From Sinosporangium album (GTDB taxonomy: Bacteria; Actinomycetota; Actinomycetes; Streptosporangiales; Streptosporangiaceae), in contig NZ_FNCN01000006.1 of NCBI RefSeq assembly GCF_900100605.1, positions 26,476 to 90,475 of the forward strand: a stretch of 64,000 bases of DNA, written 5' to 3'. The position numbers and the translations under genes were made by a program. Of the stretch, positions 1 to 64,000 are shown one piece after another; within the stretch, counting starts at the first letter, position 1; each line of letters begins with the position of its first letter. The notes beneath the pieces were generated by a model that was given only the letters and a program-made list of their open reading frames with translations, ran no database searches and was not told where the DNA came from.

Positions 1-167
1 GTTCTCATAGCCCCTGAGAGGGGTCACAACCTGACCGCCCGAGGTCTGCTGGCCGACCTCCTCAGCCGGTTCTCATAGCCCCTGAGAGGGGTCACAACAC
101 CCGATCCACACCCGGCAGCGTGCGGACGGATGAGCCGGTTCTCATAGCCCCTGAGAGGGGTCACAAC
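1..167. CRISPR. CRISPR array end, three identical 30-bp repeats
   Basis: Three identical 30-nt repeats lie at 1-30, 69-98 and 138-167. Each begins GTTCTCATAG and ends GGTCACAAC, with an internal palindrome CCCCTGAGAGGGG (5-bp stem). Two spacers of 38 and 39 nt separate them (31-68, 99-137), and they are unrelated apart from their last five bases, AGCCG. Because AGCCG precedes both downstream repeats, the true repeat may be up to 35 nt. The array is cut by the left window edge, so total length is unknown. No cas gene lies in the window, so subtype and activity cannot be judged. Orientation is not assigned. Confidence 0.85.
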
Positions 168-169
168 GC

Positions 170-226
170 AACCCCCGGCATCAGACTTCCAATCCGACGG
201 CCGGGGGTTCGAATCCCTCAGGGCAA
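170..226 (+). other. tRNA-Gly(UCC)-like 3' half, no 5' half
   Basis: Immediately after the last CRISPR repeat, 181-226 has the spacing of the 3' two-thirds of a tRNA: anticodon arm TCAGA/CTTCCAA/TCCGA (one A.C mismatch; loop would give anticodon UCC), a 5-nt variable loop, T arm GGGGG/TTCGAAT/CCCTC, then a 7-nt acceptor-like strand AGGGCAA. No CCA is encoded and the expected D arm and 5' acceptor strand are absent; CRISPR repeat sequence sits there instead. The segment also forms a 10-bp hairpin (170-179 with 200-209), which could end transcripts from the minus-strand gene at 233. It may be a tRNA remnant, an integration scar or a captured spacer. Confidence 0.45.
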
Positions 227-232
227 CCGCGG

Positions 233-1090
233 TCAGTAGATGATCGACACGATCTGGCAGGCGGCTTCGGCCAGGTCGTGGTCGCCGTCGATGCGGGCGT
301 GGGCGAGGGCGGTGTCGGGTTGGATGCCGCGGGTGCAGAGGCGCCAGGCGGTCTCGGCGTCCAGGTGGACGATGGTGGCGGGGTGTCCGGTGGCCGGCTC
401 GGCCAGTGACCAGTGGTGCGGGGTGGCGGTGGCTGTCCAGGTGCCGCCGGCCGGGCCGTCGATGTGCACTTGGATCTGTGTGCCGACGGGTGCGGCGATT
501 TCGCGCAGGGTGTGGGGCAGGGCCCGCAGGAAGGTGTCCAAGACCACGGGCAGGAAGCGCGGGTCGGGGTCGGTGTCTTGGCCGATGGCGTGGCGGATCT
601 GCTGGCGATGGGTCCAGAATTCGGTGAGGTCGCGGGCGCTGTCGAGCCACATCGGCGCCGGGTCGACGCCGGCCCAGGATACGCCCAGTGACGGGGAGTG
701 GAGGTTGGTGGCTTCGAAGTGCCGGGCGATCTGTCCGCCGATGAGGTCGAGGGTGTCGGTGAGCGCCGCGGGGCTCACCCGGACGTAGGCGTCTACCCAT
801 TCGTGGTTGATGCGGTGGATGAACGCCTCCAGGCTCTCGCCTGGGGCGAAGGCGGGCCCGTCCCTGTGGCCGTCGCGGTCTCGGGCGAGGCGTCCGTAGA
901 AGTCTCCCAGGAGGTGCGCGGCGAGATCACGCACGGTCCAGCCCGGCACCGCTTCTTTGCCCCAGTCGGCGGGCGTCAGGCCGCGCAGTGTGGCCATCAG
1001 CGCGGCGTGTTCGGGGGCGAACAGAGGGCGGACGTCGATCGGTGGACCGAGCCAGGTATGGCTCGGTCCGTCATCGAGTTGGGAGTTCAT
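233..1090 (-). CDS. Maleylpyruvate isomerase-family (DinB/MDMPI) protein
   Basis: 285 residues. The N-terminal part (about 25-190) looks like the mycothiol-dependent maleylpyruvate isomerase N domain of the DinB fold: it has the characteristic W-T-V-R-D-L-A-A-H-L run near residue 50, and further His residues (around H92 and in a W-T-H-R-Q-Q-I-R-H stretch near 160-167) that could bind metal. The C-terminal 90 residues resemble the SCP2-like MDMPI C domain. Family members are cytosolic and often act as mycothiol-dependent isomerases or transferases; the substrate here is unknown. The ATG at 1090 has only a weak Shine-Dalgarno. It appears monocistronic, with the tRNA-like hairpin just past its stop. 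Confidence 0.75.
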   Translation of the reverse strand: MNSQLDDGPSHTWLGPPIDVRPLFAPEHAALMATLRGLTPADWGKEAVPGWTVRDLAAHLLGDFYGRLARDRDGHRDGPAFAPGESLEAFIHRINHEWVDAYVRVSPAALTDTLDLIGGQIARHFEATNLHSPSLGVSWAGVDPAPMWLDSARDLTEFWTHRQQIRHAIGQDTDPDPRFLPVVLDTFLRALPHTLREIAAPVGTQIQVHIDGPAGGTWTATATPHHWSLAEPATGHPATIVHLDAETAWRLCTRGIQPDTALAHARIDGDHDLAEAACQIVSIIY

Positions 1091-1205
1091 GGACCGAAGC
1101 CTGCCAGCCGAATGCCCCGATGACTACCTGAATATCCGGCTCAAGGGCGATCGTGTGGCGAGTCGGCCTGAACCCCTCGGTGCGGGGCCTGGAGGATTTG
1201 TTCGT

Positions 1206-2414
1206 CTAGGCCAAGGCTGTGGGGATGCGGTCGAGGACGGGGTAGGGCAGGAGGCCGTAGGCGTAGAAGTCGACGGCGGCTGCGCCGGAGGCGCGGGCGG
1301 CGCGGACTTTGGCGGCGAGGCGGTCGGGGGTGTCGGTGTCGGGGAGGCCGGGGCGGAGGACTACGCGGACTTCGCGTTCTTTGCCGACGGAGCGGACGTA
1401 GGCGCCGATGTCATCGGCGACGCGGGCGGGGTCGCGGGCGTAGGCGAGGGCGCTGAAGGAGGGGACGAGGTCGCCGAGGGCGATGAGGTCGATGCCGAGT
1501 TGCCAGGCGTCGTGGGCGGCGAGGCCGGGTGAGGGGAGGCCGTCGGAGTAGCCTTTGCAGGCTCCGCTGGCGTCCATGTAGACGAGTTTGGAGCCTTCGG
1601 CGGTGACGGCTGCGGAGACGTCGGCGACGAGGGAGGTGACGGTTTCTGAGCGGGCGCGAGCGTAGGCGACGACGTCGGGGCCGGCGTAGGCGGTGAGGGC
1701 GGCGCGGGTGACTTCGCCTTGGGATGGGGGGTCGCCGTCGAGGACGGCGCCAGCGATGCGGGCGCATTCTTCGCGAGCGACTTCGGCGTTGACGCCGAGG
1801 TCGGTGGCGCGGCGCATGCAGTGGTCGCAGAAGCAGAGGCTGAGGAGGAAGGCGTCCATGGGGCCGAGGCCGACGAAGCAGCGTTCGTGGTGGTAGCCGT
1901 GGCCGAAGGTGCCGAAGTGGAGGGCTTCGGCGACGACGCTGTCGACTCCTTGGCGGGCGACGGCGCGGGCGAGGGCGACGGCGTAGAGCCGTACGTCGGG
2001 GTGGGCGGGGCACAGGTCGGCGGGTGAGCCGCGGTCGCCGAAGCAGTTGCGCACGGTGACGTCGGGGTTGGCGAGGCCGAGTGTGGTGTTGTGGAGGAAG
2101 ACGGTCCAGCCGTGGAGGCCCATGCCGCGTTCGGCGGTGGCGTGGCGGAGGGCGGTGAGGGGTTCGTCGGCGGCGCCGGGCTGCACCGGGGGGACGAGGC
2201 GGAGGTCGTCGAAGAGGTCGGCGGGCGGGGTGAAGTGGACGCCGTCGACGCGGAGGGTGAGGCGGGAGGGACTGTGGGGGGTGACGTCGCGGGCGCGGTG
2301 GTAGGCGGCGGCGATGGTCACCGAGGCGACGTTGTAGCCGGCCAGCCGGTCGAGCACCTTGTCCAGTCCTTCGCCGCGCACATCCTCGACGAAGACGTAT
2401 ACCGAACTGTCCAC
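1206..2414 (-). CDS. Conserved protein of unknown function, TIM-barrel-like, CxCxxC motif
   Basis: 402 residues from a GTG start preceded by AAGGGCG at a suitable distance. No signal peptide or membrane segment is evident. The pattern of short beta-like stretches alternating with helices suggests a TIM-barrel fold like some glycoside-hydrolase relatives, but this is inference. The most distinctive feature is a cysteine cluster in L-C-F-C-D-H-C-M (near residue 195), preceded by a His/Tyr-rich stretch H-F-G-T-F-G-H-G-Y-H-H. Such a cluster could bind zinc or a redox cofactor. I do not recognise a specific family and assign no reaction. About 115 bp separate it from the DinB-type gene downstream. 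Confidence 0.6.
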   Translation of the reverse strand: MDSSVYVFVEDVRGEGLDKVLDRLAGYNVASVTIAAAYHRARDVTPHSPSRLTLRVDGVHFTPPADLFDDLRLVPPVQPGAADEPLTALRHATAERGMGLHGWTVFLHNTTLGLANPDVTVRNCFGDRGSPADLCPAHPDVRLYAVALARAVARQGVDSVVAEALHFGTFGHGYHHERCFVGLGPMDAFLLSLCFCDHCMRRATDLGVNAEVAREECARIAGAVLDGDPPSQGEVTRAALTAYAGPDVVAYARARSETVTSLVADVSAAVTAEGSKLVYMDASGACKGYSDGLPSPGLAAHDAWQLGIDLIALGDLVPSFSALAYARDPARVADDIGAYVRSVGKEREVRVVLRPGLPDTDTPDRLAAKVRAARASGAAAVDFYAYGLLPYPVLDRIPTALA

Positions 2415-3461
2415 AGTCGTCGCCCTTCAACTTCGGAGGCCGTCTAGGGCCATGGTGGGGCCCCGGTGGGGCCCGTTGTGGGTTCCGTCCGCGATGTGTG
2501 CTCCGCCGTGTAGCTTGCCTTGCAGCAGCCGTACGGCTTGCGCCCGTTTCGCGGACTCTCGGGGACCGCGTGTTCCCGAGGCGTGGTTTCGGCGGCCGGG
2601 GCCGGCCGAGGGGTGGTTCCGGGGGAGGATGCCCGTCGTGTTGAGGGTAGGCCTTGGTGGGCGTCGTGCCCTCGCCGGTCCTGGTTCCTCGTGTGCTGTC
2701 CGTGTGTGTTCACGGTACGGCTGTCGCCGGACAGTCTCTTCCCGAACACGGGGAGTATCGGGCATATTCGCGCCGCCGTACAACGCGAACGGGGAAAACC
2801 CTGCGAAGGCGGCTGGGCGGGGGCCCGTGAGGAGGTGTGGGGACGGCTCAGGTCCGGTGGTCGGCCGGTGGCGGCTTGGTGGTCTCTGGGCGCGACGCCG
2901 TTCGCTGGCCCGTCCGCCCGGTGCGGCACCCGTATCTCTCCCTCAAGCACCCATTCAAGGACATCATGACCCTATCGGTCCTTGGGCAGTCAGGAGGACA
3001 CAGCGCGAGATCGATCAGCTAAGAGCCTGCGGGTCGCTCGAACACGTGGAGTGCGTTCATTTCCGTGCATATGCCACCGATCCGGTGCCTGATAGGCCGC
3101 GCGCCGAGCAGGTCTCGGGTGCGTTCGCGGGCGAGGTTCCATTCGGCCCAGCCGTCGGGTGTGCTCAGCCGCGCGTCGACGGTCGCAAGGGCGCAGGTCC
3201 TAGGCGGCGGTCGGCGGACAGTCGGGCGCGTACGGCGAGGGCGATCGTGTGGTCGTCTTCGACGACGAGGACGTGGCGGCGGCCGGCGGTCACGGGGGAA
3301 GCCTTGGAGGCCAGTGTGCAAATAATCAGCGGAAAAATGTGCACTTATCGTGCAGAGGCGGATTCAGGCCCGGCTCATCCCGATAAAGGTTACGGGTAGC
3401 CCTGTATCCCAGTAAGTGGCTATGTTGCTATGCGCCCACTGGTGACGACGGGGAGTGTTCC
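2415..3461. other. About 1 kb without a convincing intact gene
   Basis: Several open frames exist here on both strands, but all are Arg/Pro-rich products of high GC with no recognisable domain. The left part should hold the promoter of the minus-strand gene ending at 1206. The right part (3300-3461) is AT-richer and likely holds the promoter of the kinase operon; it contains three copies of a GTGCA core around 3312, 3339 and 3354 that could be operator half-sites. A response-regulator fragment lies at 3165-3293. Confidence 0.5.
3165..3293 (-). pseudogene. Response-regulator receiver fragment
   Basis: Reading the minus strand from GTG at 3293 gives a short peptide that opens like a receiver domain: R-H-V-L-V-V-E-D-D-H-T-I-A-L-A-V-R-A-R-L. 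This is the beta1-acidic pair-alpha1 start of OmpR-type regulators. After about 28 residues the similarity stops and a TGA ends the frame at 3165. No receiver Asp/Lys segments or DNA-binding domain follow in any frame I could read. I interpret it as a decayed two-component regulator. Only one short motif supports it, so chance remains possible. Confidence 0.4.
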
Positions 3462-5039
3462 ATGATCGGCCAACGCCACCTGGCCGGAAGATATCGGCTG
3501 CTCAACCCCTTGGGCGAAGGCACCACGGGCACGATCTGGCTGGCCTCCGACGACACGTTGCGGCGCGACGTGGCCATCAGAGAGGTACGGCTGCCGCCCT
3601 CCGTCACACCCGCGCGCCTCGCGGAGATCCGCGAGGCGACGCTGCGCGAGGCCAACGTGGCCGGCAGGCTGCGGCATCCGTCCATCGCGACCGTCCACGA
3701 CGTGATCGTCGAGGAGGGCCGGCCGTGGCTCGTGATGGAGCTGCTGGCGGGCGACGCGCTGAACCAGGTCGTCGCGCGCGGCGGACCGCTGCCGCCGCAC
3801 CAGGTGGCCCGGGTGGGCGTCGGAGTGGCGGGCGCACTGGCCGCCGCGCACGCGGCGGGGATCACGCATCGCGATGTGAAGCCCGGCAATGTCATCCTCA
3901 CGCGGACGGGCCGCGCCGTACTCACCGATTTCGGGCTTGCGGTCGTCGAGGGCGAGGTCGCGGGAGACCGTACGGCGCACCTGGTGGGGGCGCCGAGCTA
4001 CATCGCGCCCGAGCGGCTCCGGGGAGACGGAGACGGGCCCGCGGCGGACGTGTGGGCTCTCGGCGCGACGCTGTACTACGCGGTCGAAGGCGTCGATCCG
4101 TTCCCCGGTGAGAGACCGGTCGACGTCATCAACCGGGTGCTCGCCGGTGGACTGCGCCCGCCGGAGCGGGCGGGATCTCTGTCGCCTCTGCTGACCCGCA
4201 TGCTGAACCCGCACCCGGCGAACCGCCCTAGACCTGGCGAGGTCGCCGAGGCGCTGAGTGAACCGGCCCTCGGCCGTACGCCCAAGAAAGAGACAGAGAG
4301 AGAAGAGACGGGGAGCGCGAAACCAGCGCGGCCGAAGGGCGTCCCCCGGAAACGGCGGGACACGCGTAAAGGCCGCGCCGCCCTCTGGGCCGTGCTGCAG
4401 GTCGGCACGGTGGCCGCGGTGGTGGCGGCGACGGCATTCACCGTCAACGTGGCCGAGGCCATGAAAGAGCCCGAACCCACCCCCACCCCGACGAAACTTA
4501 GCGAAAGCCCAGGCGGATTCGCCGTGCCCCTGGACATCTGCCCGCTGGTGGGGGCCGAACGGCTGCGCGAGCTGGTGCCCGAGGTGAAGCTCCCCGGCAA
4601 GCCCACCAACTCGGGAGGGTGCTCCTGGGTGTCCGACGGCAAGGGGGTGAGCGTTCACCTCATCGGCCAGGAGAAGCAGTGGGGCACGAGCCCCCGGTCG
4701 GCCCACGAGCGCTTCATCAACCTCCGCAACTCCACCATCCCCGCCGGCGACGTCTTCTGGAGCTGGTCGGAGATCAAGGCCAAGGGCCGGTCCGCCCGCG
4801 TCACCGCTCCCCGCCTGGTGCGCGGCATCGGGGAGGAGGCGTTCATCTACGACACCTATGCGAACCGGACGAGCGACAACCTTGAGCAGAGCACCGTCGC
4901 GCTGCGCGTGGACAATCTCGTCCTGGAAGTCAACTATGCCGTGGTCGACGGAGAGAAGGACGCCGCGGCCATCCAACGGGGCGCGCAGACGATCGCGACA
5001 CTGGTCGCGTCCGCGCTGACGGCACGACCGACAGGGTGA
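3462..5039 (+). CDS. Membrane Ser/Thr protein kinase with Lys-to-Arg at the ATP site
   Basis: 525 residues, first gene of a five-gene operon. A PknB-type kinase domain occupies about 10-265: glycine loop G-E-G-T-T-G (18-23), H-R-D (136-138), D-F-G (156-158), A-P-E (182-184). The invariant beta3 lysine is arginine (V-A-I-R, residue 40), which normally weakens or abolishes phosphotransfer. A basic linker leads to one membrane segment (about 306-328) and an extracytoplasmic domain of about 165 residues with Cys360 and Cys387 (C-P-L-V ... C-S-W), resembling DUF3558-like actinobacterial domains. Topology is therefore kinase inside, sensor outside. Start ATG is supported by GGGGAG upstream. Ligand unknown; activity doubtful because of R40. 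Confidence 0.88.
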   Translation: MIGQRHLAGRYRLLNPLGEGTTGTIWLASDDTLRRDVAIREVRLPPSVTPARLAEIREATLREANVAGRLRHPSIATVHDVIVEEGRPWLVMELLAGDALNQVVARGGPLPPHQVARVGVGVAGALAAAHAAGITHRDVKPGNVILTRTGRAVLTDFGLAVVEGEVAGDRTAHLVGAPSYIAPERLRGDGDGPAADVWALGATLYYAVEGVDPFPGERPVDVINRVLAGGLRPPERAGSLSPLLTRMLNPHPANRPRPGEVAEALSEPALGRTPKKETEREETGSAKPARPKGVPRKRRDTRKGRAALWAVLQVGTVAAVVAATAFTVNVAEAMKEPEPTPTPTKLSESPGGFAVPLDICPLVGAERLRELVPEVKLPGKPTNSGGCSWVSDGKGVSVHLIGQEKQWGTSPRSAHERFINLRNSTIPAGDVFWSWSEIKAKGRSARVTAPRLVRGIGEEAFIYDTYANRTSDNLEQSTVALRVDNLVLEVNYAVVDGEKDAAAIQRGAQTIATLVASALTARPTG

Positions 5040-5044
5040 ACACC

Positions 5045-6511
5045 ATGGACCAGAACCAGCCCGGCACGCCGCCGCGGGCGGGAAACCACGGCCCCACCGG
5101 GGCCGAGCCTCCGCTGGGCGCGCCACCCGCCGGTGAGGCGCCGAGCGCCTGGCAGCCGCCGCCCATGCCGTCCGGCGCGGCGCCCATGCCGTCCGGCGCG
5201 GCGCCCACACCCCCCGGCCCGGCGCCGATGCTGGGCTCCGTGCAGCCCGGCGCCATGCCGTACCCGTCCGGCCCACCTGGACACGTGCCCTCCACGGCCG
5301 GGCCATCGCCGATGCCCGGCCCGATGCCCTTTCAGACCGGGCCGCCGACCACCATGCCGTCCAGCGCCACGCCACCCGGGCTGATACCGTCCAGCGCCAC
5401 GCCACCTGGCTCCATGCCGTACACGTCGGCGCCTTCCGGGCATGCGCCGTCACCGGCCATGCCGTCCGGGCCCATGCCGTCCGGGCCCATGCCGCCCGGG
5501 CCCATGCCGCCCGGGCCCATGCCGTACGCGTCCGCGCCGCCCGCGGGGCCGCCGCCCCTAGCGGGCGCGCCGGGCGCGCCGCTGCCGTACCAGGCCACCT
5601 CCCCGTACGGCCCACAGCCTGGAAACACTGCCGCCCCCCTGTCGCCGACCGCTCACCTCACCCCTCCGGCGACGCCCTCGCCGACCTCATCGATGACCTC
5701 GTCCACAGCCTCGTCGCCGACCTCACCGACGTTCCCACCCACGGCCTCACCCTCGCAGGCCGGCACGCCCACACGCCCCTCCGCGGGCCCGCAGACGGCC
5801 CCGACCGCCCCATCGGGCGGCGCGGCGGCCACGGACCCACGCGACCGGAAAGGCGTGCTCGTGCCGCGCTCGATCGTGGCGCTCACCGGCGTGTTGATCG
5901 TGGGCATGGCCGCCGCCATCGGCGTGCTGCTCGCGCCCTCCTTCCGCGGCGACCCGAAGGCCGGGGCGGCACCCACCCCTTCGGCGTCGCCGGGCGGGAA
6001 GGAGAAGGGCCGTTTCGCCGCCGAGCCGCCGCGCGCGTGCAGCCTGCTCGACGACAAGCAGCTCGCCGACCTCATCGCGAACTACCGGGTGTCCGAGGTC
6101 AGCAAGGGCGAATGCAACTGGCTGAACATCTCCGACTGGACCAAGCCGAGCACCGCGAAGTACGACCTGCGCGTGCGGCTGGTCACGCAGAAGCCCGACG
6201 GCTTCGAAGTGAACAAGGCGCGCGAGTTCTTCACGGGCCGCAGGGGCGACGTCGCCCGCACCGCCTCGACCCCGCCCCCGAACGGACCCCGCGACCTGCG
6301 GAATCTCGGGGAGGAGGCGTTCATGGTGGGGACGTACAGCAAGTTCAACCTGTACGGAGGCTCCTACAAGGTCGCCGTCCACTTCCGGACCAGCAACCTC
6401 AACGCCGAGGTCCAGTTCGAGCAGGGCGGTGTGAAGGAGGACAAGGACGGCCGGATCGCCACCGGCGCGGAGAAGGTCGCCCGCCTCATCGCGGACGCGC
6501 TGAAGAACTGA
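5045..6511 (+). CDS. Pro-rich membrane protein with extracytoplasmic two-Cys domain
   Basis: 488 residues. The ATG at 5045 has AGGGTG at good spacing; a GTG at 5036 overlapping the previous stop would add three residues. Residues 1-265 are low-complexity, rich in Pro/Ala/Met/Ser, with degenerate M-P-S-G-P and M-P-P-G-P repeats strongest at 137-160. One membrane helix (about 274-298) follows, then a domain of about 165 residues with Cys332 (A-C-S-L-L) and Cys357 (E-C-N-W). This matches the outer domain of the flanking kinases, so the protein looks like a kinase-less paralogue in which a flexible cytosolic tail replaced the kinase. The tail could be a scaffold or a phosphorylation substrate; that is inference. 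Confidence 0.8.
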   Translation: MDQNQPGTPPRAGNHGPTGAEPPLGAPPAGEAPSAWQPPPMPSGAAPMPSGAAPTPPGPAPMLGSVQPGAMPYPSGPPGHVPSTAGPSPMPGPMPFQTGPPTTMPSSATPPGLIPSSATPPGSMPYTSAPSGHAPSPAMPSGPMPSGPMPPGPMPPGPMPYASAPPAGPPPLAGAPGAPLPYQATSPYGPQPGNTAAPLSPTAHLTPPATPSPTSSMTSSTASSPTSPTFPPTASPSQAGTPTRPSAGPQTAPTAPSGGAAATDPRDRKGVLVPRSIVALTGVLIVGMAAAIGVLLAPSFRGDPKAGAAPTPSASPGGKEKGRFAAEPPRACSLLDDKQLADLIANYRVSEVSKGECNWLNISDWTKPSTAKYDLRVRLVTQKPDGFEVNKAREFFTGRRGDVARTASTPPPNGPRDLRNLGEEAFMVGTYSKFNLYGGSYKVAVHFRTSNLNAEVQFEQGGVKEDKDGRIATGAEKVARLIADALKN

Positions 6512-6512
6512 C

Positions 6513-8024
6513 ATGGCGACCGGAATGACGTGGCTGGCCCACCGCTACCGCCTTCTCGACACGCTCGGGGCGGGCGGTATGGGTGTGGTCTGGCTGGCTA
6601 GGGATGAGATGCTCGGGCGGGACGTCGCCGTCAAGGAGGTGCGGTTCACCTCGAACCTGCCCGAGTCCGCGCGGGCGGAGCTGCGCGAGCGCACGCTGCG
6701 CGAGGCGAGGGCGGCGGCCGGGCTGGCACATCCGGCGATCGTGGCGGTGCATGACGTCATCGACCAGGACGAGCGGCCGTGGATCGTGATGGACCTCGTG
6801 TCCGGCCGGTCGATGGAGCAGGTCGTACGGCACGGCGGGCCGCTGCCGGCGCGGCGGGTGGCCGCGGTGGGCGTCGGCGTACTGGACGCGCTGTCCCTCG
6901 CGCACGGCCGCGGGGTGCTGCATCGGGACGTCAAGCCGGCGAACATCATGCTGGCCGACGACGGGCGGGCGCTGCTGACCGACTTCGGGATCGCGGTGCA
7001 GGAGGGCGACCCGGCGATCACGTCGTCGGACCAGCTCGTGGGGTCGCCGGGTTACATGGCTCCGGAGCGGCTGCGGGGCGAGGGCGACGGCCCGTCGGCG
7101 GACCTGTGGTCGCTGGCGGCGGCGCTGTTCGCCGCGGTCGAAGGACGCGGACCGTTCCAGCGTGACACGCCGATGGCGGCGCTCGGCGCGGTGCTCACGC
7201 AGTCGCCGCCCTACCCGGAGCGGGCCGGCGACCTGGCTCCCGTACTGCTCGCCATGCTGGCGAAGGATCCGCGCGAGCGCCTCTCGGCGGCGGCGTTCCG
7301 CGCCGCGCTGGACCGCGCGGCCCGCGGTCTTCCCGCCGAGGCGGAACCGTACGCGCCGCCGCGGACACCGGGGACTCCGCCGACGCGCCGGCGCCTGGGG
7401 CCGCTGCTCGCGGGGGGCGCGGCGCTGGCCGTGGCCGGCGGTACGGCTGCCGCCGTACTCCTGACCCGCGAGCCCCCGGCCGCCTCCGCACCGGCCGCCT
7501 CCCCCAGTGCCGTGCCCGCCTCGGCCGCGGGCCGGTTCCCCACGCCCTCCGAGCCGTGCGGCCTCCTGGACACGGCCCAGGCGCGCACGGTCGCCCCGGG
7601 AGCGGAGGCCGAGGACGGCGAAGGGGCCACCGACAAGCGCCCGTATTGCCTGTGGAGCGCGGCGACGGGCACGCGGAAGCTGCGGGTGAAGGTAGATCAC
7701 CACGCGGCGGCCCGGGGCCGCACCGCGCCGGAGATGGCGCAGGCGTTCTTCGCGCAGTCCAGGCGGCAGGTCACTGGCGATGTGGGCGCGGGGATGTTCG
7801 GCGAGACGCTCCCTATCCGGGACGTGGGGAGGCTCGGTGAGGAGTCGTTCGCGTTCGACGTGCGAGGCACCATGGGCACCTCCTCCCATGTCGCCTTCCG
7901 ATCGAGCAACGTGATCATCGAGGTGGAGGTCTCCGAGGACGACAAGCGGCCGCTCGCCCGGATGCGCGACGACGCGGTGCGCATGGCGCGTGCGGTGGCG
8001 CGGAGGCTGGACGCCCGTGGCTGA
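6513..8024 (+). CDS. Membrane Ser/Thr protein kinase, intact catalytic motifs
   Basis: 503 residues, ATG one base after the preceding stop, so probably translationally coupled. The kinase domain (about 10-270) is complete: G-A-G-G-M-G loop (19-24), V-A-V-K with Lys41, H-R-D (137-139), D-F-G (157-159), A-P-E (183-185). A Pro-rich juxtamembrane stretch, one membrane helix (about 296-317) and an outer domain with Cys349 (P-C-G-L-L) and Cys379 (Y-C-L-W) follow. It is the only member of the operon with every catalytic residue, so it is the likely phosphotransferase for the group. Family knowledge: PknB-like kinases phosphorylate Ser/Thr on cell-division, envelope and regulatory proteins. Outer-domain ligand unknown. 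Confidence 0.9.
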   Translation: MATGMTWLAHRYRLLDTLGAGGMGVVWLARDEMLGRDVAVKEVRFTSNLPESARAELRERTLREARAAAGLAHPAIVAVHDVIDQDERPWIVMDLVSGRSMEQVVRHGGPLPARRVAAVGVGVLDALSLAHGRGVLHRDVKPANIMLADDGRALLTDFGIAVQEGDPAITSSDQLVGSPGYMAPERLRGEGDGPSADLWSLAAALFAAVEGRGPFQRDTPMAALGAVLTQSPPYPERAGDLAPVLLAMLAKDPRERLSAAAFRAALDRAARGLPAEAEPYAPPRTPGTPPTRRRLGPLLAGGAALAVAGGTAAAVLLTREPPAASAPAASPSAVPASAAGRFPTPSEPCGLLDTAQARTVAPGAEAEDGEGATDKRPYCLWSAATGTRKLRVKVDHHAAARGRTAPEMAQAFFAQSRRQVTGDVGAGMFGETLPIRDVGRLGEESFAFDVRGTMGTSSHVAFRSSNVIIEVEVSEDDKRPLARMRDDAVRMARAVARRLDARG

Positions 8025-9240
8025 CCCGCGGCTGCTCGGAGGCAGATACCGGCTGCTCAGCCGGGTGGATCAGGCGGGCACCACCTGGCAGGCGCGCGAC
8101 GAGCGGGCCCAGCGGGACGTCACCGTGGCCGACGCGCGGCAGCCGCTCCCCCGCCTGTCTCCCGAGCTGCGGCACCCCTCGGTCGTGGCGGTGCTGGACG
8201 TGGTGCCGGGGGACGGCCGGGCGTGGGTGGTGACCGAGCCGGTCCCCGGGCACCCGCTGGCGCGCGTCGTGCGCTCGGAGGGGCCGCTCGGGGTGGAGGC
8301 CGCCGCCCGGCTGGGCCTGGATCTCCTCGGCGCGCTGGAGGCGGCGCACCGGGCCGGAGTGTGGCTGCTCGTCGGCCCCGACACCGTCACCGTGACGCCG
8401 GACGGCTGGGCCGTGGTGACGTGGTTCGCCGCCTCGCCGCGGCACGGGTGGCGTGACCTCGCGGAGGTGCTGTCGCTCGCGTCGGGGGTGTCCGAGGGCC
8501 CCCTGGCGGCGCTGGTGGGGAGGCTGATCTCCGAGCCCGGCCTGGCGCCCGACGTGGTGCGGGGCGAGCTGGACAGGCTGCTGCCGCGCCGGCATCCCGT
8601 ACGGCGTAAGCCGGTCATGTGGGCTTCTGCCGTACTCGCGGTGCTTGTCGCGGGGGTGGGCGTCGGGGTCGCCCTGCTCCCGGGGGACGACGCGCCGCGG
8701 AAGCCGCAGGCGGCGGCGTCGAGCACGGCATCGGGCTATGTGGACCCGCCGCCGTTCGCGACGCGCCCCGACCCGTGCACGCTGCTGAGCCCGGTGCAGC
8801 TTGAGGAATTGGACGTGGAGACCGTGTCCGACAATACGGTCGGGAGCGAGGAATGCGTCTTCGGCCACCACAGCCGGTTCGCCCATGCCCCAAGATCGAT
8901 GCAGTTCCTGCTCACCGTCAAGGTGAAGCGGTATTCCGATGCCGATCAGGCCCATAAGGCGCTGTTCGAGCTGACCGAGCAGACCACGCGGGGCGCCGGC
9001 ACCGGCGAAGGTGTGACCCGCACCAAGCCGCGTCCGGTGACGGGTGTGGGCGGCGAGGCCGTCGCGGGCGAGGTCATCATGACCGGGAGCTTCGGCGCGT
9101 CGGTGATCACTCGGGTGGGTAATCTCATGGTCACCGCGCAGTACGGCCGGGGCTCGGACATCGACACCGGCGACCGGGCGGCGCAAGGCGCGATGAAGGC
9201 GGCGGGATGGCTGGTGGAGAGCCTGCTGCGCTCGCGATGA
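8017..9240 (+). CDS. Membrane pseudokinase with same outer domain
   Basis: 407 residues from GTG at 8017, with GGAGG ten bases upstream and an 8-nt overlap with the kinase gene. The first 190 residues keep the outline of a kinase domain (G-G-R-Y-R-L-L start; R-H-P-S-V-V-A-V-L-D-V-V; E-A-A-H-R-A-G-V) but lack the glycine loop, the beta3 lysine (V-T-V-A-D), H-R-D (replaced by V-W-L-L) and D-F-G. It cannot be a normal kinase. A membrane helix (about 200-221) leads to an outer domain with Cys254 (P-C-T-L-L) and Cys280 (E-C-V-F). Pseudokinases often act as allosteric partners or scaffolds; here that would be for the neighbouring kinase (inference). Confidence 0.82.
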   Translation: MADPRLLGGRYRLLSRVDQAGTTWQARDERAQRDVTVADARQPLPRLSPELRHPSVVAVLDVVPGDGRAWVVTEPVPGHPLARVVRSEGPLGVEAAARLGLDLLGALEAAHRAGVWLLVGPDTVTVTPDGWAVVTWFAASPRHGWRDLAEVLSLASGVSEGPLAALVGRLISEPGLAPDVVRGELDRLLPRRHPVRRKPVMWASAVLAVLVAGVGVGVALLPGDDAPRKPQAAASSTASGYVDPPPFATRPDPCTLLSPVQLEELDVETVSDNTVGSEECVFGHHSRFAHAPRSMQFLLTVKVKRYSDADQAHKALFELTEQTTRGAGTGEGVTRTKPRPVTGVGGEAVAGEVIMTGSFGASVITRVGNLMVTAQYGRGSDIDTGDRAAQGAMKAAGWLVESLLRSR

Positions 9241-9289
9241 ACGCTAGGAACCCCGTGAGGTCACGCGTTCGTTGAATCAGGAGCAAAGA

Positions 9290-9526
9290 ATGGAAGCCAG
9301 ACCATTCGCCGTAGGGGAAGGGCACGAGACCATGTCGCCGCTCGGAAAATACTACGTGGGCGCGGGGATCGCCTCCGTGCTGTTCATGATCCTGCCGATT
9401 CCCTGGGTGGTCACGTGGCTGCTCATCATCGGCGTGCTGGGGGCCCCGGTCGCGGCCTACTTCATGCTGGACGAGAACCAGCGGCGACGGCTGCGGCGGG
9501 TCCGCCGCAGGGGCATCGACCGCTGA
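9290..9526 (+). CDS. Small two-helix membrane protein
   Basis: 78 residues. ATG at 9290 is chosen because AGGAG lies seven bases upstream; an in-frame TTG at 9272 lacks this. Two adjacent hydrophobic stretches (about 18-54, G-K-Y-Y-V-G-A-G-I-A-S-V ... W-L-L-I-I-G-V) form a helical hairpin, followed by a very basic tail R-R-R-L-R-R-V-R-R-R. It lies 49 bp after the pseudokinase gene in the same orientation and may belong to that operon. Its TGA stop is inside the first unit of a 13-bp tandem repeat. No family recognised. Confidence 0.65.
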   Translation: MEARPFAVGEGHETMSPLGKYYVGAGIASVLFMILPIPWVVTWLLIIGVLGAPVAAYFMLDENQRRRLRRVRRRGIDR

Positions 9527-9586
9527 CGGAGAACGTCGGCGGAGAACGCCGACGGGAGACGCTGACAGAGAACGCTGACGGGAAGC
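9522..9586. repeat. 13-bp tandem repeat, five units
   Basis: Five consecutive 13-bp units on the pattern GCTGACGGAGAAC (9522, 9535, 9548, 9561, 9574). Units differ from the consensus at a few positions. The first contains the stop codon of the small membrane protein, and the array ends 3 bp before the stop of the convergent minus-strand gene, filling the intergenic gap. A related array lies at 14833. Confidence 0.85.
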
Positions 9587-9588
9587 GC

Positions 9589-9912
9589 TTACGCCTCGGC
9601 GGGTGCGGCGGTGATCTGCTCCTGCACCCGCTGGGTGACCTTGCGCTCCATCATGAACGACAGCAGCGGCACGGTGCCGGCGAGGAGCACGCCGAGCGTG
9701 TAGGGCCAGGTCCAGCGCGCCTTCAGGCCGAGGTTGAGCGCGGCGATGAGGTAGACGATGTAGAAGAACCCGTGGATCGGCGAGATGATCGTGCCCGGGC
9801 CCGGGATGTCGAAGACGTACTTGAGGACCATGCCGCCGACGAGCAGCAGCAGCATGACGCCGACGATGTAGGCGAGCACCCGGAAGGGCTTGAGGGCGGA
9901 TTCCACGGTCAT
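9589..9912 (-). CDS. DUF3817-type integral membrane protein
   Basis: 107 residues. Three to four hydrophobic helices: A-Y-I-V-G-V-M-L-L-L near the start, a conserved-looking loop P-G-P-G-T-I-I-S-P-I-H-G-F-F-Y-I-V-Y, and W-P-Y-T-L-G-V-L-L. The H-G-F-F-Y motif and overall length match the DUF3817 membrane family of actinobacteria, whose function is unknown. The C-terminal tail is soluble (T-Q-R-V-Q-E-Q). The ATG at 9912 is preceded by a weak purine stretch. SURF1 lies upstream on the same strand with a 46-bp gap, so co-transcription is possible. Confidence 0.75.
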   Translation of the reverse strand: MTVESALKPFRVLAYIVGVMLLLLVGGMVLKYVFDIPGPGTIISPIHGFFYIVYLIAALNLGLKARWTWPYTLGVLLAGTVPLLSFMMERKVTQRVQEQITAAPAEA

Positions 9913-9958
9913 GCACCTGTCGTTGAGGTAGGGGGCCTGGAACGAATGAGGGGTCGCT

Positions 9959-10843
9959 TCACGATATAGGCGCCGGAGCGGCGCTCCGGTCGAGCGGCAG
10001 GGCGCCGCCGCTGTCGGGCGAGGAGCCGTTCTCGCCGGGAGCCTTGCCGGGGCCGGGTCCTTCGCCGGGCCCCTCACCGGGGTCCTCGCCGCCGGCGGCG
10101 CGCTGGGAGCGGAGGGAGTCGCGCACGAAGTGGAACCACATGAACGCCGCGAACAGTCCGAAGATCCACCACTGTGCGGCGTAGGCGAGGTTGCGCCAGG
10201 TCAGCACGGGCTCGGTCTGCGGCGGCCTCACCGCGACGGCCTTCAGCCCCGGCGCGATCGACTCGGTCGCCACGACGAAGCCCTCCCTGACTTTGACGCC
10301 CTGCCAGACGTTGATCAGCTCGGACGCCGACACGGTCATCACCTGACCGGCCGGCAGCACCTCTCCCCGGCGCTGCACGCTCTCGATGCCCTGCGACGGC
10401 TTGATCCGCCCCGTGACCGCGACCCTGCCCTCGGGTACGGCTGTCGCCGGGTCTGCGGCGCTTTTCACCCATCCGCGCACGATGGGCATCGTGGTGCCGT
10501 CGTCGAGGATCAGAGGCGTGAGCACCCAGTAGCCGGCGCCCTTGGCCACGACGCCCCCGGGGGTGTCGGTGTCGGGCTCGCGGTTGGCGACGAGCAGTTG
10601 GCGTGGCGCGTCGTAGACGCCCTCGGCCGACACCAGCCGGCCGACCGCCTCGGCGCGCATCTGCTGCCCCTGGCGGGTCAGCTCGGACACGGCCACGGCT
10701 TGCGGGTCTCCCGACGACACGGGACGCCCCGACTCCTCGAACACGCCGAGCTGCCACCTGCCGAGCAGCCACGCCGAGATCAGCGCGACGACCAGCAGCA
10801 CATGGAGCCCCACGAGGCGAGGAGAAAGCAGCGTGCGCAGCAT
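9959..10843 (-). CDS. SURF1 family protein
   Basis: 294 residues. N-terminal membrane helix (about 10-27) followed by a short conserved G-R-W-Q-L-G motif, a large extracytoplasmic region with the SURF1 hallmarks R-G-W-V (I-V-R-G-W-V, about 122-127) and G-R-I, and a second helix W-W-I-F-G-L-F-A-A-F near 235, then a Gly/Pro/Glu-rich tail. SURF1/Shy1 proteins assist cytochrome c oxidase assembly, in haem a delivery. The length is typical of actinobacterial SURF1 apart from the extra tail. No oxidase genes lie nearby. Confidence 0.88.
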   Translation of the reverse strand: MLRTLLSPRLVGLHVLLVVALISAWLLGRWQLGVFEESGRPVSSGDPQAVAVSELTRQGQQMRAEAVGRLVSAEGVYDAPRQLLVANREPDTDTPGGVVAKGAGYWVLTPLILDDGTTMPIVRGWVKSAADPATAVPEGRVAVTGRIKPSQGIESVQRRGEVLPAGQVMTVSASELINVWQGVKVREGFVVATESIAPGLKAVAVRPPQTEPVLTWRNLAYAAQWWIFGLFAAFMWFHFVRDSLRSQRAAGGEDPGEGPGEGPGPGKAPGENGSSPDSGGALPLDRSAAPAPIS

Positions 10844-11002
10844 TCCCCCACGCTATCGGCCAATGGCGGCAGTCCCGTCCACGCCCCCGGAGCTCGAAGG
10901 CGGCGACCTGGCACGCCCTTCCTGGGATGTTTCAGGGGATTTCTACCGCGGCGTCCTCATCAAGGTCCTGATCAGCCCGACCGCCCCGCGAAGGCACGTG
11001 GG

Positions 11003-11176
11003 CTAGCTGAGCAGCAGGTAGACCACGAGAGCGAGGACCAGCACGCCGACGGAGATCCCGACGGCGGGAAGAGCATAGGACTTCTTGGGCGGAGCGGCCT
11101 CCTGCTCATTGTTGCGCTGGGCGAACGCGCGGAACGCCTGGGTGTTCCCCGCCGGATCGATGTGCGGTTCAGACAT
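11003..11176 (-). CDS. Small single-helix membrane protein
   Basis: 57 residues from ATG at 11176. A soluble N-terminal half (M-S-E-P-H-I-D-P-A-G-N, then A-Q-R-N-N-E-Q-E) is followed by P-P-K-K-S-Y and one long hydrophobic helix ending at the C terminus (L-V-V-Y-L-L-L-S). It is probably a tail-anchored peptide. No family is recognised. It sits 159 bp beyond the SURF1 start on the same strand and is divergent from the flavin monooxygenase gene. Confidence 0.6.
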   Translation of the reverse strand: MSEPHIDPAGNTQAFRAFAQRNNEQEAAPPKKSYALPAVGISVGVLVLALVVYLLLS

Positions 11177-11450
11177 GACGACGACTGTAGCCAAGCACAC
11201 TGACGGTTCGGCGGGGATTTGAGGGTTTTTGCACCCCTGCGCGGTTCTCAGCGGCGGAGATATGCGACATCCAATAAATCCGATCATTTCCGCATGTGGA
11301 CAGCGGCGCAGAAACGGCGACCTCCCTACACATAGGGTTGAGGGTGGTATCCCACCCCCCACGCCAGACAAGGCACATCACCCGGCCCATGCCAGACCGC
11401 TCGGGTGGGACCGACGGTGCCTGGCGATGCGGCCGCCCCCGAGGAGAGGC

Positions 11451-12911
11451 ATGACGACTCGCGGCGACACCCCGGCGATCACGATCATCGGTTCCGGGTT
11501 CTCCGGGCTCGGCATGGCGATCAAGCTCAAGGAGGCCGGGTTCCACGACTTCGTGATCGTCGAGAAGTCCTCCGACGTCGGTGGAACCTGGCGCGAGAAC
11601 ACCTATCCCGGCTGCGCCTGCGATGTCCCCTCACACCTCTATTCCTTCTCCTTCCACCTCAACCCCCACTGGTCCCGCATGTTCTCCCCCCAGGAGGAGA
11701 TCTGGGACTACCTACGCTCATGCATCGACACGTACGGCTTGCGCCCCCACCTGCGGTTCAACACGGCGGTCACGGCGCTCGCCTACGACGACACGGCACG
11801 TGAGTGGCGGATCAGCCTGGCGAGCGGTGAGACGTTGACGTCCAAGGCGGTCGTGACCGCGGCCGGCGCCCTGCACATCCCGAAATTTCCTAAGATCCCG
11901 GGGCGAGAGCGCTTCCAGGGCACCGCGTTCCACTCCGCCCAGTGGGACCACACGGCCGACCTGGCCGAACGGAGGGTGGCGGTGATCGGCACGGGGGCCT
12001 CCGCCGTACAGTTCATTCCACGCATCGCCCCCCAAGCCGCCTCGCTGACCGTTTTCCAGCGCACACCCCCGTGGATCCACCCCAAGCCCGACGGGGACCT
12101 GCCGCAACGGCTGTTCGCCACGGTGCCGGGGGCGGCGAGGCTGTTCCGCAACGCGATCTACTGGGCGTTGGAGAGCCGGGGCGCGGGATTCGCCGTCGAC
12201 CCGAGGCTGATGGCGCCGCAGGAGCGTCTGGCGCGCCGGCACCTCGCCCGCCAGGTGGCCGACCCGGACCTGCGCGCCGAACTCACCCCCGACTACACGA
12301 TCGGCTGCAAACGCATCCTGATCTCCAACGACTTCTATCCCGCCCTCCAACGGGACAACGTGTCCCTGGTGACCGACCCCGTCGCCGAGATCCGCGAGCG
12401 CACGATCGTCGACGCGGCGGGCCGCGAGCACGAGGTGGACGCGATCGTGTACGGCACGGGCTTCACCGTGACCGGCGGCCTGTCGGTGCCGCACGTGACC
12501 GGGCGGGGCGGCCTGCGCATCCAGGAGGCGTGGAAGAACGGCGTGGAGGCGTATCTCGGGGTCACCACCTCGGGCTTCCCCAACCTGTTCTTCCTCCTCG
12601 GGCCGAACACCGGGCTCGGCCACAACTCGGTGGTCTTCATGATCGAGGCGCAGGTGCACTACATCCTGGAGTGCCTGCGCCTGCTGTCGAAGACCAAGGC
12701 CAGGGGCCTCGACGTGCTGCGGAGCGCCCAGGACGACTACAACCGGAGGCTTCGGCAGCGCCTCGACCACGCGGTGTGGAGCGCAGGCGGCTGCCGAAGC
12801 TGGTATCTCGACCGCAGCGGAGTGAACCGGTCACTGTGGCCGGGCTTCTCCTTCGAGTACTGGGCGCGCACCCGCACGGTGAAGCCCTCGGCCTACGAGC
12901 TGATCTACTAG
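11451..12911 (+). CDS. Flavin-dependent monooxygenase, Baeyer-Villiger type
   Basis: 486 residues. ATG at 11451 has GAGGAGAGG just upstream; upstream in-frame sequence is ignored. FAD-binding G-S-G-F-S-G lies at 14-19, the Baeyer-Villiger fingerprint F-x-G-x-x-x-H-x-x-x-W-D at 155-166, and the NADPH-binding G-T-G-A-S-A at 180-185. A late T-G-F motif (Y-G-T-G-F) and G-P-N-T-G-L-G-H-N near the C terminus are typical of this class. The enzyme inserts oxygen next to a ketone or oxidises a heteroatom, using NADPH and O2 in the cytosol. Substrate unknown. It is convergent with the gamma-glutamyltransferase gene, only 8 bp away. Confidence 0.9.
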   Translation: MTTRGDTPAITIIGSGFSGLGMAIKLKEAGFHDFVIVEKSSDVGGTWRENTYPGCACDVPSHLYSFSFHLNPHWSRMFSPQEEIWDYLRSCIDTYGLRPHLRFNTAVTALAYDDTAREWRISLASGETLTSKAVVTAAGALHIPKFPKIPGRERFQGTAFHSAQWDHTADLAERRVAVIGTGASAVQFIPRIAPQAASLTVFQRTPPWIHPKPDGDLPQRLFATVPGAARLFRNAIYWALESRGAGFAVDPRLMAPQERLARRHLARQVADPDLRAELTPDYTIGCKRILISNDFYPALQRDNVSLVTDPVAEIRERTIVDAAGREHEVDAIVYGTGFTVTGGLSVPHVTGRGGLRIQEAWKNGVEAYLGVTTSGFPNLFFLLGPNTGLGHNSVVFMIEAQVHYILECLRLLSKTKARGLDVLRSAQDDYNRRLRQRLDHAVWSAGGCRSWYLDRSGVNRSLWPGFSFEYWARTRTVKPSAYELIY

Positions 12912-12919
12912 CCGCTGAG

Positions 12920-14803
12920 CTACCGCCCCCCGCCCGAGGGACGCACGACCAGGGCCGACCCGCCGCCCCGGCGGCTGGGCTCGGCCACGGCCTGCACCTT
13001 GCCCCTGCCCAGGAACGCCAGGGCCGTGGCCGCGCCGATCTCCGGGTTGAGGGTGAAGGTGTGTCCCCTGGCGGTGAGTTCGGGGCCGTAGCGGTCGATG
13101 AACGCCTGCTCGGCCTGGGTGGCCGCGGTGTTGCGCTGGGTAGCGCGGGGGGCCGCCACGGCCTCGGGTAGCGACATGCCGAAGTCGTAGCGGTTCAGCA
13201 GGATCTGCAGCACGGTGGTGATGATCGTCGAGCCGCCGGGTGAGCCCACCGCGAGCACTGGTTCGCCGTTCTTGAGGACGATCGTGGGGGCCATGGAGGA
13301 ACGGGGGCGTTTGCCGGGGCCGGGGAGGTTCGGGTCGCCCGGGGCAGGGCCGAAGGTGAAGTCGGTCAGCTCGTTGTTCAGCAGGATTCCCCGGCCCGGC
13401 ACCACGATGCCGTTGCCGCCGGTGGACTCGATCGTGTTGTTGTAGGCGACCACGTTGCCGTGCCGGTCGGCCACGACGAGGTGCGTGGTCTCCGGGCCCT
13501 CCGGGGACTGGGCCCCGCTCGTGTCGTCCGCCGGCCGTCCCGGGCATGGGCCGTAGTCGCCGTCGGGCGTGCCGGGGGCCGCCGGATGCGCCATGGCGCG
13601 CTCGCCGATCAGGCAGGCGCGTTCCTTGGCGAAGCCCTCGGACAGCAGGCCCGCCAGGGGCACGTCGACGAAGGCGGGGTCGCCGACGTAGCGGCCCCGG
13701 TCGGCGAAGGCCAGGCGGGACGCCTCCAGGTATTCGTGGAGGCCGACCTCGGGGAGGGCCTGCAAGATGTTGAGGGCCTCGCCCACGGTGGAGGCGCCGG
13801 ACGACGGGGGCGCCATGCCGTACACGTCGAGGCCCTTGTAGGTGACCTTCGCGGCGGGGCGGACAAGGGCGCGGTAGGCGGTGAGGTCGGCGAGCTCCAT
13901 GAGGCCGGGGCGCACCACGCGGGTGGCGCCGGGGGTGGTCGGCGGGTGCTTGACCGTACGGACGACGTCGCGGCCGAGGCCCCCGCCGTACAGCCACGAG
14001 GGGCCGCGCCGGCCCAGCTCGCGGTAGGTCGCGGCGAGGTCGGGGTTGCGGAACGTGGAGCCGACCGGCGGAGGCGCGCCGCCGGGCAGGTAGAGGGCGG
14101 CCGTGGAGGCGATGTCCTTGAACCGGGCGGCGTTGGCGGCGGTCTGGGCGTGGAAGGTGGCGTCCACGGTGAACCCGTCGGCGGCGAGCTTCGCGGCGGG
14201 TTCGAGCGCGCGGCGCAGGCCGATCGTGCCGAACCGGCGCAGCGCGAGGTCCCACTGGGCGACGCTGCCGGGCACTCCGGCGGACAGACCGCTCGTGACG
14301 GCCTCGTCGAAGGGGATGCCCTCAAGCGACGAGGCGGTCATGGCGCGGGGGGCGGTCTCACGGCCGTCGATCGTGAAGATCTTGCGGCGCTTGGCGTCGT
14401 AGTAGACGAGGAAGCCTCCGCCGGCCAGGCCCGCGGAGTACGGCTCGGTGACGCCCAGGGCCGCCGCCGCCGCGACGGCGGCGTCCACGGCGTTGCCGCC
14501 GCGGCGCAGCACCGACAGGGCGACCTTGCTGGCGTCGAGGTCGACGGTCGCGACGGCTCCGCCGTACCCCTCGGCGACGGGGACCTTCGCGGAGTCGCGA
14601 CCGGGATCGGGGGCGGGATCGGGGGCGGGATCGGGGGCGGGGGTCGAGGCGGGAGTTGAGGCGGGGACGCTGGGGGCGGGGCCCGCGCCCTCGGCGGGGG
14701 CGGGCGCGCGGGAGAGGGCGGGTGGTGCGAGCAGGGTGGCGAGGAGCAGGGAGGTCGAGGCTGATGCGGCGGCCAGAGGCATGGCGAACCGGCGGGCACT
14801 CAT
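12920..14803 (-). CDS. ggt: Gamma-glutamyltransferase
   Basis: 627 residues, exported. Signal peptide (about 1-33), then a Pro-rich spacer with A-P-D-P repeats to about residue 72, then the Ntn-hydrolase proenzyme. Hallmarks: G-G-N-A-V-D-A (propeptide start), an R-E-T-A-P run, the autoprocessing and catalytic Thr in E-T-T-H-L-V-V-A-D, R-S-S-M-A-P-T, and the oxyanion G-S-P-G-G-S. Family knowledge: it cleaves and transfers gamma-glutamyl groups from glutathione-like donors outside the cytoplasmic membrane. In actinomycetes glutathione is usually absent, so the natural donor is uncertain. ATG at 14803 has AGGA upstream; a 13-bp repeat array lies in its leader. Confidence 0.93.
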   Translation of the reverse strand: MSARRFAMPLAAASASTSLLLATLLAPPALSRAPAPAEGAGPAPSVPASTPASTPAPDPAPDPAPDPGRDSAKVPVAEGYGGAVATVDLDASKVALSVLRRGGNAVDAAVAAAAALGVTEPYSAGLAGGGFLVYYDAKRRKIFTIDGRETAPRAMTASSLEGIPFDEAVTSGLSAGVPGSVAQWDLALRRFGTIGLRRALEPAAKLAADGFTVDATFHAQTAANAARFKDIASTAALYLPGGAPPPVGSTFRNPDLAATYRELGRRGPSWLYGGGLGRDVVRTVKHPPTTPGATRVVRPGLMELADLTAYRALVRPAAKVTYKGLDVYGMAPPSSGASTVGEALNILQALPEVGLHEYLEASRLAFADRGRYVGDPAFVDVPLAGLLSEGFAKERACLIGERAMAHPAAPGTPDGDYGPCPGRPADDTSGAQSPEGPETTHLVVADRHGNVVAYNNTIESTGGNGIVVPGRGILLNNELTDFTFGPAPGDPNLPGPGKRPRSSMAPTIVLKNGEPVLAVGSPGGSTIITTVLQILLNRYDFGMSLPEAVAAPRATQRNTAATQAEQAFIDRYGPELTARGHTFTLNPEIGAATALAFLGRGKVQAVAEPSRRGGGSALVVRPSGGGR

Positions 14804-14832
14804 AGCGGTCCTCTCGCGGATCTCACACGGAC

Positions 14833-15080
14833 GCTGACGGATAACGCTGACGGATAGTGCTGGCAGGTGGTGCTGACAGATAGCGCATGGATAGCGCCGG
14901 CGGACAACGCCGGTGACAGGTAGCGCTAATGACAAGAAATACCGATGACGGACAATGCTGATGGAAATAGCGGGATTTAGCTGTGCGGAGATCGACCCGA
15001 CCAGCATGACTCATGCGTCGGCGGCTTTCACGTCCCTTGGCAAGCTGATATCCGACGTTGACGTAGCGCTGACGCGGATC
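14833..15080. repeat. Degenerate 13-bp repeats upstream of ggt
   Basis: Units on the pattern GCTGACGGATAAC run from 14833 (14833, 14846, 14859, 14872) and continue in more degenerate 11-16-nt forms to about 14971 (GCCGGCGGACAAC at 14896). A further partial block lies at 15044-15080. The unit is clearly related to the 13-bp array at 9522. The block lies in the region that should hold the ggt promoter and 5' leader. Confidence 0.7.
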
Positions 15081-15306
15081 GCGTGCCGGTGAGGGGGCCG
15101 CCGAGCGGCCAGACCGCCTGCCTGCGCATGGACGCCCGCTCATCAACCCCAGGCAGTGGTAAATCACCTGGAAAACAAGGCGAGATGCGTCCTGATTGGC
15201 CCTGACTCCTTCCCCTCATGACGCCTCGCTGAAACACTCACCGGTCGGTTACGCTCCGCAGTCGTATGCTTACATGCACGCTCTGCGGGTGTCCGGGGGA
15301 GGACAT

Positions 15307-16704
15307 ATGACGTGGTGGCACACCGATGTGGAGGCGACCGCGACGCAGGCACGGCCCACCGTGCCGGCACCGCGCGAGACCGAGCTGCTGTGGGCCGCGG
15401 AGGCGGGAGACGCACGGGCCGCGCACCTGCTCGGCAGGGGCTACGCGCAGCGCGGCGACCGCGCCGCCGCGCGCCACTGGTGGGAGCGGGCCGCGGCCGC
15501 GGGCAGCGTCGACAGCGCCTACAACCTCGGCATCTGGCATGAGAAGCACGGCAACCTGACGGACGCGCTGAGCTGGTATGAGAAGGCCGCCGACACCGGA
15601 GACGCCGAGGCGGCCGTCAACCTCGCCACGTTGATCCTGGAGCAGCGGGGCGACATCGCCGCCGCCCGCCGCTGGTTCGAGGTCGCGGCCAGGGCGGGCA
15701 ACCGGTCCGCCGCCCGCAGGCTGGCCCTGATCTGCGAGGACGGCGGAGACATCCAGGGCGCACGCGAGTGGCACCGCACCGCCGCGCTCGACGGCGACCT
15801 GCCCTCCACCCATGACCTGGGGTTCCTCGCCTACGCCTCGGGCAGCGACGAGGAGACGGTCCACTGGTGGGAGATCGCCGCCCGGGGCGGCCACGCCGAC
15901 GCCGCCTACCATCTCGGGCTCTTCCTCCAGGCCAGCCGCGACCCGGAGGGCGCCGAGGCGTTCTACCGCGTGGCCGCCAAGAGCGACCATCCCGGCGCGG
16001 CCTCCCAGCTCGGCGGCATCGCGCTGTCCCGCCGAGACCTGCGTACGGCACGGGCCTGGTTCGAGCGGGCCGCGGCGTCGGGGCGGGTCGACGACCAGCG
16101 CATGGCGGGCTTCGTCTGCGTCGAGTTGAGCGATTCGCAGGCGGCCAGCCACTGGTTCGGCCGCGCCGCCGCCAGCGGTGACCCTGAGTCCGCGTTCAAC
16201 TACGGACTGTTGCTGATCGCCGATCGGGGCGACATCAAGGGCGGGCAGCACTGGTTCCGTCAGGCGGCACAGAATGGGCACCACCGGGCCGCGATGGAGC
16301 TGGTCGCGCTGCTGTCGCTCACCGGCCAGGGGCACGAGTGCGAGGACTGGCTGGCCAACCCGCCCGCCCCGAGCTGGGACAGGATGGCCGAGCCCGAGTT
16401 GGTGGCGCGGGCCGAGCTGGCAGCGGCGGCGACGGGCCGCAGGGGTGGGGAGCTGCTCAAGGTGAGCGACCTGACCGAGCTCCTCGGCACGTGGGATCTC
16501 GTCACCAGGCCCCTGCACGACCATGCCGAGGTGTCGGCGTGGCTGACCGAGCGCAGCGGGCTCCACGCGAGCGCGGTGGAGCATCTCTGCTCGGTCCGGG
16601 CCACGCTGCTTCGGCCGGGCACCGCCCCGTGGCCGACGCCGACGGAGATCGAGCAGGTGCTCACGACGGCCCGCGAGCTGCGCCGGCGGCTCGGGGTCCA
16701 CTGA
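15307..16704 (+). CDS. Sel1/TPR-like repeat protein
   Basis: 465 residues. ATG at 15307 has GGGGGAGGA directly upstream. Residues about 25-350 are nine or ten helical repeats of about 36 residues, each with an A-x-x-L-G or A-x-N-L-G helix and a W-W/W-Y/W-F-E-x-A-A-x-x-G helix, typical of Sel1-like repeats. The C-terminal 110 residues are a different helical region with no recognised domain (S-D-L-T-E-L-L-G-T-W; T-E-R-S-G-L). No signal peptide, so it is probably a cytosolic protein-interaction scaffold. The last codons R-L-G-V-H and the stop are the first unit of a 17-bp tandem repeat. Confidence 0.8.
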   Translation: MTWWHTDVEATATQARPTVPAPRETELLWAAEAGDARAAHLLGRGYAQRGDRAAARHWWERAAAAGSVDSAYNLGIWHEKHGNLTDALSWYEKAADTGDAEAAVNLATLILEQRGDIAAARRWFEVAARAGNRSAARRLALICEDGGDIQGAREWHRTAALDGDLPSTHDLGFLAYASGSDEETVHWWEIAARGGHADAAYHLGLFLQASRDPEGAEAFYRVAAKSDHPGAASQLGGIALSRRDLRTARAWFERAAASGRVDDQRMAGFVCVELSDSQAASHWFGRAAASGDPESAFNYGLLLIADRGDIKGGQHWFRQAAQNGHHRAAMELVALLSLTGQGHECEDWLANPPAPSWDRMAEPELVARAELAAAATGRRGGELLKVSDLTELLGTWDLVTRPLHDHAEVSAWLTERSGLHASAVEHLCSVRATLLRPGTAPWPTPTEIEQVLTTARELRRRLGVH

Positions 16705-16789
16705 GGCTCGGGGTCCACTGAGGCTCGGGGTCCACTGAGGCTCGGGGTCCACTGAGGCTCGGGGTCCACTGAGGCTCGGGGTCCACTGA
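16688..16789. repeat. 17-bp tandem repeat, six perfect units
   Basis: Six identical copies of GGCTCGGGGTCCACTGA, starting at 16688, 16705, 16722, 16739, 16756 and 16773. The first copy encodes the last residues and the TGA stop of the Sel1-repeat protein; the others lie in the 3' untranslated region. Perfect identity suggests recent expansion by slippage. Confidence 0.97.
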
Positions 16790-16835
16790 GGGCGCGCCAA
16801 CGCTCAGCGGGGCGCTGGGAGCCCCGGGGTGTGGT

Positions 16836-16961
16836 GGGGCCCGGCGCCGATTGAGGAATGGACGCCGGGCCCCTGGTGAGGGGCCGCGGAGGCAGGATCC
16901 GCGGCCCCTGGTTCTCACCGCGACACGGGCCCCGCACCCGTGTCGCGGTGGGAGCGCTCCC
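16836..16961. terminator. Three strong hairpins between convergent genes
   Basis: Three back-to-back inverted repeats: 16836-16846 with 16863-16873 (11 bp), 16880-16889 with 16899-16908 (10 bp), 16916-16929 with 16937-16950 (14 bp), then a palindrome GGGAGCGCTCCC at 16950-16961. None has a long T tract. They lie between the converging Sel1-repeat gene and ald, and probably act as bidirectional terminators, as is common in high-GC actinomycetes. Confidence 0.7.
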
Positions 16962-17038
16962 ATAGGGAGGCCCCGACGGACGGGGCGGGTGGTCAGCGGG
17001 CTGTGCCGTACACGATGCTGTTGTCAGAGCCGTCGGGC

Positions 17039-18154
17039 TCAGGCGGCGAGCACGGCCTCGACCTGCGCGTAAGGCAGGTCGTGAGCCACCGCGACCGGGG
17101 CGCTGGTGAGCGCTCCGGCGTGGGTGTTGAGACCGAGGGCAAGGGGTGCGTCCTGGCGCAGGGCCTCCTGCCAGCCGAGACCGGCCAGCTTTACCGCGTA
17201 GGGCAGCGTAGCGTTGGTCAGGGCGTAGGTCGAGGTGTTCGACACCGATCCGGGCATGTTGGCGACGCAGTAGAACACCGACCCGTGCACCGTGTAGGTC
17301 GGGTCCGCGTGTGTGGTCGGCCGGGAGTCCTCAAAGCATCCGCCCTGGTCGATGGCGATGTCGACGAGCACGGAGCCGGGCTTCATCCGGGAGACGTGCT
17401 GGTTCGTCACCAGGGTCGGGGCCTTGGCGCCGGGGATCAGCACGGCGCCGATGACCAGGTCGGCGGCGAGCACCTCCTCCTCGATGACGTAGGCCGTGGA
17501 GACTCGGGTCTTGAGGCGGCCCTGGTAGATGGCGTCGATGAAGCGCAGCCGTTCGACGTTGACGTCGAGGATCGTGACGTCCGCGCCCATGCCCACGGCG
17601 ATCTGGGCGGCGTTGAGGCCGGACACGCCGCCGCCGATGACGACGACCTTGGCCGGCAGGACGCCGGGCACGCCGCCGGGCAGTACGCCGCGACCGCCGT
17701 TGAAGCGCATCAGGTTGTACGCGCCGACCTGCGGGGCGAGCCGTCCGGCGACCTCGGACATGGGGGCGAGCAGGGGCAGGGAGTGGCCGACCTGCACGGT
17801 CTCGTAGGCGATGGCCGTGACCTTGTGCTCAAGAAGGGCGTCGGTGCAGCCTCGGGAGGCGGCGAGGTGCAGGTAGGTGAAGAGCACCTGACCCTCGCGC
17901 ATGCGGTGGTATTCCTCGGCGATCGGCTCCTTGACCTTGAGGATCATGTCTGATTCGCCCCACACGGCGTCCGCCGTGTCGAGGATCTTCGCGCCCGCCG
18001 CCAGGTAGTCCTCGTCGAGCAGATGAGAGCCGAGGCCCGCTCCACGCTGCACATACACGTCGTGGCCTCCGCGGACCAGTTCGTGGACCCCTGCCGGAGT
18101 CGCCGCGACGCGGTATTCGTGGTTCTTGACCTCGGCCGGAACGCCGATCTTCAT
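17039..18154 (-). CDS. ald: Alanine dehydrogenase
   Basis: 371 residues, exactly the usual length for the family. It starts M-K-I-G-V-P-A-E-V-K-N-H-E-Y-R-V, contains K-V-K-E-P (substrate loop) and the NAD-binding G-G-G-V-S-G after V-V-V-I near residue 170, and N-M-P-G-S-V near 300. It converts alanine plus NAD+ to pyruvate, ammonium and NADH, reversibly, in the cytosol. ATG at 18154 follows AAAGGAAG. The neighbouring aminotransferase, transcribed in the same direction and separated by terminator-like hairpins, also links amino acids to pyruvate. Regulation by an Lrp/AldR-type factor is known in mycobacteria; no regulator lies beside it here. Confidence 0.96.
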   Translation of the reverse strand: MKIGVPAEVKNHEYRVAATPAGVHELVRGGHDVYVQRGAGLGSHLLDEDYLAAGAKILDTADAVWGESDMILKVKEPIAEEYHRMREGQVLFTYLHLAASRGCTDALLEHKVTAIAYETVQVGHSLPLLAPMSEVAGRLAPQVGAYNLMRFNGGRGVLPGGVPGVLPAKVVVIGGGVSGLNAAQIAVGMGADVTILDVNVERLRFIDAIYQGRLKTRVSTAYVIEEEVLAADLVIGAVLIPGAKAPTLVTNQHVSRMKPGSVLVDIAIDQGGCFEDSRPTTHADPTYTVHGSVFYCVANMPGSVSNTSTYALTNATLPYAVKLAGLGWQEALRQDAPLALGLNTHAGALTSAPVAVAHDLPYAQVEAVLAA

Positions 18155-18240
18155 TATCGCTTCCTTTCGGAAAGTCGGGAGCTCAAGCGTGCCGCGGGTC
18201 TTGCATGACGCCACCACGGCTCGCCACGGCTCCGGCGTAC

Positions 18241-18293
18241 GGCCCCGCCCCGGTCGGGCGGGGCCGCGGAGGGTGCGGCCGACGGCCGCACCC
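18241..18293 (-). terminator. Paired hairpins downstream of aminotransferase gene
   Basis: Two perfect inverted repeats: 18241-18250 with 18256-18265 (5-nt loop) and 18271-18280 with 18284-18293 (3-nt loop). They lie 6-58 bp past the stop of the minus-strand aminotransferase gene and before the ald start. Very stable; likely a terminator, or an attenuating barrier before ald. Confidence 0.65.
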
Positions 18294-18298
18294 CTCTC

Positions 18299-19693
18299 CT
18301 AGAGCAGCCCCACCGCCTCCGTCAGAACCGAGCGCAGGATCGACTCCATCTCGTCGAACTCCTTTGGTCCGCAGGTCAGCGGGGGTGCGAGCTGGATGAC
18401 GGGGTCGCCGCGGTCGTCGGCGCGGCAGTACAGGCCCGCGTCGAAGAGCGCGTGAGACAGAAAACCGCGGAGAATCCTTTCGGATTCATCCGCGGTGAAG
18501 GTCTCCTTGGTGCTCTTGTCCTTGACGAGCTCGATCCCGTAGAAGTAGCCGGATCCTCGCACATCACCGACGATCGGCAAGTCGCGCAGCCGATCAAGCG
18601 TGGCGCGGAAGACCGGTTCGTTCCTGGTCACGTGGCCGAGGATGTCCTCCCGCTCGAAGATGTCCAGGTTGGCGAGGGCCACCGCGGAGGAGACCGGATG
18701 CCCGCCGAAGGTGTAGCCGTGGGCGAACATCTCAGTGCCGTCCTTGAACGGCTCGAACAGCCCCTCGCGGGCGATCATCGCCCCGATCGGGGAGTATCCG
18801 CTGGTCATGCCCTTGGCGCAGGTGATCATGTCGGGCACGTAGTCGAACTTCTGCCCGCCGAACATGGTGCCCAGCCGGCCGAAGGCGCAGATGACCTCGT
18901 CGGACACCAGCAGCACGTCGTATTCATCGCAGATCTCGCGCAGCCGCTGGAAGTAGCCGGCGGGCGGCGGGAAGCATCCGCCGGCGTTCTGTACCGGCTC
19001 GACGAAGACGGCGGCGACGGTGTCCGGCCCCTCCATCTCGATGGCCCTCGCGACCCTGTCGGCGGCCCACCGGCCGTACTGCTCCTCGGTCATGCCGGGG
19101 ACACCGGTGATCTCGTCGGCGCGATAGTAGTTGGTGTTCGGCACGCGCACCGACCCGGGCACGAGCGGCTCGAACGCCTGCTTGAAGGCCGGGATGCCGG
19201 TGATCGACAGCGCTCCCTGCGGGGTGCCGTGGTAGGCGATCTGGCGGCTGATGACCTTGTGCTTGAGCGGCTTGCCGGTGGCCTTGAAGTATTGCTTGGC
19301 GAGCTTCCACGCGGTTTCGACGGCCTCGCCGCCGCCGGTCGTGAAGAACACCCGGTTGAGGTCACCGGGTGTGAGCGCGCTCAGCCGCGCGGCCAGTTCC
19401 GCGGCCTTGGGGTGCGCGTAGGACCACAGCGGGAAGAAGGCCAACTCCTGGGCCTGCTTGGCCGCTGCCTCGGCGAGCTCGCTGCGGCCGTGTCCCACTT
19501 GAACCACGAACAGTCCGGCCAGTCCATCCAGGTAACGCTTGCCGTGGATGTCGTAGACGTATGCTCCCTCGCCCCGGACGATCGTGGGCACCTCACCGCC
19601 CACGTGCGCTCCGTGACGGGTGAAGTGCAACCAGAGATTGTCGTTCGCGGCTCTGAGAACCTCGGCCACGTCGGTGTTGTCGGGGTGCGTCAT
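18299..19693 (-). CDS. Class III aminotransferase, omega-amino acid:pyruvate type
   Basis: 464 residues from ATG at 19693 with AAGGGAAG upstream. Fold-type I PLP enzyme: F-F-T-T-G-G-G-E-A-V-E-T (cofactor phosphate loop), S-D-E-V-I-C-A-F-G-R (Asp contacting the pyridine N), C-A-K-G-M-T-S-G-Y-S-P (Schiff-base Lys in A-K-G). Such enzymes move an amino group from beta-alanine, putrescine or similar omega-amines to pyruvate. With ald next door, alanine formed could be deaminated, giving a route for amine nitrogen release (inference). Divergent from the M20 peptidase gene across a 291-bp AT-richer promoter region. Confidence 0.9.
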   Translation of the reverse strand: MTHPDNTDVAEVLRAANDNLWLHFTRHGAHVGGEVPTIVRGEGAYVYDIHGKRYLDGLAGLFVVQVGHGRSELAEAAAKQAQELAFFPLWSYAHPKAAELAARLSALTPGDLNRVFFTTGGGEAVETAWKLAKQYFKATGKPLKHKVISRQIAYHGTPQGALSITGIPAFKQAFEPLVPGSVRVPNTNYYRADEITGVPGMTEEQYGRWAADRVARAIEMEGPDTVAAVFVEPVQNAGGCFPPPAGYFQRLREICDEYDVLLVSDEVICAFGRLGTMFGGQKFDYVPDMITCAKGMTSGYSPIGAMIAREGLFEPFKDGTEMFAHGYTFGGHPVSSAVALANLDIFEREDILGHVTRNEPVFRATLDRLRDLPIVGDVRGSGYFYGIELVKDKSTKETFTADESERILRGFLSHALFDAGLYCRADDRGDPVIQLAPPLTCGPKEFDEMESILRSVLTEAVGLL

Positions 19694-19984
19694 CGCTATC
19701 TTCCCTTGCTGGTCTGAGCTCCTCACAGTCTGCATCCGGCCTTCACAGCTTGACAAGTGAAAACGTGGTAGCAAACTGCAAGAAGTTCGGAATCCGCAAA
19801 ATCACCATGTAACAACAACGAAATCCGCGACAGCGATCCTGGGCCGAGCCGTACGGGAACCTCAACCCCAGGTTCCACGTGACGGAATCGCCCGGCCCGT
19901 GCCGGGGGGCGGTCGCTCCCCGGCCGCGGCGGCTGTGCTCCAATGAAGAGTGACTATGAGTAATTTGAGATCCGGGGGAACGTC

Positions 19985-21328
19985 GTGACGCCTGATCAGA
20001 TCGAGGGCTCCGTAGCAGCGGCGATGCCCCAGGCGGTGGAGGACCTCAAGCGGCTCGTCGCCATTCCCTCAGTGGCCTTCCCCGGCCACCCCGAGGAGCC
20101 TGTCTACGCCGCGGCCTCCGCCACGGAGGAGCTCCTGCGCAGCACGGGCCTCCAGCATGTCCAGCAGATCCCTGTCGAAGGCAGCTTCCCCGCCGTGTAC
20201 GGCGAGGCCCAGGGCCCGCCCGGCACACCGACCGTGCTCCTCTACGCGCACTACGACGTGCAGCCCGCCGGCGACCCGTCGCTGTGGCGCACGCCGCCGT
20301 TCCAGCCGACGGTGCTCGACGGCAACCTGTACGGCAGAGGCGCGGCCGACGACAAATCCGGCATCATCTCCCACGTCACCGCGCTGCGCGTCTTCCAGGG
20401 GCGGTTCCCCGTGGGGATCAAGGTCCTGATCGAGGGCCAGGAGGAATACGCGGGCGAGCGCCTGGAGGCGTTCGTCGCCCAGAACCCCGACCTGGTGCGG
20501 GCCGACGCGATCGTCGTCGCCGACACCGGCAACCCCCGCGTCGGCGACCCCTCGGTCACCACCTCGCTGCGGGGCATGGCGGCCTTCACGATCGAGGTCC
20601 GCACCCTTAAGGAGCCCCTGCACAGCGGCTCCTTCGGCGGCGCCGCCCCCGACGCGCTCGCGGCCCTCATCCGCATGCTCGCCTCGCTCCACGACGAGAA
20701 CGGCGAGGTTCGGGTGCCGGGCCTGCCCCGCGGCCGATTCCTCGGCGCGGGCCCCAGCGACGAGGAGTTCAGGGCCACCGCCGGGGTGCTCGACGGCGTC
20801 TCGCTCGTCGGCTCCGGCACGGTGGCCGACCGCCTCTGGTCGAGCTACGCCATCACGGTGACCGGAATCGACGTCCCCACCGTCGCCGGCGCCATCAACG
20901 CCGTCCAGCCGGTCGCCCGGGCCCGCGTCACCGTCCGCGTCCCGCCGGCGGCCGACCCGAAGACCACGATCGACTCCGTCGTGTCCTTCCTCCACCAGGT
21001 GGCCCCGTGGGGGGTGCGCATCGGCATCGACGACGTCGTCCTCGGCTCCGGCTTCCTCGCCGACTCCGGGGGGCGGGCCCGCACCGCGCTCAACAAGGCC
21101 CTGGAGCGGGCCTTCGGCCGCTCCCCGCGCGACATCGGCGCCGGCGGCTCCATCCCGCTCGTCGCCACCTTGGTCAGGCAGTTCCCCGCCGCCGAGATCC
21201 TGCTGTTCGGCGCCGAGGACGACGGCGCGGCCATCCACGCGCCGAACGAGCGCCTCAACATCGAGGAGCTCCGCCGTACGGCCACGGCCGAAGCCGTCTT
21301 CCTCCAGGAATACGGCGGCGACCAGTAG
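19985..21328 (+). CDS. M20-family dipeptidase
   Basis: 447 residues, GTG start with a weak purine-rich leader. Metallopeptidase M20 motifs: Y-A-H-Y-D-V-Q-P (first zinc ligand His plus Asp), G-R-G-A-A-D-D-K-S-G (bridging Asp), E-G-Q-E-E-Y (catalytic Glu pair), and a late H-A-P-N-E His. The dimerisation domain starts around residue 195 (T-S-L-R-G-M-A-A-F). The closest class is cytosolic non-specific dipeptidase (CNDP2/PepV-like), which hydrolyses Xaa-Xaa dipeptides. It stands alone, convergent with the NUDIX gene across a terminator hairpin. Confidence 0.9.
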   Translation: MTPDQIEGSVAAAMPQAVEDLKRLVAIPSVAFPGHPEEPVYAAASATEELLRSTGLQHVQQIPVEGSFPAVYGEAQGPPGTPTVLLYAHYDVQPAGDPSLWRTPPFQPTVLDGNLYGRGAADDKSGIISHVTALRVFQGRFPVGIKVLIEGQEEYAGERLEAFVAQNPDLVRADAIVVADTGNPRVGDPSVTTSLRGMAAFTIEVRTLKEPLHSGSFGGAAPDALAALIRMLASLHDENGEVRVPGLPRGRFLGAGPSDEEFRATAGVLDGVSLVGSGTVADRLWSSYAITVTGIDVPTVAGAINAVQPVARARVTVRVPPAADPKTTIDSVVSFLHQVAPWGVRIGIDDVVLGSGFLADSGGRARTALNKALERAFGRSPRDIGAGGSIPLVATLVRQFPAAEILLFGAEDDGAAIHAPNERLNIEELRRTATAEAVFLQEYGGDQ

Positions 21329-21351
21329 CCACCGGTAAGCCCGTCGGTCTC

Positions 21352-21376
21352 CCGGCCCGCCGTCAGGGCGGGCCGG
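21352..21376. terminator. Bidirectional terminator hairpin
   Basis: Perfect 10-bp stem CCGGCCCGCC / GGCGGGCCGG with loop GTCAG, located between the stops of the converging dipeptidase and NUDIX genes. No T tract, typical of GC-rich actinobacterial terminators. Confidence 0.75.
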
Positions 21377-21395
21377 GGCCTTCGGCGCGGGAGGG

Positions 21396-21887
21396 CTACC
21401 CTCCCACTCGCTGATCCTTCGGCAGGTAGACCGTGCGCCCGTCCTCCCGCGCCCGGCGGGCGGCGGGGATGCGCCCGCTCGCGTTGGAAGGAAGCCGGGA
21501 GGCGGCCTCCTCCCAGGTGAAGAAGCCCATGTCGTCGAGCTCTTCACGTTGCAGTCGGATCGCGCCCGGATCCGGGAGCACTCCCCCGTCGAACGTGAAG
21601 TTGATCATCGCTCTGGGCCGGGGTTCCGTGGCCGGCGCCCAGTCCACCACGAGCAGCCCGCCCACCGGCAGGCTGAGCCCGATCTCCTCCTCGACCTCAC
21701 GGGCGGCCGCCTCGTGGGGTGTCTCCCCGGCCTCGATGACCCCGCCGGGCACCGACCACAGCGGGCGGTAGTTCGGCTTGACCAGGAGCACGCGGTCGTC
21801 GACATCGGTGAACAGCACGCAGGCCGAGGCGTAGAACGTCGGCAGCGTGGCATACCAGTCCGAAGGGTCGAGGAGGAACTCTCTCAC
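21396..21887 (-). CDS. NUDIX hydrolase
   Basis: 163 residues from GTG at 21887, chosen because the protein then begins at the domain edge (V-R-E-F-L-L-D-P-S-D-W) and a GGGCGAGG stretch lies upstream; a longer frame would add an unlikely leader. The NUDIX box is complete: G-G-V-I-E-A-G-E-T then R-E-V-E-E-E-I-G-L. Its glutamates bind Mg2+ for attack on nucleoside diphosphate linkages. Substrate cannot be told from sequence; the best guess is a nucleotide housecleaning enzyme. Divergent from the RloA-like gene. Confidence 0.85.
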   Translation of the reverse strand: MREFLLDPSDWYATLPTFYASACVLFTDVDDRVLLVKPNYRPLWSVPGGVIEAGETPHEAAAREVEEEIGLSLPVGGLLVVDWAPATEPRPRAMINFTFDGGVLPDPGAIRLQREELDDMGFFTWEEAASRLPSNASGRIPAARRAREDGRTVYLPKDQRVGG

Positions 21888-22042
21888 CCCGTTGACGCTA
21901 CCTCGCCCTTCCCGTTTCTTGTCCACATCGGGCACGGGTCGTGCGTGTGTCCCAGACGCGAATCTCACCCTGCGCCCCGACAGCACAGGTAAGGCGGCCT
22001 GCACGGCACCGCGAGCTTGTGGTTTGATATACGCGAGCGTGA

Positions 22043-22112
22043 TTGACATTTCTTTTTGTAAAAGATCTGCAAATTCAAGGGAAAACCCCGCGGACGGAAT
22101 GGGAACGGTTTC
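22043..22112 (+). promoter_or_regulatory. Possible promoter of the defence pair
   Basis: TTGACA at 22043-22048 is followed by an AT-rich stretch (TTTCTTTTTGTAAAAGA). The base composition differs sharply from the flanking GC-rich DNA. The matching -10 is weak, so this is only a candidate. Confidence 0.3.
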
Positions 22113-23447
22113 ATGTTGCTGAGTTTCCGCTTCGCAAACCATAGCTCATTCCGGGACGAGCAGCAGCTCGACCTTACTCCCGAAAACAACTCGATTCCAC
22201 CGAACGACGCCATAGAAGCCGTACCGGTCGCCGGAATCTTCGGCGCGAACGCATCGGGAAAATCCAATATCACTAGCGCATTTCGTTACATGCGGTATAT
22301 GGCAACCATGTCCGACCGCATGTCAGACCCAGGCGCAGGTGTCGAACGCACCCATTTTAAGCTGAACCCAGAGCTAAGGGCAGAGCCCTCGCGCTATGTT
22401 GCCGACATTCTCCTTAAAGGCGTGCGATACACCTACGGATTCACCGTCGACGATGACATGGTTCTGGAAGAGTGGCTCTATGGCTACCCTCAGGAACAAC
22501 AGACGGTACTGTTCGAGCGGACTCGGCAGGAGTTTCGCTTCGGAGAAGAATCCGGGCGGACATCGATGCGACAGGTTATCGATATCACAGCCCCCAACGT
22601 CCTGTTCCTGCCAGTGGCTGCGCGCGCCAACCAAGGCCCCCTGATTCCCATCTTCACCTGGTTCCGAACCAGACTCACCATAGTTTCACAGCTCAATAAC
22701 TTTCCAACGCTGTCGCACAACGCGGTCAGCTATATCGAAGACACCGAAAAGAGGGGGCTTATAGTCAACCTGCTCCGAGCCGCCGATCTCGGCCTTCGAG
22801 ACATACACGTAATTCCCGACAACAAAAGAGATTCTCTCGATTTCGATATAGACTACCTCTACGTGGACGACGACACACGCCTTCGGATAAAACGCCACCC
22901 CTCGAAGCGACTGCTGTTCAGCCATGCCGGTGCCACCGGGGAGGTCATGCTGAGTTGGGCCGAACAATCAACGGGAACCCAGCAGCTGTTCGAACTCGCC
23001 GTTATGGCGGTGCAAGCCCTGAAGCGAGGAGCGTGCATCCTGGTCGACGAGATCGACTCAAGCCTTCACCCTATTCTGACGGCCGGGCTCATCCGACTTT
23101 TTCAAAATCCTCAAACCAACGGCCGCGGCGGGCAACTGATACTCACGACCCACGACTCCACCCTCCTCAGCTCGCTGCAGGGCGATGAGATCCTCCATCG
23201 TGATCAGATCTGGTTCGCAGAGAAGGCAGCAGATGGAGCCTCGACTCTGTTTCCACTCTCAGACTTTCACCCCAGAAAACAGGAAAATCGCCAACGCCGC
23301 TACCTGAACGGCAGCTACGGCGCGATTCCAAATATTTCTGATGAACTTCTCAGCAGAGCCGCCCTGTCAAGGAAGGACTCGAATGAGCCCGAGGTGAACC
23401 GGCAGGACGAATCACAGAGTGACCTTGGGGCAAGGGAGAGAGACTAG
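22113..23447 (+). CDS. AAA/ABC-type ATPase, RloA-like (AAA15) anti-phage component
   Basis: 444 residues. Walker A G-A-N-A-S-G-K-S at 44-51, ABC-like signature region S-T-G-T-Q-Q-L (near 288), Walker B C-I-L-V-D-E-I-D-S-S followed by L-H-P, and a T-T-H-D-S switch His. The start M-L-L-S-F-R-F-A-N-H-x-S-F-R and overall plan match the AAA15/RloA group, found with RloB or TOPRIM nucleases in defence islands. It presumably senses phage infection and controls the partner nuclease. The ORF is AT-richer with less biased codon use than neighbours, a sign of transfer. It overlaps the next gene by 29 nt. Confidence 0.82.
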   Translation: MLLSFRFANHSSFRDEQQLDLTPENNSIPPNDAIEAVPVAGIFGANASGKSNITSAFRYMRYMATMSDRMSDPGAGVERTHFKLNPELRAEPSRYVADILLKGVRYTYGFTVDDDMVLEEWLYGYPQEQQTVLFERTRQEFRFGEESGRTSMRQVIDITAPNVLFLPVAARANQGPLIPIFTWFRTRLTIVSQLNNFPTLSHNAVSYIEDTEKRGLIVNLLRAADLGLRDIHVIPDNKRDSLDFDIDYLYVDDDTRLRIKRHPSKRLLFSHAGATGEVMLSWAEQSTGTQQLFELAVMAVQALKRGACILVDEIDSSLHPILTAGLIRLFQNPQTNGRGGQLILTTHDSTLLSSLQGDEILHRDQIWFAEKAADGASTLFPLSDFHPRKQENRQRRYLNGSYGAIPNISDELLSRAALSRKDSNEPEVNRQDESQSDLGARERD

Positions 23448-23964
23448 ACTCGGCCGCCGACAACCGTATCGGGAAAGCCAGACCACGATTCTAGTAGGGG
23501 CCAACGGAAAAAAGACGGAACAGGATTATTTCAGGGCACTGAAAGACGAGTCCTGGACACGCCCGTTCATTTTGGAATTCAAGAACAAGGCGCCCGCGGA
23601 TCTCCTCGACTGGGGCTACACCGAAAAATGCAACTCAGGCTATGACGAGGTCTTCTGTGTAAGCAATGTCGATAACTTTGCCGTAAATAGCAACACCATC
23701 GCCCAGGCCACCGCTTACGGCGTCGGACTAGCGCTATCGAAACCCTGCTTCGACTTCTGGCTACTCCTACATCTCAAAGATTGCAAGAAGCCGTTTCAGA
23801 ACGCAGATGAGGTGGGTCGTGAACTCAAGAAGATAATTCCAAAATGGGACAAGACCATGCTCAATTTCGCAGACTTCAAGAGTGGCGTCTTCGATGCCTC
23901 TAACCGAGCAAAATCACTTGGCGACCCCCCCAAGCCAACCCCTCCACATCCATGTGGAAATTGA
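23419..23964 (+). CDS. RloB-like protein, degenerate TOPRIM motifs and frameshifted end
   Basis: 181 residues from GTG at 23419, overlapping the ATPase gene. RloB features: basic start, I-L-V-G-A-N-G-K-K-T-E-x-D-Y-F (22-38), Y-D-E-V-F-C-V (75-81), and P-C-F-D-F-W-L-L-L-H (109-118). In family members I know the first motif is C-E-G-E-K-T-E and the second V-F-D-x-D; here the Glu is Asn29 and the first Asp is Asn83, so the acidic metal site looks lost. After D169 the frame runs through seven C (23925-23931) and ends early. One extra C would restore N-P-S-T-S-M-W-K-L-I-D-L-L, the expected C terminus, to a TAA at 24009-24011. Probably a decayed effector. Confidence 0.75.
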   Translation: MTLGQGRETRLGRRQPYRESQTTILVGANGKKTEQDYFRALKDESWTRPFILEFKNKAPADLLDWGYTEKCNSGYDEVFCVSNVDNFAVNSNTIAQATAYGVGLALSKPCFDFWLLLHLKDCKKPFQNADEVGRELKKIIPKWDKTMLNFADFKSGVFDASNRAKSLGDPPKPTPPHPCGN

Positions 23965-24140
23965 TTGACCTGCTGAAACAAGCCGAGAGCACACCGGAGC
24001 AGCAGCCATAAACAATCTATCCCTGTAGAAATGGCGAGCACTTCGACCCCAGGCTCGCCGAGCGATCGAACCGAGAGGGAGCAGCGTGCCTGCGGGCCTG
24101 AATATGAGCCCGGATCGGCTCCGAAAAAGAGGAGACGTGT

Positions 24141-25145
24141 CTAAGAAGGGCTGGAGCGCGGACCGGGGACGCGCTCGCGCTCGGCCGTCGTCGAATCGGC
24201 GTTCCACGACCGCTCGCCGTCGTGTTCCCTGATCAGGAAATGCGGCCGGCGTTTGGTCTCGTAATAGACCCGGCCGAGATACTCGCCGATAATGCCGAGC
24301 ATCACCATCTGAATGCCGCCGAGGCCGACGATGGCCGTCAGCAGAGTGGTGTATCCCGGTGAGTCGACACCGGTGAGAATGGCCTCGCCGACCGTCCAGA
24401 ACATGTAGAGCGCGGCGATGGCCGTGAAGAAGAACCCGATGTAGATCGCGAGGCGCAGCGGCTTGTTGTTGAACGACATGATGCCGTCGAGCCCGTAGTC
24501 GAACCTCTTGCGGAGGTTCCACTTGCTGGCTCCGGAGGTGCGCACGACGTTCTCGTAGTCGATCACCACCTGGTCGAAGCCGATCCAGGTGAACAGCCCT
24601 CGTGAGAACCGGCTGTATTCCTCCAGCGACAGCAGCGCGTCGAGCGCCGTGCGGCCGATCAGCCGGAACTCGCTCGCGCCGTCGAGCAGGTGCACGTCGA
24701 GCAGGCGGTTGACCAGCTTGTAGTAGACGCGGGCGGCCAGCGTGTAGAGCCTGCCCTCCCCGGTGCGGGTGCGCCGGGCGACGACCTGGTCGCATCCCGC
24801 CCGGAAATGCTTGAGCATCGTGTGGATGAGCTTGGGGGGATGCTGCAGGTCGGCGTCCATGATGATGACGGCGTCGCCGTCCGCGGACTTCAGTCCGGCG
24901 AGGATCGCGGCCTCCTGGCCGAAGTTCCTGCTCAGGGAGATGAATCGGACGCGCTTGTCGGCCTGGGTGAGACCGCGCAGGATCTCACGGGTGCCATCGG
25001 AGCTCCCGTCGTCGACGAAGACGATCTCGTAGTCGACGTCGGCGAGCGCCAGCTCCCTGGTGACCTCTCGGTGAAAACACGGCACGGTCTCCCGCTCGTT
25101 GTAGCAGGGGACCACAAGGGAAATACGTAGCCGCCGTTCCTCCAT
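24141..25145 (-). CDS. Family 2 glycosyltransferase, GtrB/DPM-like with membrane anchor
   Basis: 334 residues from ATG at 25145 (start uncertain; ribosome site weak, longer in-frame starts exist). GT-A domain with V-V-P-C-Y-N-E-R-E-T, D-D-G-S-S-D-G-T, and the D-x-D-like M-D-A-D-L-Q-H-P-P. Two C-terminal membrane helices (I-Y-I-G-F-F-F-T-A-I and V-M-L-G-I-I-G-E-Y-L-G-R), as in polyprenyl-phosphate glycosyltransferases. It likely transfers a sugar from a nucleotide donor to polyprenyl phosphate on the inner membrane face, providing a lipid-linked donor for outer GT-C enzymes such as those encoded downstream. It opens the envelope glycan region. Confidence 0.9.
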   Translation of the reverse strand: MEERRLRISLVVPCYNERETVPCFHREVTRELALADVDYEIVFVDDGSSDGTREILRGLTQADKRVRFISLSRNFGQEAAILAGLKSADGDAVIIMDADLQHPPKLIHTMLKHFRAGCDQVVARRTRTGEGRLYTLAARVYYKLVNRLLDVHLLDGASEFRLIGRTALDALLSLEEYSRFSRGLFTWIGFDQVVIDYENVVRTSGASKWNLRKRFDYGLDGIMSFNNKPLRLAIYIGFFFTAIAALYMFWTVGEAILTGVDSPGYTTLLTAIVGLGGIQMVMLGIIGEYLGRVYYETKRRPHFLIREHDGERSWNADSTTAERERVPGPRSSPS

Positions 25146-25410
25146 AGGCGACCGAGAATAGCCATGATGCCCGATTCCGCGCCACTGCCGCGCCATCACG
25201 GCGACGCCGAATGAGATTTCTTCATGCGTCCTGCCAGAAGACGGCAAGATCGTCGCTAGCTTTTCCCAGGAGGCGAGATGCAAGATCGTCATATGTCCGG
25301 AGAAAACACAATCCTTCGGACAGCAATGCGTTCAGGTTCCCTGAAACGTCCCCCTGAAACGTGATATCCACCACGCCTCCGACGGCATCAGCGCAGGGGG
25401 CGATGAGGCG

Positions 25411-26337
25411 TCAGCCCCTGGCGCGGGCCCGGCGGGAGACCACGGCAATGCCGATGCCGACCACGGCCGCCACCACGCCGAGCACCAGCATGACCAGCGG
25501 GATCGTGGTCTTGAGGAGGGCGATCTGGGACTTGGCGTCCTCGGCGTTGCGCACCAGTTCCTCGACTGACGCGTCGGTCATCACGGCGGTGGCGACGAAC
25601 GCGTCCAGGCGCTGCACGCCATCCTTGGTCTTGAGGACCTCGTTGCGCTGCTGCTGCTGTTTGACGGGCGACCCGGTCTCGGGCTCGATCCACAGGGTGT
25701 TCACACCCTCGTAGACCCGGTCGACCTCGACCTCGCCCTTGCGGTCGAGGCCGGCGACGGAGGCGGGGATCTCCAGGGTGTCAACGGTGGTCTCGGGCAC
25801 GCGCACCTCGAACTTGTAGGCGCGCAGCCCGGCGACGGTGTCCTCACCGGCGTAGACGGCGTCGAAGGCCTTGCGGGTGGAGGAGTGGAAGTACCTGTAG
25901 GTCTTCTTCTCGACGCCGAAGGGGAACGTGTAGAGCTGGCCCTGCATCCTGACGGCCTGCCGGTCGACGTTGGCGTTGCAGCAGTCGACGGCCTCGCCGG
26001 TGTACTTGTCGAAGGCGCTCCTGCGCTGGGTCAGCGTGATATGCGGACGGCTGTGGGTGACGTCGTTGACGGCGGTGAACTCGTCCCACACCACGGTGTC
26101 GCCGGTGGCGCCCGCCACGTCGCCGCGCGTGGTGACGGTGATGTCGAGGTCGGCGGTCAGCACTTTGAGGTCCTGCACGGAGAAGTAGCGCGCCCCCTCG
26201 GCCTCGAATCTCGACACCCCGTAGCGGTCGGCGGGCGCAGAGATGAGTTTGTCCGCCACGTAAAAGCGGAAGAGGGGGGCCAGCGTGATGAGGAACGCCC
26301 CGAGTGCGATGAGAACGACTCCACTGGTGCGCCGCAT
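25411..26337 (-). CDS. DUF3068 (PorA-family-like) membrane-anchored protein
   Basis: 308 residues. ATG at 26337 has GGAGG six bases upstream. N-terminal membrane helix (about 5-25), a large outer domain, a second helix near the C terminus (L-V-M-L-V-L-G-V-V-A-A-V) and a basic tail. The outer domain has A-P-A-D-R-Y near residue 35, D-C-C-N and F-P-F-G-V-E-K-K-T-Y, as in the actinobacterial DUF3068 group annotated as PorA-like. Function is not established. Its position beside envelope glycosyltransferases suggests an envelope role. Confidence 0.75.
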   Translation of the reverse strand: MRRTSGVVLIALGAFLITLAPLFRFYVADKLISAPADRYGVSRFEAEGARYFSVQDLKVLTADLDITVTTRGDVAGATGDTVVWDEFTAVNDVTHSRPHITLTQRRSAFDKYTGEAVDCCNANVDRQAVRMQGQLYTFPFGVEKKTYRYFHSSTRKAFDAVYAGEDTVAGLRAYKFEVRVPETTVDTLEIPASVAGLDRKGEVEVDRVYEGVNTLWIEPETGSPVKQQQQRNEVLKTKDGVQRLDAFVATAVMTDASVEELVRNAEDAKSQIALLKTTIPLVMLVLGVVAAVVGIGIAVVSRRARARG

Positions 26338-26844
26338 CAGAAATCCTCCGGGGTCCAGCCGTTTTGACACTGGAACGTGTTGTTGGTGAGTGTCATGTGT
26401 CCGCGTATCGTATTGCCCGCCGTGTCACTGCGTCATCGGGGTGCCGCCAAATCGATAGAAACGAGTTCTAGGTCACCTCGACGGCGATCAGAAGTAAGGC
26501 CGCGAGCGGCCCGATGGAGATCTGCGTCGGGCGGTGTCTCCACGCGGGTTCCTCCGGCTGTTCGGCCGCTTCCCACCGCCGACTTCCCACCGCCGAGCGA
26601 GAGGCGACGAGGACGCGCCGACCAGGAGGCGACGAGGAGGAGGCGGCTCGTGGTGACCACGCCGACGGCCACAAGGTCCACGACCCCACGAGGTCCACGA
26701 GGTCCACGAGGTCCAGGGCGACGGGGCGACGGGGCGACGGGGCGCTTGAGCCACGCCATCACCGGCCACGCCATGTCATAACAAATCGAAACACGTTATA
26801 GATCGCTGTAAACGGGCCACCGACCGCGCAGTAACATACGTTGC
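26338..26844. repeat. 507-bp intergenic region with short tandem repeats
   Basis: No gene is supported. Between 26674 and 26743 lie imperfect 9-bp units AGGTCCACG (26674, 26691, 26700, 26709) followed by three 8-bp units CGACGGGG. The region separates divergent DUF3068 and methyltransferase genes and should hold both promoters; the AT-richer stretch at 26775-26840 is the best candidate for the methyltransferase promoter. Confidence 0.6.
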
Positions 26845-27585
26845 ATGGGTGACAGGCCTGTGCCTTTCCGGGCCAATCTAGCGAGATCCGTTCGGCTCTT
26901 TCGCGCATTCCAGTCAGAACAGTCCGACCAGGACGGCTACTACACCGCGCTGGCCACCGATACGACGGCACAGCTCACCCACTACGCGCCGCTCCTCGGG
27001 CGTACGGTCGTCGACGTCGGGGGTGGCCCCGGCTACTTCACGCGCGCCTTCGCCCGCGAGGGGGCCCGCTGCGTCCGGCTCGACGCCGACGCCGGCGAAC
27101 TCGCCGGGAGCGGCACCCCCGAGCCCGGCGGCGTGCTCGGCAGCGCCCTGGCCCTCCCCCTCCGCGACGAGTCCGTGGACATCTGCTTCTCTTCCAACGT
27201 CCTGGAACACGTCGCCGAGCCGTGGCGCATGGCCGGTGAAATGGCGCGTGTCACCCGCAGGGGCGGCATCGTCTTCCTCGCCTTCACCAACTGGCTGTCG
27301 CCCTGGGGCGGGCACGAGACCTCCCCCTGGCACTACCTCGGCGGCCACGCCGCCGCCCGCCGCTACGAGCGCAGAACCGGCCGTCCCCCCAAGAACCTGT
27401 ACGGCACGAGCCTCCACCCCGTGTCCGTCTCCGCCGCCCTGCGGTGGTCCAGGTCGGACCCCCGCGTGCACCTCGTCGACGCCGTCCCCCGCTACCTGCC
27501 GACCTGGACCAGGCCCGTCCTCCGCGTCCCCGGCCTGCGGGAGTTCGTCACCTGGAACCTCCTCCTCGTTCTGCGGCGACGCTGA
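26845..27585 (+). CDS. Class I SAM-dependent methyltransferase
   Basis: 246 residues. SAM-binding motif V-V-D-V-G-G-G-P-G-Y-F (about 55-65), acidic ribose contact R-L-D-A-D-A, motif II-like D-I-C-F-S-S-N-V-L-E-H-V, and post-motif A-G-E-M-A-R-V-T-R-R-G-G (methyltransferase domain 11 type). The C-terminal part has W-H-Y-L-G-G and N-L-Y-G-T-S-L, suggesting action on a glycan or lipid substrate, but no specific acceptor can be named. It is followed by the DUF2079 gene 134 bp downstream on the same strand, within the envelope glycan cluster. Confidence 0.85.
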   Translation: MGDRPVPFRANLARSVRLFRAFQSEQSDQDGYYTALATDTTAQLTHYAPLLGRTVVDVGGGPGYFTRAFAREGARCVRLDADAGELAGSGTPEPGGVLGSALALPLRDESVDICFSSNVLEHVAEPWRMAGEMARVTRRGGIVFLAFTNWLSPWGGHETSPWHYLGGHAAARRYERRTGRPPKNLYGTSLHPVSVSAALRWSRSDPRVHLVDAVPRYLPTWTRPVLRVPGLREFVTWNLLLVLRRR

Positions 27586-27719
27586 CCCGACGCCGCGCCG
27601 ACGCCGTACCCATGCCACACAGGCACTGACCCGATGCCGACCCGATGCCGGCCCGATTTCCCCGGCCTCCGGGGCCACGCGGAAGACCGCCTCCCCCGCC
27701 CGCCACTAGGGTGCCTCCC

Positions 27720-29144
27720 GTGACAAGCGCGCCTAGCCCGCCCGGCGGTCTCCCCCGCACCGGCCGGAGAGCCCCACGGGACCCGGCCATCGTCGCGGCG
27801 ATCACCGTACTCGCCGCCGCCCTCTACGCGACGGCCGGCCTGCTGCGGTTGTACGGCTTCCGCCTCGGCACCTATGACCTGGTCATCTTCGACCAGGCCG
27901 TGCGCTCGTACTCGCGCTTCGAGCTCCCCGTGTCCATCGCGAAAGGCGTGCACAACGACTTCGGCTGGAGCTTCGCCGTCCTCGGCGACCACTGGTCGCC
28001 GATCCTGGCGCTGCTCGCGCCGTTCTACTGGCTCCACGACGGGCCCGAGACGCTGATCGTGCTGCAGGCGGTGCTCATGGCCGCGGCGATCCCCGTGCTG
28101 TGGGTGTTCGCCCGCCGCCGCCTCGGCACTCCGGCGGCGCACTTCGTCGCCGCGGCGTATGCGCTCTCCTGGCCCGTCGCCGAGGCCGTGGTCTTCGATT
28201 TCCACGAGGTCGCCTTCGCCCCCGTGCTCACCGCGCTCGTGATCGAACGCCACGACGCGGGCAAAGTGCGGCAGGCGGTCGCGGCGGGCGCGCTGCTGCT
28301 GTGTGTGAAGGAGGACATGGGGCTGCTCGTGGCGGGTTACGGGCTGTTCCTGCTGGCGATCCGGCGGTGGCTCTGGGGTGCGGTCCTGCTGGTGGGCGGC
28401 GTCGGCGCGGTGCTGGTGGCGACGAAGGCGCTGATCCCGGCGTTCGGGGGCCGCGACGACTACTACTGGGCGTACGGCGCGCTCGGGCCCGATCTGCCGT
28501 CGGCGGCGCTTGGCGCCGTGACCGACCCGCTGGGCGCGCTCGCGCTGCTCGGCACCCCGCCGGTGAAGTCGGCCACGATGCTGATGCTCGGCGCGATGGT
28601 CCTGTTCCTGTGCCTGCTGTCGCCCATGGTGCTGATCGCGGTCCCGCTGCTGGCGGCGAGGATGCTGGCGAGTTCCTTCCCGAACTGGTGGGGCACCGAA
28701 TACCACTACAACGCCTTCCTGGTGGTCGTGCTCTTCTGCGCGGCGGTGGATGGGATCGCCAGGTTTGATCTGGCCCGTTTCCGGCTTCCGCTCGCGTTGG
28801 CGGCGGTCGCCGCGGCGCTGGTGCCGTTCTTCGCCTATGGGCGCCTGTCGTGGCCGGGGCCGCGTACGGCTGCCGCCGCCGAAGCTGTCGCCGCCGTGCC
28901 CGACGGCGCGCTGGTGGAGGCGGCCAACTATGTGGGCCCGGCGTTGACCTCACGCACGCGGGTGCTGCTGTGGGACCGCGAGCCGAGGTGGGCGCCGTGG
29001 GTGGTGGCGGAGACGAGCCGGATGACCTTCCCGTTCACGTCGCGCGAGGAGCAGGTGGGCCGGGTGGATCTGCTGAAACGCAGCGGCTATCGGGTGGTCG
29101 TCGAGCGTGACGGGTTTGTCGTGCTGAACCGCCCGGGGAGGTGA
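27720..29144 (+). CDS. DUF2079 polytopic membrane protein, GT-C-like
   Basis: 474 residues from GTG at 27720; in-frame codons upstream are Pro/Arg-rich and non-coding in character. About ten membrane helices. The first outer loop has Y-D-L-V-I-F-D-Q-A-V (GT-C style acidic loop), later W-S-P-I-L-A-L-L-A-P, F-D-F-H-E-V-A-F, and K-E-D-M-G-L, all typical of DUF2079. The C-terminal 100 residues form a small outer domain. Members are thought to be membrane glycosyltransferases using polyprenyl donors; the activity is inferred. Convergent with the AftD-like gene, 13 bp apart. Confidence 0.85.
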   Translation: MTSAPSPPGGLPRTGRRAPRDPAIVAAITVLAAALYATAGLLRLYGFRLGTYDLVIFDQAVRSYSRFELPVSIAKGVHNDFGWSFAVLGDHWSPILALLAPFYWLHDGPETLIVLQAVLMAAAIPVLWVFARRRLGTPAAHFVAAAYALSWPVAEAVVFDFHEVAFAPVLTALVIERHDAGKVRQAVAAGALLLCVKEDMGLLVAGYGLFLLAIRRWLWGAVLLVGGVGAVLVATKALIPAFGGRDDYYWAYGALGPDLPSAALGAVTDPLGALALLGTPPVKSATMLMLGAMVLFLCLLSPMVLIAVPLLAARMLASSFPNWWGTEYHYNAFLVVVLFCAAVDGIARFDLARFRLPLALAAVAAALVPFFAYGRLSWPGPRTAAAAEAVAAVPDGALVEAANYVGPALTSRTRVLLWDREPRWAPWVVAETSRMTFPFTSREEQVGRVDLLKRSGYRVVVERDGFVVLNRPGR

Positions 29145-29157
29145 GCCGATCGCGGGG

Positions 29158-32100
29158 TCAACCGCTGTGGCCGCCGGGAGCTTCCACGGGATCGAGGAGC
29201 CCCTCCGCCGCCTCGGCCGACGGCGGCGGGGGCAGGGGCGGGGGCAGGGGCGGGGTGCTTTCCGGCTCGCGTACGGCTCCCGCGAGCAGTCCGGCGACCG
29301 CGGGCAGGGCGAGGACGGCGGGCAGGGCGTCGCCGAGGAGCGGGCCGGCGCCGCCGGCGGCCAGGCCGAAGGCGAGCAGCGCGCAGGACAGGAGCAGGAA
29401 CACGCCGGGCACGACAGGCCCCCACCTGCGCATGAGCGGAAGCCGGAGGGCGAGCGTCAGCGCCGGCACCACCACGGCCCCCGCGAACCCGGCCACCCAG
29501 AATCCCGCGCCCGCCCCGAGCGCGATCACGGCGATCCTGCCGGGCGTTCCCCGCGACACCATCTCCCCCGGCGGCGCGAGCCGCCGGGCCGGCGGGAACA
29601 GGGCGAAGAACACCACGGGCACAAGCGCGGCGAAACCGACCGCGGTCACGATCCGGAAGACGGCCGTGGGCGTATACGTCAACTGGACCACGCCCTCCGT
29701 GCCCGCCGGCACGGCCCACGCCTGCCGCCAGCCGTCCAGGCGCAGCGGGGTGAGCTCCCGCCCGTTGATCGTCGCCGTCCACCCGGCGTTGAAGTTCTCG
29801 GTGACGGTGAGGTAGGACGCCTTCGGGGAGTTGACGGAGACCGTGCGCGACGAGGGGGAGAAAGCGACGACGTCGGCCGTGCCGGGCCGGGCCTCGGCCC
29901 GCGCGGGCGCGCCCCCCGTCAACGCCGAGTCGACCCGGAACGGGTCGAGCGGCGCGACGCTGAGCCGGTTGTCCCCGGCCCTGAGGGACACCCGCTCGCA
30001 CGTGCTGTAGCGCAGCGGCCTGCCGTTCAGCACGTCCCCGAAGGTGCCCTCGACCTCGGTTCTCACCAGGGCGCCGTTGACGGACAGGCTCGGGCCGAGG
30101 CCGCACTCCAGGTGGAACGGCATCGCCGACACGTCGGGCAGCGGCTTCACCCCCGGCACGGTGACCTCGGTGATCTGCATGGGGGTCTCGAACGGGGTGA
30201 ACCGCAGCCGCAGCCGGTCGGTGCGCATGGGCTTGAACGTGACGGTGCCGTCCGCGGCGACCACCCCGCCACGCACCTGCCCCCGGCCGCCCGTGATGAA
30301 CACCGTGGCGGAACTCGACGCCCCTGGCGGCCTGTCGACGGTGAGGCGGTCGATGACCTTGGCCTTGTTCCAGCGGAGGGACAGCACCGGCTGGGCGTCG
30401 CCCGCGCCGGTGATCCACGTGGTGGCGGCGTCGCCGTCGAAGGCCGCCCCGGGTCCGGCGACGGGCTCGGGGACTCCCGCGCCGCTGCCCTCGACCTTCG
30501 GGAATTCCGCGACGCGCGTATACCGTTCGACGAGATCGGGGTCGCGGAGCGTGGCGAACCCCGAGATCCGGGTCTTCCTCGCGTTCAGCGAGGTGAACGA
30601 GCGGTCGAAGCCGTACCCCTCTTCCCCCGCCGCGGCGAGCGACTCCTGGCACAGCCACCGCACCGGCCCGCGCATGCATCCCCGGCGGTCCCCCGAGGCC
30701 CGCGTGAACAGGTGCGTGGCGGGCCCCCGGTCGGCCACATCGGGCGGCGCGTATGTGCGTACGGCGGGGACCCCGGCGATCGCGAGCTCCGAGATCGCCA
30801 CCCCGGTCCCGAAGGTGATCAACGGATCGAACGCGACGTCCACCACCCGTATCCGCAGCCACTCGGTACGGCCCTGCGGGGTGCGCAGGGACTGCGGCTG
30901 AGTGCCGACGGCGATGTCCTGCTCGACCGCCCCGGCCTCGGTCTCCACCGAGACCCGAACCGGTGCCGGGCCGAGCGCCGGGTCCGGCACGAACACCGCC
31001 GTCACGCCGCCGGGGTCCACGCGCCGAACGAAGTCCACCTGGAGCCACTGCCCCACCCCGCCGTTCCACCCGCCCGAGCGCCACGCGGTGCGCAGGTCGC
31101 CGTCGAAGGCGGCGTACGGCAGGTAGCCCATGCCGTGCAGCGCCGGGATCGCGCCCGGGTCCGCCGCTGAGGACGAGGCCGTGACGCCCTTGATGCCGCG
31201 GTATTCCGCCACGGTCCGGAAGGGCAGCCACTCCTCCTCCATGAAGTCGTCCACCGCGCCGGGCCGCGGCGGCCGTTCGGCGGCCGTCAGCGTCGGCGAC
31301 ACCGAACGGCGCAGCTCCCCGAACTGCCGCTGCCGCTTGCGCAGGGAGTCGGTGACGACCCTGCGGCCGGGGGACGCGCCCGCCGCGATGTCGTCGTTGA
31401 GCACGACCGGTTCGCCATCGAGCAGGCCGTGGTCGGCCAGGTCGAGCAGCGCCTCGGGCCCGCCGAACACGCGGAGCAGGTCGCTTTGCGCGGTCAGCCG
31501 TACGGGCTCGTCGGCGCCCTCCACCTCGAACACGGTGAGCGCGGGGTAGAGCGGGTCGAGCCCGGCGGTCGCGTCGTCCAAGGCCCAGCTCCCGCCGACG
31601 GGCGGCCCGAACTCCGCCACTTTGGAGACGCCCGGCGAGTCGGCCAGCGCCTGGTGGATGCGCGCGGGCCAGGCCCCGGCGAGTTCGCCTCGGTCCAGGT
31701 CGTTGCGGACCAGCAGGTAGCGCACCCCCATGCGGGAGAGGACGGTGGACAGGCCGGGCGAGCCCCGCCCCTCGGTGAGCCGGGCGTCGATCGCGTCGAG
31801 CAGCCGCACCAGGCCGACCGAACCCGCGGCGGCGACCTGCCGCTGCGCCCAGCGCACCGTGGACAGGTGCTGCAGGGGCTCGTCCAGCGGCCTGCCCCAC
31901 GTGTACTCGCCGAAGCGCGACCCCGGCACCGACAGCACCATGTGGTCGGCCGTCCTCGCGTTCAGCCAGCGGGCCGCCTCCTGCCAGTACGGCGGGACCT
32001 CGCGGAACACGCCCGTGCCCGCGAGGCCGAGTGTGGCGGCGGGCAGCGCGGTCACGCCGAGGGAGCAGGCGGCCAGGGCGCTGGCGGCGGCCCGGGCACG

Positions 32101-33300
32101 CGGCAGCCGTACGGCTGTCAGCAGGTGGGCCAGGCCGAGCGCGAGGGGCAGCCGGATCGCGGGGTCGAACTTGCGAAGGTTGCGCAGCGGGGCCAGCGGG
32201 CCGTCGAGCAGGTCGCGCACCAGCCCGGCGACCGGGGGTTCGAGCACGCTGATGTGCCCGGCCAGCAGCACGAGGACACCCGCGAGGGCGGTGAGGGTGA
32301 GGAAGCGCCGCTCGGGCAGGCCGCGCAGGAGCAGCCCGGTGAGGCCGAGCGCGGCGACCACCCCGGTGGCGAGCGCGTAGACGGGGGTGGTCGCCAGGGC
32401 GTGCCCCACGGGCTGGGCGGGACCGGTCGCCCCGCTGAGCCACGCCACCCAGTCGGCGCTGCCGCGCAGGGTGTTGGTCAGCGACGTGGTGGGGGTGATG
32501 GCCGCCGCGCTCTCGGTGTATTCGAGGAAGGAGAAGCCGTAGCGGGCGAACAGCACGAGCGGCACGGTCCACCACAGGGTGGCGAGCGCGGTGAACGCGG
32601 CCCACCAGGCGAACAGCCTCCCCCTCGGCACGGCGCGCGACCGGGTCAGCAGGTAGATGGCGGGCGGCAGGAGCACGGCCGCGGTCGCCGCGGCGTTGAT
32701 GCCGCCGCAGAGGGCCACGGCGAACGCGGAACGCGCCGCGCAGACGACCCGGCCGGCGCCGCGGGAGGCGAGCACGAGCGGCAGCACGATCCACGGCAGC
32801 ATCGCCGCCGGGGCGAACTCCGAGGAGAGCACGCCGACCAGGGCCAGCGCGCGCGGGGCGAGCGCGTAGGCGAGCCCGGCGGCGATGCGCGTCGCGGGGG
32901 TGCCGATGCGCAGGGCGCGCGCCAGCCGTTCCGCGCCGAGGAACGCGGTCACGAGCAGCAGCGCGCCCCAGAGCCGCTGCACGACCCAGCCCTCCAGCCC
33001 GGCGAGGTCGCCGAGCAGGAAGAACGGGCCCATGGGGAACAGGTAGCCCGCCACCTGGTTCTGCAGCTGGCCGAACTGGTTGACATCCCACAGGTCGAGG
33101 GCGCGGCCGAGGAACGCGGCCGGTGCGGTGGCGAGGTCGAGCTTGGTGTCGTTGAGCAGGTGTCCGGGGTGGGTGAGCAGGGCGAGCGCGGCGAGCGCGG
33201 CGCAGCACAGCACGAGCCGGAGCCGGTGGAGCAGGAGGCCGTCGGGGGCGGGCGCCGCGGGCGGCCTCTTCAGCACGAGGATTCCCGTGAGGAGTCCCAC
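29158..33300 (-). CDS. AftD-like alpha-(1->3)-arabinofuranosyltransferase family protein (DUF3367)
   Basis: 1380 residues from GTG at 33300, overlapping the upstream GT4 gene by 31 nt. An N-terminal block of about 11 membrane helices (about 25-450) with an early acidic loop N-D-T-K-L-D-L and L-W-D-V-N-Q-F-G-Q, as in DUF3367/AftD. It is followed by a large outer region with two discoidin-like carbohydrate-binding modules: A-A-F-D-G-D-L-R-T-A-W (near 750) and A-A-F-D-G-D-A-A-T-T-W (near 960). Several C-terminal helices end in a Pro-rich tail. In mycobacteria AftD builds arabinan of arabinogalactan/LAM; whether arabinose is the sugar here is unknown. Last gene of a four-gene operon. Confidence 0.88.
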   Translation of the reverse strand: MGLLTGILVLKRPPAAPAPDGLLLHRLRLVLCCAALAALALLTHPGHLLNDTKLDLATAPAAFLGRALDLWDVNQFGQLQNQVAGYLFPMGPFFLLGDLAGLEGWVVQRLWGALLLVTAFLGAERLARALRIGTPATRIAAGLAYALAPRALALVGVLSSEFAPAAMLPWIVLPLVLASRGAGRVVCAARSAFAVALCGGINAAATAAVLLPPAIYLLTRSRAVPRGRLFAWWAAFTALATLWWTVPLVLFARYGFSFLEYTESAAAITPTTSLTNTLRGSADWVAWLSGATGPAQPVGHALATTPVYALATGVVAALGLTGLLLRGLPERRFLTLTALAGVLVLLAGHISVLEPPVAGLVRDLLDGPLAPLRNLRKFDPAIRLPLALGLAHLLTAVRLPRARAAASALAACSLGVTALPAATLGLAGTGVFREVPPYWQEAARWLNARTADHMVLSVPGSRFGEYTWGRPLDEPLQHLSTVRWAQRQVAAAGSVGLVRLLDAIDARLTEGRGSPGLSTVLSRMGVRYLLVRNDLDRGELAGAWPARIHQALADSPGVSKVAEFGPPVGGSWALDDATAGLDPLYPALTVFEVEGADEPVRLTAQSDLLRVFGGPEALLDLADHGLLDGEPVVLNDDIAAGASPGRRVVTDSLRKRQRQFGELRRSVSPTLTAAERPPRPGAVDDFMEEEWLPFRTVAEYRGIKGVTASSSAADPGAIPALHGMGYLPYAAFDGDLRTAWRSGGWNGGVGQWLQVDFVRRVDPGGVTAVFVPDPALGPAPVRVSVETEAGAVEQDIAVGTQPQSLRTPQGRTEWLRIRVVDVAFDPLITFGTGVAISELAIAGVPAVRTYAPPDVADRGPATHLFTRASGDRRGCMRGPVRWLCQESLAAAGEEGYGFDRSFTSLNARKTRISGFATLRDPDLVERYTRVAEFPKVEGSGAGVPEPVAGPGAAFDGDAATTWITGAGDAQPVLSLRWNKAKVIDRLTVDRPPGASSSATVFITGGRGQVRGGVVAADGTVTFKPMRTDRLRLRFTPFETPMQITEVTVPGVKPLPDVSAMPFHLECGLGPSLSVNGALVRTEVEGTFGDVLNGRPLRYSTCERVSLRAGDNRLSVAPLDPFRVDSALTGGAPARAEARPGTADVVAFSPSSRTVSVNSPKASYLTVTENFNAGWTATINGRELTPLRLDGWRQAWAVPAGTEGVVQLTYTPTAVFRIVTAVGFAALVPVVFFALFPPARRLAPPGEMVSRGTPGRIAVIALGAGAGFWVAGFAGAVVVPALTLALRLPLMRRWGPVVPGVFLLLSCALLAFGLAAGGAGPLLGDALPAVLALPAVAGLLAGAVREPESTPPLPPPLPPPPSAEAAEGLLDPVEAPGGHSG

Positions 33301-34580
33301 GGGGGGTCATCTGCGGAGTCCCATGCGTGGTCCCATGCCTGGTCACACGGGGGGATCTCCCCGCGGCCGGAGACCGGCCAGGAGATGAGCGCCGCCATGC
33401 GTGCCGCGCTCGCGTCCCAGTCGAAGCGCGCCGCCCAGCTCCGGCACGCGGCGGCCACCTCGGGGTGGCGCACCGGGTCCGACAGCTCCTTCAGCGCCGC
33501 TTCCGCCACGCCTTCCAGGGTGTCGCCCGGCCCTGCCAGCCACCCGGTACGGCCGGGCCGTACCGCGTCGCGCAGCCCGTCGACGTCGTAGGCGACCGTC
33601 GGCACCCCGAGGGCGGCGGCCTCCAGCACGCTCAGCCCCCACCCCTCCCCCTGGGAGGCGGACACGTGCAGCCACGAACCGGCCACGAGCCGGGCCTTGT
33701 CTCGGTCGGACAGGTACCCGTGGAAGGTGACGGCCGGCGTCGCGCCGGAGCCGCCGGAGCCTCCTGCGGTGCCGCAGGCATCGGCCAGGGCGCGTATCCG
33801 CGCCTCCTCGGGACCCCGGCCCACCACGTGCACCGTGAGGTCGGGCCACCGCTCGCGCAGGGCCAGGGCCAGGGCAACGATCCGTTCGACCCGCTTGTGG
33901 GCGACGAGGCGGCCGACGCACACGAGGGACGGCGAGGCGGAGCGCGCGACAGCGGGGCCGACAGGGCCGGCATGGGGGACATGCGCAGCATGGGCGGCGG
34001 ACTCGGCAGGGCCGATGAGGTCGGCGGGAGGCGCGAGACACCCGTTGGGCACGATCGCGATGGGGCCCAGCCAGCCGAGGCGGTCGCGCATCGCGGCCTC
34101 GGTAGAGGGCGAGACGGCGGCGGTGACGTGCCGCCGGTAGACGCGCCTGGCGACCGGCCCCTCCAGAGCGCGGCCGACGGCGGCCAGCCAGCCGGGGAAG
34201 TGGACGCCGAACTGCTTGTCGTGGACGTGGTGGACGACGCCCACCACGACCGTACGGCGGGGCAGCACCAGCGGGGTGAAGAACGGGATGCCGTTCTGGC
34301 AGTCGATCACGGCGTCGAAGCGGCGCCGCCGCGCCGCGAGCCACCCGAGGACCTTCGGGTAGACGCTGAACGTGCCGCCCGTGCGCACGATGTCGATGCC
34401 GTCTCTGCGCTCGGCGGCCGACTGGCCGTCGCCGCGCGCGGTGACGAAGGTGACGCGCGCCCCCGAGGCGGCGAGCCTGCGGCCGATCTCCCAGGCGTAG
34501 ACCTCGGCGCCGCCGGCCGCCGGATGCCACGGGTCCCGCCAGTTGACCACCGCGACGCGGCGGCTCGGGGGATCGGTCAT
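33270..34580 (-). CDS. Family 4 glycosyltransferase
   Basis: 436 residues from ATG at 34580. GT-B fold: acceptor-side start V-A-V-V-N-W-R-D-P-W-H-P-A-A-G-G-A-E (glycine loop), second domain with V-C-V-G-R-L-V-A-H-K-R-V-E-R (donor phosphate binding) and the E-x7-E-like region E-G-W-G-L-S-V-L-E-A-A-A-L-G-V-P-T. Retaining, cytosolic, nucleotide-sugar dependent. Residues 188-205 are an Ala/His/Pro-rich insert and the last 30 residues are a W-D-rich low-complexity tail (D-Q-A-W-D-H-A-W-D). It lies between the GT2 and AftD-like genes, overlapping the latter. Confidence 0.9.
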   Translation of the reverse strand: MTDPPSRRVAVVNWRDPWHPAAGGAEVYAWEIGRRLAASGARVTFVTARGDGQSAAERRDGIDIVRTGGTFSVYPKVLGWLAARRRRFDAVIDCQNGIPFFTPLVLPRRTVVVGVVHHVHDKQFGVHFPGWLAAVGRALEGPVARRVYRRHVTAAVSPSTEAAMRDRLGWLGPIAIVPNGCLAPPADLIGPAESAAHAAHVPHAGPVGPAVARSASPSLVCVGRLVAHKRVERIVALALALRERWPDLTVHVVGRGPEEARIRALADACGTAGGSGGSGATPAVTFHGYLSDRDKARLVAGSWLHVSASQGEGWGLSVLEAAALGVPTVAYDVDGLRDAVRPGRTGWLAGPGDTLEGVAEAALKELSDPVRHPEVAAACRSWAARFDWDASAARMAALISWPVSGRGEIPPCDQAWDHAWDSADDPPWDSSRESSC

Positions 34581-34599
34581 ACCGGTCAACAGTAGAAGC

Positions 34600-35502
34600 T
34601 CAGGCGGCCGACGACGAAACGGGGGCGGAGCCATCCTGCGGGGACGCCTGGAGGGCGGCCGAGTGCGCTGTGGCGGGGTGCCCGGTCGCGGGGCGCGCGG
34701 TGGCCGGGTGCGCGGTGGCCGGGTGCGCGGGCCGTACCCTCCACAGGGAGCGCCCGCCGCGGCCCGCCAGGCCGACGCGGGCGAAGATCATGAAGAGCTG
34801 GGAGAAGACGCCGAGACTGTGGCGTGACACCGAGAAGGTCGACCCGGCCACGTCCCGCCAGCGCACCGGGATCTCCACGACCGGCAGGTCCTTCGCCCGC
34901 ATGCGCGCCAGCAGTTCGACGTCGAAGGCGAAGCCCGTCTCCCGCAGGTCCGCCGCGGCCTCGCGCACGCGGGGGCCGGCGAAGAACTTGAACCCGCACT
35001 GCGTGTCGCCGATCGGCCCCACCAGGACGCGGGCCATCGCGCGGAACACGCGCGCCCCGACGCGGCGGAAACGGCTGTGGCGCACTTCGACAACGGACCT
35101 GCGGTCGGCCCTGGAGCCGATCACGGCGGGGCATCCGGCGGCGAGCATGGGGAGCACGGCGTCGAGAGCGGACAGGTCGGTGGCCATGTCCACGTCGCAG
35201 AACCCGACGAAGGGCGCGGTGGTGGTCATCAGGCCGGCGCGGACCGCCGCGCCCTTGCCCCGCCGTTCGCAGGACACGAGTCTGACCTCGACCGGCCCGC
35301 GCGGCCACTCGCGGACGATGCGGGAGGTGCCGTCGGTGCTGGCGTTGTCCACCACGACCACGGACGCCGGGATCTGCATCCCGGCGAGTTTGTCGCAGAG
35401 CAGGGCGAGTCCGCGGGGCAGCCGTCCCTCCTCGTTGTAGGCGGGGACGACGACCTCCAACACGGTTTCGGCGCGGGCGCCGCTGTCCGGGCGGGGGGAC
35501 AC
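34600..35502 (-). CDS. Family 2 glycosyltransferase with repeat tail
   Basis: 300 residues from GTG at 35502. GT-A motifs V-V-P-A-Y-N-E-E-G-R, V-D-N-A-S-T-D-G-T, metal site C-D-V-D-M-A-T-D-L, and Q-C-G-F-K-F-F as in dolichyl-phosphate sugar synthases (Alg5/DPM). Unlike the GT2 at 24141 there are no C-terminal helices. Instead the last 45 residues are a tandem H-P-A-T-A/R-P-A-T-G tail encoded by 15-bp repeats (about 34665-34735). It probably makes a polyprenyl-phosphate sugar or extends a glycan in the cytosol. A gap of 19 bp to GT4 and 12 bp from the upstream small peptide gene indicate one operon. Confidence 0.88.
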   Translation of the reverse strand: MSPRPDSGARAETVLEVVVPAYNEEGRLPRGLALLCDKLAGMQIPASVVVVDNASTDGTSRIVREWPRGPVEVRLVSCERRGKGAAVRAGLMTTTAPFVGFCDVDMATDLSALDAVLPMLAAGCPAVIGSRADRRSVVEVRHSRFRRVGARVFRAMARVLVGPIGDTQCGFKFFAGPRVREAAADLRETGFAFDVELLARMRAKDLPVVEIPVRWRDVAGSTFSVSRHSLGVFSQLFMIFARVGLAGRGGRSLWRVRPAHPATAHPATARPATGHPATAHSAALQASPQDGSAPVSSSAA

Positions 35503-35514
35503 AAGCGTGCGCGG

Positions 35515-35643
35515 TCAGCGGGTGCCGTAGTTGTACAGCGGCTTGTCGACCGGCGTCGGCGACGGAGCGGCGAGCGTGACGACGCTCACGCTGGCTCCGA
35601 CGGCAAGGAGCACCCCGATCACGATCGCAATGAGCAGGCGCAT
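35515..35643 (-). CDS. 42-residue secreted or single-helix peptide
   Basis: Starts at ATG 35643 with AAGGAG eight bases upstream. M-R-L-L-I-A-I-V-I-G-V-L-L forms one hydrophobic helix to about residue 26, then a short outer tail P-S-P-T-P-V-D-K-P-L-Y-N-Y-G-T-R. No signal peptidase II Cys. It is the first gene of the operon leading into GT2, GT4 and the AftD-like protein. The tail ending N-Y-G-T-R resembles other small actinobacterial peptides found beside glycosyltransferases, but no family name is certain. It could be an assembly factor. Confidence 0.65.
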   Translation of the reverse strand: MRLLIAIVIGVLLAVGASVSVVTLAAPSPTPVDKPLYNYGTR

Positions 35644-35774
35644 TCCTCGACTCCTTAGTCCTGGCCCGCGTTCGACGTCCCTGACGGTAGAACGTGATCC
35701 TAGAACGTGGTCCTCACCCAAAGCAGCAAATATACGTTAATGCAATAAATCAACCACAAACCTCTACATGATCC

Positions 35775-37358
35775 CTACGGCGATCCGCTGACCTGCCCAT
35801 CTGGCACATTCAACGCATAAAGCGCCGCATGCGGGCCGCTGTGCACCTGTACGGCGCCCGCCAGCCTCGACTGGAACCCGTTCCACTCACGGCGGTCCCC
35901 GTCGAGCACCACGAACCTGAACCCCGCCTCCCGCAGCGGCTCGGCCAGCGACCGGGACGACCGGATCAGCGGGTCGAGCGCCTTGGCCCGCGGATCCTCC
36001 ATGCCGATGACCAGGTCGCCCACGCGCACGGCGTCGTTCCACACCACGTGGCGGGGCAGGAAACGGGGCAGCGGGTCGAGCGACGAACGCCTGCCGTTCC
36101 AGTCGTAGGCCCGATAGGACTCCCACGGCAGCAGCAGCACATCGCCGGGTGTGCGGTCGGCGGCCACCAGCGCCCGGATCCGCTCGAAGTCCCCCGGGTA
36201 GTCCACCGCCGCGAGCCGCCCCCACGCCCCGAAGGCCAGCCCGGGGAGCAGCAGCAGCGGCGCGACCGCCGACACCGCGCCCGGCCTCCCCAGCAGGGCC
36301 GCGAGCGCGCCCGCGCCGAGGGCCGTCAGCAGGGCCAGCGGCGCCACGTACTGCTGCGCGTCCCGCAGCACCGCGAACCCCGGCCACACGTCGATCAGCC
36401 CCGCGAGCGCGGCCCGCCCGGTCTCGCCGAGCCCGACGGCGGCGACCGCCAGGCCGACGGCCGCGGCGACCGCGAGCCCGGCCTTGGCCGGCATGTCCCG
36501 GGCGGCGGCGAACGCGACCACGGCCGCCACCGCGAACACCAGCCGCAGCACCGACGGCACCAGCAGGTCGAGGCCCGGCGGCACCACCTCCGCGTTCCAC
36601 ACCCCCGACAGTGTGAACAGGCTTCCCAGCCCGCCGAGCGGCGTGTCGGCCCGCGCCGCGAACGCCTCCACCCCCACCGGGTCGCTCGGCACCTCTCCCT
36701 GCCGCAGCAGGCTGGGAACCAGCCACGGCAGACTGAACACCACCCACACCACACCGGTACGGCACAGCCCCCGCAGCCGCCGCCCCGGCCCGAGCGCCGC
36801 GACGGGCAGCACGGTCAACGCCGTGATGATCATCGCCATGAAGCCGCCGACTGCGGCTGGGACGAACGCGACCGCCCACCCCCACCCGAACCTCTCCCCC
36901 GCCGCGAGCGCCGCCCGCACCGCCCACGGCAGCCCCGCGTAGCCCAGCAGCAGCGCCCACTGGCCGAGCAGCAGCCGCTCGGCGACGAACGGGTTCCAGG
37001 CGTAGAAGACGCCCGCGGCCAGCCGTACCGCGACCGGTCTCCCGTCGAGCAGCCTCGCCGGGCCCGCGCACGCCAGCACGAAGACGGCGAGCAGGATCAG
37101 CTTCTGCACCAGCGCGCCCGGCAGCACCGCGCCGAGAAGCGCCACCACGGCGTCGCTCGGCACGGCGCGGGGCAGCGTGCCGGTCATCCCGAAGGTCGAG
37201 GGCAGGAGAACGGGCTCGGGCACGAAGACCATGTCGTACGCGAGGGTGAACCCCGGAGCCAGCGCGGGCGCCAGGGCGAGAACGCCGAGGAGCGCGCCGA
37301 CCGCGTAAGGCCAGAACGCCGGCCAGGCTCCACGCCACCCGTTCGGCAGTGCCCGCAA
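35775..37358 (-). CDS. Polytopic membrane protein, putative GT-C glycosyltransferase
   Basis: 527 residues. I choose TTG at 37358 because GGGGAGGA lies just upstream and the product then starts right before the first helix; longer in-frame starts run into the divergent gene's coding region. About 11 helices from residue 15 to 400, with a first outer loop A-Y-D-M-V-F-V-P-E-P, then Y-A-W-N-P-F-V-A-E-R-L and W-P-G-F-A-V-L-R-D-A-Q-Q-Y. The last 130 residues form an outer domain (L-P-W-E-S-Y-R-A-Y-D-W-N-G-R). The layout matches GT-C glycosyltransferases of envelope loci; the sugar and acceptor are unknown. Divergent from the next gene by 90 bp. Confidence 0.75.
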   Translation of the reverse strand: MRALPNGWRGAWPAFWPYAVGALLGVLALAPALAPGFTLAYDMVFVPEPVLLPSTFGMTGTLPRAVPSDAVVALLGAVLPGALVQKLILLAVFVLACAGPARLLDGRPVAVRLAAGVFYAWNPFVAERLLLGQWALLLGYAGLPWAVRAALAAGERFGWGWAVAFVPAAVGGFMAMIITALTVLPVAALGPGRRLRGLCRTGVVWVVFSLPWLVPSLLRQGEVPSDPVGVEAFAARADTPLGGLGSLFTLSGVWNAEVVPPGLDLLVPSVLRLVFAVAAVVAFAAARDMPAKAGLAVAAAVGLAVAAVGLGETGRAALAGLIDVWPGFAVLRDAQQYVAPLALLTALGAGALAALLGRPGAVSAVAPLLLLPGLAFGAWGRLAAVDYPGDFERIRALVAADRTPGDVLLLPWESYRAYDWNGRRSSLDPLPRFLPRHVVWNDAVRVGDLVIGMEDPRAKALDPLIRSSRSLAEPLREAGFRFVVLDGDRREWNGFQSRLAGAVQVHSGPHAALYALNVPDGQVSGSP

Positions 37359-37448
37359 CGCCTGTCCTCCCCGCGGCGAATCGGAGGCTTTCCCTTGGCC
37401 ACCAGGTGCAATATCATGCCGCGTTGACCGAGCAGAGGGCGGTGTGGG

Positions 37449-39410
37449 GTGACACTCCGAGCTTCTCCCGGCCACGGTGACCGCCCCGAGCGGGACACAC
37501 CGCACGCCGACGGGGCGGAAGACGAAAGCAGGGCCGGCGGGCCCTGCGGCGACGCCGTTCCGACGGCCACGACCGGGGCCTTGGCGCCGCGTGCCCGGTC
37601 GGCGGCCGGCCCCCTGCTCGCCGCTGCCTGTGTGCTGATCGCCGCCGCCGTCTGCTGGAAATGGGTCGTGCTCTCGAACGGCTACTTCCGCGAGGACGAC
37701 TTCGAATACACGGTCCGCGGGTTCGAGAACGCCCTGGACCTCGACTACCTAACCCGCGTCCACTGGGGCCAGCTGATGCCGGGGGGATTCGCCCTGGCAT
37801 GGCTGCTCGCCCGGGTCGCGCCCTACAACTGGGAGCTGACGAGCGCGATCACCCTGGCCGGGCACGCCCTGGCCGCGCTGGCGGCGTTCAGGATGCTGCG
37901 GGTGCTGTTCGGGTCCCGGCCCGCGATCCTGGCGCCGCTCGCGGTCTATCTCTTCACGCCGCTGACGCTGCCCGCGCTGGGGTGGTGGGCCGCGGCGCTG
38001 AACCTCGTCCCGCTGCAGATCGCGGCGCCCATGGCGGTCAGCGCCCACGTGCTGTATCTGCGCACCGGGTGCCGCGGCCACCTGTGGGCCGCCACCGGCT
38101 GGATCACCTTCGGGCTGCTCTGCTTCCTCAAGGCGGGCGCGATCCCCCTCATCCTGTTCGGCCTGACCCTCGGCTGGTTCGCCGGGCGCGGCGGCACCGG
38201 CGGCGCCGCCGCGCTCAAGGACACCGTGTGGCGGCACCGCCGCGCCTGGACGATGTACGCGGTGCCGCTCGCCGCCTACGCGGTCGTCTACCTATCGCGG
38301 CTCGGCGGCTCGGGCACCCGGATCTCGGTGACGGCGCTCGGCGACGTGGCGGAGTTCGCGCGGCGGCTCATCACCGAGACCTTCCCCGCGACCGCCGTCG
38401 GCGCGACCTGGGACTGGTCGCCGGTCGGCACCGGCGGCTACGCTCTGGCGGCCCCGGCGGCCCCCCACCTGCGGGTCGCGCTCGCCGCGACGGTCGCGGT
38501 CGTCGCGGCGAGCCTGCTGCTGTCGCGCGGCGCGTGGCGGGCATGGGCGCTGCTCGTGTGCTACCTGGTCTGCGCCGACGTGCTGCCCATCGCGCTCGGA
38601 CGGCTGAGCCCCGGCTCCGTGGGCCTTGCCGGGGCCGAGACCCGCTACACGGCCGACGCCGCCTTCGTCCTGATGCTGTGCCTGTCCCTGGCCTTCCTCC
38701 CGGTCGAGGGGACGGAGCGGCGGGTCACGCCTTTACGCCGGCTCACGGCCCGCGCCGCCGTACCGGTCACGGCCGTGGCGCTGACCGCGTTCACGGCGTC
38801 GTCGCTGTGGTCGGGCACGCGCCTCGTGGCCGCGGTGGACGGCCGCCCCGCGCGAGGCTACGTGGAGACGGCCCGCGCCCAGCTCGCCGCGGCCTCCCAC
38901 GACGCCGACATCTTCGACCGGCCCGTTCCGTCCCACGTGGCCGGTCCCCTGTTCGGCGCCTACGCCCACACCTCCCACGTGCTCGCCCCCCTCGCCAAAC
39001 CCATCCACCGCCGAACCATGCGCACCCAGCCCCCCTCGGAGCACCCGCTGGTCCTCGACGACACCGGCAGGCTCACGCCGCTGTCCGTCCGGGGGACGAG
39101 GCGCACCCCGCCCTCTGGGCTGTGCTGGCCGCAGGCAGGCAACGCGGTCGACATCCCCGTCCGCGGCATGACCGCGGCCGGGGAGAGCACCCACATCGTC
39201 AAGCTCGAACACATCAGTCAGAGCGAGATCCTGGTGAGCATCGCCTTCGGGCGGGGCCGGATCAGCACGGCCATCCCCCACGGGCTCAAGGCCACGACGT
39301 TCGGCGTGACCGGCGGCGGCGGCGCACGGCTGCGGCTCATCATCGAGACGCCGGGGTCCTCCGTGTGCGTGACCGCCGCCACCGTCGGCGTCGCCGTACC
39401 GAAACGGTGA
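37449..39410 (+). CDS. Polytopic membrane protein, GT-C/GT39-like
   Basis: 653 residues, GTG start. A soluble N-terminal 50 residues (Asp/Glu/Arg-rich) precede about ten membrane helices. The first outer loop carries Y-F-R-E-D-D-F-E-Y, the acidic pair expected at the metal or lipid-phosphate site of GT-C enzymes. The last 200 residues (after R-L-V-A-A-V-D-G-R) form an outer domain with a beta-rich end (H-I-V-K-L-E-H-I). Likely uses polyprenyl-phosphate sugars outside the membrane; specificity unknown. It ends one base before the stop of the convergent gene at 39412. Confidence 0.75.
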   Translation: MTLRASPGHGDRPERDTPHADGAEDESRAGGPCGDAVPTATTGALAPRARSAAGPLLAAACVLIAAAVCWKWVVLSNGYFREDDFEYTVRGFENALDLDYLTRVHWGQLMPGGFALAWLLARVAPYNWELTSAITLAGHALAALAAFRMLRVLFGSRPAILAPLAVYLFTPLTLPALGWWAAALNLVPLQIAAPMAVSAHVLYLRTGCRGHLWAATGWITFGLLCFLKAGAIPLILFGLTLGWFAGRGGTGGAAALKDTVWRHRRAWTMYAVPLAAYAVVYLSRLGGSGTRISVTALGDVAEFARRLITETFPATAVGATWDWSPVGTGGYALAAPAAPHLRVALAATVAVVAASLLLSRGAWRAWALLVCYLVCADVLPIALGRLSPGSVGLAGAETRYTADAAFVLMLCLSLAFLPVEGTERRVTPLRRLTARAAVPVTAVALTAFTASSLWSGTRLVAAVDGRPARGYVETARAQLAAASHDADIFDRPVPSHVAGPLFGAYAHTSHVLAPLAKPIHRRTMRTQPPSEHPLVLDDTGRLTPLSVRGTRRTPPSGLCWPQAGNAVDIPVRGMTAAGESTHIVKLEHISQSEILVSIAFGRGRISTAIPHGLKATTFGVTGGGGARLRLIIETPGSSVCVTAATVGVAVPKR

Positions 39411-39411
39411 G

Positions 39412-40374
39412 TCAGCGGCCGGGCTCGGCGTCGCGCCCCGGGGTCTCCCGTACGGCCCCGGCTGAGATGTGCCGTTCCGCCCAGCCCGCCACCGACTCGC
39501 GAAGGGACGGCACGGGGGGCAGGGCGGGCTGGGCGGCGCGGCTCGGCGTTGGGGCGGGGGTGGTGGCGGGAGGGTCGACGTTCTGCACGGGCTTGTGCGG
39601 TTCGTCGCCCGAGAACAGGGCGAAGATCAACACCACGGTGATGGCGGTGACGATGGTCGCGCCTATGCCGTACACGACCCGAACGGGCACGTCGCCGAGG
39701 CTCAGCAGCAGCGCCTTGGCGCGACTTCTCGGAGGCGACGGCACCCGCCACGCCTGCTGCGGCGCCGAACCGGGAGCGCCCTCGTCCGGGGCGGCCCGGA
39801 TCACCTCGCGCGCGGGCCAGGACGTCAGCTCGCCCGAACCGCCCCCGCCCGCGGGCGGAGGAGAGGGGACCCCGTGGGGGCCGGTGCCGACGTACGGCGG
39901 GAGCGCCCCGACGAGCGTGGACTCATGCTCGGGCGGCACCTCATCGGCCCGCCTCCAGTCGGCCCCCTCGCCGAACCCCTCGCCGGACCCCTCGCCGGAC
40001 CCCCCGCCGGATCGCGGCTCGTCAGGCCGGGGCCCGCCGGTTCCCGCCGGGGCGAACCCGTCGATCAGGGTGACCTCCGCGTCCAGCGGGGACTCGAAGT
40101 CGCGCTCGGGGTCCCACACGTCGTCCCGGTCGAGCACCGGGTCGAGGCCGGGGTCGCGTGCCTCGCCCCCGGGGGCGGGGCGCCGGGCGTGATCGTCGGC
40201 CTGAGAGCTGCTGGAAACGATGACCTCACCGGGATCGTCGGCGGCCTGCCCTCGCGGCGGGCCCGGAGCCGGAGCGGGCGGGGCGGCGTCGCGGACGGCG
40301 GGAAACGGGGAGGTCGGCCTGTCGCCTTCCGTCTTCCGGTCCCCCTTGGAGGGGATGCCGCGGTCTTCCTCCAT
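39412..40374 (-). CDS. Single-pass membrane protein with long acidic/Pro-rich cytosolic region
   Basis: 320 residues from ATG at 40374. Residues 1-220 are low-complexity, Asp/Glu/Pro/Gly-rich, with an S-G-E-G-S-G-E-G-F-G-E-G run near 125-140. One membrane helix (about 228-252, V-V-Y-G-I-G-A-T-I-V-T-A-I) is followed by an outer tail of about 65 residues rich in Pro/Ala ending R-D-A-E-P-G-R. No enzyme motif. It resembles generic actinobacterial membrane-linked scaffold proteins. Divergent from the HtrA-like protease gene across 152 bp that hold both promoters. Confidence 0.6.
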   Translation of the reverse strand: MEEDRGIPSKGDRKTEGDRPTSPFPAVRDAAPPAPAPGPPRGQAADDPGEVIVSSSSQADDHARRPAPGGEARDPGLDPVLDRDDVWDPERDFESPLDAEVTLIDGFAPAGTGGPRPDEPRSGGGSGEGSGEGFGEGADWRRADEVPPEHESTLVGALPPYVGTGPHGVPSPPPAGGGGSGELTSWPAREVIRAAPDEGAPGSAPQQAWRVPSPPRSRAKALLLSLGDVPVRVVYGIGATIVTAITVVLIFALFSGDEPHKPVQNVDPPATTPAPTPSRAAQPALPPVPSLRESVAGWAERHISAGAVRETPGRDAEPGR

Positions 40375-40526
40375 GGCCGCAGAGTACGTTACCCAGCGCA
40401 CTAGCGCACCGGTCCCACACCCGATTTTGAAAGGCCCCAGACCCACGCCAGACCCACCGCACTACTCAAAGTATGCTTTTACCCACTCCCCGTATCATTG
40501 TTCCGGTTCAGGGAAGGTACCGGCCC

Positions 40527-41639
40527 ATGGGGACCACACCGGCTAAGCGACGAGCGCCCCTCGCCCTGGGCGCCCTCGCCCTTGCACTTGCGCTCGGCGG
40601 CTGCGGGATCACCGCGCCGCCGACGGCCGCACCGACCGGCGGCACGACCGCGAGCCACGTCGGCACAGCGGCGACCGCCCCCACGGCGGCTGGAGAGTCG
40701 GGCACCGTGCGGGCCCTGGAGACGACCTACGAGAACGTGATCAGGAAGGTCCTGCCCTCCATCGTCCAGATCAACGCCGAGAACGGCCTCGGCTCGGGCA
40801 TCGTCTACGACACGTCCGGCCACATCATCACAAACGCCCACGTGCTCGGGGACGCGCGCACCTTCCAGGTCACCCTGCCAAGCGGGGGGACGCCCCGCGC
40901 CGCGACGCTCGTCGCCACCCATCCCCTGGGCGACCTCGCCATCATCAAGGTGAAGGACGCCACCGGACTGGCCCCGGTGAGGTTCGGCGACTCCCGAAAC
41001 GCCAGGGTGGGGCAGATCGTGCTGGCGATGGGCAACCCCCTGGGGCTCTCCGGCAGCGTGACCAACGGCATCATCTCCGCGCTGGGCCGTACGGTGACCG
41101 AACCCGTCGGCCGAGGGTCCACGGGGGCGACCATCGCCAACGCCATCCAGACCTCGGCGGCCATCAACCCCGGCAACAGCGGCGGAGCCCTCGTCACCAT
41201 GAACGCCGAGGTCATCGGCATCCCCACGCTGGCCGCCGCCGACCCCACCCTCGGCCGGGGCACGGCTCCCGGCATCGGGTTCGCGATCCCGAGCAATACC
41301 GCGGTCGACATCGCCAACCAGATCATCAAAGAGGGCAAGGTCACCAACACCCGCCGCGCGGCCCTGGGCATCAGCGGCCAGACCGTGGTCTCCCAGGACG
41401 GCACCGCCGCGGGAGTGGGCGTGGTCAGGGTGTCCCCGAACAGCGGAGCAGAGCGCGCCGGAATCCTGCCGGGCGACATCATCGTCGGCGTGAACGGCAC
41501 CAAGATCACCACAATGGCGGACCTGTCTGAGCTTCTCGCCACCCTCAGCGTCGGTAGAGAGGCCAAGGTCGACATTCGCCACCCCGACGGCAGCCAGGAG
41601 AGCGTCAACATCAAACTCGGTGAATTGCCTGGCCAGTAA
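40527..41639 (+). CDS. HtrA/DegP-like serine protease, lipoprotein
   Basis: 370 residues from ATG at 40527 with GGAAGG upstream. Lipoprotein signal with lipobox L-G-G-C (Cys26), then a Thr/Ala-rich linker to about residue 60. Trypsin-like S1C protease: His105 in T-N-A-H-V, Asp136 in G-D-L-A-I-I, Ser218 in G-N-S-G-G-A. A C-terminal PDZ domain (about 280-365) has V-S-P-N-S-G-A-E-R-A-G-I and G-D-I-I-V-G-V-N-G. It degrades or refolds damaged proteins on the outer face of the membrane. Many actinobacterial HtrA proteins have an N-terminal helix rather than a lipid anchor. Confidence 0.92.
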   Translation: MGTTPAKRRAPLALGALALALALGGCGITAPPTAAPTGGTTASHVGTAATAPTAAGESGTVRALETTYENVIRKVLPSIVQINAENGLGSGIVYDTSGHIITNAHVLGDARTFQVTLPSGGTPRAATLVATHPLGDLAIIKVKDATGLAPVRFGDSRNARVGQIVLAMGNPLGLSGSVTNGIISALGRTVTEPVGRGSTGATIANAIQTSAAINPGNSGGALVTMNAEVIGIPTLAAADPTLGRGTAPGIGFAIPSNTAVDIANQIIKEGKVTNTRRAALGISGQTVVSQDGTAAGVGVVRVSPNSGAERAGILPGDIIVGVNGTKITTMADLSELLATLSVGREAKVDIRHPDGSQESVNIKLGELPGQ

Positions 41640-41720
41640 GCTTAGACCGACAAATCCCGATAGCAGTGCCATATCAGAATTTCAGTATTCATTGACCGGA
41701 GCCCTGGTTTATCCAGGATT

Positions 41721-42257
41721 ATGCGTACCGTGACCACCGCGCGCCTGATCGCCATCGGCCTCATGCTCAGCGTCGCCGGGATCCCCCTCGGGATCGTCAA
41801 GGGCGACGGGTTCGACCACTTCCGCCTGGCTGCGCTGATGGGCATGCTGCTCGGCCAGTTCATCACCCTGCCCCTCTTGCTGTTCGTCGGCATTGCCCTG
41901 GGCGTACCCGAGCAGCGCAGCCACCTGCAGGTGCCCGGCTACACCATGGGCGGCGTCACCCTGCTGTTCGGCACCCTCATCGTGACGCAGGCGTGGGCCA
42001 CATCGGCCTGGCTCGAAAGCCTCCCGCCGGGCGTCGGCGACCCCGCGGGCGAGTTCGCCATCACCATGCTGGCGGGCCTGTCCGGAGCGGTGGCCGTCTT
42101 CCTCGGCCTCGGCATGCTCGTCGCCCGGGTGCTGGTCGACCGCCACCTGCGGCTGGTGAACCTGCCCGTCCCGGCCCACCTGACCGGCGACAGGCCGCTA
42201 TCGGCCATCCTGCTGGCCGAGGAAGCGGCCTGGCCTTCCCGCGCAGGACGCGTATAG
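41721..42257 (+). CDS. Four-helix membrane protein of unknown function
   Basis: 178 residues from ATG at 41721 (a GTG at 41730 is an alternative). Four hydrophobic helices: L-I-A-I-G-L-M-L-S-V, G-Q-F-I-T-L-P-L-L-L-F-V, G-V-T-L-L-F-G-T-L-I-V and V-F-L-G-L-G-M-L-V-A-R-V-L. The C-terminal 40 residues are soluble. No recognised family. It lies 81 bp after the HtrA-like gene on the same strand, so co-expression is possible. A strong hairpin follows at 42336. Confidence 0.6.
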   Translation: MRTVTTARLIAIGLMLSVAGIPLGIVKGDGFDHFRLAALMGMLLGQFITLPLLLFVGIALGVPEQRSHLQVPGYTMGGVTLLFGTLIVTQAWATSAWLESLPPGVGDPAGEFAITMLAGLSGAVAVFLGLGMLVARVLVDRHLRLVNLPVPAHLTGDRPLSAILLAEEAAWPSRAGRV

Positions 42258-42335
42258 CCGCCGCGACCACCGCCCCGATGCCCCAAGCCTCCGCGGTGCG
42301 CCGGCCGTACGGCCTTGTGTGAGCGCCTCCGGTGA

Positions 42336-42360
42336 GCATCATGCGCCGGGCGCATGATGC
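42336..42360. terminator. Terminator hairpin between convergent genes
   Basis: Perfect 11-bp inverted repeat GCATCATGCGC / GCGCATGATGC around CGG, in the 135-bp gap between the membrane-protein gene and the convergent esterase gene. A second short palindrome, CCGGCCGTACGGCC, lies at 42301-42314. Confidence 0.7.
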
Positions 42361-42392
42361 CCGTGGACTTGTTCGGTTTCCAGGGAATGCCC

Positions 42393-43625
42393 CTAGCGAG
42401 GCTGGATTTCGCAGGCGGTGCCGTTCACTGTGAAAGCGTTGGGTTCTCCGCTGTCGCCGGTGTGGGTGGCGACCAGGCCGAGATATGCAGAATGGCCGGG
42501 AGCGATCGTGGCGTTGTAGCGCAGGTTCTCAGCGCTGATCTGGCCGCTTGCGCCGTTATAGGCGGCACCCCACCCGGAAGTGATGCTCTGGCCCGGGGGC
42601 AGCGTGAAGGCCAGACGCCAGCCTTCCACGGGTGAATCACCGGTATTGGTGACCCGAATACGGGCGGTGAAGCCGGAGTTCCAACTGTTGGTCTGATAGG
42701 CGACCTGGCAGGGAGTCGTCAGGCCGAAGAATTCAACGGCGTGCTGCGCCATTCCCGGAGTGGGCAGCCCATGGCCGACACCTGCGACGCTCACGGCCTC
42801 GACTTTCGCCCGTGCGCCCGCATTGCCGTAACGGGTCCGCGTCCAGGTCGGCTGCGGATTGTCGGTCGACACCGGATTCTGGCCGACGCCGTGGACATTG
42901 GTCCACTGCTTCACCTGCTCCCCGAGGTTGGCGTAGGCCAATGCACCGTCCTCCGTGCCATGCCAGAGCTGTATGCGCGGGAGCCGCCCGCGATATCCGG
43001 GATAAGAAGCCCTGACAAGGTCGCCCCACTGCTCGGGCGTCTTGACGATCCGGCCGCCGGCGCATTCCACGTTCCAACCCCACGGGCTGGCGAAACAGCC
43101 GTACGGCACTCCCATGAACGCGGCCCCCGCGGCGAAGACATCGGGATAATTGGCCAGCAGCACGTTGGTCATCATCGCGCCGGACGACACCCCGACCGCG
43201 AAGACGCGCTTCGGGTCGCCGTCGTATTCGCGCTGGGCGAAGGCCACCATCGACCTGATTCCCACGGGATCACTGCCCCCGCCCCTCCGCAGAGCCTCAG
43301 GCGAGGAGGCGTCGAAGCAGTGGCCGGCCCTGGTGGCCGAAGGGTAGACCACGATGAATCCATAACGGTCCGCGAGGGCCCTGAACTCGGTGTCCTGGTG
43401 GAGAACGGGTCCGGAGCCGGTGCAGTAGTGCAGGGCGACCACGACGGCCGGGCTGTCGGCGACGCTGTCAGGCGCATACACGTGCATTTGGAGATTGCTC
43501 GGGTTCGGACCGAAGTCCGTCACCTCCACCAGCGACGCCGCAGCGGCCGAGGGGGCCGTAAAGGTCAGCGACGCGGCGAGGAGAAGAACGGTCCCGCATA
43601 AGGCATGGAAAACGGATCTCAGCAC
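42393..43625 (-). CDS. Secreted esterase (PHB depolymerase/acetylxylan esterase type) with CBM2
   Basis: 410 residues from GTG at 43625, chosen because AAAGGA sits nine bases upstream and a signal peptide then starts at once (cleavage near A-S-A-A-A-A, 26-31). The alpha/beta-hydrolase domain (about 35-290) has nucleophile Ser148 in G-V-S-S-G, an Asp in H-G-T-E-D-G and a His in G-V-G-H-G-L. A family 2 carbohydrate-binding module fills the last 105 residues: C-Q-V-A-Y-Q-T-N-S-W at its start, W-G-A-A-Y-N-G, paired Cys at the ends. CBM2 usually binds cellulose or xylan, so deacetylation of xylan or a related polymer is likely; PHB is a weaker option. Confidence 0.9.
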   Translation of the reverse strand: MLRSVFHALCGTVLLLAASLTFTAPSAAAASLVEVTDFGPNPSNLQMHVYAPDSVADSPAVVVALHYCTGSGPVLHQDTEFRALADRYGFIVVYPSATRAGHCFDASSPEALRRGGGSDPVGIRSMVAFAQREYDGDPKRVFAVGVSSGAMMTNVLLANYPDVFAAGAAFMGVPYGCFASPWGWNVECAGGRIVKTPEQWGDLVRASYPGYRGRLPRIQLWHGTEDGALAYANLGEQVKQWTNVHGVGQNPVSTDNPQPTWTRTRYGNAGARAKVEAVSVAGVGHGLPTPGMAQHAVEFFGLTTPCQVAYQTNSWNSGFTARIRVTNTGDSPVEGWRLAFTLPPGQSITSGWGAAYNGASGQISAENLRYNATIAPGHSAYLGLVATHTGDSGEPNAFTVNGTACEIQPR

Positions 43626-44073
43626 TACCAGTCCTTTGATCTTGGGGTTTTCAGGCAAAGATCAGAGGGAGAGGTCCATGCGAAAACACGGCCGACCATG
43701 CGGAACGGAGAACGGGACATGGCCGGTCGAGTCGAGCGGGTGCGGGCACCCTTCACAGGCCGAGCGTTTGATGAGGCTCATGATCGAGCCCCATCCCTCC
43801 ACCCACGGATGAAAAGCACTACGGGAAAAACACTGCGAGGTGCGCACGAGGCTATGGGCCCACCTCTTGCGCGAGGATCACCTTAGGCACGTGAAGCCCG
43901 CCGCGCAAGGGCGGCCGCCCGCGACCTCATTCGGGGGGCCCTGTAGGCTTCCAGCCTCTCGACCGGTGCCGTTCAGGCGAACGGCACCGGTTATTGAGCG
44001 GGACTCTCAAAGGAGTTACCCCTCCTGTTCTCGCAGCACCTGGTAGGGCACGGACTTTTGGATGATTCACCTC
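43626..44073. terminator. 448-bp intergenic region with one strong hairpin
   Basis: No gene is supported here. The esterase promoter should lie in the left part. An 11-bp inverted repeat with a 6-nt loop (43962-43972 with 43979-43989, CCGGTGCCGTT / AACGGCACCGG), followed by TTATT, lies about 85 bp beyond the stop of the minus-strand ATP-binding gene and could terminate its transcript. Confidence 0.5.
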
Positions 44074-44562
44074 TTAGGCATGTGGCGTTATAGTCGCCCA
44101 CACCACCTTGCCGCCGGTGGCAAGCCACCGGTAGCCCCATTGATCGGCCAAATCATCGACGATTTGCAATCCCCGGCCGTTTTCATCGTCGAGCGCCCCG
44201 GATTTGGTTCTGGGGGGTGTCCGGCCGCGGTCCCACACTTCGATCACGATCCGGCCTCTGAACCTGTACAGGCCGACTCTGATGAACTCCCGCAGTCCGG
44301 ATGCGTCGCCGGCTCGGGCGAGGTCGCGTAGCTCGCCGGTCGCCTTGACGGCGTTGGCCACGAGCTCGGACATGATCAGTTCCGCCATGTCCGTCGACCA
44401 CTGCATGTCCCATCTCGCCAGAGTGTGTACCGCGAGGCGGCGCGCATGCGAGGCGGCGATCGGATGAGCGGGCAATTCCATACAATTCAGACTCAGGCTG
44501 TGCCCCACGGCATTCTTCCGAGTCACCGCCCCCTGGGCTTGGCGTGCAACCGCGCTACGCAT
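44074..44562 (-). CDS. Anti-sigma-factor-like ATP-binding protein (HATPase, RsbW type)
   Basis: 162 residues from ATG at 44562, chosen because GGGAGAG lies just upstream. GHKL ATPase domain: N box in M-S-E-L-V-A-N-A-V-K (about 67-76), G1 box as V-W-D-R-G, G2 as G-R-G-L-Q-I-V-D-D. Membrane helices and a sensor are absent, so it is a stand-alone kinase/anti-sigma regulator as common in streptomycetes. The divergent XRE-type regulator, with start 203 bp away, is a typical partner. Target sigma factor or anti-anti-sigma partner unknown. Confidence 0.85.
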   Translation of the reverse strand: MRSAVARQAQGAVTRKNAVGHSLSLNCMELPAHPIAASHARRLAVHTLARWDMQWSTDMAELIMSELVANAVKATGELRDLARAGDASGLREFIRVGLYRFRGRIVIEVWDRGRTPPRTKSGALDDENGRGLQIVDDLADQWGYRWLATGGKVVWATITPHA

Positions 44563-44765
44563 CACTGCTCTCCCATACGCAAAAATACGGATCTGACCCG
44601 ATATGCCCGGCCCATTCACACGCTGCGTCCTGAAAAGCACGCGATGAAGGACGCTGCCAAGACGGAAGAATCCGAAGAATCTCGCCATGGCATCTCACAT
44701 TGTGATTGACTCTGAAGAAGCGACACCGACTCGCAGGCTTACGGCACGGGAACGGAACGCACACC

Positions 44766-46190
44766 ATGGCGGTCGACCAACGGAACGTCCAACAGATCCT
44801 CGACCGCGTTTTCGCACGCCAAGACATGGAAGAGGCATGTCGACGGCAGGATCTCGGCGCCATCCTGCGCATCTGCAATCACCATGGGATCAGCCAGGGG
44901 CAGCTCGCCAATCTGATCGGGACCTACCAGGGCCGCATCAGCGAATACATAAAAGGAAAGCGATCGCCCTCCGCGAAATCTACATTTGAACGAGTCGCCG
45001 ACGGCCTCGGCCTCCCCCTGCATCTGCGCCGCGCTCTGGGCCTGGCTCCGGACGGCGGTCCCGGTGCGGCGAAAAGAACGGACGGCCTCATCCCCGTCGC
45101 CGACACGTTCGACCTTCAGTTACTCGCCAAAGAGATCGGAAGGAGGGGCAACAGCGTGAAGCGACGCGACATGCTGGCGATGGTGGCGCAGATCGGAACG
45201 ACAACGGCCATCGCGCAGAGCGAGGTGCTCGATCGGCTCACGTATGCCATCGCCAAGCCGAACGCAATGGACGAGACAATAGTCCGGGAAATGGAGGCAC
45301 GGTCCACAGGCTTTCACCTGCTGGAGGAGGTCATGCCGGCGCGCTCTCTGATCAAAGGGCTTACCGCACATCTCGGAGAGGTCGGCACTCTTCTCAACGG
45401 CACGGCCTACGACCCGGACAACGAACTGCGGACGCGCCTGATCGTGGTCGCCGGGGAAAGCAGCGTGCTCACCGGCTGGGCGGCCAGCGACATCGGCGAC
45501 GCCACTACCGCGAGGAATCTCTACGCAACCGCGGAGAAGGCCGCCAGAGAGGCCGGCGACCTCGGAATCGCCGCCTGCGCCATGGGCTACCGCAGCTACA
45601 TCCCCAGCACCAAGGGGGCTCACGGCCGCGCCCGCGCGCTGCTCGCCCGCGCCCTGGAACTGGTGTCCACCACCACCTCGCCCGGAACCGTGTCATGGCT
45701 CGCCGCCCGGCACGCCGAGGAAAGCGCCGCCCTGGGCGACACGGTCTCCGCGCTCAACTCCTGGGGCCGCGCCGATGAGGCGTTCAGCATCGCCGACCCC
45801 GAGGAGGACCGCGTCTGGACCCGCTTCCTCGACCAGAACAGATTTGATTCCTACAGGATCACCACGTTCTCCCGCCTCGGGAAACTCGACGAGGCCCAGG
45901 AGACGGCCTCCGCCGTACTCGCGCGATTAACGCAGCCCGATCGCAAAAAGGCGGCGATCATCTTGGAGGGCATCGCCGGCGCCCATCTGTCCCGCGGCTC
46001 GGTCGGCGAGGCCGCCAAAATCGCCAAGGACGGACTCGCCGTCGTGCGCGAAACGGAATTCGCCATGTGGCTCCCGCGATTCGAACGCATCGCGAACGGC
46101 CTGCGGCGCTGGCCGCGTCAACCGGCCGTACGGGCCTTCCTGGAAGACCTCGCCATAACGAAGCGCCAGTTCATCTCGTCTCCTCGGTGA
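44766..46190 (+). CDS. XRE-family regulator with TPR-like C-terminal domain
   Basis: 474 residues from ATG at 44766. A TTG further upstream is possible, but sequence between is unlike a coding start. N-terminal helix-turn-helix (about 25-80): I-S-Q-G-Q-L-A-N-L-I-G-T-Y-Q-G-R-I-S-E-Y. After a linker with a K-R-R-D-M-L motif (near 137), residues 160-470 are helical repeats of TPR type (A-R-N-L-Y-A-T-A-E-K-A-A-R-E-A-G; A-L-L-A-R-A-L-E). Such proteins often sense a peptide or metabolite through the TPR domain. Probably autoregulates and controls the divergent ATPase gene. Its end overlaps the convergent cutA gene by 20 nt. Confidence 0.85.
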   Translation: MAVDQRNVQQILDRVFARQDMEEACRRQDLGAILRICNHHGISQGQLANLIGTYQGRISEYIKGKRSPSAKSTFERVADGLGLPLHLRRALGLAPDGGPGAAKRTDGLIPVADTFDLQLLAKEIGRRGNSVKRRDMLAMVAQIGTTTAIAQSEVLDRLTYAIAKPNAMDETIVREMEARSTGFHLLEEVMPARSLIKGLTAHLGEVGTLLNGTAYDPDNELRTRLIVVAGESSVLTGWAASDIGDATTARNLYATAEKAAREAGDLGIAACAMGYRSYIPSTKGAHGRARALLARALELVSTTTSPGTVSWLAARHAEESAALGDTVSALNSWGRADEAFSIADPEEDRVWTRFLDQNRFDSYRITTFSRLGKLDEAQETASAVLARLTQPDRKKAAIILEGIAGAHLSRGSVGEAAKIAKDGLAVVRETEFAMWLPRFERIANGLRRWPRQPAVRAFLEDLAITKRQFISSPR

Positions 46191-46488
46191 TCCAGCCCAG
46201 ATATTCAGCGCTTCCACCGACGATCGGAACCACGATAATCTCGGGCGTATCATAGGGATGGTTCGCCTTGATATGGCGCTCCAGTCCGGCGAGGCGGTCG
46301 ACGGTCGTCTTGATGAAAAGCTGGAACTCCTCGGCCTCTTCGATCTCGCCCTGCCACCAATAAATCGACCGGATAGGGCTGGAGATCTGGACGCATGCCG
46401 CGAGCCGCGCCTCGGTGATACTCCGCGCCAGATTCGCCCCGCTTTCCGCGCTGTCCACCGTAGTCTGAACCTGGACATGATCCGCCAC
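46171..46488 (-). CDS. cutA: CutA-like divalent-cation tolerance protein
   Basis: 105 residues from GTG at 46488, with GGAG seven bases upstream. Matches CutA1 throughout: V-Q-V-Q-T-T-V-D-S-A-E (strand 1), A-R-L-A-A-C-V-Q-I, Y-W-W-Q-G-E-I-E-E-A-E-E-F, K-T-T-V-D-R-L, and H-P-Y-D-T-P-E-I-I. CutA forms trimers with a ferredoxin-like fold and is linked to metal-ion tolerance, with unclear mechanism. The last 20 bp overlap, on the opposite strand, the end of the XRE regulator gene. Confidence 0.9.
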   Translation of the reverse strand: MADHVQVQTTVDSAESGANLARSITEARLAACVQISSPIRSIYWWQGEIEEAEEFQLFIKTTVDRLAGLERHIKANHPYDTPEIIVVPIVGGSAEYLGWITEETR

Positions 46489-46761
46489 AACCACACTCCG
46501 TTCATGTGCGGCTAACCCGTAGATATCCGAGCTCTCACCCTGGAATCCGATCATCTCATCCTAAGTTCCCACCCTGCCAACGGCCACGCCCCATACCCTT
46601 TCGCAGCCGGTCCCGTCTGACCGTGCATGTTCACGTGATATGAGCGAGTCGAGTCAGAGGTGTTCATGGAAGACGGCGCGATCGAGCGAGGGCCCGTCCT
46701 AGCCACGTCATAGCGGTGATCGGTTCGACATTGCCAGGGCGTGCCGTGCGGGCGCACCACG

Positions 46762-46809
46762 AAAAAAGCCGATGCCCCGACCCGCGGGGTCGCGGGTCGG
46801 GGCATCGGC
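46762..46809 (-). terminator. Rho-independent terminator of ssrA
   Basis: On the minus strand, right after the tmRNA 3' end, an 18-bp stem (46792-46809 with 46768-46785) with a 6-nt loop is followed by six T (46762-46767). This is the textbook form and the best intrinsic terminator in the window. Confidence 0.93.
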
Positions 46810-46813
46810 GAGG

Positions 46814-47200
46814 TGGTGGAGGTGGCGGGAATTGAACCCGCGTCCTTCAACCCCAAGTCAGGGCTTCTCCGGGCGCAGCCTGCTGTGCTTTTCTCAGCCC
46901 CGGCGATCACACAGGCGAGTCGCCGACGGGCTCAGCCACTGTCAGTTTTCCCTTCCGCCCCCGTGGCCGGGTCGGTCGGTTGAGCCTCCTAGCGATGCCA
47001 GGTCCGGGCCGGAGGCGCTCCCGGGCTGACAAGGTGCTACCTCGCTGCTTAGGCGGCGAGGGCCAGGTTAGCCTGGCTGACCTCAGTGCGCTTAGAGTTG
47101 GCACTTGTTGTTTGCGGTCACAGGATTAACGAGGTTATGTCCGCAGTCCTCGGCCCGCTTCTCCTCACTTGCAAAGTCGAAGTCGAAACCGGTCACCCCC
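46814..47200 (-). ncRNA. ssrA: tmRNA
   Basis: About 387 nt on the minus strand. The 5' end GGGGGTGACCGGTTTCGAC pairs with the 3' end CACCTCC before an encoded CCA (46814-46816), forming the tRNA-like acceptor. T arm GGGTTCAATTCCC type is visible at 46825-46845. The tag reading frame lies at 47049-47102: ANSKRTEVSQANLALAA then TAA, ending in the protease-recognition L-A-A. It rescues stalled ribosomes and tags nascent peptides, working with SmpB, whose gene lies 2.4 kb upstream. The tag start A-N-S-K-R-T-E is like other Streptosporangiales. Confidence 0.96.
47049..47102 (-). other. tmRNA-encoded proteolysis tag
   Basis: Resume codon GCC at 47102-47100 and stop TAA at 47051-47049 give the 17-residue tag ANSKRTEVSQANLALAA. 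The end A-L-A-A is the degradation signal for ClpXP-like proteases. At 17 residues it is longer than most bacterial tags. Confidence 0.93.
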
Positions 47201-47649
47201 TGTGGAGTTGTCAAAACCGTGCGGCGCTGGAGCGCCGCCGGCCAGGCAACGCGGCCCGCTCGGGACCGCACCTCCAAGATACCGTTTGCAACGCCCCAGA
47301 CGTCAACTCGATTCCCGGTGGCCCTCGCACCTACCCCGAAAAGAGGCAAAAGGGGCAGATGTGCTTCATGAGCATGCCGAAACCCCCGGGGACACGGCAC
47401 TGAGGCGCGCGTCCCCGGGGGCCGACCGGCAGGGTCGAGCCGGTCCGGACGGCAGGGCTTCCCCCGAGATGAAGCCCTGTCCCATCACGGCGACTGAGTC
47501 CGCAACCCCCCAAGCGGTGCTCAGTCACCTGGGAAGACGCTCGCGAGGCCCCGAATGGTTGCTTGAGCGGCGAGGAATTTTCCCAGGCGCCGGAAGCCCC
47601 GTCGACCCTGGCCCCGGAAGCCCCGTCGGCCCAGGTGCCGGAAACCCCG
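47201..47649. other. Region between ssrA and the PBP-like gene
   Basis: No protein gene is supported. The right end of the ssrA gene and its promoter lie here (a TTGACA at about -18 relative to the mature 5' end is noted but badly placed). A hairpin CAGGGCTT / AAGCCCTG (47453-47460 with 47472-47479) may terminate the minus-strand PBP-like transcript. The right end holds a 24-bp tandem repeat (47582-47653). Confidence 0.5.
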
Positions 47650-47653
47650 TCAG
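47582..47653. repeat. 24-bp tandem repeat, three units, over a stop codon
   Basis: Three units (47582, 47606, 47630), each ending in a CCGGAA(G/A)CCCCGTC core, about 85-90% alike. The third contains the stop codon (47650-47652) of the minus-strand PBP-like gene, and the other two lie in its 3' region. Confidence 0.8.
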
Positions 47654-49563
47654 GAGGGCGCTTTGGCGTTCTGGAAGAAGCGGCCCGCGACCGCGGCGGC
47701 ATCACCGGGTTCGCCGCCCTGAAGGAGCACGGCGACGGCCAGGTCGCCCCGCCACCCGATGAACCAGGCGAACTTCGTGCGGTTGTTCCCCCGGGTGCCG
47801 AGGGCCGGGGCGGCGATGCCGTGGACGCGCTGCCCGCCCTGCACCTCGGCGGCCTGCGCCGTGCCGCGGGTGACTCCCGCCCGCATGAAGGACTTGATGG
47901 TCTCCAGGGACTTCGCGTCGAGCTGGATGGGTTCGGAGGCGGGAACGGGGGCCGGGGTGGCCGCGGCGCCCGGTGGCGGCGCGGTGGGCTTGGTCACGAG
48001 GACCGGCGGCTTCCAGGTGCCGGACGCCGCGGCCCCGGCGACAAGCGCCATGGAAAGCGGGCTGACCTCGACGTTCTGCCCGGCGATGACCTTGGCCTTG
48101 GCGGCGTCGCTGTTGACCTTGGGCATGGCGCCCGGAAACGACTTCAAGGGGAGCTGCCACGTGGCCCCGATGCCGAACGCCGCCGCGCTGTCGCTGAGGG
48201 CCTTGGCGTCGACACGGCGGGCCAGGGACGCCAGGGCGGTCACGCAGGCGTTCGCGAAGTTGCTCTGGAGGGTGGGCGCGCCGCCGGCCGCGCCGACCTG
48301 CTGGAACTGGGCCCCGCCGACGCTGCGCTCGGTCGGGCACGGGAGCTTCTGCTTGGCGTCGATCCCCGCTTTGACCAGGGAGTCGACGGCGACCATGGAG
48401 AAGGCCGTGCCCGCGGGGAACTTGCCGGCGAGGGCGTCCTTCGCCTGGTTCATGCCCTTGGTGCCGACCGCGAGGATCTCGCTCGTGGGGGCGTGCACGG
48501 CGACCAGGGCCGCGGGCTGGGCGCCGACGGAGACGGCGGCGTCGGCCGCGGCCTGCACGCCGGTGTCAAGGGTGGTGGACACCGAGGAATTGACCCGCCC
48601 CTGCGCCTTGTGGAGCTCGGCCACCTGCTCATTGGTCTTGAGATCGACAGTGATCACACGGGTGCCGGTGGAGCCGGTGAGCATGTCCTGGTAGTACTGC
48701 TGGAGGCCGCCCTGTCCGACGGAGTCCCCGGCGCGCTGCGGCCCGCCGAGCTGCTGCACCGTCTCGGCGGTCACGGCGCTGACCCTCCCGACGATCTGCA
48801 CCGGAGAGGCGGGGGCGACCGGCTGGGTCACCCGCTCGATCCTGAGCCCCTGGGGAGCCAGCGCCCGCAGCTTGGATTCGATTTGCGAGTATCTCCCCCG
48901 GCCGAAGGTGACGAGCGACACCGGGTCGTTGGGGGGCGACGACAGGACCTGGCGCAGCAGCCGGTCCTGCGGGAATCCCGTCACCTCGGAGAGCTGCTGG
49001 ACGAGCTTGGCCGGATCGTCGAGCTTGGACGGGGTCACGGTCGCGACGTGGAGCACCTCGTCGGTCTGCAGGGCACGCTCGTTGCGGTCGTTGATCGGCT
49101 TTCGGCCCTCGGTGGTCGGGCTGACCGCGAGGCGCTGCCCCTCCTTGAGCTGGGGATGCAGCACGCTCGGCGACCAGCGGACCTTCCAGTGGCCGTCCAC
49201 CAGGTGCAGCGGAAGCTTGCCGTCGTATTCCCAGAGGGGGTTGTTCTCCCCGAGGTCGACCTCGGCCTTGAAGTCGGCCTCCGAGGCGCCCCCGGTGTGC
49301 CGTAGGCCCATGATCCGGAAGCGGAACGAGGCCGCGTCGAGGTGGACTCCGACGTCTTCGATGGCCCGGGCGACCTTGGCGGGGTCACCGTCGGTGCGCC
49401 TGGCCGCGGACTCGTAGTCACCGGTCTGCCAGCCGACCAGGAAGCCCCTGACGGCCTCGTGCGGGGAGGGCTCCTCGAAACAGGCGGTGAGGGTCGCCCC
49501 GCACGCCACGAGGGCGAGGGACGAGGCGAGAGCCCTCTGGGTACGGCGGCGCACGTGCCTCAC
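47650..49563 (-). CDS. PBP-like lipoprotein with inactivated transpeptidase domain
   Basis: 637 residues. Lipoprotein signal (L-T-A-C, Cys28), NTF2-like domain (about 33-150), linker, then a penicillin-binding transpeptidase fold (about 300-630). The fold is recognisable ([23 protein letters not shown]) but every active-site motif is lost: S-x-x-K, normally P-G-S-T-F-K, is A-G-T-A-F-S (384-389); S-x-N is A-C-V (439-441); K-T-G is A-L-G (587-589). So it cannot acylate beta-lactam or donor strand and may be a structural or regulatory envelope protein. GTG at 49563 overlaps the smpB stop (GTGA), so it is co-expressed with smpB. Confidence 0.85.
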
Positions 49564-50027
49564 CGGTGCCGATGGCGCAGCATGCGCGCCATCTCACGCT
49601 TGGCCTGCTTCTCGGCGAGGGCGTGGCGCTTGTCCCAGTCCTTCTTGCCTCGGCCGAGGCCGATTTCGATCTTGGCCTTGCCGTCCTTGAAGTAGAGGGC
49701 CAGGGGCACGATCGTCAGCCCGCTCTTCTTGGTCTTGGCGAGCAGCTTGTCGATCTCCTTGCGGTGGAGCAGGAGTTTGCGGGTGCGGCGGGCGGCGTGG
49801 TTGGTCCAGGTCCCCATGGTGTATTCGGGAATGTGGACGTTGATCAACCAGGCTTCTCCGTCTTTGATCGTGGCATAGCCGTCTGTGAGGGAGGCACGAC
49901 CGGCACGGAGGGACTTCACCTCCGTGCCCTGCAGCACGATGCCCGCCTCATAGGTGTCCTCGATATGGAAGTCGTGGCGAGCACGCTTGTTCTGGGCGAT
50001 GACCTTGCGCCCGGTCTCACGTGGCAT
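49560..50027 (-). CDS. smpB: SsrA-binding protein SmpB
   Basis: 155 residues, normal length. Starts [20 protein letters not shown] (basic N terminus), then [15 protein letters not shown]-x-G and N-V-H-I-P-E-Y, ending in the basic tail H-R-H-R. It binds the tRNA-like part of tmRNA and loads it on stalled ribosomes. ATG at 50027. The gene is 23 bp from ftsX and overlaps the PBP-like gene by 4 nt, in the common actinobacterial order ftsE-ftsX-smpB with ssrA close by. Confidence 0.97.
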
Positions 50028-50050
50028 GCCGTTGAGCCTACCGGGGCTCG

Positions 50051-50959
50051 TCACACCTTCAGGTATCGCCGGAGCGTCACGAACGACGCGAGCACACAGA
50101 TCACCACTCCGACGATCATGGTCAGAGTGATCACCCAGGCCACGTCGTTCCATTCGAGTTGGCTGTTGGCGGCCAGGTAGATCTGGACGCTCTCGAACAG
50201 GAACACCTTGGACACGATCAGCAGAACGGCCGCGACGACACCGCCGAGCAATCCCGCGATCACGCCCTCCATGACGAAGGGGAGCTGAATGTAGAGGTTG
50301 GAGGCGCCGACCAGCCGCATGATCCCGGTCTCACGGCGCCGGTTGTAGGCCGATAGCCGTACCGTGTTGCCGATCAGCAGGATGGCGGAGACGACCAGGA
50401 TGCCTGCGACGACCAGCGCGGCCCAGCGCAGCCGTTCGAGCAGCCCGAAGAAACGATCCAGGATCTCCTGGTGGTTGATCACGTTGGAGACGCCCTTGAG
50501 CGTCTTGAGCGTGCCTACGGCTCCGCTGTACTCCTCGGGGTTCTTCAGCTTGACCCTGAAGGACTCGGGCATGTCCTCGGCGCGGACCGCCGACACGAAG
50601 AGGGGGTTGTCGGCGTAGGTCGCCTTGAAGATCTCGAAGGCCTGCGCCGAGGTTTCGAAAGCGACCGACTGCACCTGGGGCATGGCCTTGATGGTGTTCT
50701 CGATCTCTTTCTTCTGCGTGTCGTCCATGCCCCCGCTGGTCTTGCAGACGGGGAAGGCATCGTCCTTCTTGCACAGGAAGACAGAGATCTCCACCCTGCT
50801 GGCCCAGTAGTGCTTCATCCTGGTGACCTGAGCGTTGATCATCAGACCGACACCGAGAAGCGCCATGGCGATGGCGACGGTCACGATCACCGCGATGGTC
50901 ATCGTGAGGTTACGGCGGAGGCCGATCCAGACCTCGGAAAAGATGAAGTTTGCCCGCAT
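50051..50959 (-). CDS. ftsX: Cell-division permease FtsX
   Basis: 302 residues. Four membrane helices: one at 20-42, then three from about 195 to the C terminus, with an outer domain (about 45-190) between. The outer domain has a Cys pair, [12 protein letters not shown], as in actinobacterial FtsX. Motifs [18 protein letters not shown] (cytosolic coupling helix for FtsE) are clear. With FtsE it controls peptidoglycan hydrolases at division. Start ATG at 50959, 35 bp from ftsE. Confidence 0.97.
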
Positions 50960-50994
50960 GCTGTTGGGAGTCCCCTGTTGCTCTCGCTAGACGG

Positions 50995-51684
50995 TCAGTA
51001 CGCCTGGCCGTAAACGCCACGCGACTGGTCACGGACGATCTTGCCGTCCTCCAGCTCCACGACGCGCTTGCGCATGGAGTCGACGATGGCGGCGTCGTGC
51101 GTGGCCATCACAACCGTCGTGCCGGTCCTGTTGATGCGGTCGAGCACCTTCATGATGCCGATGCTCGTCGCGGGGTCGATGTTTCCCGTCGGCTCGTCGG
51201 CCAGAAGGATCATCGGTCGGTTGACGAACGCGCGCGCCATGGCGACCCGCTGCTGCTCACCACCGGAGAGCTCGTCGGGCATGCGGTGCGCCTTGCCCTC
51301 AAGACCCACCAGCTCGATGACCTCGGGTACCACCTTGCGAATGAAGCGCCTCGGCTTGCCGATCACTTCCAGCGCGAACGCGACGTTCTCGTAGACGTTC
51401 TTGTTGGGTAGCAACCTGAAGTCCTGGAACACACAGCCGATACGGCGGCGCAGGTGCGGCACCTTGAAGTTGGAGAGCCGCGACAACTCCTTGCCGGCCA
51501 CATGGATGGCGCCGGAGTTGGGCCGCTCCTCTTTGAGGACCAGACGTAGGAAGGTCGACTTGCCGGATCCCGAGGGACCGACGAGGAACACGAACTCGCC
51601 CTTGTCAACGTCGACGCTGACATGGTCCAGAGCGGGCCGGTTCTGGTTCGCGTAGACCTTGGTGACATTATCGAAATGGATCAC
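50995..51684 (-). CDS. ftsE: Cell-division ATP-binding protein FtsE
   Basis: 229 residues from GTG at 51684. ABC ATPase: Walker [10 protein letters not shown] (about 36-44), Q loop F-Q-D-F, signature L-S-G-G-E-Q-Q-R (about 140-147), Walker [14 protein letters not shown] loop V-M-A-T-H-D. It couples ATP hydrolysis to FtsX and outer peptidoglycan hydrolases at the septum. First gene of the ftsE-ftsX-smpB-PBP-like operon. Confidence 0.97.
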
Positions 51685-51920
51685 GGGCGCATCACGGCAT
51701 GCCAGTCTAGGGGGTCGGACAGTCGCGGGGGTGGTACGGAGCCACTTCCCATCGGTCGGCGGCCTTCCGACGTCGGTCCTTTACCGTGGATCGACACTCC
51801 GGTTGGCCAACGGACAGTCTAAGGGGAACACTGGCATGGAACGTCCATAACGGAAACAAAACGATTCCAGCCTTATCACCTACTGGACAATACCGACTAC
51901 GGTGGAGAGCGGAGCACATC

Positions 51921-52112
51921 ATGAGCTATGAACATCTCATCTGCGCCGCGTGCGCTCACCCGGTCATCGAAGGCCGCTGCGCGGTCTGCCGCGCCTCCCT
52001 CGAAAGAATGCGGCGGGAAGGCTTCGGCGGGCTGCCGCCCGCCCTCATCATCGCCGCACTGGTCATCCTGCTGATCTTCACCCTCGCACTGAAATACGTG
52101 GCGGGCTACTGA
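51921..52112 (+). CDS. Small zinc-ribbon membrane peptide
   Basis: 63 residues from ATG at 51921; the upstream GGAG is 8-11 bases away. Residues 8-25 form a zinc-ribbon-like C-A-A-C ... C-A-V-C, then one membrane helix (A-L-I-I-A-A-L-V-I-L-L-I-F-T-L) near the C terminus. No known family. The plus-strand gene stands between ftsE (divergent) and prfB (convergent). Confidence 0.65.
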   Translation: MSYEHLICAACAHPVIEGRCAVCRASLERMRREGFGGLPPALIIAALVILLIFTLALKYVAGY

Positions 52113-52211
52113 CCGCCGCCCGCGGCGGGCCGCCGCGCCCGCCGGGCCCATGCCGTACGGCTACCGCCGACGGCGCGGGCCGCGCGCCACGATACGCCCC
52201 CGCCGCGCCTC

Positions 52212-53333
52212 TCAGTCGTCCGTCAAGCCCTGCTCCCGGCGGCGCGTCCAGCGGATCTCCGCCTCGATGAACTCGTCCAGGTCGCCATCGAGCACGGCGC
52301 TCGGATTGCCCGCCTCCACAGACGTCCTGAGATCTTTGACGATCTGGTAGGGATGCAGCACGTAGTTGCGGATCTGCGTGCCCCACGACGTGGTGCTCTC
52401 GCCACGAAGCTCCGACATCTTGTCGGCCTCTTCCTGGCGCTTGCGCTCAAGAAGCTTGGCCTGCAGCACGACCATCGCGGTCGCCTTGTTCTGAAGCTGC
52501 GAGCGCTCATTCTGGCAGGAGACCACGATGCCGGTCGGCAGGTGGGTGATGCGGACCGCCGAGTCGGTCGTGTTGACGCCCTGGCCACCGGGCCCCGACG
52601 AGCGGTAGACGTCGACGCGGAGCTCGTCCTCGTTGATGTCGATGTGATCGGTCTGCTCGACGACCGGCACAATGTCGACACCCGCGAAAGACGTCTGGCG
52701 GCGGCCCTGGTTGTCGAAGGGGCTGATGCGGACAAGCCGGTGGGTGCCGTGCTCGCCGCGCAGCGTGCCGTAGGCGTAAGGCGCCTTCACCGTGAAGGTG
52801 GCCGACTTGATGCCGGCCTCCTCCGCGTAGGAGGTCTCGTAGACCTCCGTGGAGAAGCCCTTGCGCTCGGCCCAGCGGAGATACATGCGCAGGAGCATCT
52901 GCGCCCAGTCGGCCGCGTCGACCCCGCCCGCCTGCGAGTTGATCGTGACGAGGGCCTCACGCGAGTCGTATTCGCCCGACAGCAGCGTGCGCACCTCAAG
53001 AGCGCCGATATCGCGGCTGAGCGCCGCGAGCTCCCTCAGCGCCTCCTCACGGGTCTCCTCGTCGTCCTCGGCCTGGGCGAGCTCATAGAGCACGCCGAGG
53101 TCGTCGAGACGCCTCACCAGGCCCTCCACACGATTGAGCTCACCTTGCAGGTGGGACAGCCTGCTCGTGACCTTCTGGGCCTGCTCGGGGTCGTTCCACA
53201 GGTCTGGTGCGGCAGCCTGCTCCCCCAACTCGTTGAGCTGCTTCCTCATAGCGTCGAGGTCGAGCACATCCTGGATGCCCTTCAGGGTGCCCGCGAGCTC
53301 GTTGATCTCTTCAATCGGATCGATGCCTGCCAC
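52212..53333 (-). CDS. prfB: Peptide chain release factor 2
   Basis: 373 residues from GTG at 53333 (weak ribosome site; an upstream in-frame start at 53390 is less typical). G-G-Q motif in [12 protein letters not shown], and the RF2-specific S-P-F in R-I-S-P-F-D. Domain 1 is helical (L-N-E-L-G-E-Q). It terminates translation at UGA and UAA. There is no in-frame early UGA, so the autoregulatory +1 frameshift known in E. coli is absent. Near ftsE/smpB as in many actinobacteria. Confidence 0.95.
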
Positions 53334-53421
53334 GTCTGCTAAGGGTACGCGACCGCCGACCCCTGTCTGGTACGCGACAGCGGCTAGCATGGGCCGCTAT
53401 CGGGGCGTGGGGAGGCAATAC

Positions 53422-54495
53422 GTGCGATCATACGGGCGACCGGCGGTCCTCACAGCGGGACTCTGCCTTCTCCTCGGCCTGACGGCCTGCTCCGGCACAC
53501 CACGCGACACGGCCAGGCCCGCCTCACTCGCCGCGGCCGTCAACCCCGCCACAAGCGCCTCAGCGCGCCCTGAGCCCAAAGTCACCCCCGACGAGGCCAA
53601 GAGCGCGCTGCGCTCCTACCTCGCCCTCGATTCGGCCTTCCGCGCGGCGGGCGACCAGCGCCTCGCCACCGAGATCACCCGTGACGGCCAACGCCAACTC
53701 ACCGCCGCCGCCTACCGATCCAACGACCTGGCCCCCCCGCGCCGCACCTGGGGCGATGCCACAGTGATCGTCCCGCGCATGGAGCGGTTCCCCGTCTGGT
53801 TCACCGCGATCGTCGAACGGCGCGACGCCGACGGCGACACCACGACGAACATCATGACGTTCGCCCGGCAGAACGAGCAGTCCAGATGGCAGCTCGGCTT
53901 CGCCAGCCTGCTCTACCCCGGCACCGACCTCCCCAAGGTCGAACTGGACGCCGACGGCTACGCAACCGCGCTCGGCGTGGAAGACGAGAGCGTCCTCATC
54001 AAACCCCGCCTCATGGCCCCACTTCACGCCACAGCCGCCGAACAAGGCCCTGGAGGCTTCTCCTCCGGCCACATCGCCGCAGGGCCCCACACGACCGACT
54101 ACTTCGCCGCGATCATCAAAGAGCGGGCCGACGCCAAAGGCCGCGGGCTCAGCTACGATTCGATCTTCAGCGCCACGGAGTTCCCCGTCTACGCCCTGCG
54201 CACAGAAGACGGCGGCGCCATGGTGCAATACGGGCTGACCCGCACCAGCACATGGGACGCGCAAACCTACTCCAGCGAAGTCGCCCCCAAGCCGATCCCC
54301 GAGTCGATGCTCTGGGCCACCGAACCGGCCGCCGAACTCGACGAGCCCTCCGAACGCGACGCGCCCACCTACCGCGACACCCTGCGTGCCGTGGAGACCC
54401 ACCAATACGTCAGCGCCGTCCCGCCGCAGGGCAGCAAAGCCCTGGCCACCGTCCTCGCCTACGACGGCGGACTCGTCAGGGCGACGAAGAACTGA
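53422..54495 (+). CDS. Secreted lipoprotein of unknown function
   Basis: 357 residues. GTG at 53422 is chosen because GGGGAGG lies seven bases upstream and a compact lipoprotein signal then follows, lipobox L-T-A-C (Cys22). The ATG at 53389 would add 11 residues. The mature part is mixed alpha/beta with no recognised domain; regular features are R-R-T-W-G-D-A (about 106-112), P-V-W-F-T-A-I-V-E-R-R and F-P-V-Y-A-L-R-T-E-D. It is anchored outside the membrane. The 3' region is a large repeat cluster. Confidence 0.75.
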   Translation: MRSYGRPAVLTAGLCLLLGLTACSGTPRDTARPASLAAAVNPATSASARPEPKVTPDEAKSALRSYLALDSAFRAAGDQRLATEITRDGQRQLTAAAYRSNDLAPPRRTWGDATVIVPRMERFPVWFTAIVERRDADGDTTTNIMTFARQNEQSRWQLGFASLLYPGTDLPKVELDADGYATALGVEDESVLIKPRLMAPLHATAAEQGPGGFSSGHIAAGPHTTDYFAAIIKERADAKGRGLSYDSIFSATEFPVYALRTEDGGAMVQYGLTRTSTWDAQTYSSEVAPKPIPESMLWATEPAAELDEPSERDAPTYRDTLRAVETHQYVSAVPPQGSKALATVLAYDGGLVRATKN

Positions 54496-54556
54496 CGGGC
54501 GTGTTGATGGCGACGCTTCGCGTCGCGGCGAGGGGGCTCTTGACCCGGATCTGATG

Positions 54557-54664
54557 GCGACGCTTCGCGTCGCGGCGAGGGGGCTCTTGATCCGGTGCTT
54601 TCCCTCGTCGCTCTGGTCGCTGCGCTCCCGACGCTCCTCAGTCCAAGCACCGGCGCCCCCTCGC
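54557..54664. repeat. Structured 108-nt element, copy A
   Basis: Starts with a 7-bp hairpin GCGACGCTTCGCGTCGC (54557-54573). Then an outer stem GCGAGGGGG (54575-54583) with CCCCCTCGC (54656-54664), an internal loop CTCTTGAT / CG, and an inner stem CCGGTGCTT (54592-54600) with AAGCACCGG (54645-54653), closing a 44-nt apical region. The same design recurs in copy B with compensatory changes. Confidence 0.75.
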
Positions 54665-54889
54665 ACTCCCAGGCCTGACGACTCCCGAACAGAAACGGGC
54701 CAACACGGCCGGATCCCGAACGGGAGCAGGCCAAGGCGAGCGACTTCCGGATAGGAACAGGGCGACCGGATAGGAACAGGGCGAATCGACCGACTTCCGA
54801 AACGGGAGCAGGCCAACACGGGCGGCTCCCGATACCTTGGCCCGCCGCGACGGCCGACTCCCGACACGTTGGCCAAGCAGTATTTGATT

Positions 54890-54997
54890 GCGCGCCTGCG
54901 GCGCGCGGCGAGGGGGCTCTTGACCCGGTGTCTTCCCTCGTCGCTCTGGTCGCTGCGCTCCCGGCGCTCCTCAGTCCAGACACCGGCGCCCCCTCGC
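54890..54997. repeat. Structured 108-nt element, copy B
   Basis: Same length and layout as copy A: hairpin GCGCGCCTGCGGCGCGC (54890-54906), outer stem 54908-54916 with 54989-54997, internal loop, inner stem CCGGTGTCT (54925-54933) with AGACACCGG (54978-54986), 44-nt apical region. Three of seven pairs in the first hairpin and two of nine in the inner stem differ from copy A by double, pair-preserving changes. Confidence 0.75.
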
Positions 54998-55193
54998 ACT
55001 CCCAGGCTGGACGACTCCCGAACAGAAACGGGCCAACACGGCCGATTCCCGAACGGGAACAGGCCAACGCGAGCGACTTCCGGATAGGAACAGGGCGAAT
55101 CAGCCGACTTCCGAAACGGGAGCAGGCCGACACGGCCGGCTCCCGAAGGGGGTAGGGCGGGGGCGGGGTTAGCCGCCCCCAGGGTGGTTCGGG

Positions 55194-58100
55194 TCAGGCT
55201 TCGGTGTCGGGGAGACTGCTGGTGGCGACGAGGGTGCGGATGGCGCGGAGGGCGACTGAGAGGGTGGCCAGGTCGAAGTTGTCGCTTTCCCAGATCTCGG
55301 AGAGTGTCTGTCTGGACCTGGCTACTGCGGCGGAGTTGGATTCGGTCCACTGGACCAGGCGCTCTTCGGGGGTAAGGCCGGAGGTGGTGCGGGTCAGGAG
55401 GTCGAGCGTGATGCGGGCGTGGGCGGCGTACAGGTCGTCGCGGAGGGCGGCGCGGGCCATGGAGTTCCACCGGCTGTCGCGCGGCAGGGCGATGACCCTT
55501 TCGCGGAGTCGCGCGAGTTGGAGGCGGTCGGCGAGGTCGAAGTAGACCTCGGCGACTTCTTGGATGGGACGCCCGGATTGGAAGGCGACCTCCACGAGGT
55601 CGAATGTGGAGAAGGCGGGGACCATGGAGGCGACGCGGGTGGCGAGTTCTTCGGGTACTCCTCGGGCGATGTAGCTGTCTCTCCGCTCTTCGAAGGTCAC
55701 GAGGTCGCGACCGGCGAGGAGGCCGGGGATGTGGGGGATCAGCCCGTTCATGCCCTTGGCGAAGTGACTGACGGTGGATTCGAGGTCGAGGGGAGGGCGC
55801 CGGTTGGCGAGGAGCCAGCGGGTGCCGCGTTCGATGAGTTTGCGGCCTTCCAGGAGCATGGCGAGCTGGGTCAGGGTGTCGACTTCGTTGTCGAGTTCCT
55901 CGATGGCCTGCCAGTAGGACGGGAAGTCGAAGACTTCGCGGGTGACGAGGTAGGCACGGGTGATGTCGGCGGTGGATGCGCCGGTTTCTTCGCCGAGCCG
56001 GAACATGAAGGTGGTGCCGCTGGCGTTGACGAGGTCGTTGACGATGGTGGTCGTGATGATCTCGCGGTGCAGCGGGTGGCTGTCCATGTGGTCGCGGAAG
56101 CGCTCCCGCAGGGCCGTCGGGAAGTAGGACACAAGCCATGAGGCGAGGTAGGGGTCGTCGGCGAGGTCGGAGGCGAGGAGCTCGGATTCGACGACGAGTT
56201 TGGTGTAAGCCAGCAGGATCGAGAACTCCGGGGCGGTCAGTCCGAGCCCGGCTTGGCGGCGTTCGGCGAGGGCCTTGTCGGAGGGCAGGAATTCCAGCTC
56301 CCGGTTGACCAGTCCGTCGCGTTCGAGCCTGCGCAGGTGCCGGGTGTGGATGTGGAGCATCTCCGCCGCCTGTGCTCGGGCGGCGGCCAGGACGACGTTC
56401 TGGGAGTAGTTGTCGCGCAGCACCAGCCCGGCGACCTCGTTGGTCATGTCCATGAAGACCTGGTCGCGCTGCTCGTCGGTGATCTCACTGTCGCGCACGG
56501 CCCGGTCGAGCAGGATCTTGATGTTGACCTCGTGGTCGGAGGTGTCGACTCCTGCGGAGTTGTCGATGAAGTCGGTGTTGATCAGCCCGCCGTTCAGGGC
56601 GAACTCGATGCGGGCGAGCTGGGTGAAGCCGAGGTTGCCGCCTTCGCCGACGACCTTGCAGCGCAGTTCGGAGGCGTTGACCCTCAGGTTGTCGTTGGCC
56701 TTGTCGCCCACGTCGGCGTGGGATTCCGTGGACGCCTTGGCGTAGGTTCCGATGCCGCCGTTCCACAGGAGGTCGACGGGGGCGCGCAGTACGGCTCCGA
56801 TCAGGTCGTTCGGCGCGAGGGCGGTGATGCCTTCGGCGATGCCGAGCGCCTCACGCATGTGCGGGGTGATCTGGATGGATTTCGCCGTACGCGGCCAGAT
56901 CCCGCCGCCCCTGGAGATCAGCTTGGGGTCGTAGTCGGCCCAGGAGCTGCGCGGCAGTTCGAACAGCCGGAGCCGTTCGGCGAAGGACTGCTCGGCGTCG
57001 GGGGTGGGGTCGATGAAGATGTGCCGGTGGTCGAAGGCGGCGACGAGGCGGATGTGCCGCGAGAGCAGCATGCCGTTGCCGAACACGTCTCCGGACATGT
57101 CGCCCACGCCGACGACGGTGAAGTCGGTGGTCTGCACGTCGTGGCCGATGGTCCTGAAGTGGTACTTCACCGATTCCCACGCGCCGCGCGCGGTGATGCC
57201 CATGGCCTTGTGGTCGTAGCCGACCGATCCGCCGGAGGCGAAGGCGTCGCCGAGCCAGAACCCGTAGTCCTTGGACACGCTGTTGGCGATGTCGGAGAAC
57301 GTCGCGGTGCCCTTGTCGGCGGCGACCACGAGGTAGGGGTCGTCTTCGTCGTGCCTGACGACGTCCGGCGGCGGCACGACGGCGTTGTCCACCAGGTTGT
57401 CGGTGATGTCGAGCAGGCCGGAAATGAAGGTGCGGTAGCAGGCGATGCCCTCGGCCATGAGCTCGTCGCGCCCGCCGCCCACGGGCGGCCGCTTCACGAC
57501 GAAGCCGCCTTTGGAGCCCGTCGGGACGATGACGGTGTTCTTGACCATCTGGGCCTTGACCAGCCCGAGGATCTCGGTACGGAAGTCCTCCATGCGGTCC
57601 GACCAGCGCAGACCGCCTCGGGCCACGTTGCCGAAGCGCAGGTGTACGCCCTCGATCCTCGGCGAGTAGACGAAGATCTCGAACTTCGGCCGGGGCAGCG
57701 GCAGCACGCTGATCGCCTGCGGGTCGAACTTCAGGGAGATGTACGGCTTGCGCACGCCGTCCACCGTCTGGAAGTAGTTGGTGCGCAGGGTGGCCTGGAT
57801 CATCTCCAGGTAGGCCCGCAGGATGCGGTCCTCGTCGAGGGAGGCGACCTCGTCCAGGGCGCCGAGGATCTCCTCGACCAGCGCGTCGCGCAGTTCGCCA
57901 CGCACGGCGTCGGGCCTGTGGGGGTCGTGGGCGGCTTCGAAGAGCCGGACGAGTAGCCGCGCCAGCCGTACGTTGCCGCCCAGCACGTTCTCCATGTAGC
58001 GCTGGCTGAAGGTGCTGCCGGCCTGGCGGAGGTATTTCGCGTAGGCCCGCAGGATCTCGGTCTGCTCCCAGGTGAGGCCGGCGGAGAGGACGAGGGCATT

Positions 58101-60068
58101 GAAGCCGTCGCTTTCGACCCTGCCGCGCCACAGCGCGTGGAGCGCGTCTTCGAAGAGGCTCTTGAAGTCCGCCTTGTCCACGGTGTCGGACGGGGTGTAG
58201 CGGATGCCGAAGTCGTAGATCCAGGCGTTCTTGGTCGCGGGGTCGTGGTCGCGGTCGATCTCGTAGGGCCGCTCGTCCACGACTTCGACGCCGAGGCGCT
58301 GCAACAGAGGCAGCATGTGGGACAGCGAGATGGGCTCGCCCAGGCGGTAGATCTTGAGGCGGCGTTCGCCGTCCGGGGCGCCGACCGGTTCGTAGAGGTT
58401 GATTCCGATCTCGTCGGGGCCCGCGTGCTCAAGCTGTTCGAGCCGGTGCAGGTCTCTGACGGCCACCCGGGGCGGGAAGTCGACCTTGTATCCCTCGGGG
58501 AAGGCCGCGTGGTAACGCTTGATGAGGGTGCTCGCCGCGGCCTCGGGGCGGAGTTCGGCGATCGCGACCGTCAGGTCGTCCTGCCAGGAGCGGGCCGCCG
58601 CGGCGAGGCGGATCTCCAGGTCTTCGGCGTCGACGTCTTCGGCGAGGAGGGGCCTGCGGCGTTCGCCGCGCACGACGACGTGGAGGCGGGCGAGGGCGGA
58701 CTCGCCGACCATGGCGCTGTAGTCCAGGGAGGCGCCGCCGAGGGCGCTGAGCAGGATGTCCTGCATCTTGAGCCGGATCTCGGTGGTGTAGCGGTCACGC
58801 GGGAGGTAGATCAGGCAGGAGACGTAGCGGCCGTAGTCGTCGCGGCGCAGGAAGAGTTTGACCTGCTTGCGCTCGCGGAGCCGCAGCACGCCGAGGGAGA
58901 TCGGCAGCAGTTCCTCGACGGAGATCTGGAAGAGCTCCGAGCGCGGGTAGGTCTCCAGGATCTCGATCAGATCTTTGCCGTCGTGGGAGTCGGCGGGCAG
59001 CCCGGCACGCTCCAGCACCTCGGCGAGCTTGCGCTTGAGCACGGGGATGCGGGAGATCGACTCGTTGTAGGCGACGTGGGTGAACAGCCCGAGGAAGCGG
59101 CGCTCGCCGATCACCTCGCCCTCGGGGGAGTACAGCTTGACGCCGATGTAGTCGAGGTAGGCGGCGCGGTGCACCGTGGCCCGGGTGTTGGCCTTGGTGA
59201 CGATCAGCATCTGCTTCCGGTCGCGGGCCTTGGCCCGCAGTTCCGCCGACATGGCCGCGAAGCTATCCGAGCCCGCCTTGTCGGGACGCAGGATGCCGAG
59301 CCCGGTTCCCGGGACCGCCAGCAGGGTGTCGTCGTCCTCCAGGCGGTACTCGCGATACCCCAAGAACGTGAAATGCCCGTCTTCAAGCCATTCGAGGAGG
59401 TCAACGGTGTCGTCCACCATCACCTGATCCAGCCGCGCCGGCGGCTCCTTGCGCAGCCCCCCCGCCGTCTGTACGGCGAGAGCCCGCATCTTGGCGAAGT
59501 CTTCCACGGCGTAACGCACGTCCTCGAGCACCCGCTGGAGGTCGGCCTCCAACTGCTTGAGCACGGTGGGGTCGTTCTGCCGGTCGATCTCGATGTGCAT
59601 CCACGACTCGACGAGCATCTGCCCGCTCATATCGGCCTGGTCGGGGCCGAGCATCCGCCCGGTCAGGTCCCGGCGCACACCCATCCGCGGGTGGAGGGTC
59701 CGGTGGACGCCGATCTCGTGCCGGTCGATCTCCATCGTGACCGAGTCGACGAGGAACGGCATGTCGTCGGTGACGACCTCCACCACGGTACGGCTGGACT
59801 CCCAGCCGTCCTCCTCCAACGTGGGGTTGTAGGCCCGCACGAGCGCGCGCCCCTGGGGGCGGTGCGCGGCGTGGATCCGCTGCCGGACGGCCGGGCCGCA
59901 GATCTCCTCGGGGCTGCGGTCGAGCAGGTCTTCCGGCGCGACATGCCGAAAGTAGACACGCAGGAAGGCCAGGGCCTCCTCAGAGGTCATGTGTTCACTG
60001 CCTGCCGCGTGCGCGCACGCCTGGGCGGCGCGCTGCAGCAGTTCGTCCTTTGCCTCTTCGAGCGGCAT
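55194..60068 (-). CDS. gdh: NAD-specific glutamate dehydrogenase, large (about 180 kDa) type
   Basis: 1624 residues from ATG at 60068 with AAAGGAG upstream. The N-terminal half is the long regulatory region of the GDH-180 class (ACT-like segments, T-D-D-M-P-F-L-V-D-S-V near 75). The catalytic region lies around 790-1200: R-G-G-L-R-W-S-D-R, K-N-T-V-I-V-P-T-G-S-K-G-G (catalytic Lys area), V-G-V-G-D-M-S-G-D-V-F-G-N-G (dinucleotide-binding). A helical C-terminal domain follows. It oxidises glutamate to 2-oxoglutarate and ammonium with NAD+ and feeds carbon to the TCA cycle. The gene is monocistronic, with a long leader of 0.7 kb before catalase. Confidence 0.96.
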   Translation of the reverse strand: MPLEEAKDELLQRAAQACAHAAGSEHMTSEEALAFLRVYFRHVAPEDLLDRSPEEICGPAVRQRIHAAHRPQGRALVRAYNPTLEEDGWESSRTVVEVVTDDMPFLVDSVTMEIDRHEIGVHRTLHPRMGVRRDLTGRMLGPDQADMSGQMLVESWMHIEIDRQNDPTVLKQLEADLQRVLEDVRYAVEDFAKMRALAVQTAGGLRKEPPARLDQVMVDDTVDLLEWLEDGHFTFLGYREYRLEDDDTLLAVPGTGLGILRPDKAGSDSFAAMSAELRAKARDRKQMLIVTKANTRATVHRAAYLDYIGVKLYSPEGEVIGERRFLGLFTHVAYNESISRIPVLKRKLAEVLERAGLPADSHDGKDLIEILETYPRSELFQISVEELLPISLGVLRLRERKQVKLFLRRDDYGRYVSCLIYLPRDRYTTEIRLKMQDILLSALGGASLDYSAMVGESALARLHVVVRGERRRPLLAEDVDAEDLEIRLAAAARSWQDDLTVAIAELRPEAAASTLIKRYHAAFPEGYKVDFPPRVAVRDLHRLEQLEHAGPDEIGINLYEPVGAPDGERRLKIYRLGEPISLSHMLPLLQRLGVEVVDERPYEIDRDHDPATKNAWIYDFGIRYTPSDTVDKADFKSLFEDALHALWRGRVESDGFNALVLSAGLTWEQTEILRAYAKYLRQAGSTFSQRYMENVLGGNVRLARLLVRLFEAAHDPHRPDAVRGELRDALVEEILGALDEVASLDEDRILRAYLEMIQATLRTNYFQTVDGVRKPYISLKFDPQAISVLPLPRPKFEIFVYSPRIEGVHLRFGNVARGGLRWSDRMEDFRTEILGLVKAQMVKNTVIVPTGSKGGFVVKRPPVGGGRDELMAEGIACYRTFISGLLDITDNLVDNAVVPPPDVVRHDEDDPYLVVAADKGTATFSDIANSVSKDYGFWLGDAFASGGSVGYDHKAMGITARGAWESVKYHFRTIGHDVQTTDFTVVGVGDMSGDVFGNGMLLSRHIRLVAAFDHRHIFIDPTPDAEQSFAERLRLFELPRSSWADYDPKLISRGGGIWPRTAKSIQITPHMREALGIAEGITALAPNDLIGAVLRAPVDLLWNGGIGTYAKASTESHADVGDKANDNLRVNASELRCKVVGEGGNLGFTQLARIEFALNGGLINTDFIDNSAGVDTSDHEVNIKILLDRAVRDSEITDEQRDQVFMDMTNEVAGLVLRDNYSQNVVLAAARAQAAEMLHIHTRHLRRLERDGLVNRELEFLPSDKALAERRQAGLGLTAPEFSILLAYTKLVVESELLASDLADDPYLASWLVSYFPTALRERFRDHMDSHPLHREIITTTIVNDLVNASGTTFMFRLGEETGASTADITRAYLVTREVFDFPSYWQAIEELDNEVDTLTQLAMLLEGRKLIERGTRWLLANRRPPLDLESTVSHFAKGMNGLIPHIPGLLAGRDLVTFEERRDSYIARGVPEELATRVASMVPAFSTFDLVEVAFQSGRPIQEVAEVYFDLADRLQLARLRERVIALPRDSRWNSMARAALRDDLYAAHARITLDLLTRTTSGLTPEERLVQWTESNSAAVARSRQTLSEIWESDNFDLATLSVALRAIRTLVATSSLPDTEA

Positions 60069-60834
60069 GTCGCTCTCACTCCTTTGTGAGGGGTATTGCC
60101 TAATTTCACGTGGATTCACAGTGGGACCCGATCAGAGAGCGCTCATCAACCGGTATGGCGGACCTTGCCGCATCGCCTGGTCGCGGACGCCCGGCCGCCG
60201 GGGATCCACCCCGGTACGCGGGGACAGCTCGGCGCCGAGACCGGGAGTGGCGTCGCGGGGGAGCCGCGCCGGATCCGTTGCGTCGTCTGGGGGGATCGAG
60301 TGCGTGGCGAGCTCATGATCTCGTGGTCGGAGAGGGTGAGGTCTCGCTCAGAGGAGGCGGTGGAATAAGCATCCCATAGGGGCCCTTCTGCGACACGGCG
60401 GCACACCAGTACCGCTCGCATGCACACCAGGTACCCCCTATCCACTCAGTCGCCATTGACTGAGCGCATACGCCTTCGCACCTGATATCACCCGAAATGC
60501 CGACAAACGTCAATGTGGGGGCGCACTGAGCGCTCATCTAGCACGCCCCCTCCCGTTGGACCCCACAGACGCAACATCCGCGCGATCCCAGACAACACAT
60601 CACACAAATACGGCGCGATACGGCGAATCTCCGCCGTCCCTGGCCAATCGTACGGTCCCCCGCCCCGGTTCCGCTGGCGTACTGAGATGTCGGAGATGCC
60701 ATTCGGTAACCAGAATGTGACCAACTCTGCCAACTACCTGCATGCACGACACGCACGGCAACGGAAAACTGATGGGACATCAGTGATAGTTGAGACGACA
60801 ATGACCTCTGCCGTACCTCCGCCCAGGGCGCCCC
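60069..60834. other. 766-bp gap between glutamate dehydrogenase and catalase genes
   Basis: No convincing gene. The part next to 60068 should hold the glutamate dehydrogenase promoter. A small palindrome CTCAGTC (60445-60451) / GACTGAG (60458-60464) with a 6-nt loop may be an operator. The stretch 60560-60640 is AT-richer than average. A short small-RNA gene is possible but nothing shows it. Confidence 0.45.
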
Positions 60835-62877
60835 TCACGCGGGGACGCGGTCAACGTCCCGGTTCCAGTGCCGATGTACGGCGAGAGCCGACGTGAGCGC
60901 GTCCAGGAACGCGGCGTCCGCCGGGCCTTCGCCCCTGACCACACCCTCGCCCGTGTCGAGCCGGGCCGCCTCCAGCAGCGCGGTGCCCGCCCCGACCGTG
61001 GCGACCGTCTTGCCGTGCTTGAATGCCTCGGCGAGGAAATGTACGGCAAGGCCGTCCTTGGCGAGCGTCCGCGCGCTCTCCTCGCCCCCGGGCACCACGA
61101 CCGCGTCGTAGAGCACCGAGCCGACGGTCGGCAGGGCCCGCGTGACACCGACGTTCCCGTCGTCTGCGGCCCTCACCATGCCGTCCCGCGGCGCGAGCAC
61201 CTCGCCGATCGCCCCGATGTCGTCGACCGCCGACGCCACCGCGGCCACGTCGGCCGCGGACACACCGTCGGCCACCAGGATGGCCACCTTCCGCGTCGCG
61301 GCGCTCTGCGGCTGGCGGTCCTGGCTCAGCGCGGGCGATGACCGCCCGTGGTTGACCGGCCCCTGCGGCGGCGGATCCACGCCGACCCCCTCGGCGACCT
61401 TGACCGCGAGATCGTGGTCGACGTTGTTGAGGTTGGCCACCACCTGCGCGCGGATCTGGGCTCGGCGCACCTTCCCCAGCTCGAAGCGGAACGCGGCGAC
61501 GATGTGATCGCGCTCCCAGGCGGACATGCTGTTCCAGAACAGCGTGGCCTGGCTGTAGTGGTCGGCGAAGCTCACCGCACGCTTACGGATCTTCGGGCCG
61601 TTCACCTGCTCCGGGTAGTGGACGTAGGCGCCCTCCCCCGCCAGCACCGGGCAACCGCCCGAGAGCGTGTTCGGGTGGTAGGACGCCTGCCCCGTGTGGA
61701 TGACGCTCTGGTGGTAGCCGTCGCGGTGGTGGTTGCGCACCTCGGCGATCGGCCGGTTGACGGGGAGCTGCGGGAAGTTGGGGCCGCCCAGGCGGATCAA
61801 CTGGGTGTCCAGGTAGGAGAACAGCCTCGCCTGGAGCAGCGGGTCGTCGGTGACGTCGATGCCGGGCACCAGATTCGCCAGGTGGAAGGCCACCTGCTCG
61901 GTCTCGGCGAAGAAGTTGTCGGGGTTGCGGTCCAGCACCAGGCGACCCACCGGCCGCACCGGCACCAGCTCCTCCGGCACGATCTTCGTGGCGTCGAGCA
62001 GATCGAAGTCGAACCTCCCCTCGTCCTCCTCGGGAATGAGCTGGACGCCTAGCTCCCATTCCGGGAAATCGCCCGTCTCGATGGCCTCCCACAGATCGCG
62101 GCGGTTGAAGTCGGGGTCCTTTCCCGCCACCTTCTGCGTCTCGTCCCACACCAGCGAGTGGGTGCCGAGAAGCGGACGCCAGTGGAACTTCACGAATGTC
62201 GACACGCCTTCGGCGTTGACGAGTCGGAAGGTATGGACCCCGAATCCCTGCATCATCCGGTAGCTCCGCGGAATCGCCCGGTCGGACATGAGCCACATCA
62301 TCATGTGGGTCGTCTCGGGTTGGAGTCCCACGAAATCCCACAGGGTGTCGTGGGCCGAGGACGCCTGGGGGATCTCATTCGGCGGCTCGGGTTTCACCGC
62401 GTGCACGAAATCCGGGAACTTGATCCCGTCCTGGATGAAGAAGACCGGGAAGTTGTTGCCGACGAGGTCGAAGTTACCCTGCTGGGTGTAGAACTTCACC
62501 GCGAATCCCCGCACGTCACGCACCGTGTCGGAGGATCCGCGCGACCCCGCCACGGTGGAGAACCTCACGAAGACGGGCGTCTCCAGCGAGGTGTCGGTCA
62601 GGAACTGCGCGATCGTGTGGTCGGTCAGCGGGTCGGTCACCTTGAAATGGCCGTAAGCCCCGGCGCCGCGCGCGTGGACCACGCGTTCGGGAATGCGCTC
62701 GTGATCGAAATGCGTGAGCTTCTCGCGGGCGTGGAAATCATCCATCAGCGTCGGGCCGCGCTCCCCGGCGCGCAGCGAATTATCGGTGTCGTCGACGCGG
62801 ATTCCCTGGTCGGTGGTGAGCGGAGCCTCACCGGCATCGACTCGGTCCTCGGCCAATGCGCGATCTTTGTCGTCCAT
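60835..62877 (-). CDS. katE: Large-subunit catalase with C-terminal DJ-1/PfpI-like domain
   Basis: 680 residues from ATG at 62877. Catalase core about 30-500: distal His in R-V-V-H-A-R-G-A-G-A-Y-G, Asn in N-N-F-P-V-F-F-I-Q-D, and the haem-ligand Tyr in R-L-F-S-Y-L-D-T-Q. After a short linker, residues about 525-675 are a class I glutamine amidotransferase-like domain (K-V-A-I-L-V-A-D-G; V-V-V-P-G-G-E-E-S) as in HPII/KatE; the usual nucleophile Cys at the elbow is absent (P-G-G-E-E-S). It degrades H2O2, probably in stationary phase. The gene-symbol assignment rests on the large-subunit architecture. Confidence 0.95.
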   Translation of the reverse strand: MDDKDRALAEDRVDAGEAPLTTDQGIRVDDTDNSLRAGERGPTLMDDFHAREKLTHFDHERIPERVVHARGAGAYGHFKVTDPLTDHTIAQFLTDTSLETPVFVRFSTVAGSRGSSDTVRDVRGFAVKFYTQQGNFDLVGNNFPVFFIQDGIKFPDFVHAVKPEPPNEIPQASSAHDTLWDFVGLQPETTHMMMWLMSDRAIPRSYRMMQGFGVHTFRLVNAEGVSTFVKFHWRPLLGTHSLVWDETQKVAGKDPDFNRRDLWEAIETGDFPEWELGVQLIPEEDEGRFDFDLLDATKIVPEELVPVRPVGRLVLDRNPDNFFAETEQVAFHLANLVPGIDVTDDPLLQARLFSYLDTQLIRLGGPNFPQLPVNRPIAEVRNHHRDGYHQSVIHTGQASYHPNTLSGGCPVLAGEGAYVHYPEQVNGPKIRKRAVSFADHYSQATLFWNSMSAWERDHIVAAFRFELGKVRRAQIRAQVVANLNNVDHDLAVKVAEGVGVDPPPQGPVNHGRSSPALSQDRQPQSAATRKVAILVADGVSAADVAAVASAVDDIGAIGEVLAPRDGMVRAADDGNVGVTRALPTVGSVLYDAVVVPGGEESARTLAKDGLAVHFLAEAFKHGKTVATVGAGTALLEAARLDTGEGVVRGEGPADAAFLDALTSALAVHRHWNRDVDRVPA

Positions 62878-63023
62878 CGTCTCTTGCCCCCGTCGAGCTT
62901 TTCGAAGATGGCCGCATAGTGTGCGGCGCAGGCACGAGTGCCGCACACGCCGTACGGCACCGCCTCGTCCTTTTCATTAAGCCATGCCCGGGTCGGGATC
63001 AATCATGCGGGCGTGCCGGTGAT

Positions 63024-64000
63024 TCACCTGCCGCCGGTGCGGGGAGGGAGCACGAAGTGGCGCAGCACCTCCGGGTTGGCCATCGCGTCCAGGTTGGCCG
63101 CCTGCTCGGGGGGCGTGCCGAGGAGGATCTTGCGCACGGGGACCTCCAGCTTCTTGCCCGACAGCGTCCGCGGCACGCCGGGCACCTCCCGGATCTGGTC
63201 GGGCACGTGCCGCGGGGACAGCTCGGTGCGGAGCGTACGGCGCAGCTGCATGATCAGCCCGTCGGTCAGCGTGTGGCCTTCCTTCATCGCCACGAAGAGC
63301 AGGAGGCGGCCTTCCTTCCCGAGTGTCCCAGTGTCGATCACCAGGCTGTCGGCGATCTGGTCGAACCGCTCGACCACCCGGTAGAACTCGCTGGTGCCCA
63401 TGCGCACCCCGCCCCGGTTGAGGGTCGAGTCCGACCTGCCGTAGATCACGCAGCCGCCGTCGGCCTGGATCTTGATCCAGTCACCGTGCCGCCACACGCC
63501 CGGGTAGTCGGCGAAGTAGCTCTCGCGGTAGCGCTCGCCGCCCGGGTCGTTCCAGAACATGACCGGCATGGAGGGCATCGGCTGGGTGACCACCAGCTCG
63601 CCGACCTCGTCGGTCACGGATTCGCCGGCGGGGCCGTACGACTCGACCTTCGCGCCCAGGCAGCGGCAGGGGATCACGCCCGCGCGCACGGGCAGCAGCG
63701 GGACACCCCCCACAAAGCCGGTGCACACGTCGGTACCCCCGGAGAACGACCCGAGCTGCACCTCGGGCTTGATGTCATAGACCCAGGCGAAGCCCTCGGG
63801 CGGCAGCGGTGAGCCCGTCGACCCGATGCCCCGCAGCGCGGTGAGGCCCTCGGGCTTGAGCCCGGCCTTCATGGAGGCGGTCAAATAGGGCGCGCCCGTA
63901 CCGAAGTAGGTCACGCCTTCCTCCGCCACGATCCGCCAGAGCGCGGCGGTGTCGGGATGGACCGCGCTGCCGTCGTAGAGCACGACGGTGGCACCCACCA
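63024..64000 (-). CDS. Acetoacetyl-CoA synthetase (acetoacetate-CoA ligase), 5' part missing
   Basis: About 325 residues visible; the N-terminal half lies beyond the right window edge. This is the C-terminal part of an acyl-adenylating (ANL) enzyme: F-G-T-G-A-P-Y-L, L-G-S-F-S-G-G-T-D-V-C-T-G-F, hinge-region G-D-W-I-K-I and G-R-S-D-S-T-L-N-R-G-G-V-R-M-G-T, and catalytic Lys in L-S-G-K-K-L-E-V-P. The V-C-T-G-F and G-V-R-M-G-T-S-E-F-Y runs fit acetoacetate-CoA ligase rather than acetyl-CoA synthetase. It activates acetoacetate with ATP and CoA, in ketone-body or polyhydroxybutyrate/branched amino-acid breakdown. Transcribed away from the edge. Confidence 0.85.
   Translation of the reverse strand, partial: VGATVVLYDGSAVHPDTAALWRIVAEEGVTYFGTGAPYLTASMKAGLKPEGLTALRGIGSTGSPLPPEGFAWVYDIKPEVQLGSFSGGTDVCTGFVGGVPLLPVRAGVIPCRCLGAKVESYGPAGESVTDEVGELVVTQPMPSMPVMFWNDPGGERYRESYFADYPGVWRHGDWIKIQADGGCVIYGRSDSTLNRGGVRMGTSEFYRVVERFDQIADSLVIDTGTLGKEGRLLLFVAMKEGHTLTDGLIMQLRRTLRTELSPRHVPDQIREVPGVPRTLSGKKLEVPVRKILLGTPPEQAANLDAMANPEVLRHFVLPPRTGGR

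Follow-up and report, generated by a model that had tools for sequence, protein, structure and literature searches.

In the 64,000-nucleotide stretch of Sinosporangium album DNA analysed here (the window), one intergenic gap holds copies of a repeat of about 120 bp, which we identify as a mobile, MIRU-like element whose long fold covaries, and not as a REP/BIME element. It is distinct from the MIRU in sequence, in length and in a small hairpin, hp1. We consider it probable that the account holds as a whole, namely that this is a non-autonomous mobile element with one folding strand which, in relatives of the host, hands over the start codon of the gene it enters.

The gap is convergent, measures 698 bp and lies between genes which by eye encode a lipoprotein and an NAD-glutamate dehydrogenase, and the units sit in it alongside a partial tandem copy (Table 1). 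Minus is the folding strand in the window. The two full copies form a 217-nt direct repeat with 90% identity at a spacing of 333, and a short third copy, mentioned in the earlier note, is present. The paired changes which the note had pointed out are likewise there in the window sequence, GCGACGC/GCGTCGC against GCGCGCC/GGCGCGC in the first hairpin and GTGCTT/AAGCAC against GTGTCT/AGACAC in the inner stem.

Table 1. Repeat units, their structural parts and the flanking repeats in the window (positions and strand refer to the window)
Feature	Position	Strand	Remark
Full-length unit 1	54551-54670	minus	120 model positions; minus is the folding strand; contig C6, 81026-81145
Full-length unit 2	54884-55003	minus	contig C6, 81359-81478
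Partial third copy, 44 nt	54505-54548	minus	47-nt tandem period
Content of third copy	54505-54548	minus	restricted to the 3' part (inner-stem end, one arm of the outer stem, small hairpin and linker)
Unit 1, small hairpin hp1	54557-54573	minus	loop C(GAA)G on minus strand
Unit 2, small hairpin hp1	54890-54906	minus	loop C(GCA)G on minus strand
Unit 1, outer stem, 5' arm	54655-54664	minus	partner 54575-54584
Unit 1, outer stem, 3' arm	54575-54584	minus	
Unit 1, inner stem, 5' arm	54645-54653	minus	partner 54592-54600
Unit 1, inner stem, 3' arm	54592-54600	minus	
Unit 1, apical region	54601-54644	minus	Watson-Crick steps between GA/GA mismatches, closing GC(GCA)GC
Unit 2, apical region	54934-54977	minus	same pattern as unit 1 apex
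Degenerate ~30-bp flanking repeats, CCCGAACGGGAACAGGCC type	54684-54864	none	apparently a separate repeat family
Second block of degenerate CCCGAACGGGAACAGGCC-type repeats	55017-55146	none	

Repeats of the CCCGAACGGGAACAGGCC type (up to 4 mismatches) also occur within 500 bp of 16 of the 27 core matches in the own genome, some of them sharing a place, in a flank scan that was mis-centred for locus L046 and off-centre for L040; in the remaining parts of six of the 27 core-match loci they were found once each. An Rfam search of the window matched only a tmRNA gene at 46814-47200 on the minus strand, away from the units, and the same search of six element loci, at E values up to 5, returned only two unrelated matches, both below the gathering score. 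A known RNA family was set aside for the unit, for which neither the window nor the six loci gave an Rfam match above gathering score. A description of the ~120-bp element was not found in the open-access PMC literature, preprints aside.

On both strands the predicted folds of the two window copies are better than those of dinucleotide shuffles, the RNA fold z-scores of copies 1 and 2 being -3.00 and -2.89 on the plus strand and -3.92 and -3.46 on the minus strand, and the DNA fold of copy 1 on the plus strand giving a z of -3.87. We aligned the 23 full-length copies of the own genome and built the model R1 from them, omitting L045, L046, L053 and L056, in which one half is missing or foreign. 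In this alignment 98.8% of the stem cells pair, against 37-46% when the partners are slid, and covariation amounts to 0.202 against 0.080 after shuffling. Changes on both sides were seen in 9 of 36 pairs; the shuffles averaged 6.9, and 13 of 500 came up to the observed number. Pair types were no more numerous than in the shuffles (123 of 500) in these 23 copies; copies within one genome are related to each other, which bears on such covariation counts. Further counts came from 62 distinct rows of several genera, in an alignment fitted to the model and including weak partial matches: 93.7% of cells paired against 76.5% shuffled and 32-46% slid, covariation was 0.360 against 0.101 shuffled and 0.025-0.036 slid, and 32 of 36 pairs had changed on both sides. 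Two basal pairs of the outer stem are often broken in this set, one in 26 of 49 cells and the other in 27 of 58. The compensating stem changes in both sets bear out the proposal, made earlier from the two window copies, that selection acts on the folded unit.

The apex proved to be a ladder in which the steps CT, G, GC, GG and GC alternate with GA opposite GA, and which is closed by GC(GNA)GC. Two of its steps covary among the 23 own-genome copies, step 34-64 (G-C 17, C-G 5, unpaired 1) and step 37-61 (G-C 15, A-T 3, G-T 1, unpaired 4), and eight GA/GA mismatch pairs, which on the plus strand would read as T.C mismatches, are retained in 22-23 of the 23. The apical region had been described as nearly unchanged; this holds for the GA/GA pairs, but the apex is itself folded and the steps between the mismatches covary. 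The mismatches also bear on an explanation without any selection on the fold, in which the palindrome is maintained by template switching. Quasipalindrome correction can indeed yield compensating changes in perfect stems, yet it should have erased the GA/GA mismatches; as they are retained, we take the fold as selected and regard palindrome maintenance by template switching as highly improbable.

Among 216 unique copies, 152 have the apex GCGNAGC, N being A in 68, C in 64, G in 12 and T in 8, and in 121 of the 152 it is flanked by GA on both sides; ten copies have AGC(YT)GCGA instead and 54 neither type. The small hairpin could be placed in 121 of the 216, and 98 of those have a C(GNA)G loop. 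Conservation of the core letters is no independent evidence for copies that were found through the exact core pattern, such as those of Kribbella pratensis below. GNA triloops are known from DNA, and the CUUG tetraloop is a further known loop type. The GNA loops thus lean towards a DNA form of the folded strand, while the AGC(YT)GCGA apices and the inner stem, where G.U exceeds A.C (85 against 35 of 1512 cells, two positions contributing 63 of the 85), lean towards an RNA form. A hammerhead-like reading of CTGAGGA was dropped, as by eye only a two-way junction is present.

The search of related genomes that the earlier note had proposed returned the unit in the host's family and in other actinomycetes. 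The own genome (7.06 Mb in 97 contigs) has 27 core matches with up to 3 mismatches and 0 matches to the reversed pattern. BLAST with the 124-nt unit gave matches in 14 of 60 genomes and model R1 in 71 of the 150 genomes sampled from the family, the own genome being counted in both; per-genome copy counts from BLAST and from R1 are lower bounds. In a sample of the class R1 matched 9 of 246 genomes, eight of them from the host's family. R1 is thus narrow and the exact core pattern is wider in reach, although it misses variant copies. The pattern matched at least 120 stretches, and the matches listed include Kribbella, Actinomadura, Streptosporangium, Herbidospora, Microtetraspora and Acrocarpospora as well as Actinophytocola, Virgisporangium, Catellatospora, Streptomyces, Gordonia amarae and others; the viral contigs searched gave 1 match. 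Exact copies number 14 in the own genome, 0 in G001, the only same-genus genome, and 1-58 in 11 Kribbella genomes, and the reversed core pattern was absent from all 25 genomes counted.

Several unusual copies were noticed on the way. A Kribbella-type copy, with a GGTCAT base and a coupled antisense frame, occurs in Actinomadura barringtoniae (L189) and is a candidate for horizontal transfer. In four composites (L093, L137, L177 and L228) one element lies inside the apical GNA loop of another; the junction GGGAGC|CC recurs unchanged in different records, and the composite may thus have spread as such. In L045 and L053 of the own genome a foreign 5' half, GAAGGCTTGAGCACTGAGG, replaces the stem arm, which makes them chimeras with another repeat. 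The Streptomyces copies L190, L194 and L206 are without an evident hp1, have CTGAGCGGGRGG downstream instead and are placed after ATGAGC.

To compare filled and empty sites, we ran joined-flank probes of four Kribbella sites against the 11 genomes of this genus and fetched 30 loci, among which the four sites had 2, 5, 8 and 6 empty orthologues with filled ones beside them. The Kribbella insert is 119 bp between GTCAY copies, and the sites show one GTCA-type motif when empty and two when filled. At the L160 site the nearest empty orthologue reads GTCATTACC, which equals the right flank of the filled site, and five of the eight empty orthologues have GCCA. Remnants were seen as well, a 7-bp footprint in L232 and an 11-nt piece of hp1 plus linker in L216. 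In the host's family the L065 site has element-free orthologues (L264, L267 and L268) and the L060 site three orthologues without the element and a fourth, L266, that keeps hp1 and linker only; the L063 and L067 sites gave no clean alignment. No clear target duplication was seen at four sites in two genera of this family, where the left ends are not clean. Furthermore, of 15 relatives searched for the window gap, eight could be measured at both ends, and in these eight the gap is free of the unit and spans 17, 17, 25, 66, 86, 157, 182 and 259 bp between the hit ends. In G001 and G002 it is ~1.2 kb long and by eye holds another gene; the anchors of the remaining relatives were one-ended or unread. 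The empty sites in Kribbella and in the family, together with the unit-free gap of the eight relatives, favour the mobile palindromic element that had been suggested as one reading of the repeat, and on these sequence comparisons the element appears clearly to be mobile; empty sites alone fit insertion as well as excision.

The Kribbella sites share a further property. The outer stem begins there with GGTCAY, which is complementary to an RTGACC start codon whose frame reads out of the element, gene starts being inferred throughout from open frames and not from annotation. We analysed all 33 exact-pattern copies of Kribbella pratensis VKM Ac-2574 (G180, the genome with locus L130). TCAY stands at the stem base in all 33, and in 32 of them the frame from this start is open across all 62 fetched codons. 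A second TCAY follows past the element in 26 copies and is missing in 7; of the 26, 23 have a start-to-start distance of 2 mod 3. From the displaced start a frame runs through the whole element and ends in the TGA of the new start (ATGA/GTGA) in 23 of the 33 copies, the other 10 being without a frame from the displaced start; a 24th coupled frame, outside these 23, begins in L392 at another upstream GTG. In a mixed set the coupled frame was found in 20 of the 22 copies having both sites, 9 of the 31 copies being without the right GTCAY and outside this count. The distances of 119, 122 and 131 fall on 2 mod 3 without exception; 118 and 121, the distances of the two copies that fail, fall on 1 mod 3.

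The strand of the coupled frame differs between lineages. The 34 Kribbella-type copies, which include the one Actinomadura record L189, have an antisense frame in 25 cases against 3.1 expected from shuffled interiors, and a sense frame in 1 against 0.5. For the 160 copies of other lineages a sense frame was found in 20 against 4.9 with shuffled interiors, 140 being without one, and an antisense frame in 1 against 1.0. Nine of the 20 sense cases belong to Actinomadura and the remainder to Microbispora, Actinophytocola, Actinoallomurus, Planotetraspora, Virgisporangium, a MAG and five further genomes. In the own genome none of 22 copies has a coupled frame, the window copies being likewise without one. 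The earlier statement that no protein is coded thus stands for the own genome, but relatives carry an open coupled frame.

A cis-acting structured RNA, such as a regulatory leader, a terminator or a stability element, repeated by chance, would account for the covarying fold and for the start codon covered by a stem in Kribbella. However, the fold is kept whether the mRNA carries the folding strand, as in the 20 sense cases, or its complement, as in the 25 of 34 antisense cases, which argues that the fold serves the element and not the gene. Moreover, all four arrangements of the element (E) and its neighbouring genes occur among the 88 copies whose flanks were long enough (+ E + 28, - E - 16, + E - 12, - E + 8; a simple gene caller placed 23 others of this set inside a called ORF and left 1 undecided), and orthologous Kribbella sites differ by presence and absence. 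We therefore think a cis-acting RNA unlikely, and return to a mobile element whose movement would depend on an enzyme supplied in trans.

REP systems depend on a Y1 transposase, and a likeness to REP/BIME elements had been suggested for the units. These elements and their RAYTs resemble the present case in being palindromic intergenic repeats, often with tens of copies per genome. In a REP/BIME-type element moved by Y1 (RAYT), or a MITE derived from IS200/IS605, hp1 and the adjacent RTGAC would be the guide and GTCAT the cleavage site. In non-autonomous IS200/IS605 derivatives the guide sits beside a hairpin, and the guides of IS608 are the basis for expecting a complement there. Hairpins do lie towards both ends of the element. 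Of 27 Kribbella-type copies with a left GTCAY, 23 have its exact complement just 5' of hp1, as a guide would show and as a short sequence 5' of the last hairpin complements the flanking pentamer in IS200/IS605 derivatives. The idea of a guide comes from this observation, although the pairing may persist simply as part of the stem; L175, one of the four exceptions, was clipped by the copy finder, and the right-hand site has drifted in some Kribbella-type copies. Y1_Tnp was found in 58 of 150 genomes of the host's family, including the own genome with 4 matches. On the other hand, Y1_Tnp was found in 0 of the 11 Kribbella genomes, with their 1-58 copies each and polymorphic insertions, and in 2 of 23 element-bearing genomes. 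The element also differs from REP/BIME in its start-codon sites and its longer structured unit, and from the IS200/IS605 derivatives in its long central fold. Since Y1 is missing from the 11 Kribbella genomes with their polymorphic insertions, and since the start-codon target and coupled frame fit MIRUs better, a REP/BIME nature is not supported and movement by a Y1 enzyme seems improbable to us.

Constant 3' ends and 5'-truncated partial copies would be expected of a SINE-like retroelement, the RNA of which is copied by a reverse transcriptase. Several partial copies do retain hp1 and the linker while the 5' part is missing, and the excess of G.U over A.C in the inner stem also speaks for it. 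Against it, RVT_1 was found in 0 of the 11 Kribbella genomes, and some partials resemble halves split by nested insertion, or tandem duplications. Nested and tandem copies weaken a constant 3' end with variable 5' truncation as a mark of retrotransposition, and we hold a SINE-like origin to be quite unlikely. The own genome has four RVT_1 matches, on contigs C52, C64, C42 and C73. Clustering of 813 ORFs from 121 loci gave no widely recurrent ORF beside the copies, the largest cluster being present in 12 loci and the next in 8.

MIRUs, which serve to type mycobacteria, also occur as tandem copies, a trait they share with the present element. Supply and colleagues reportedly placed them, in 1997, at DTGA sites, and we know of no mobiliser or structural constraint for them. 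According to a 2025 review (PMC12548453, citing Supply et al. 1997), MIRUs appear mobile, enter start codons and have an inner ORF coupled at -4 nt. Start-codon sites and an ORF coupled at -4 nt, its translation being predicted, were found in the relatives of the host and not in its own genome. With a MIRU-type query guided by primer 3 of PMC10117815, the exact MIRU pattern turned up in 8 of the 246 genomes of the class sample, all from one genus; the MIRU sequence GATGCAGAGCGNAGCGATGAGGAG had 0 matches in the own genome and its family members among the 246. Thirteen of 24 MIRU-type copies pass the same coupling test. Their sense strand has the predicted apex CA-GA-GC(GNA)GC-GA-TG (z -2.17, 4 of 200 shuffles being as good), with N as A in 16, C in 5, G in 2 and T in 1.

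Both are thus short repeats that sit at RTGA start-type sites and contain an ORF closing in ATGA/GTGA, and both have a GA-GC(GNA)GC-GA apex with variable N in a predicted nested pattern. They differ in that the start-to-start distance is 50 or 53 in coupled MIRU-type copies and mostly 119-122 in the element, that neither the CTGGACTGAGGA/GACGAGGGAAG core nor hp1 was seen in the 24 MIRU-type copies, and that the Kribbella copies of the element are antisense to the gene. Owing to the common start-codon sites, coupled frame and apex, the element would work like a MIRU; as sequence, length and hp1 differ, we do not file it as one. Common descent of the two is possible.

Combined together, these results suggest the following course of events. 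One strand, the minus strand in the window, would fold into a small hairpin and a long, interrupted one, whether as RNA or as single-stranded DNA, and an enzyme supplied in trans would recognise this fold. In Kribbella and some other lineages the element would land on RTGA start codons; in Kribbella the insertion would leave GTCAY, as read on the folding strand, in the form of a short direct repeat. The element would re-create a start codon at its own edge, and the displaced old start would open a frame of about 40 codons that crosses the element and stops at the TGA of the new ATGA or GTGA. If the start-type sites are used as starts and the frame is translated, ribosomes would pass on to the gene by the 4-nt overlap, as described for MIRUs. 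The window copies, with no coupled frame, in a convergent gap and next to a partial tandem copy, would be non-coding derivatives. It is also conceivable, though we hold it doubtful, that the element belongs to a new class of nucleic-acid-guided mobile elements, kin to MIRUs, with the folded strand as intermediate and an enzyme outside the families searched here. The RTGAC beside hp1 would then pair with the start codon to be entered, and the basal stem seen after insertion would be a record of that pairing.

Soil actinomycetes thus appear to harbour a MIRU-like element with up to 58 copies per genome, polymorphic between sister species. With start-codon hand-over in either orientation and a covarying fold, what moves such elements becomes a question testable in non-pathogenic strains. 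If the coupled frame is translated as predicted, this would be a natural case in which an insertion swaps the start codon of a gene and yet keeps a route for its translation.
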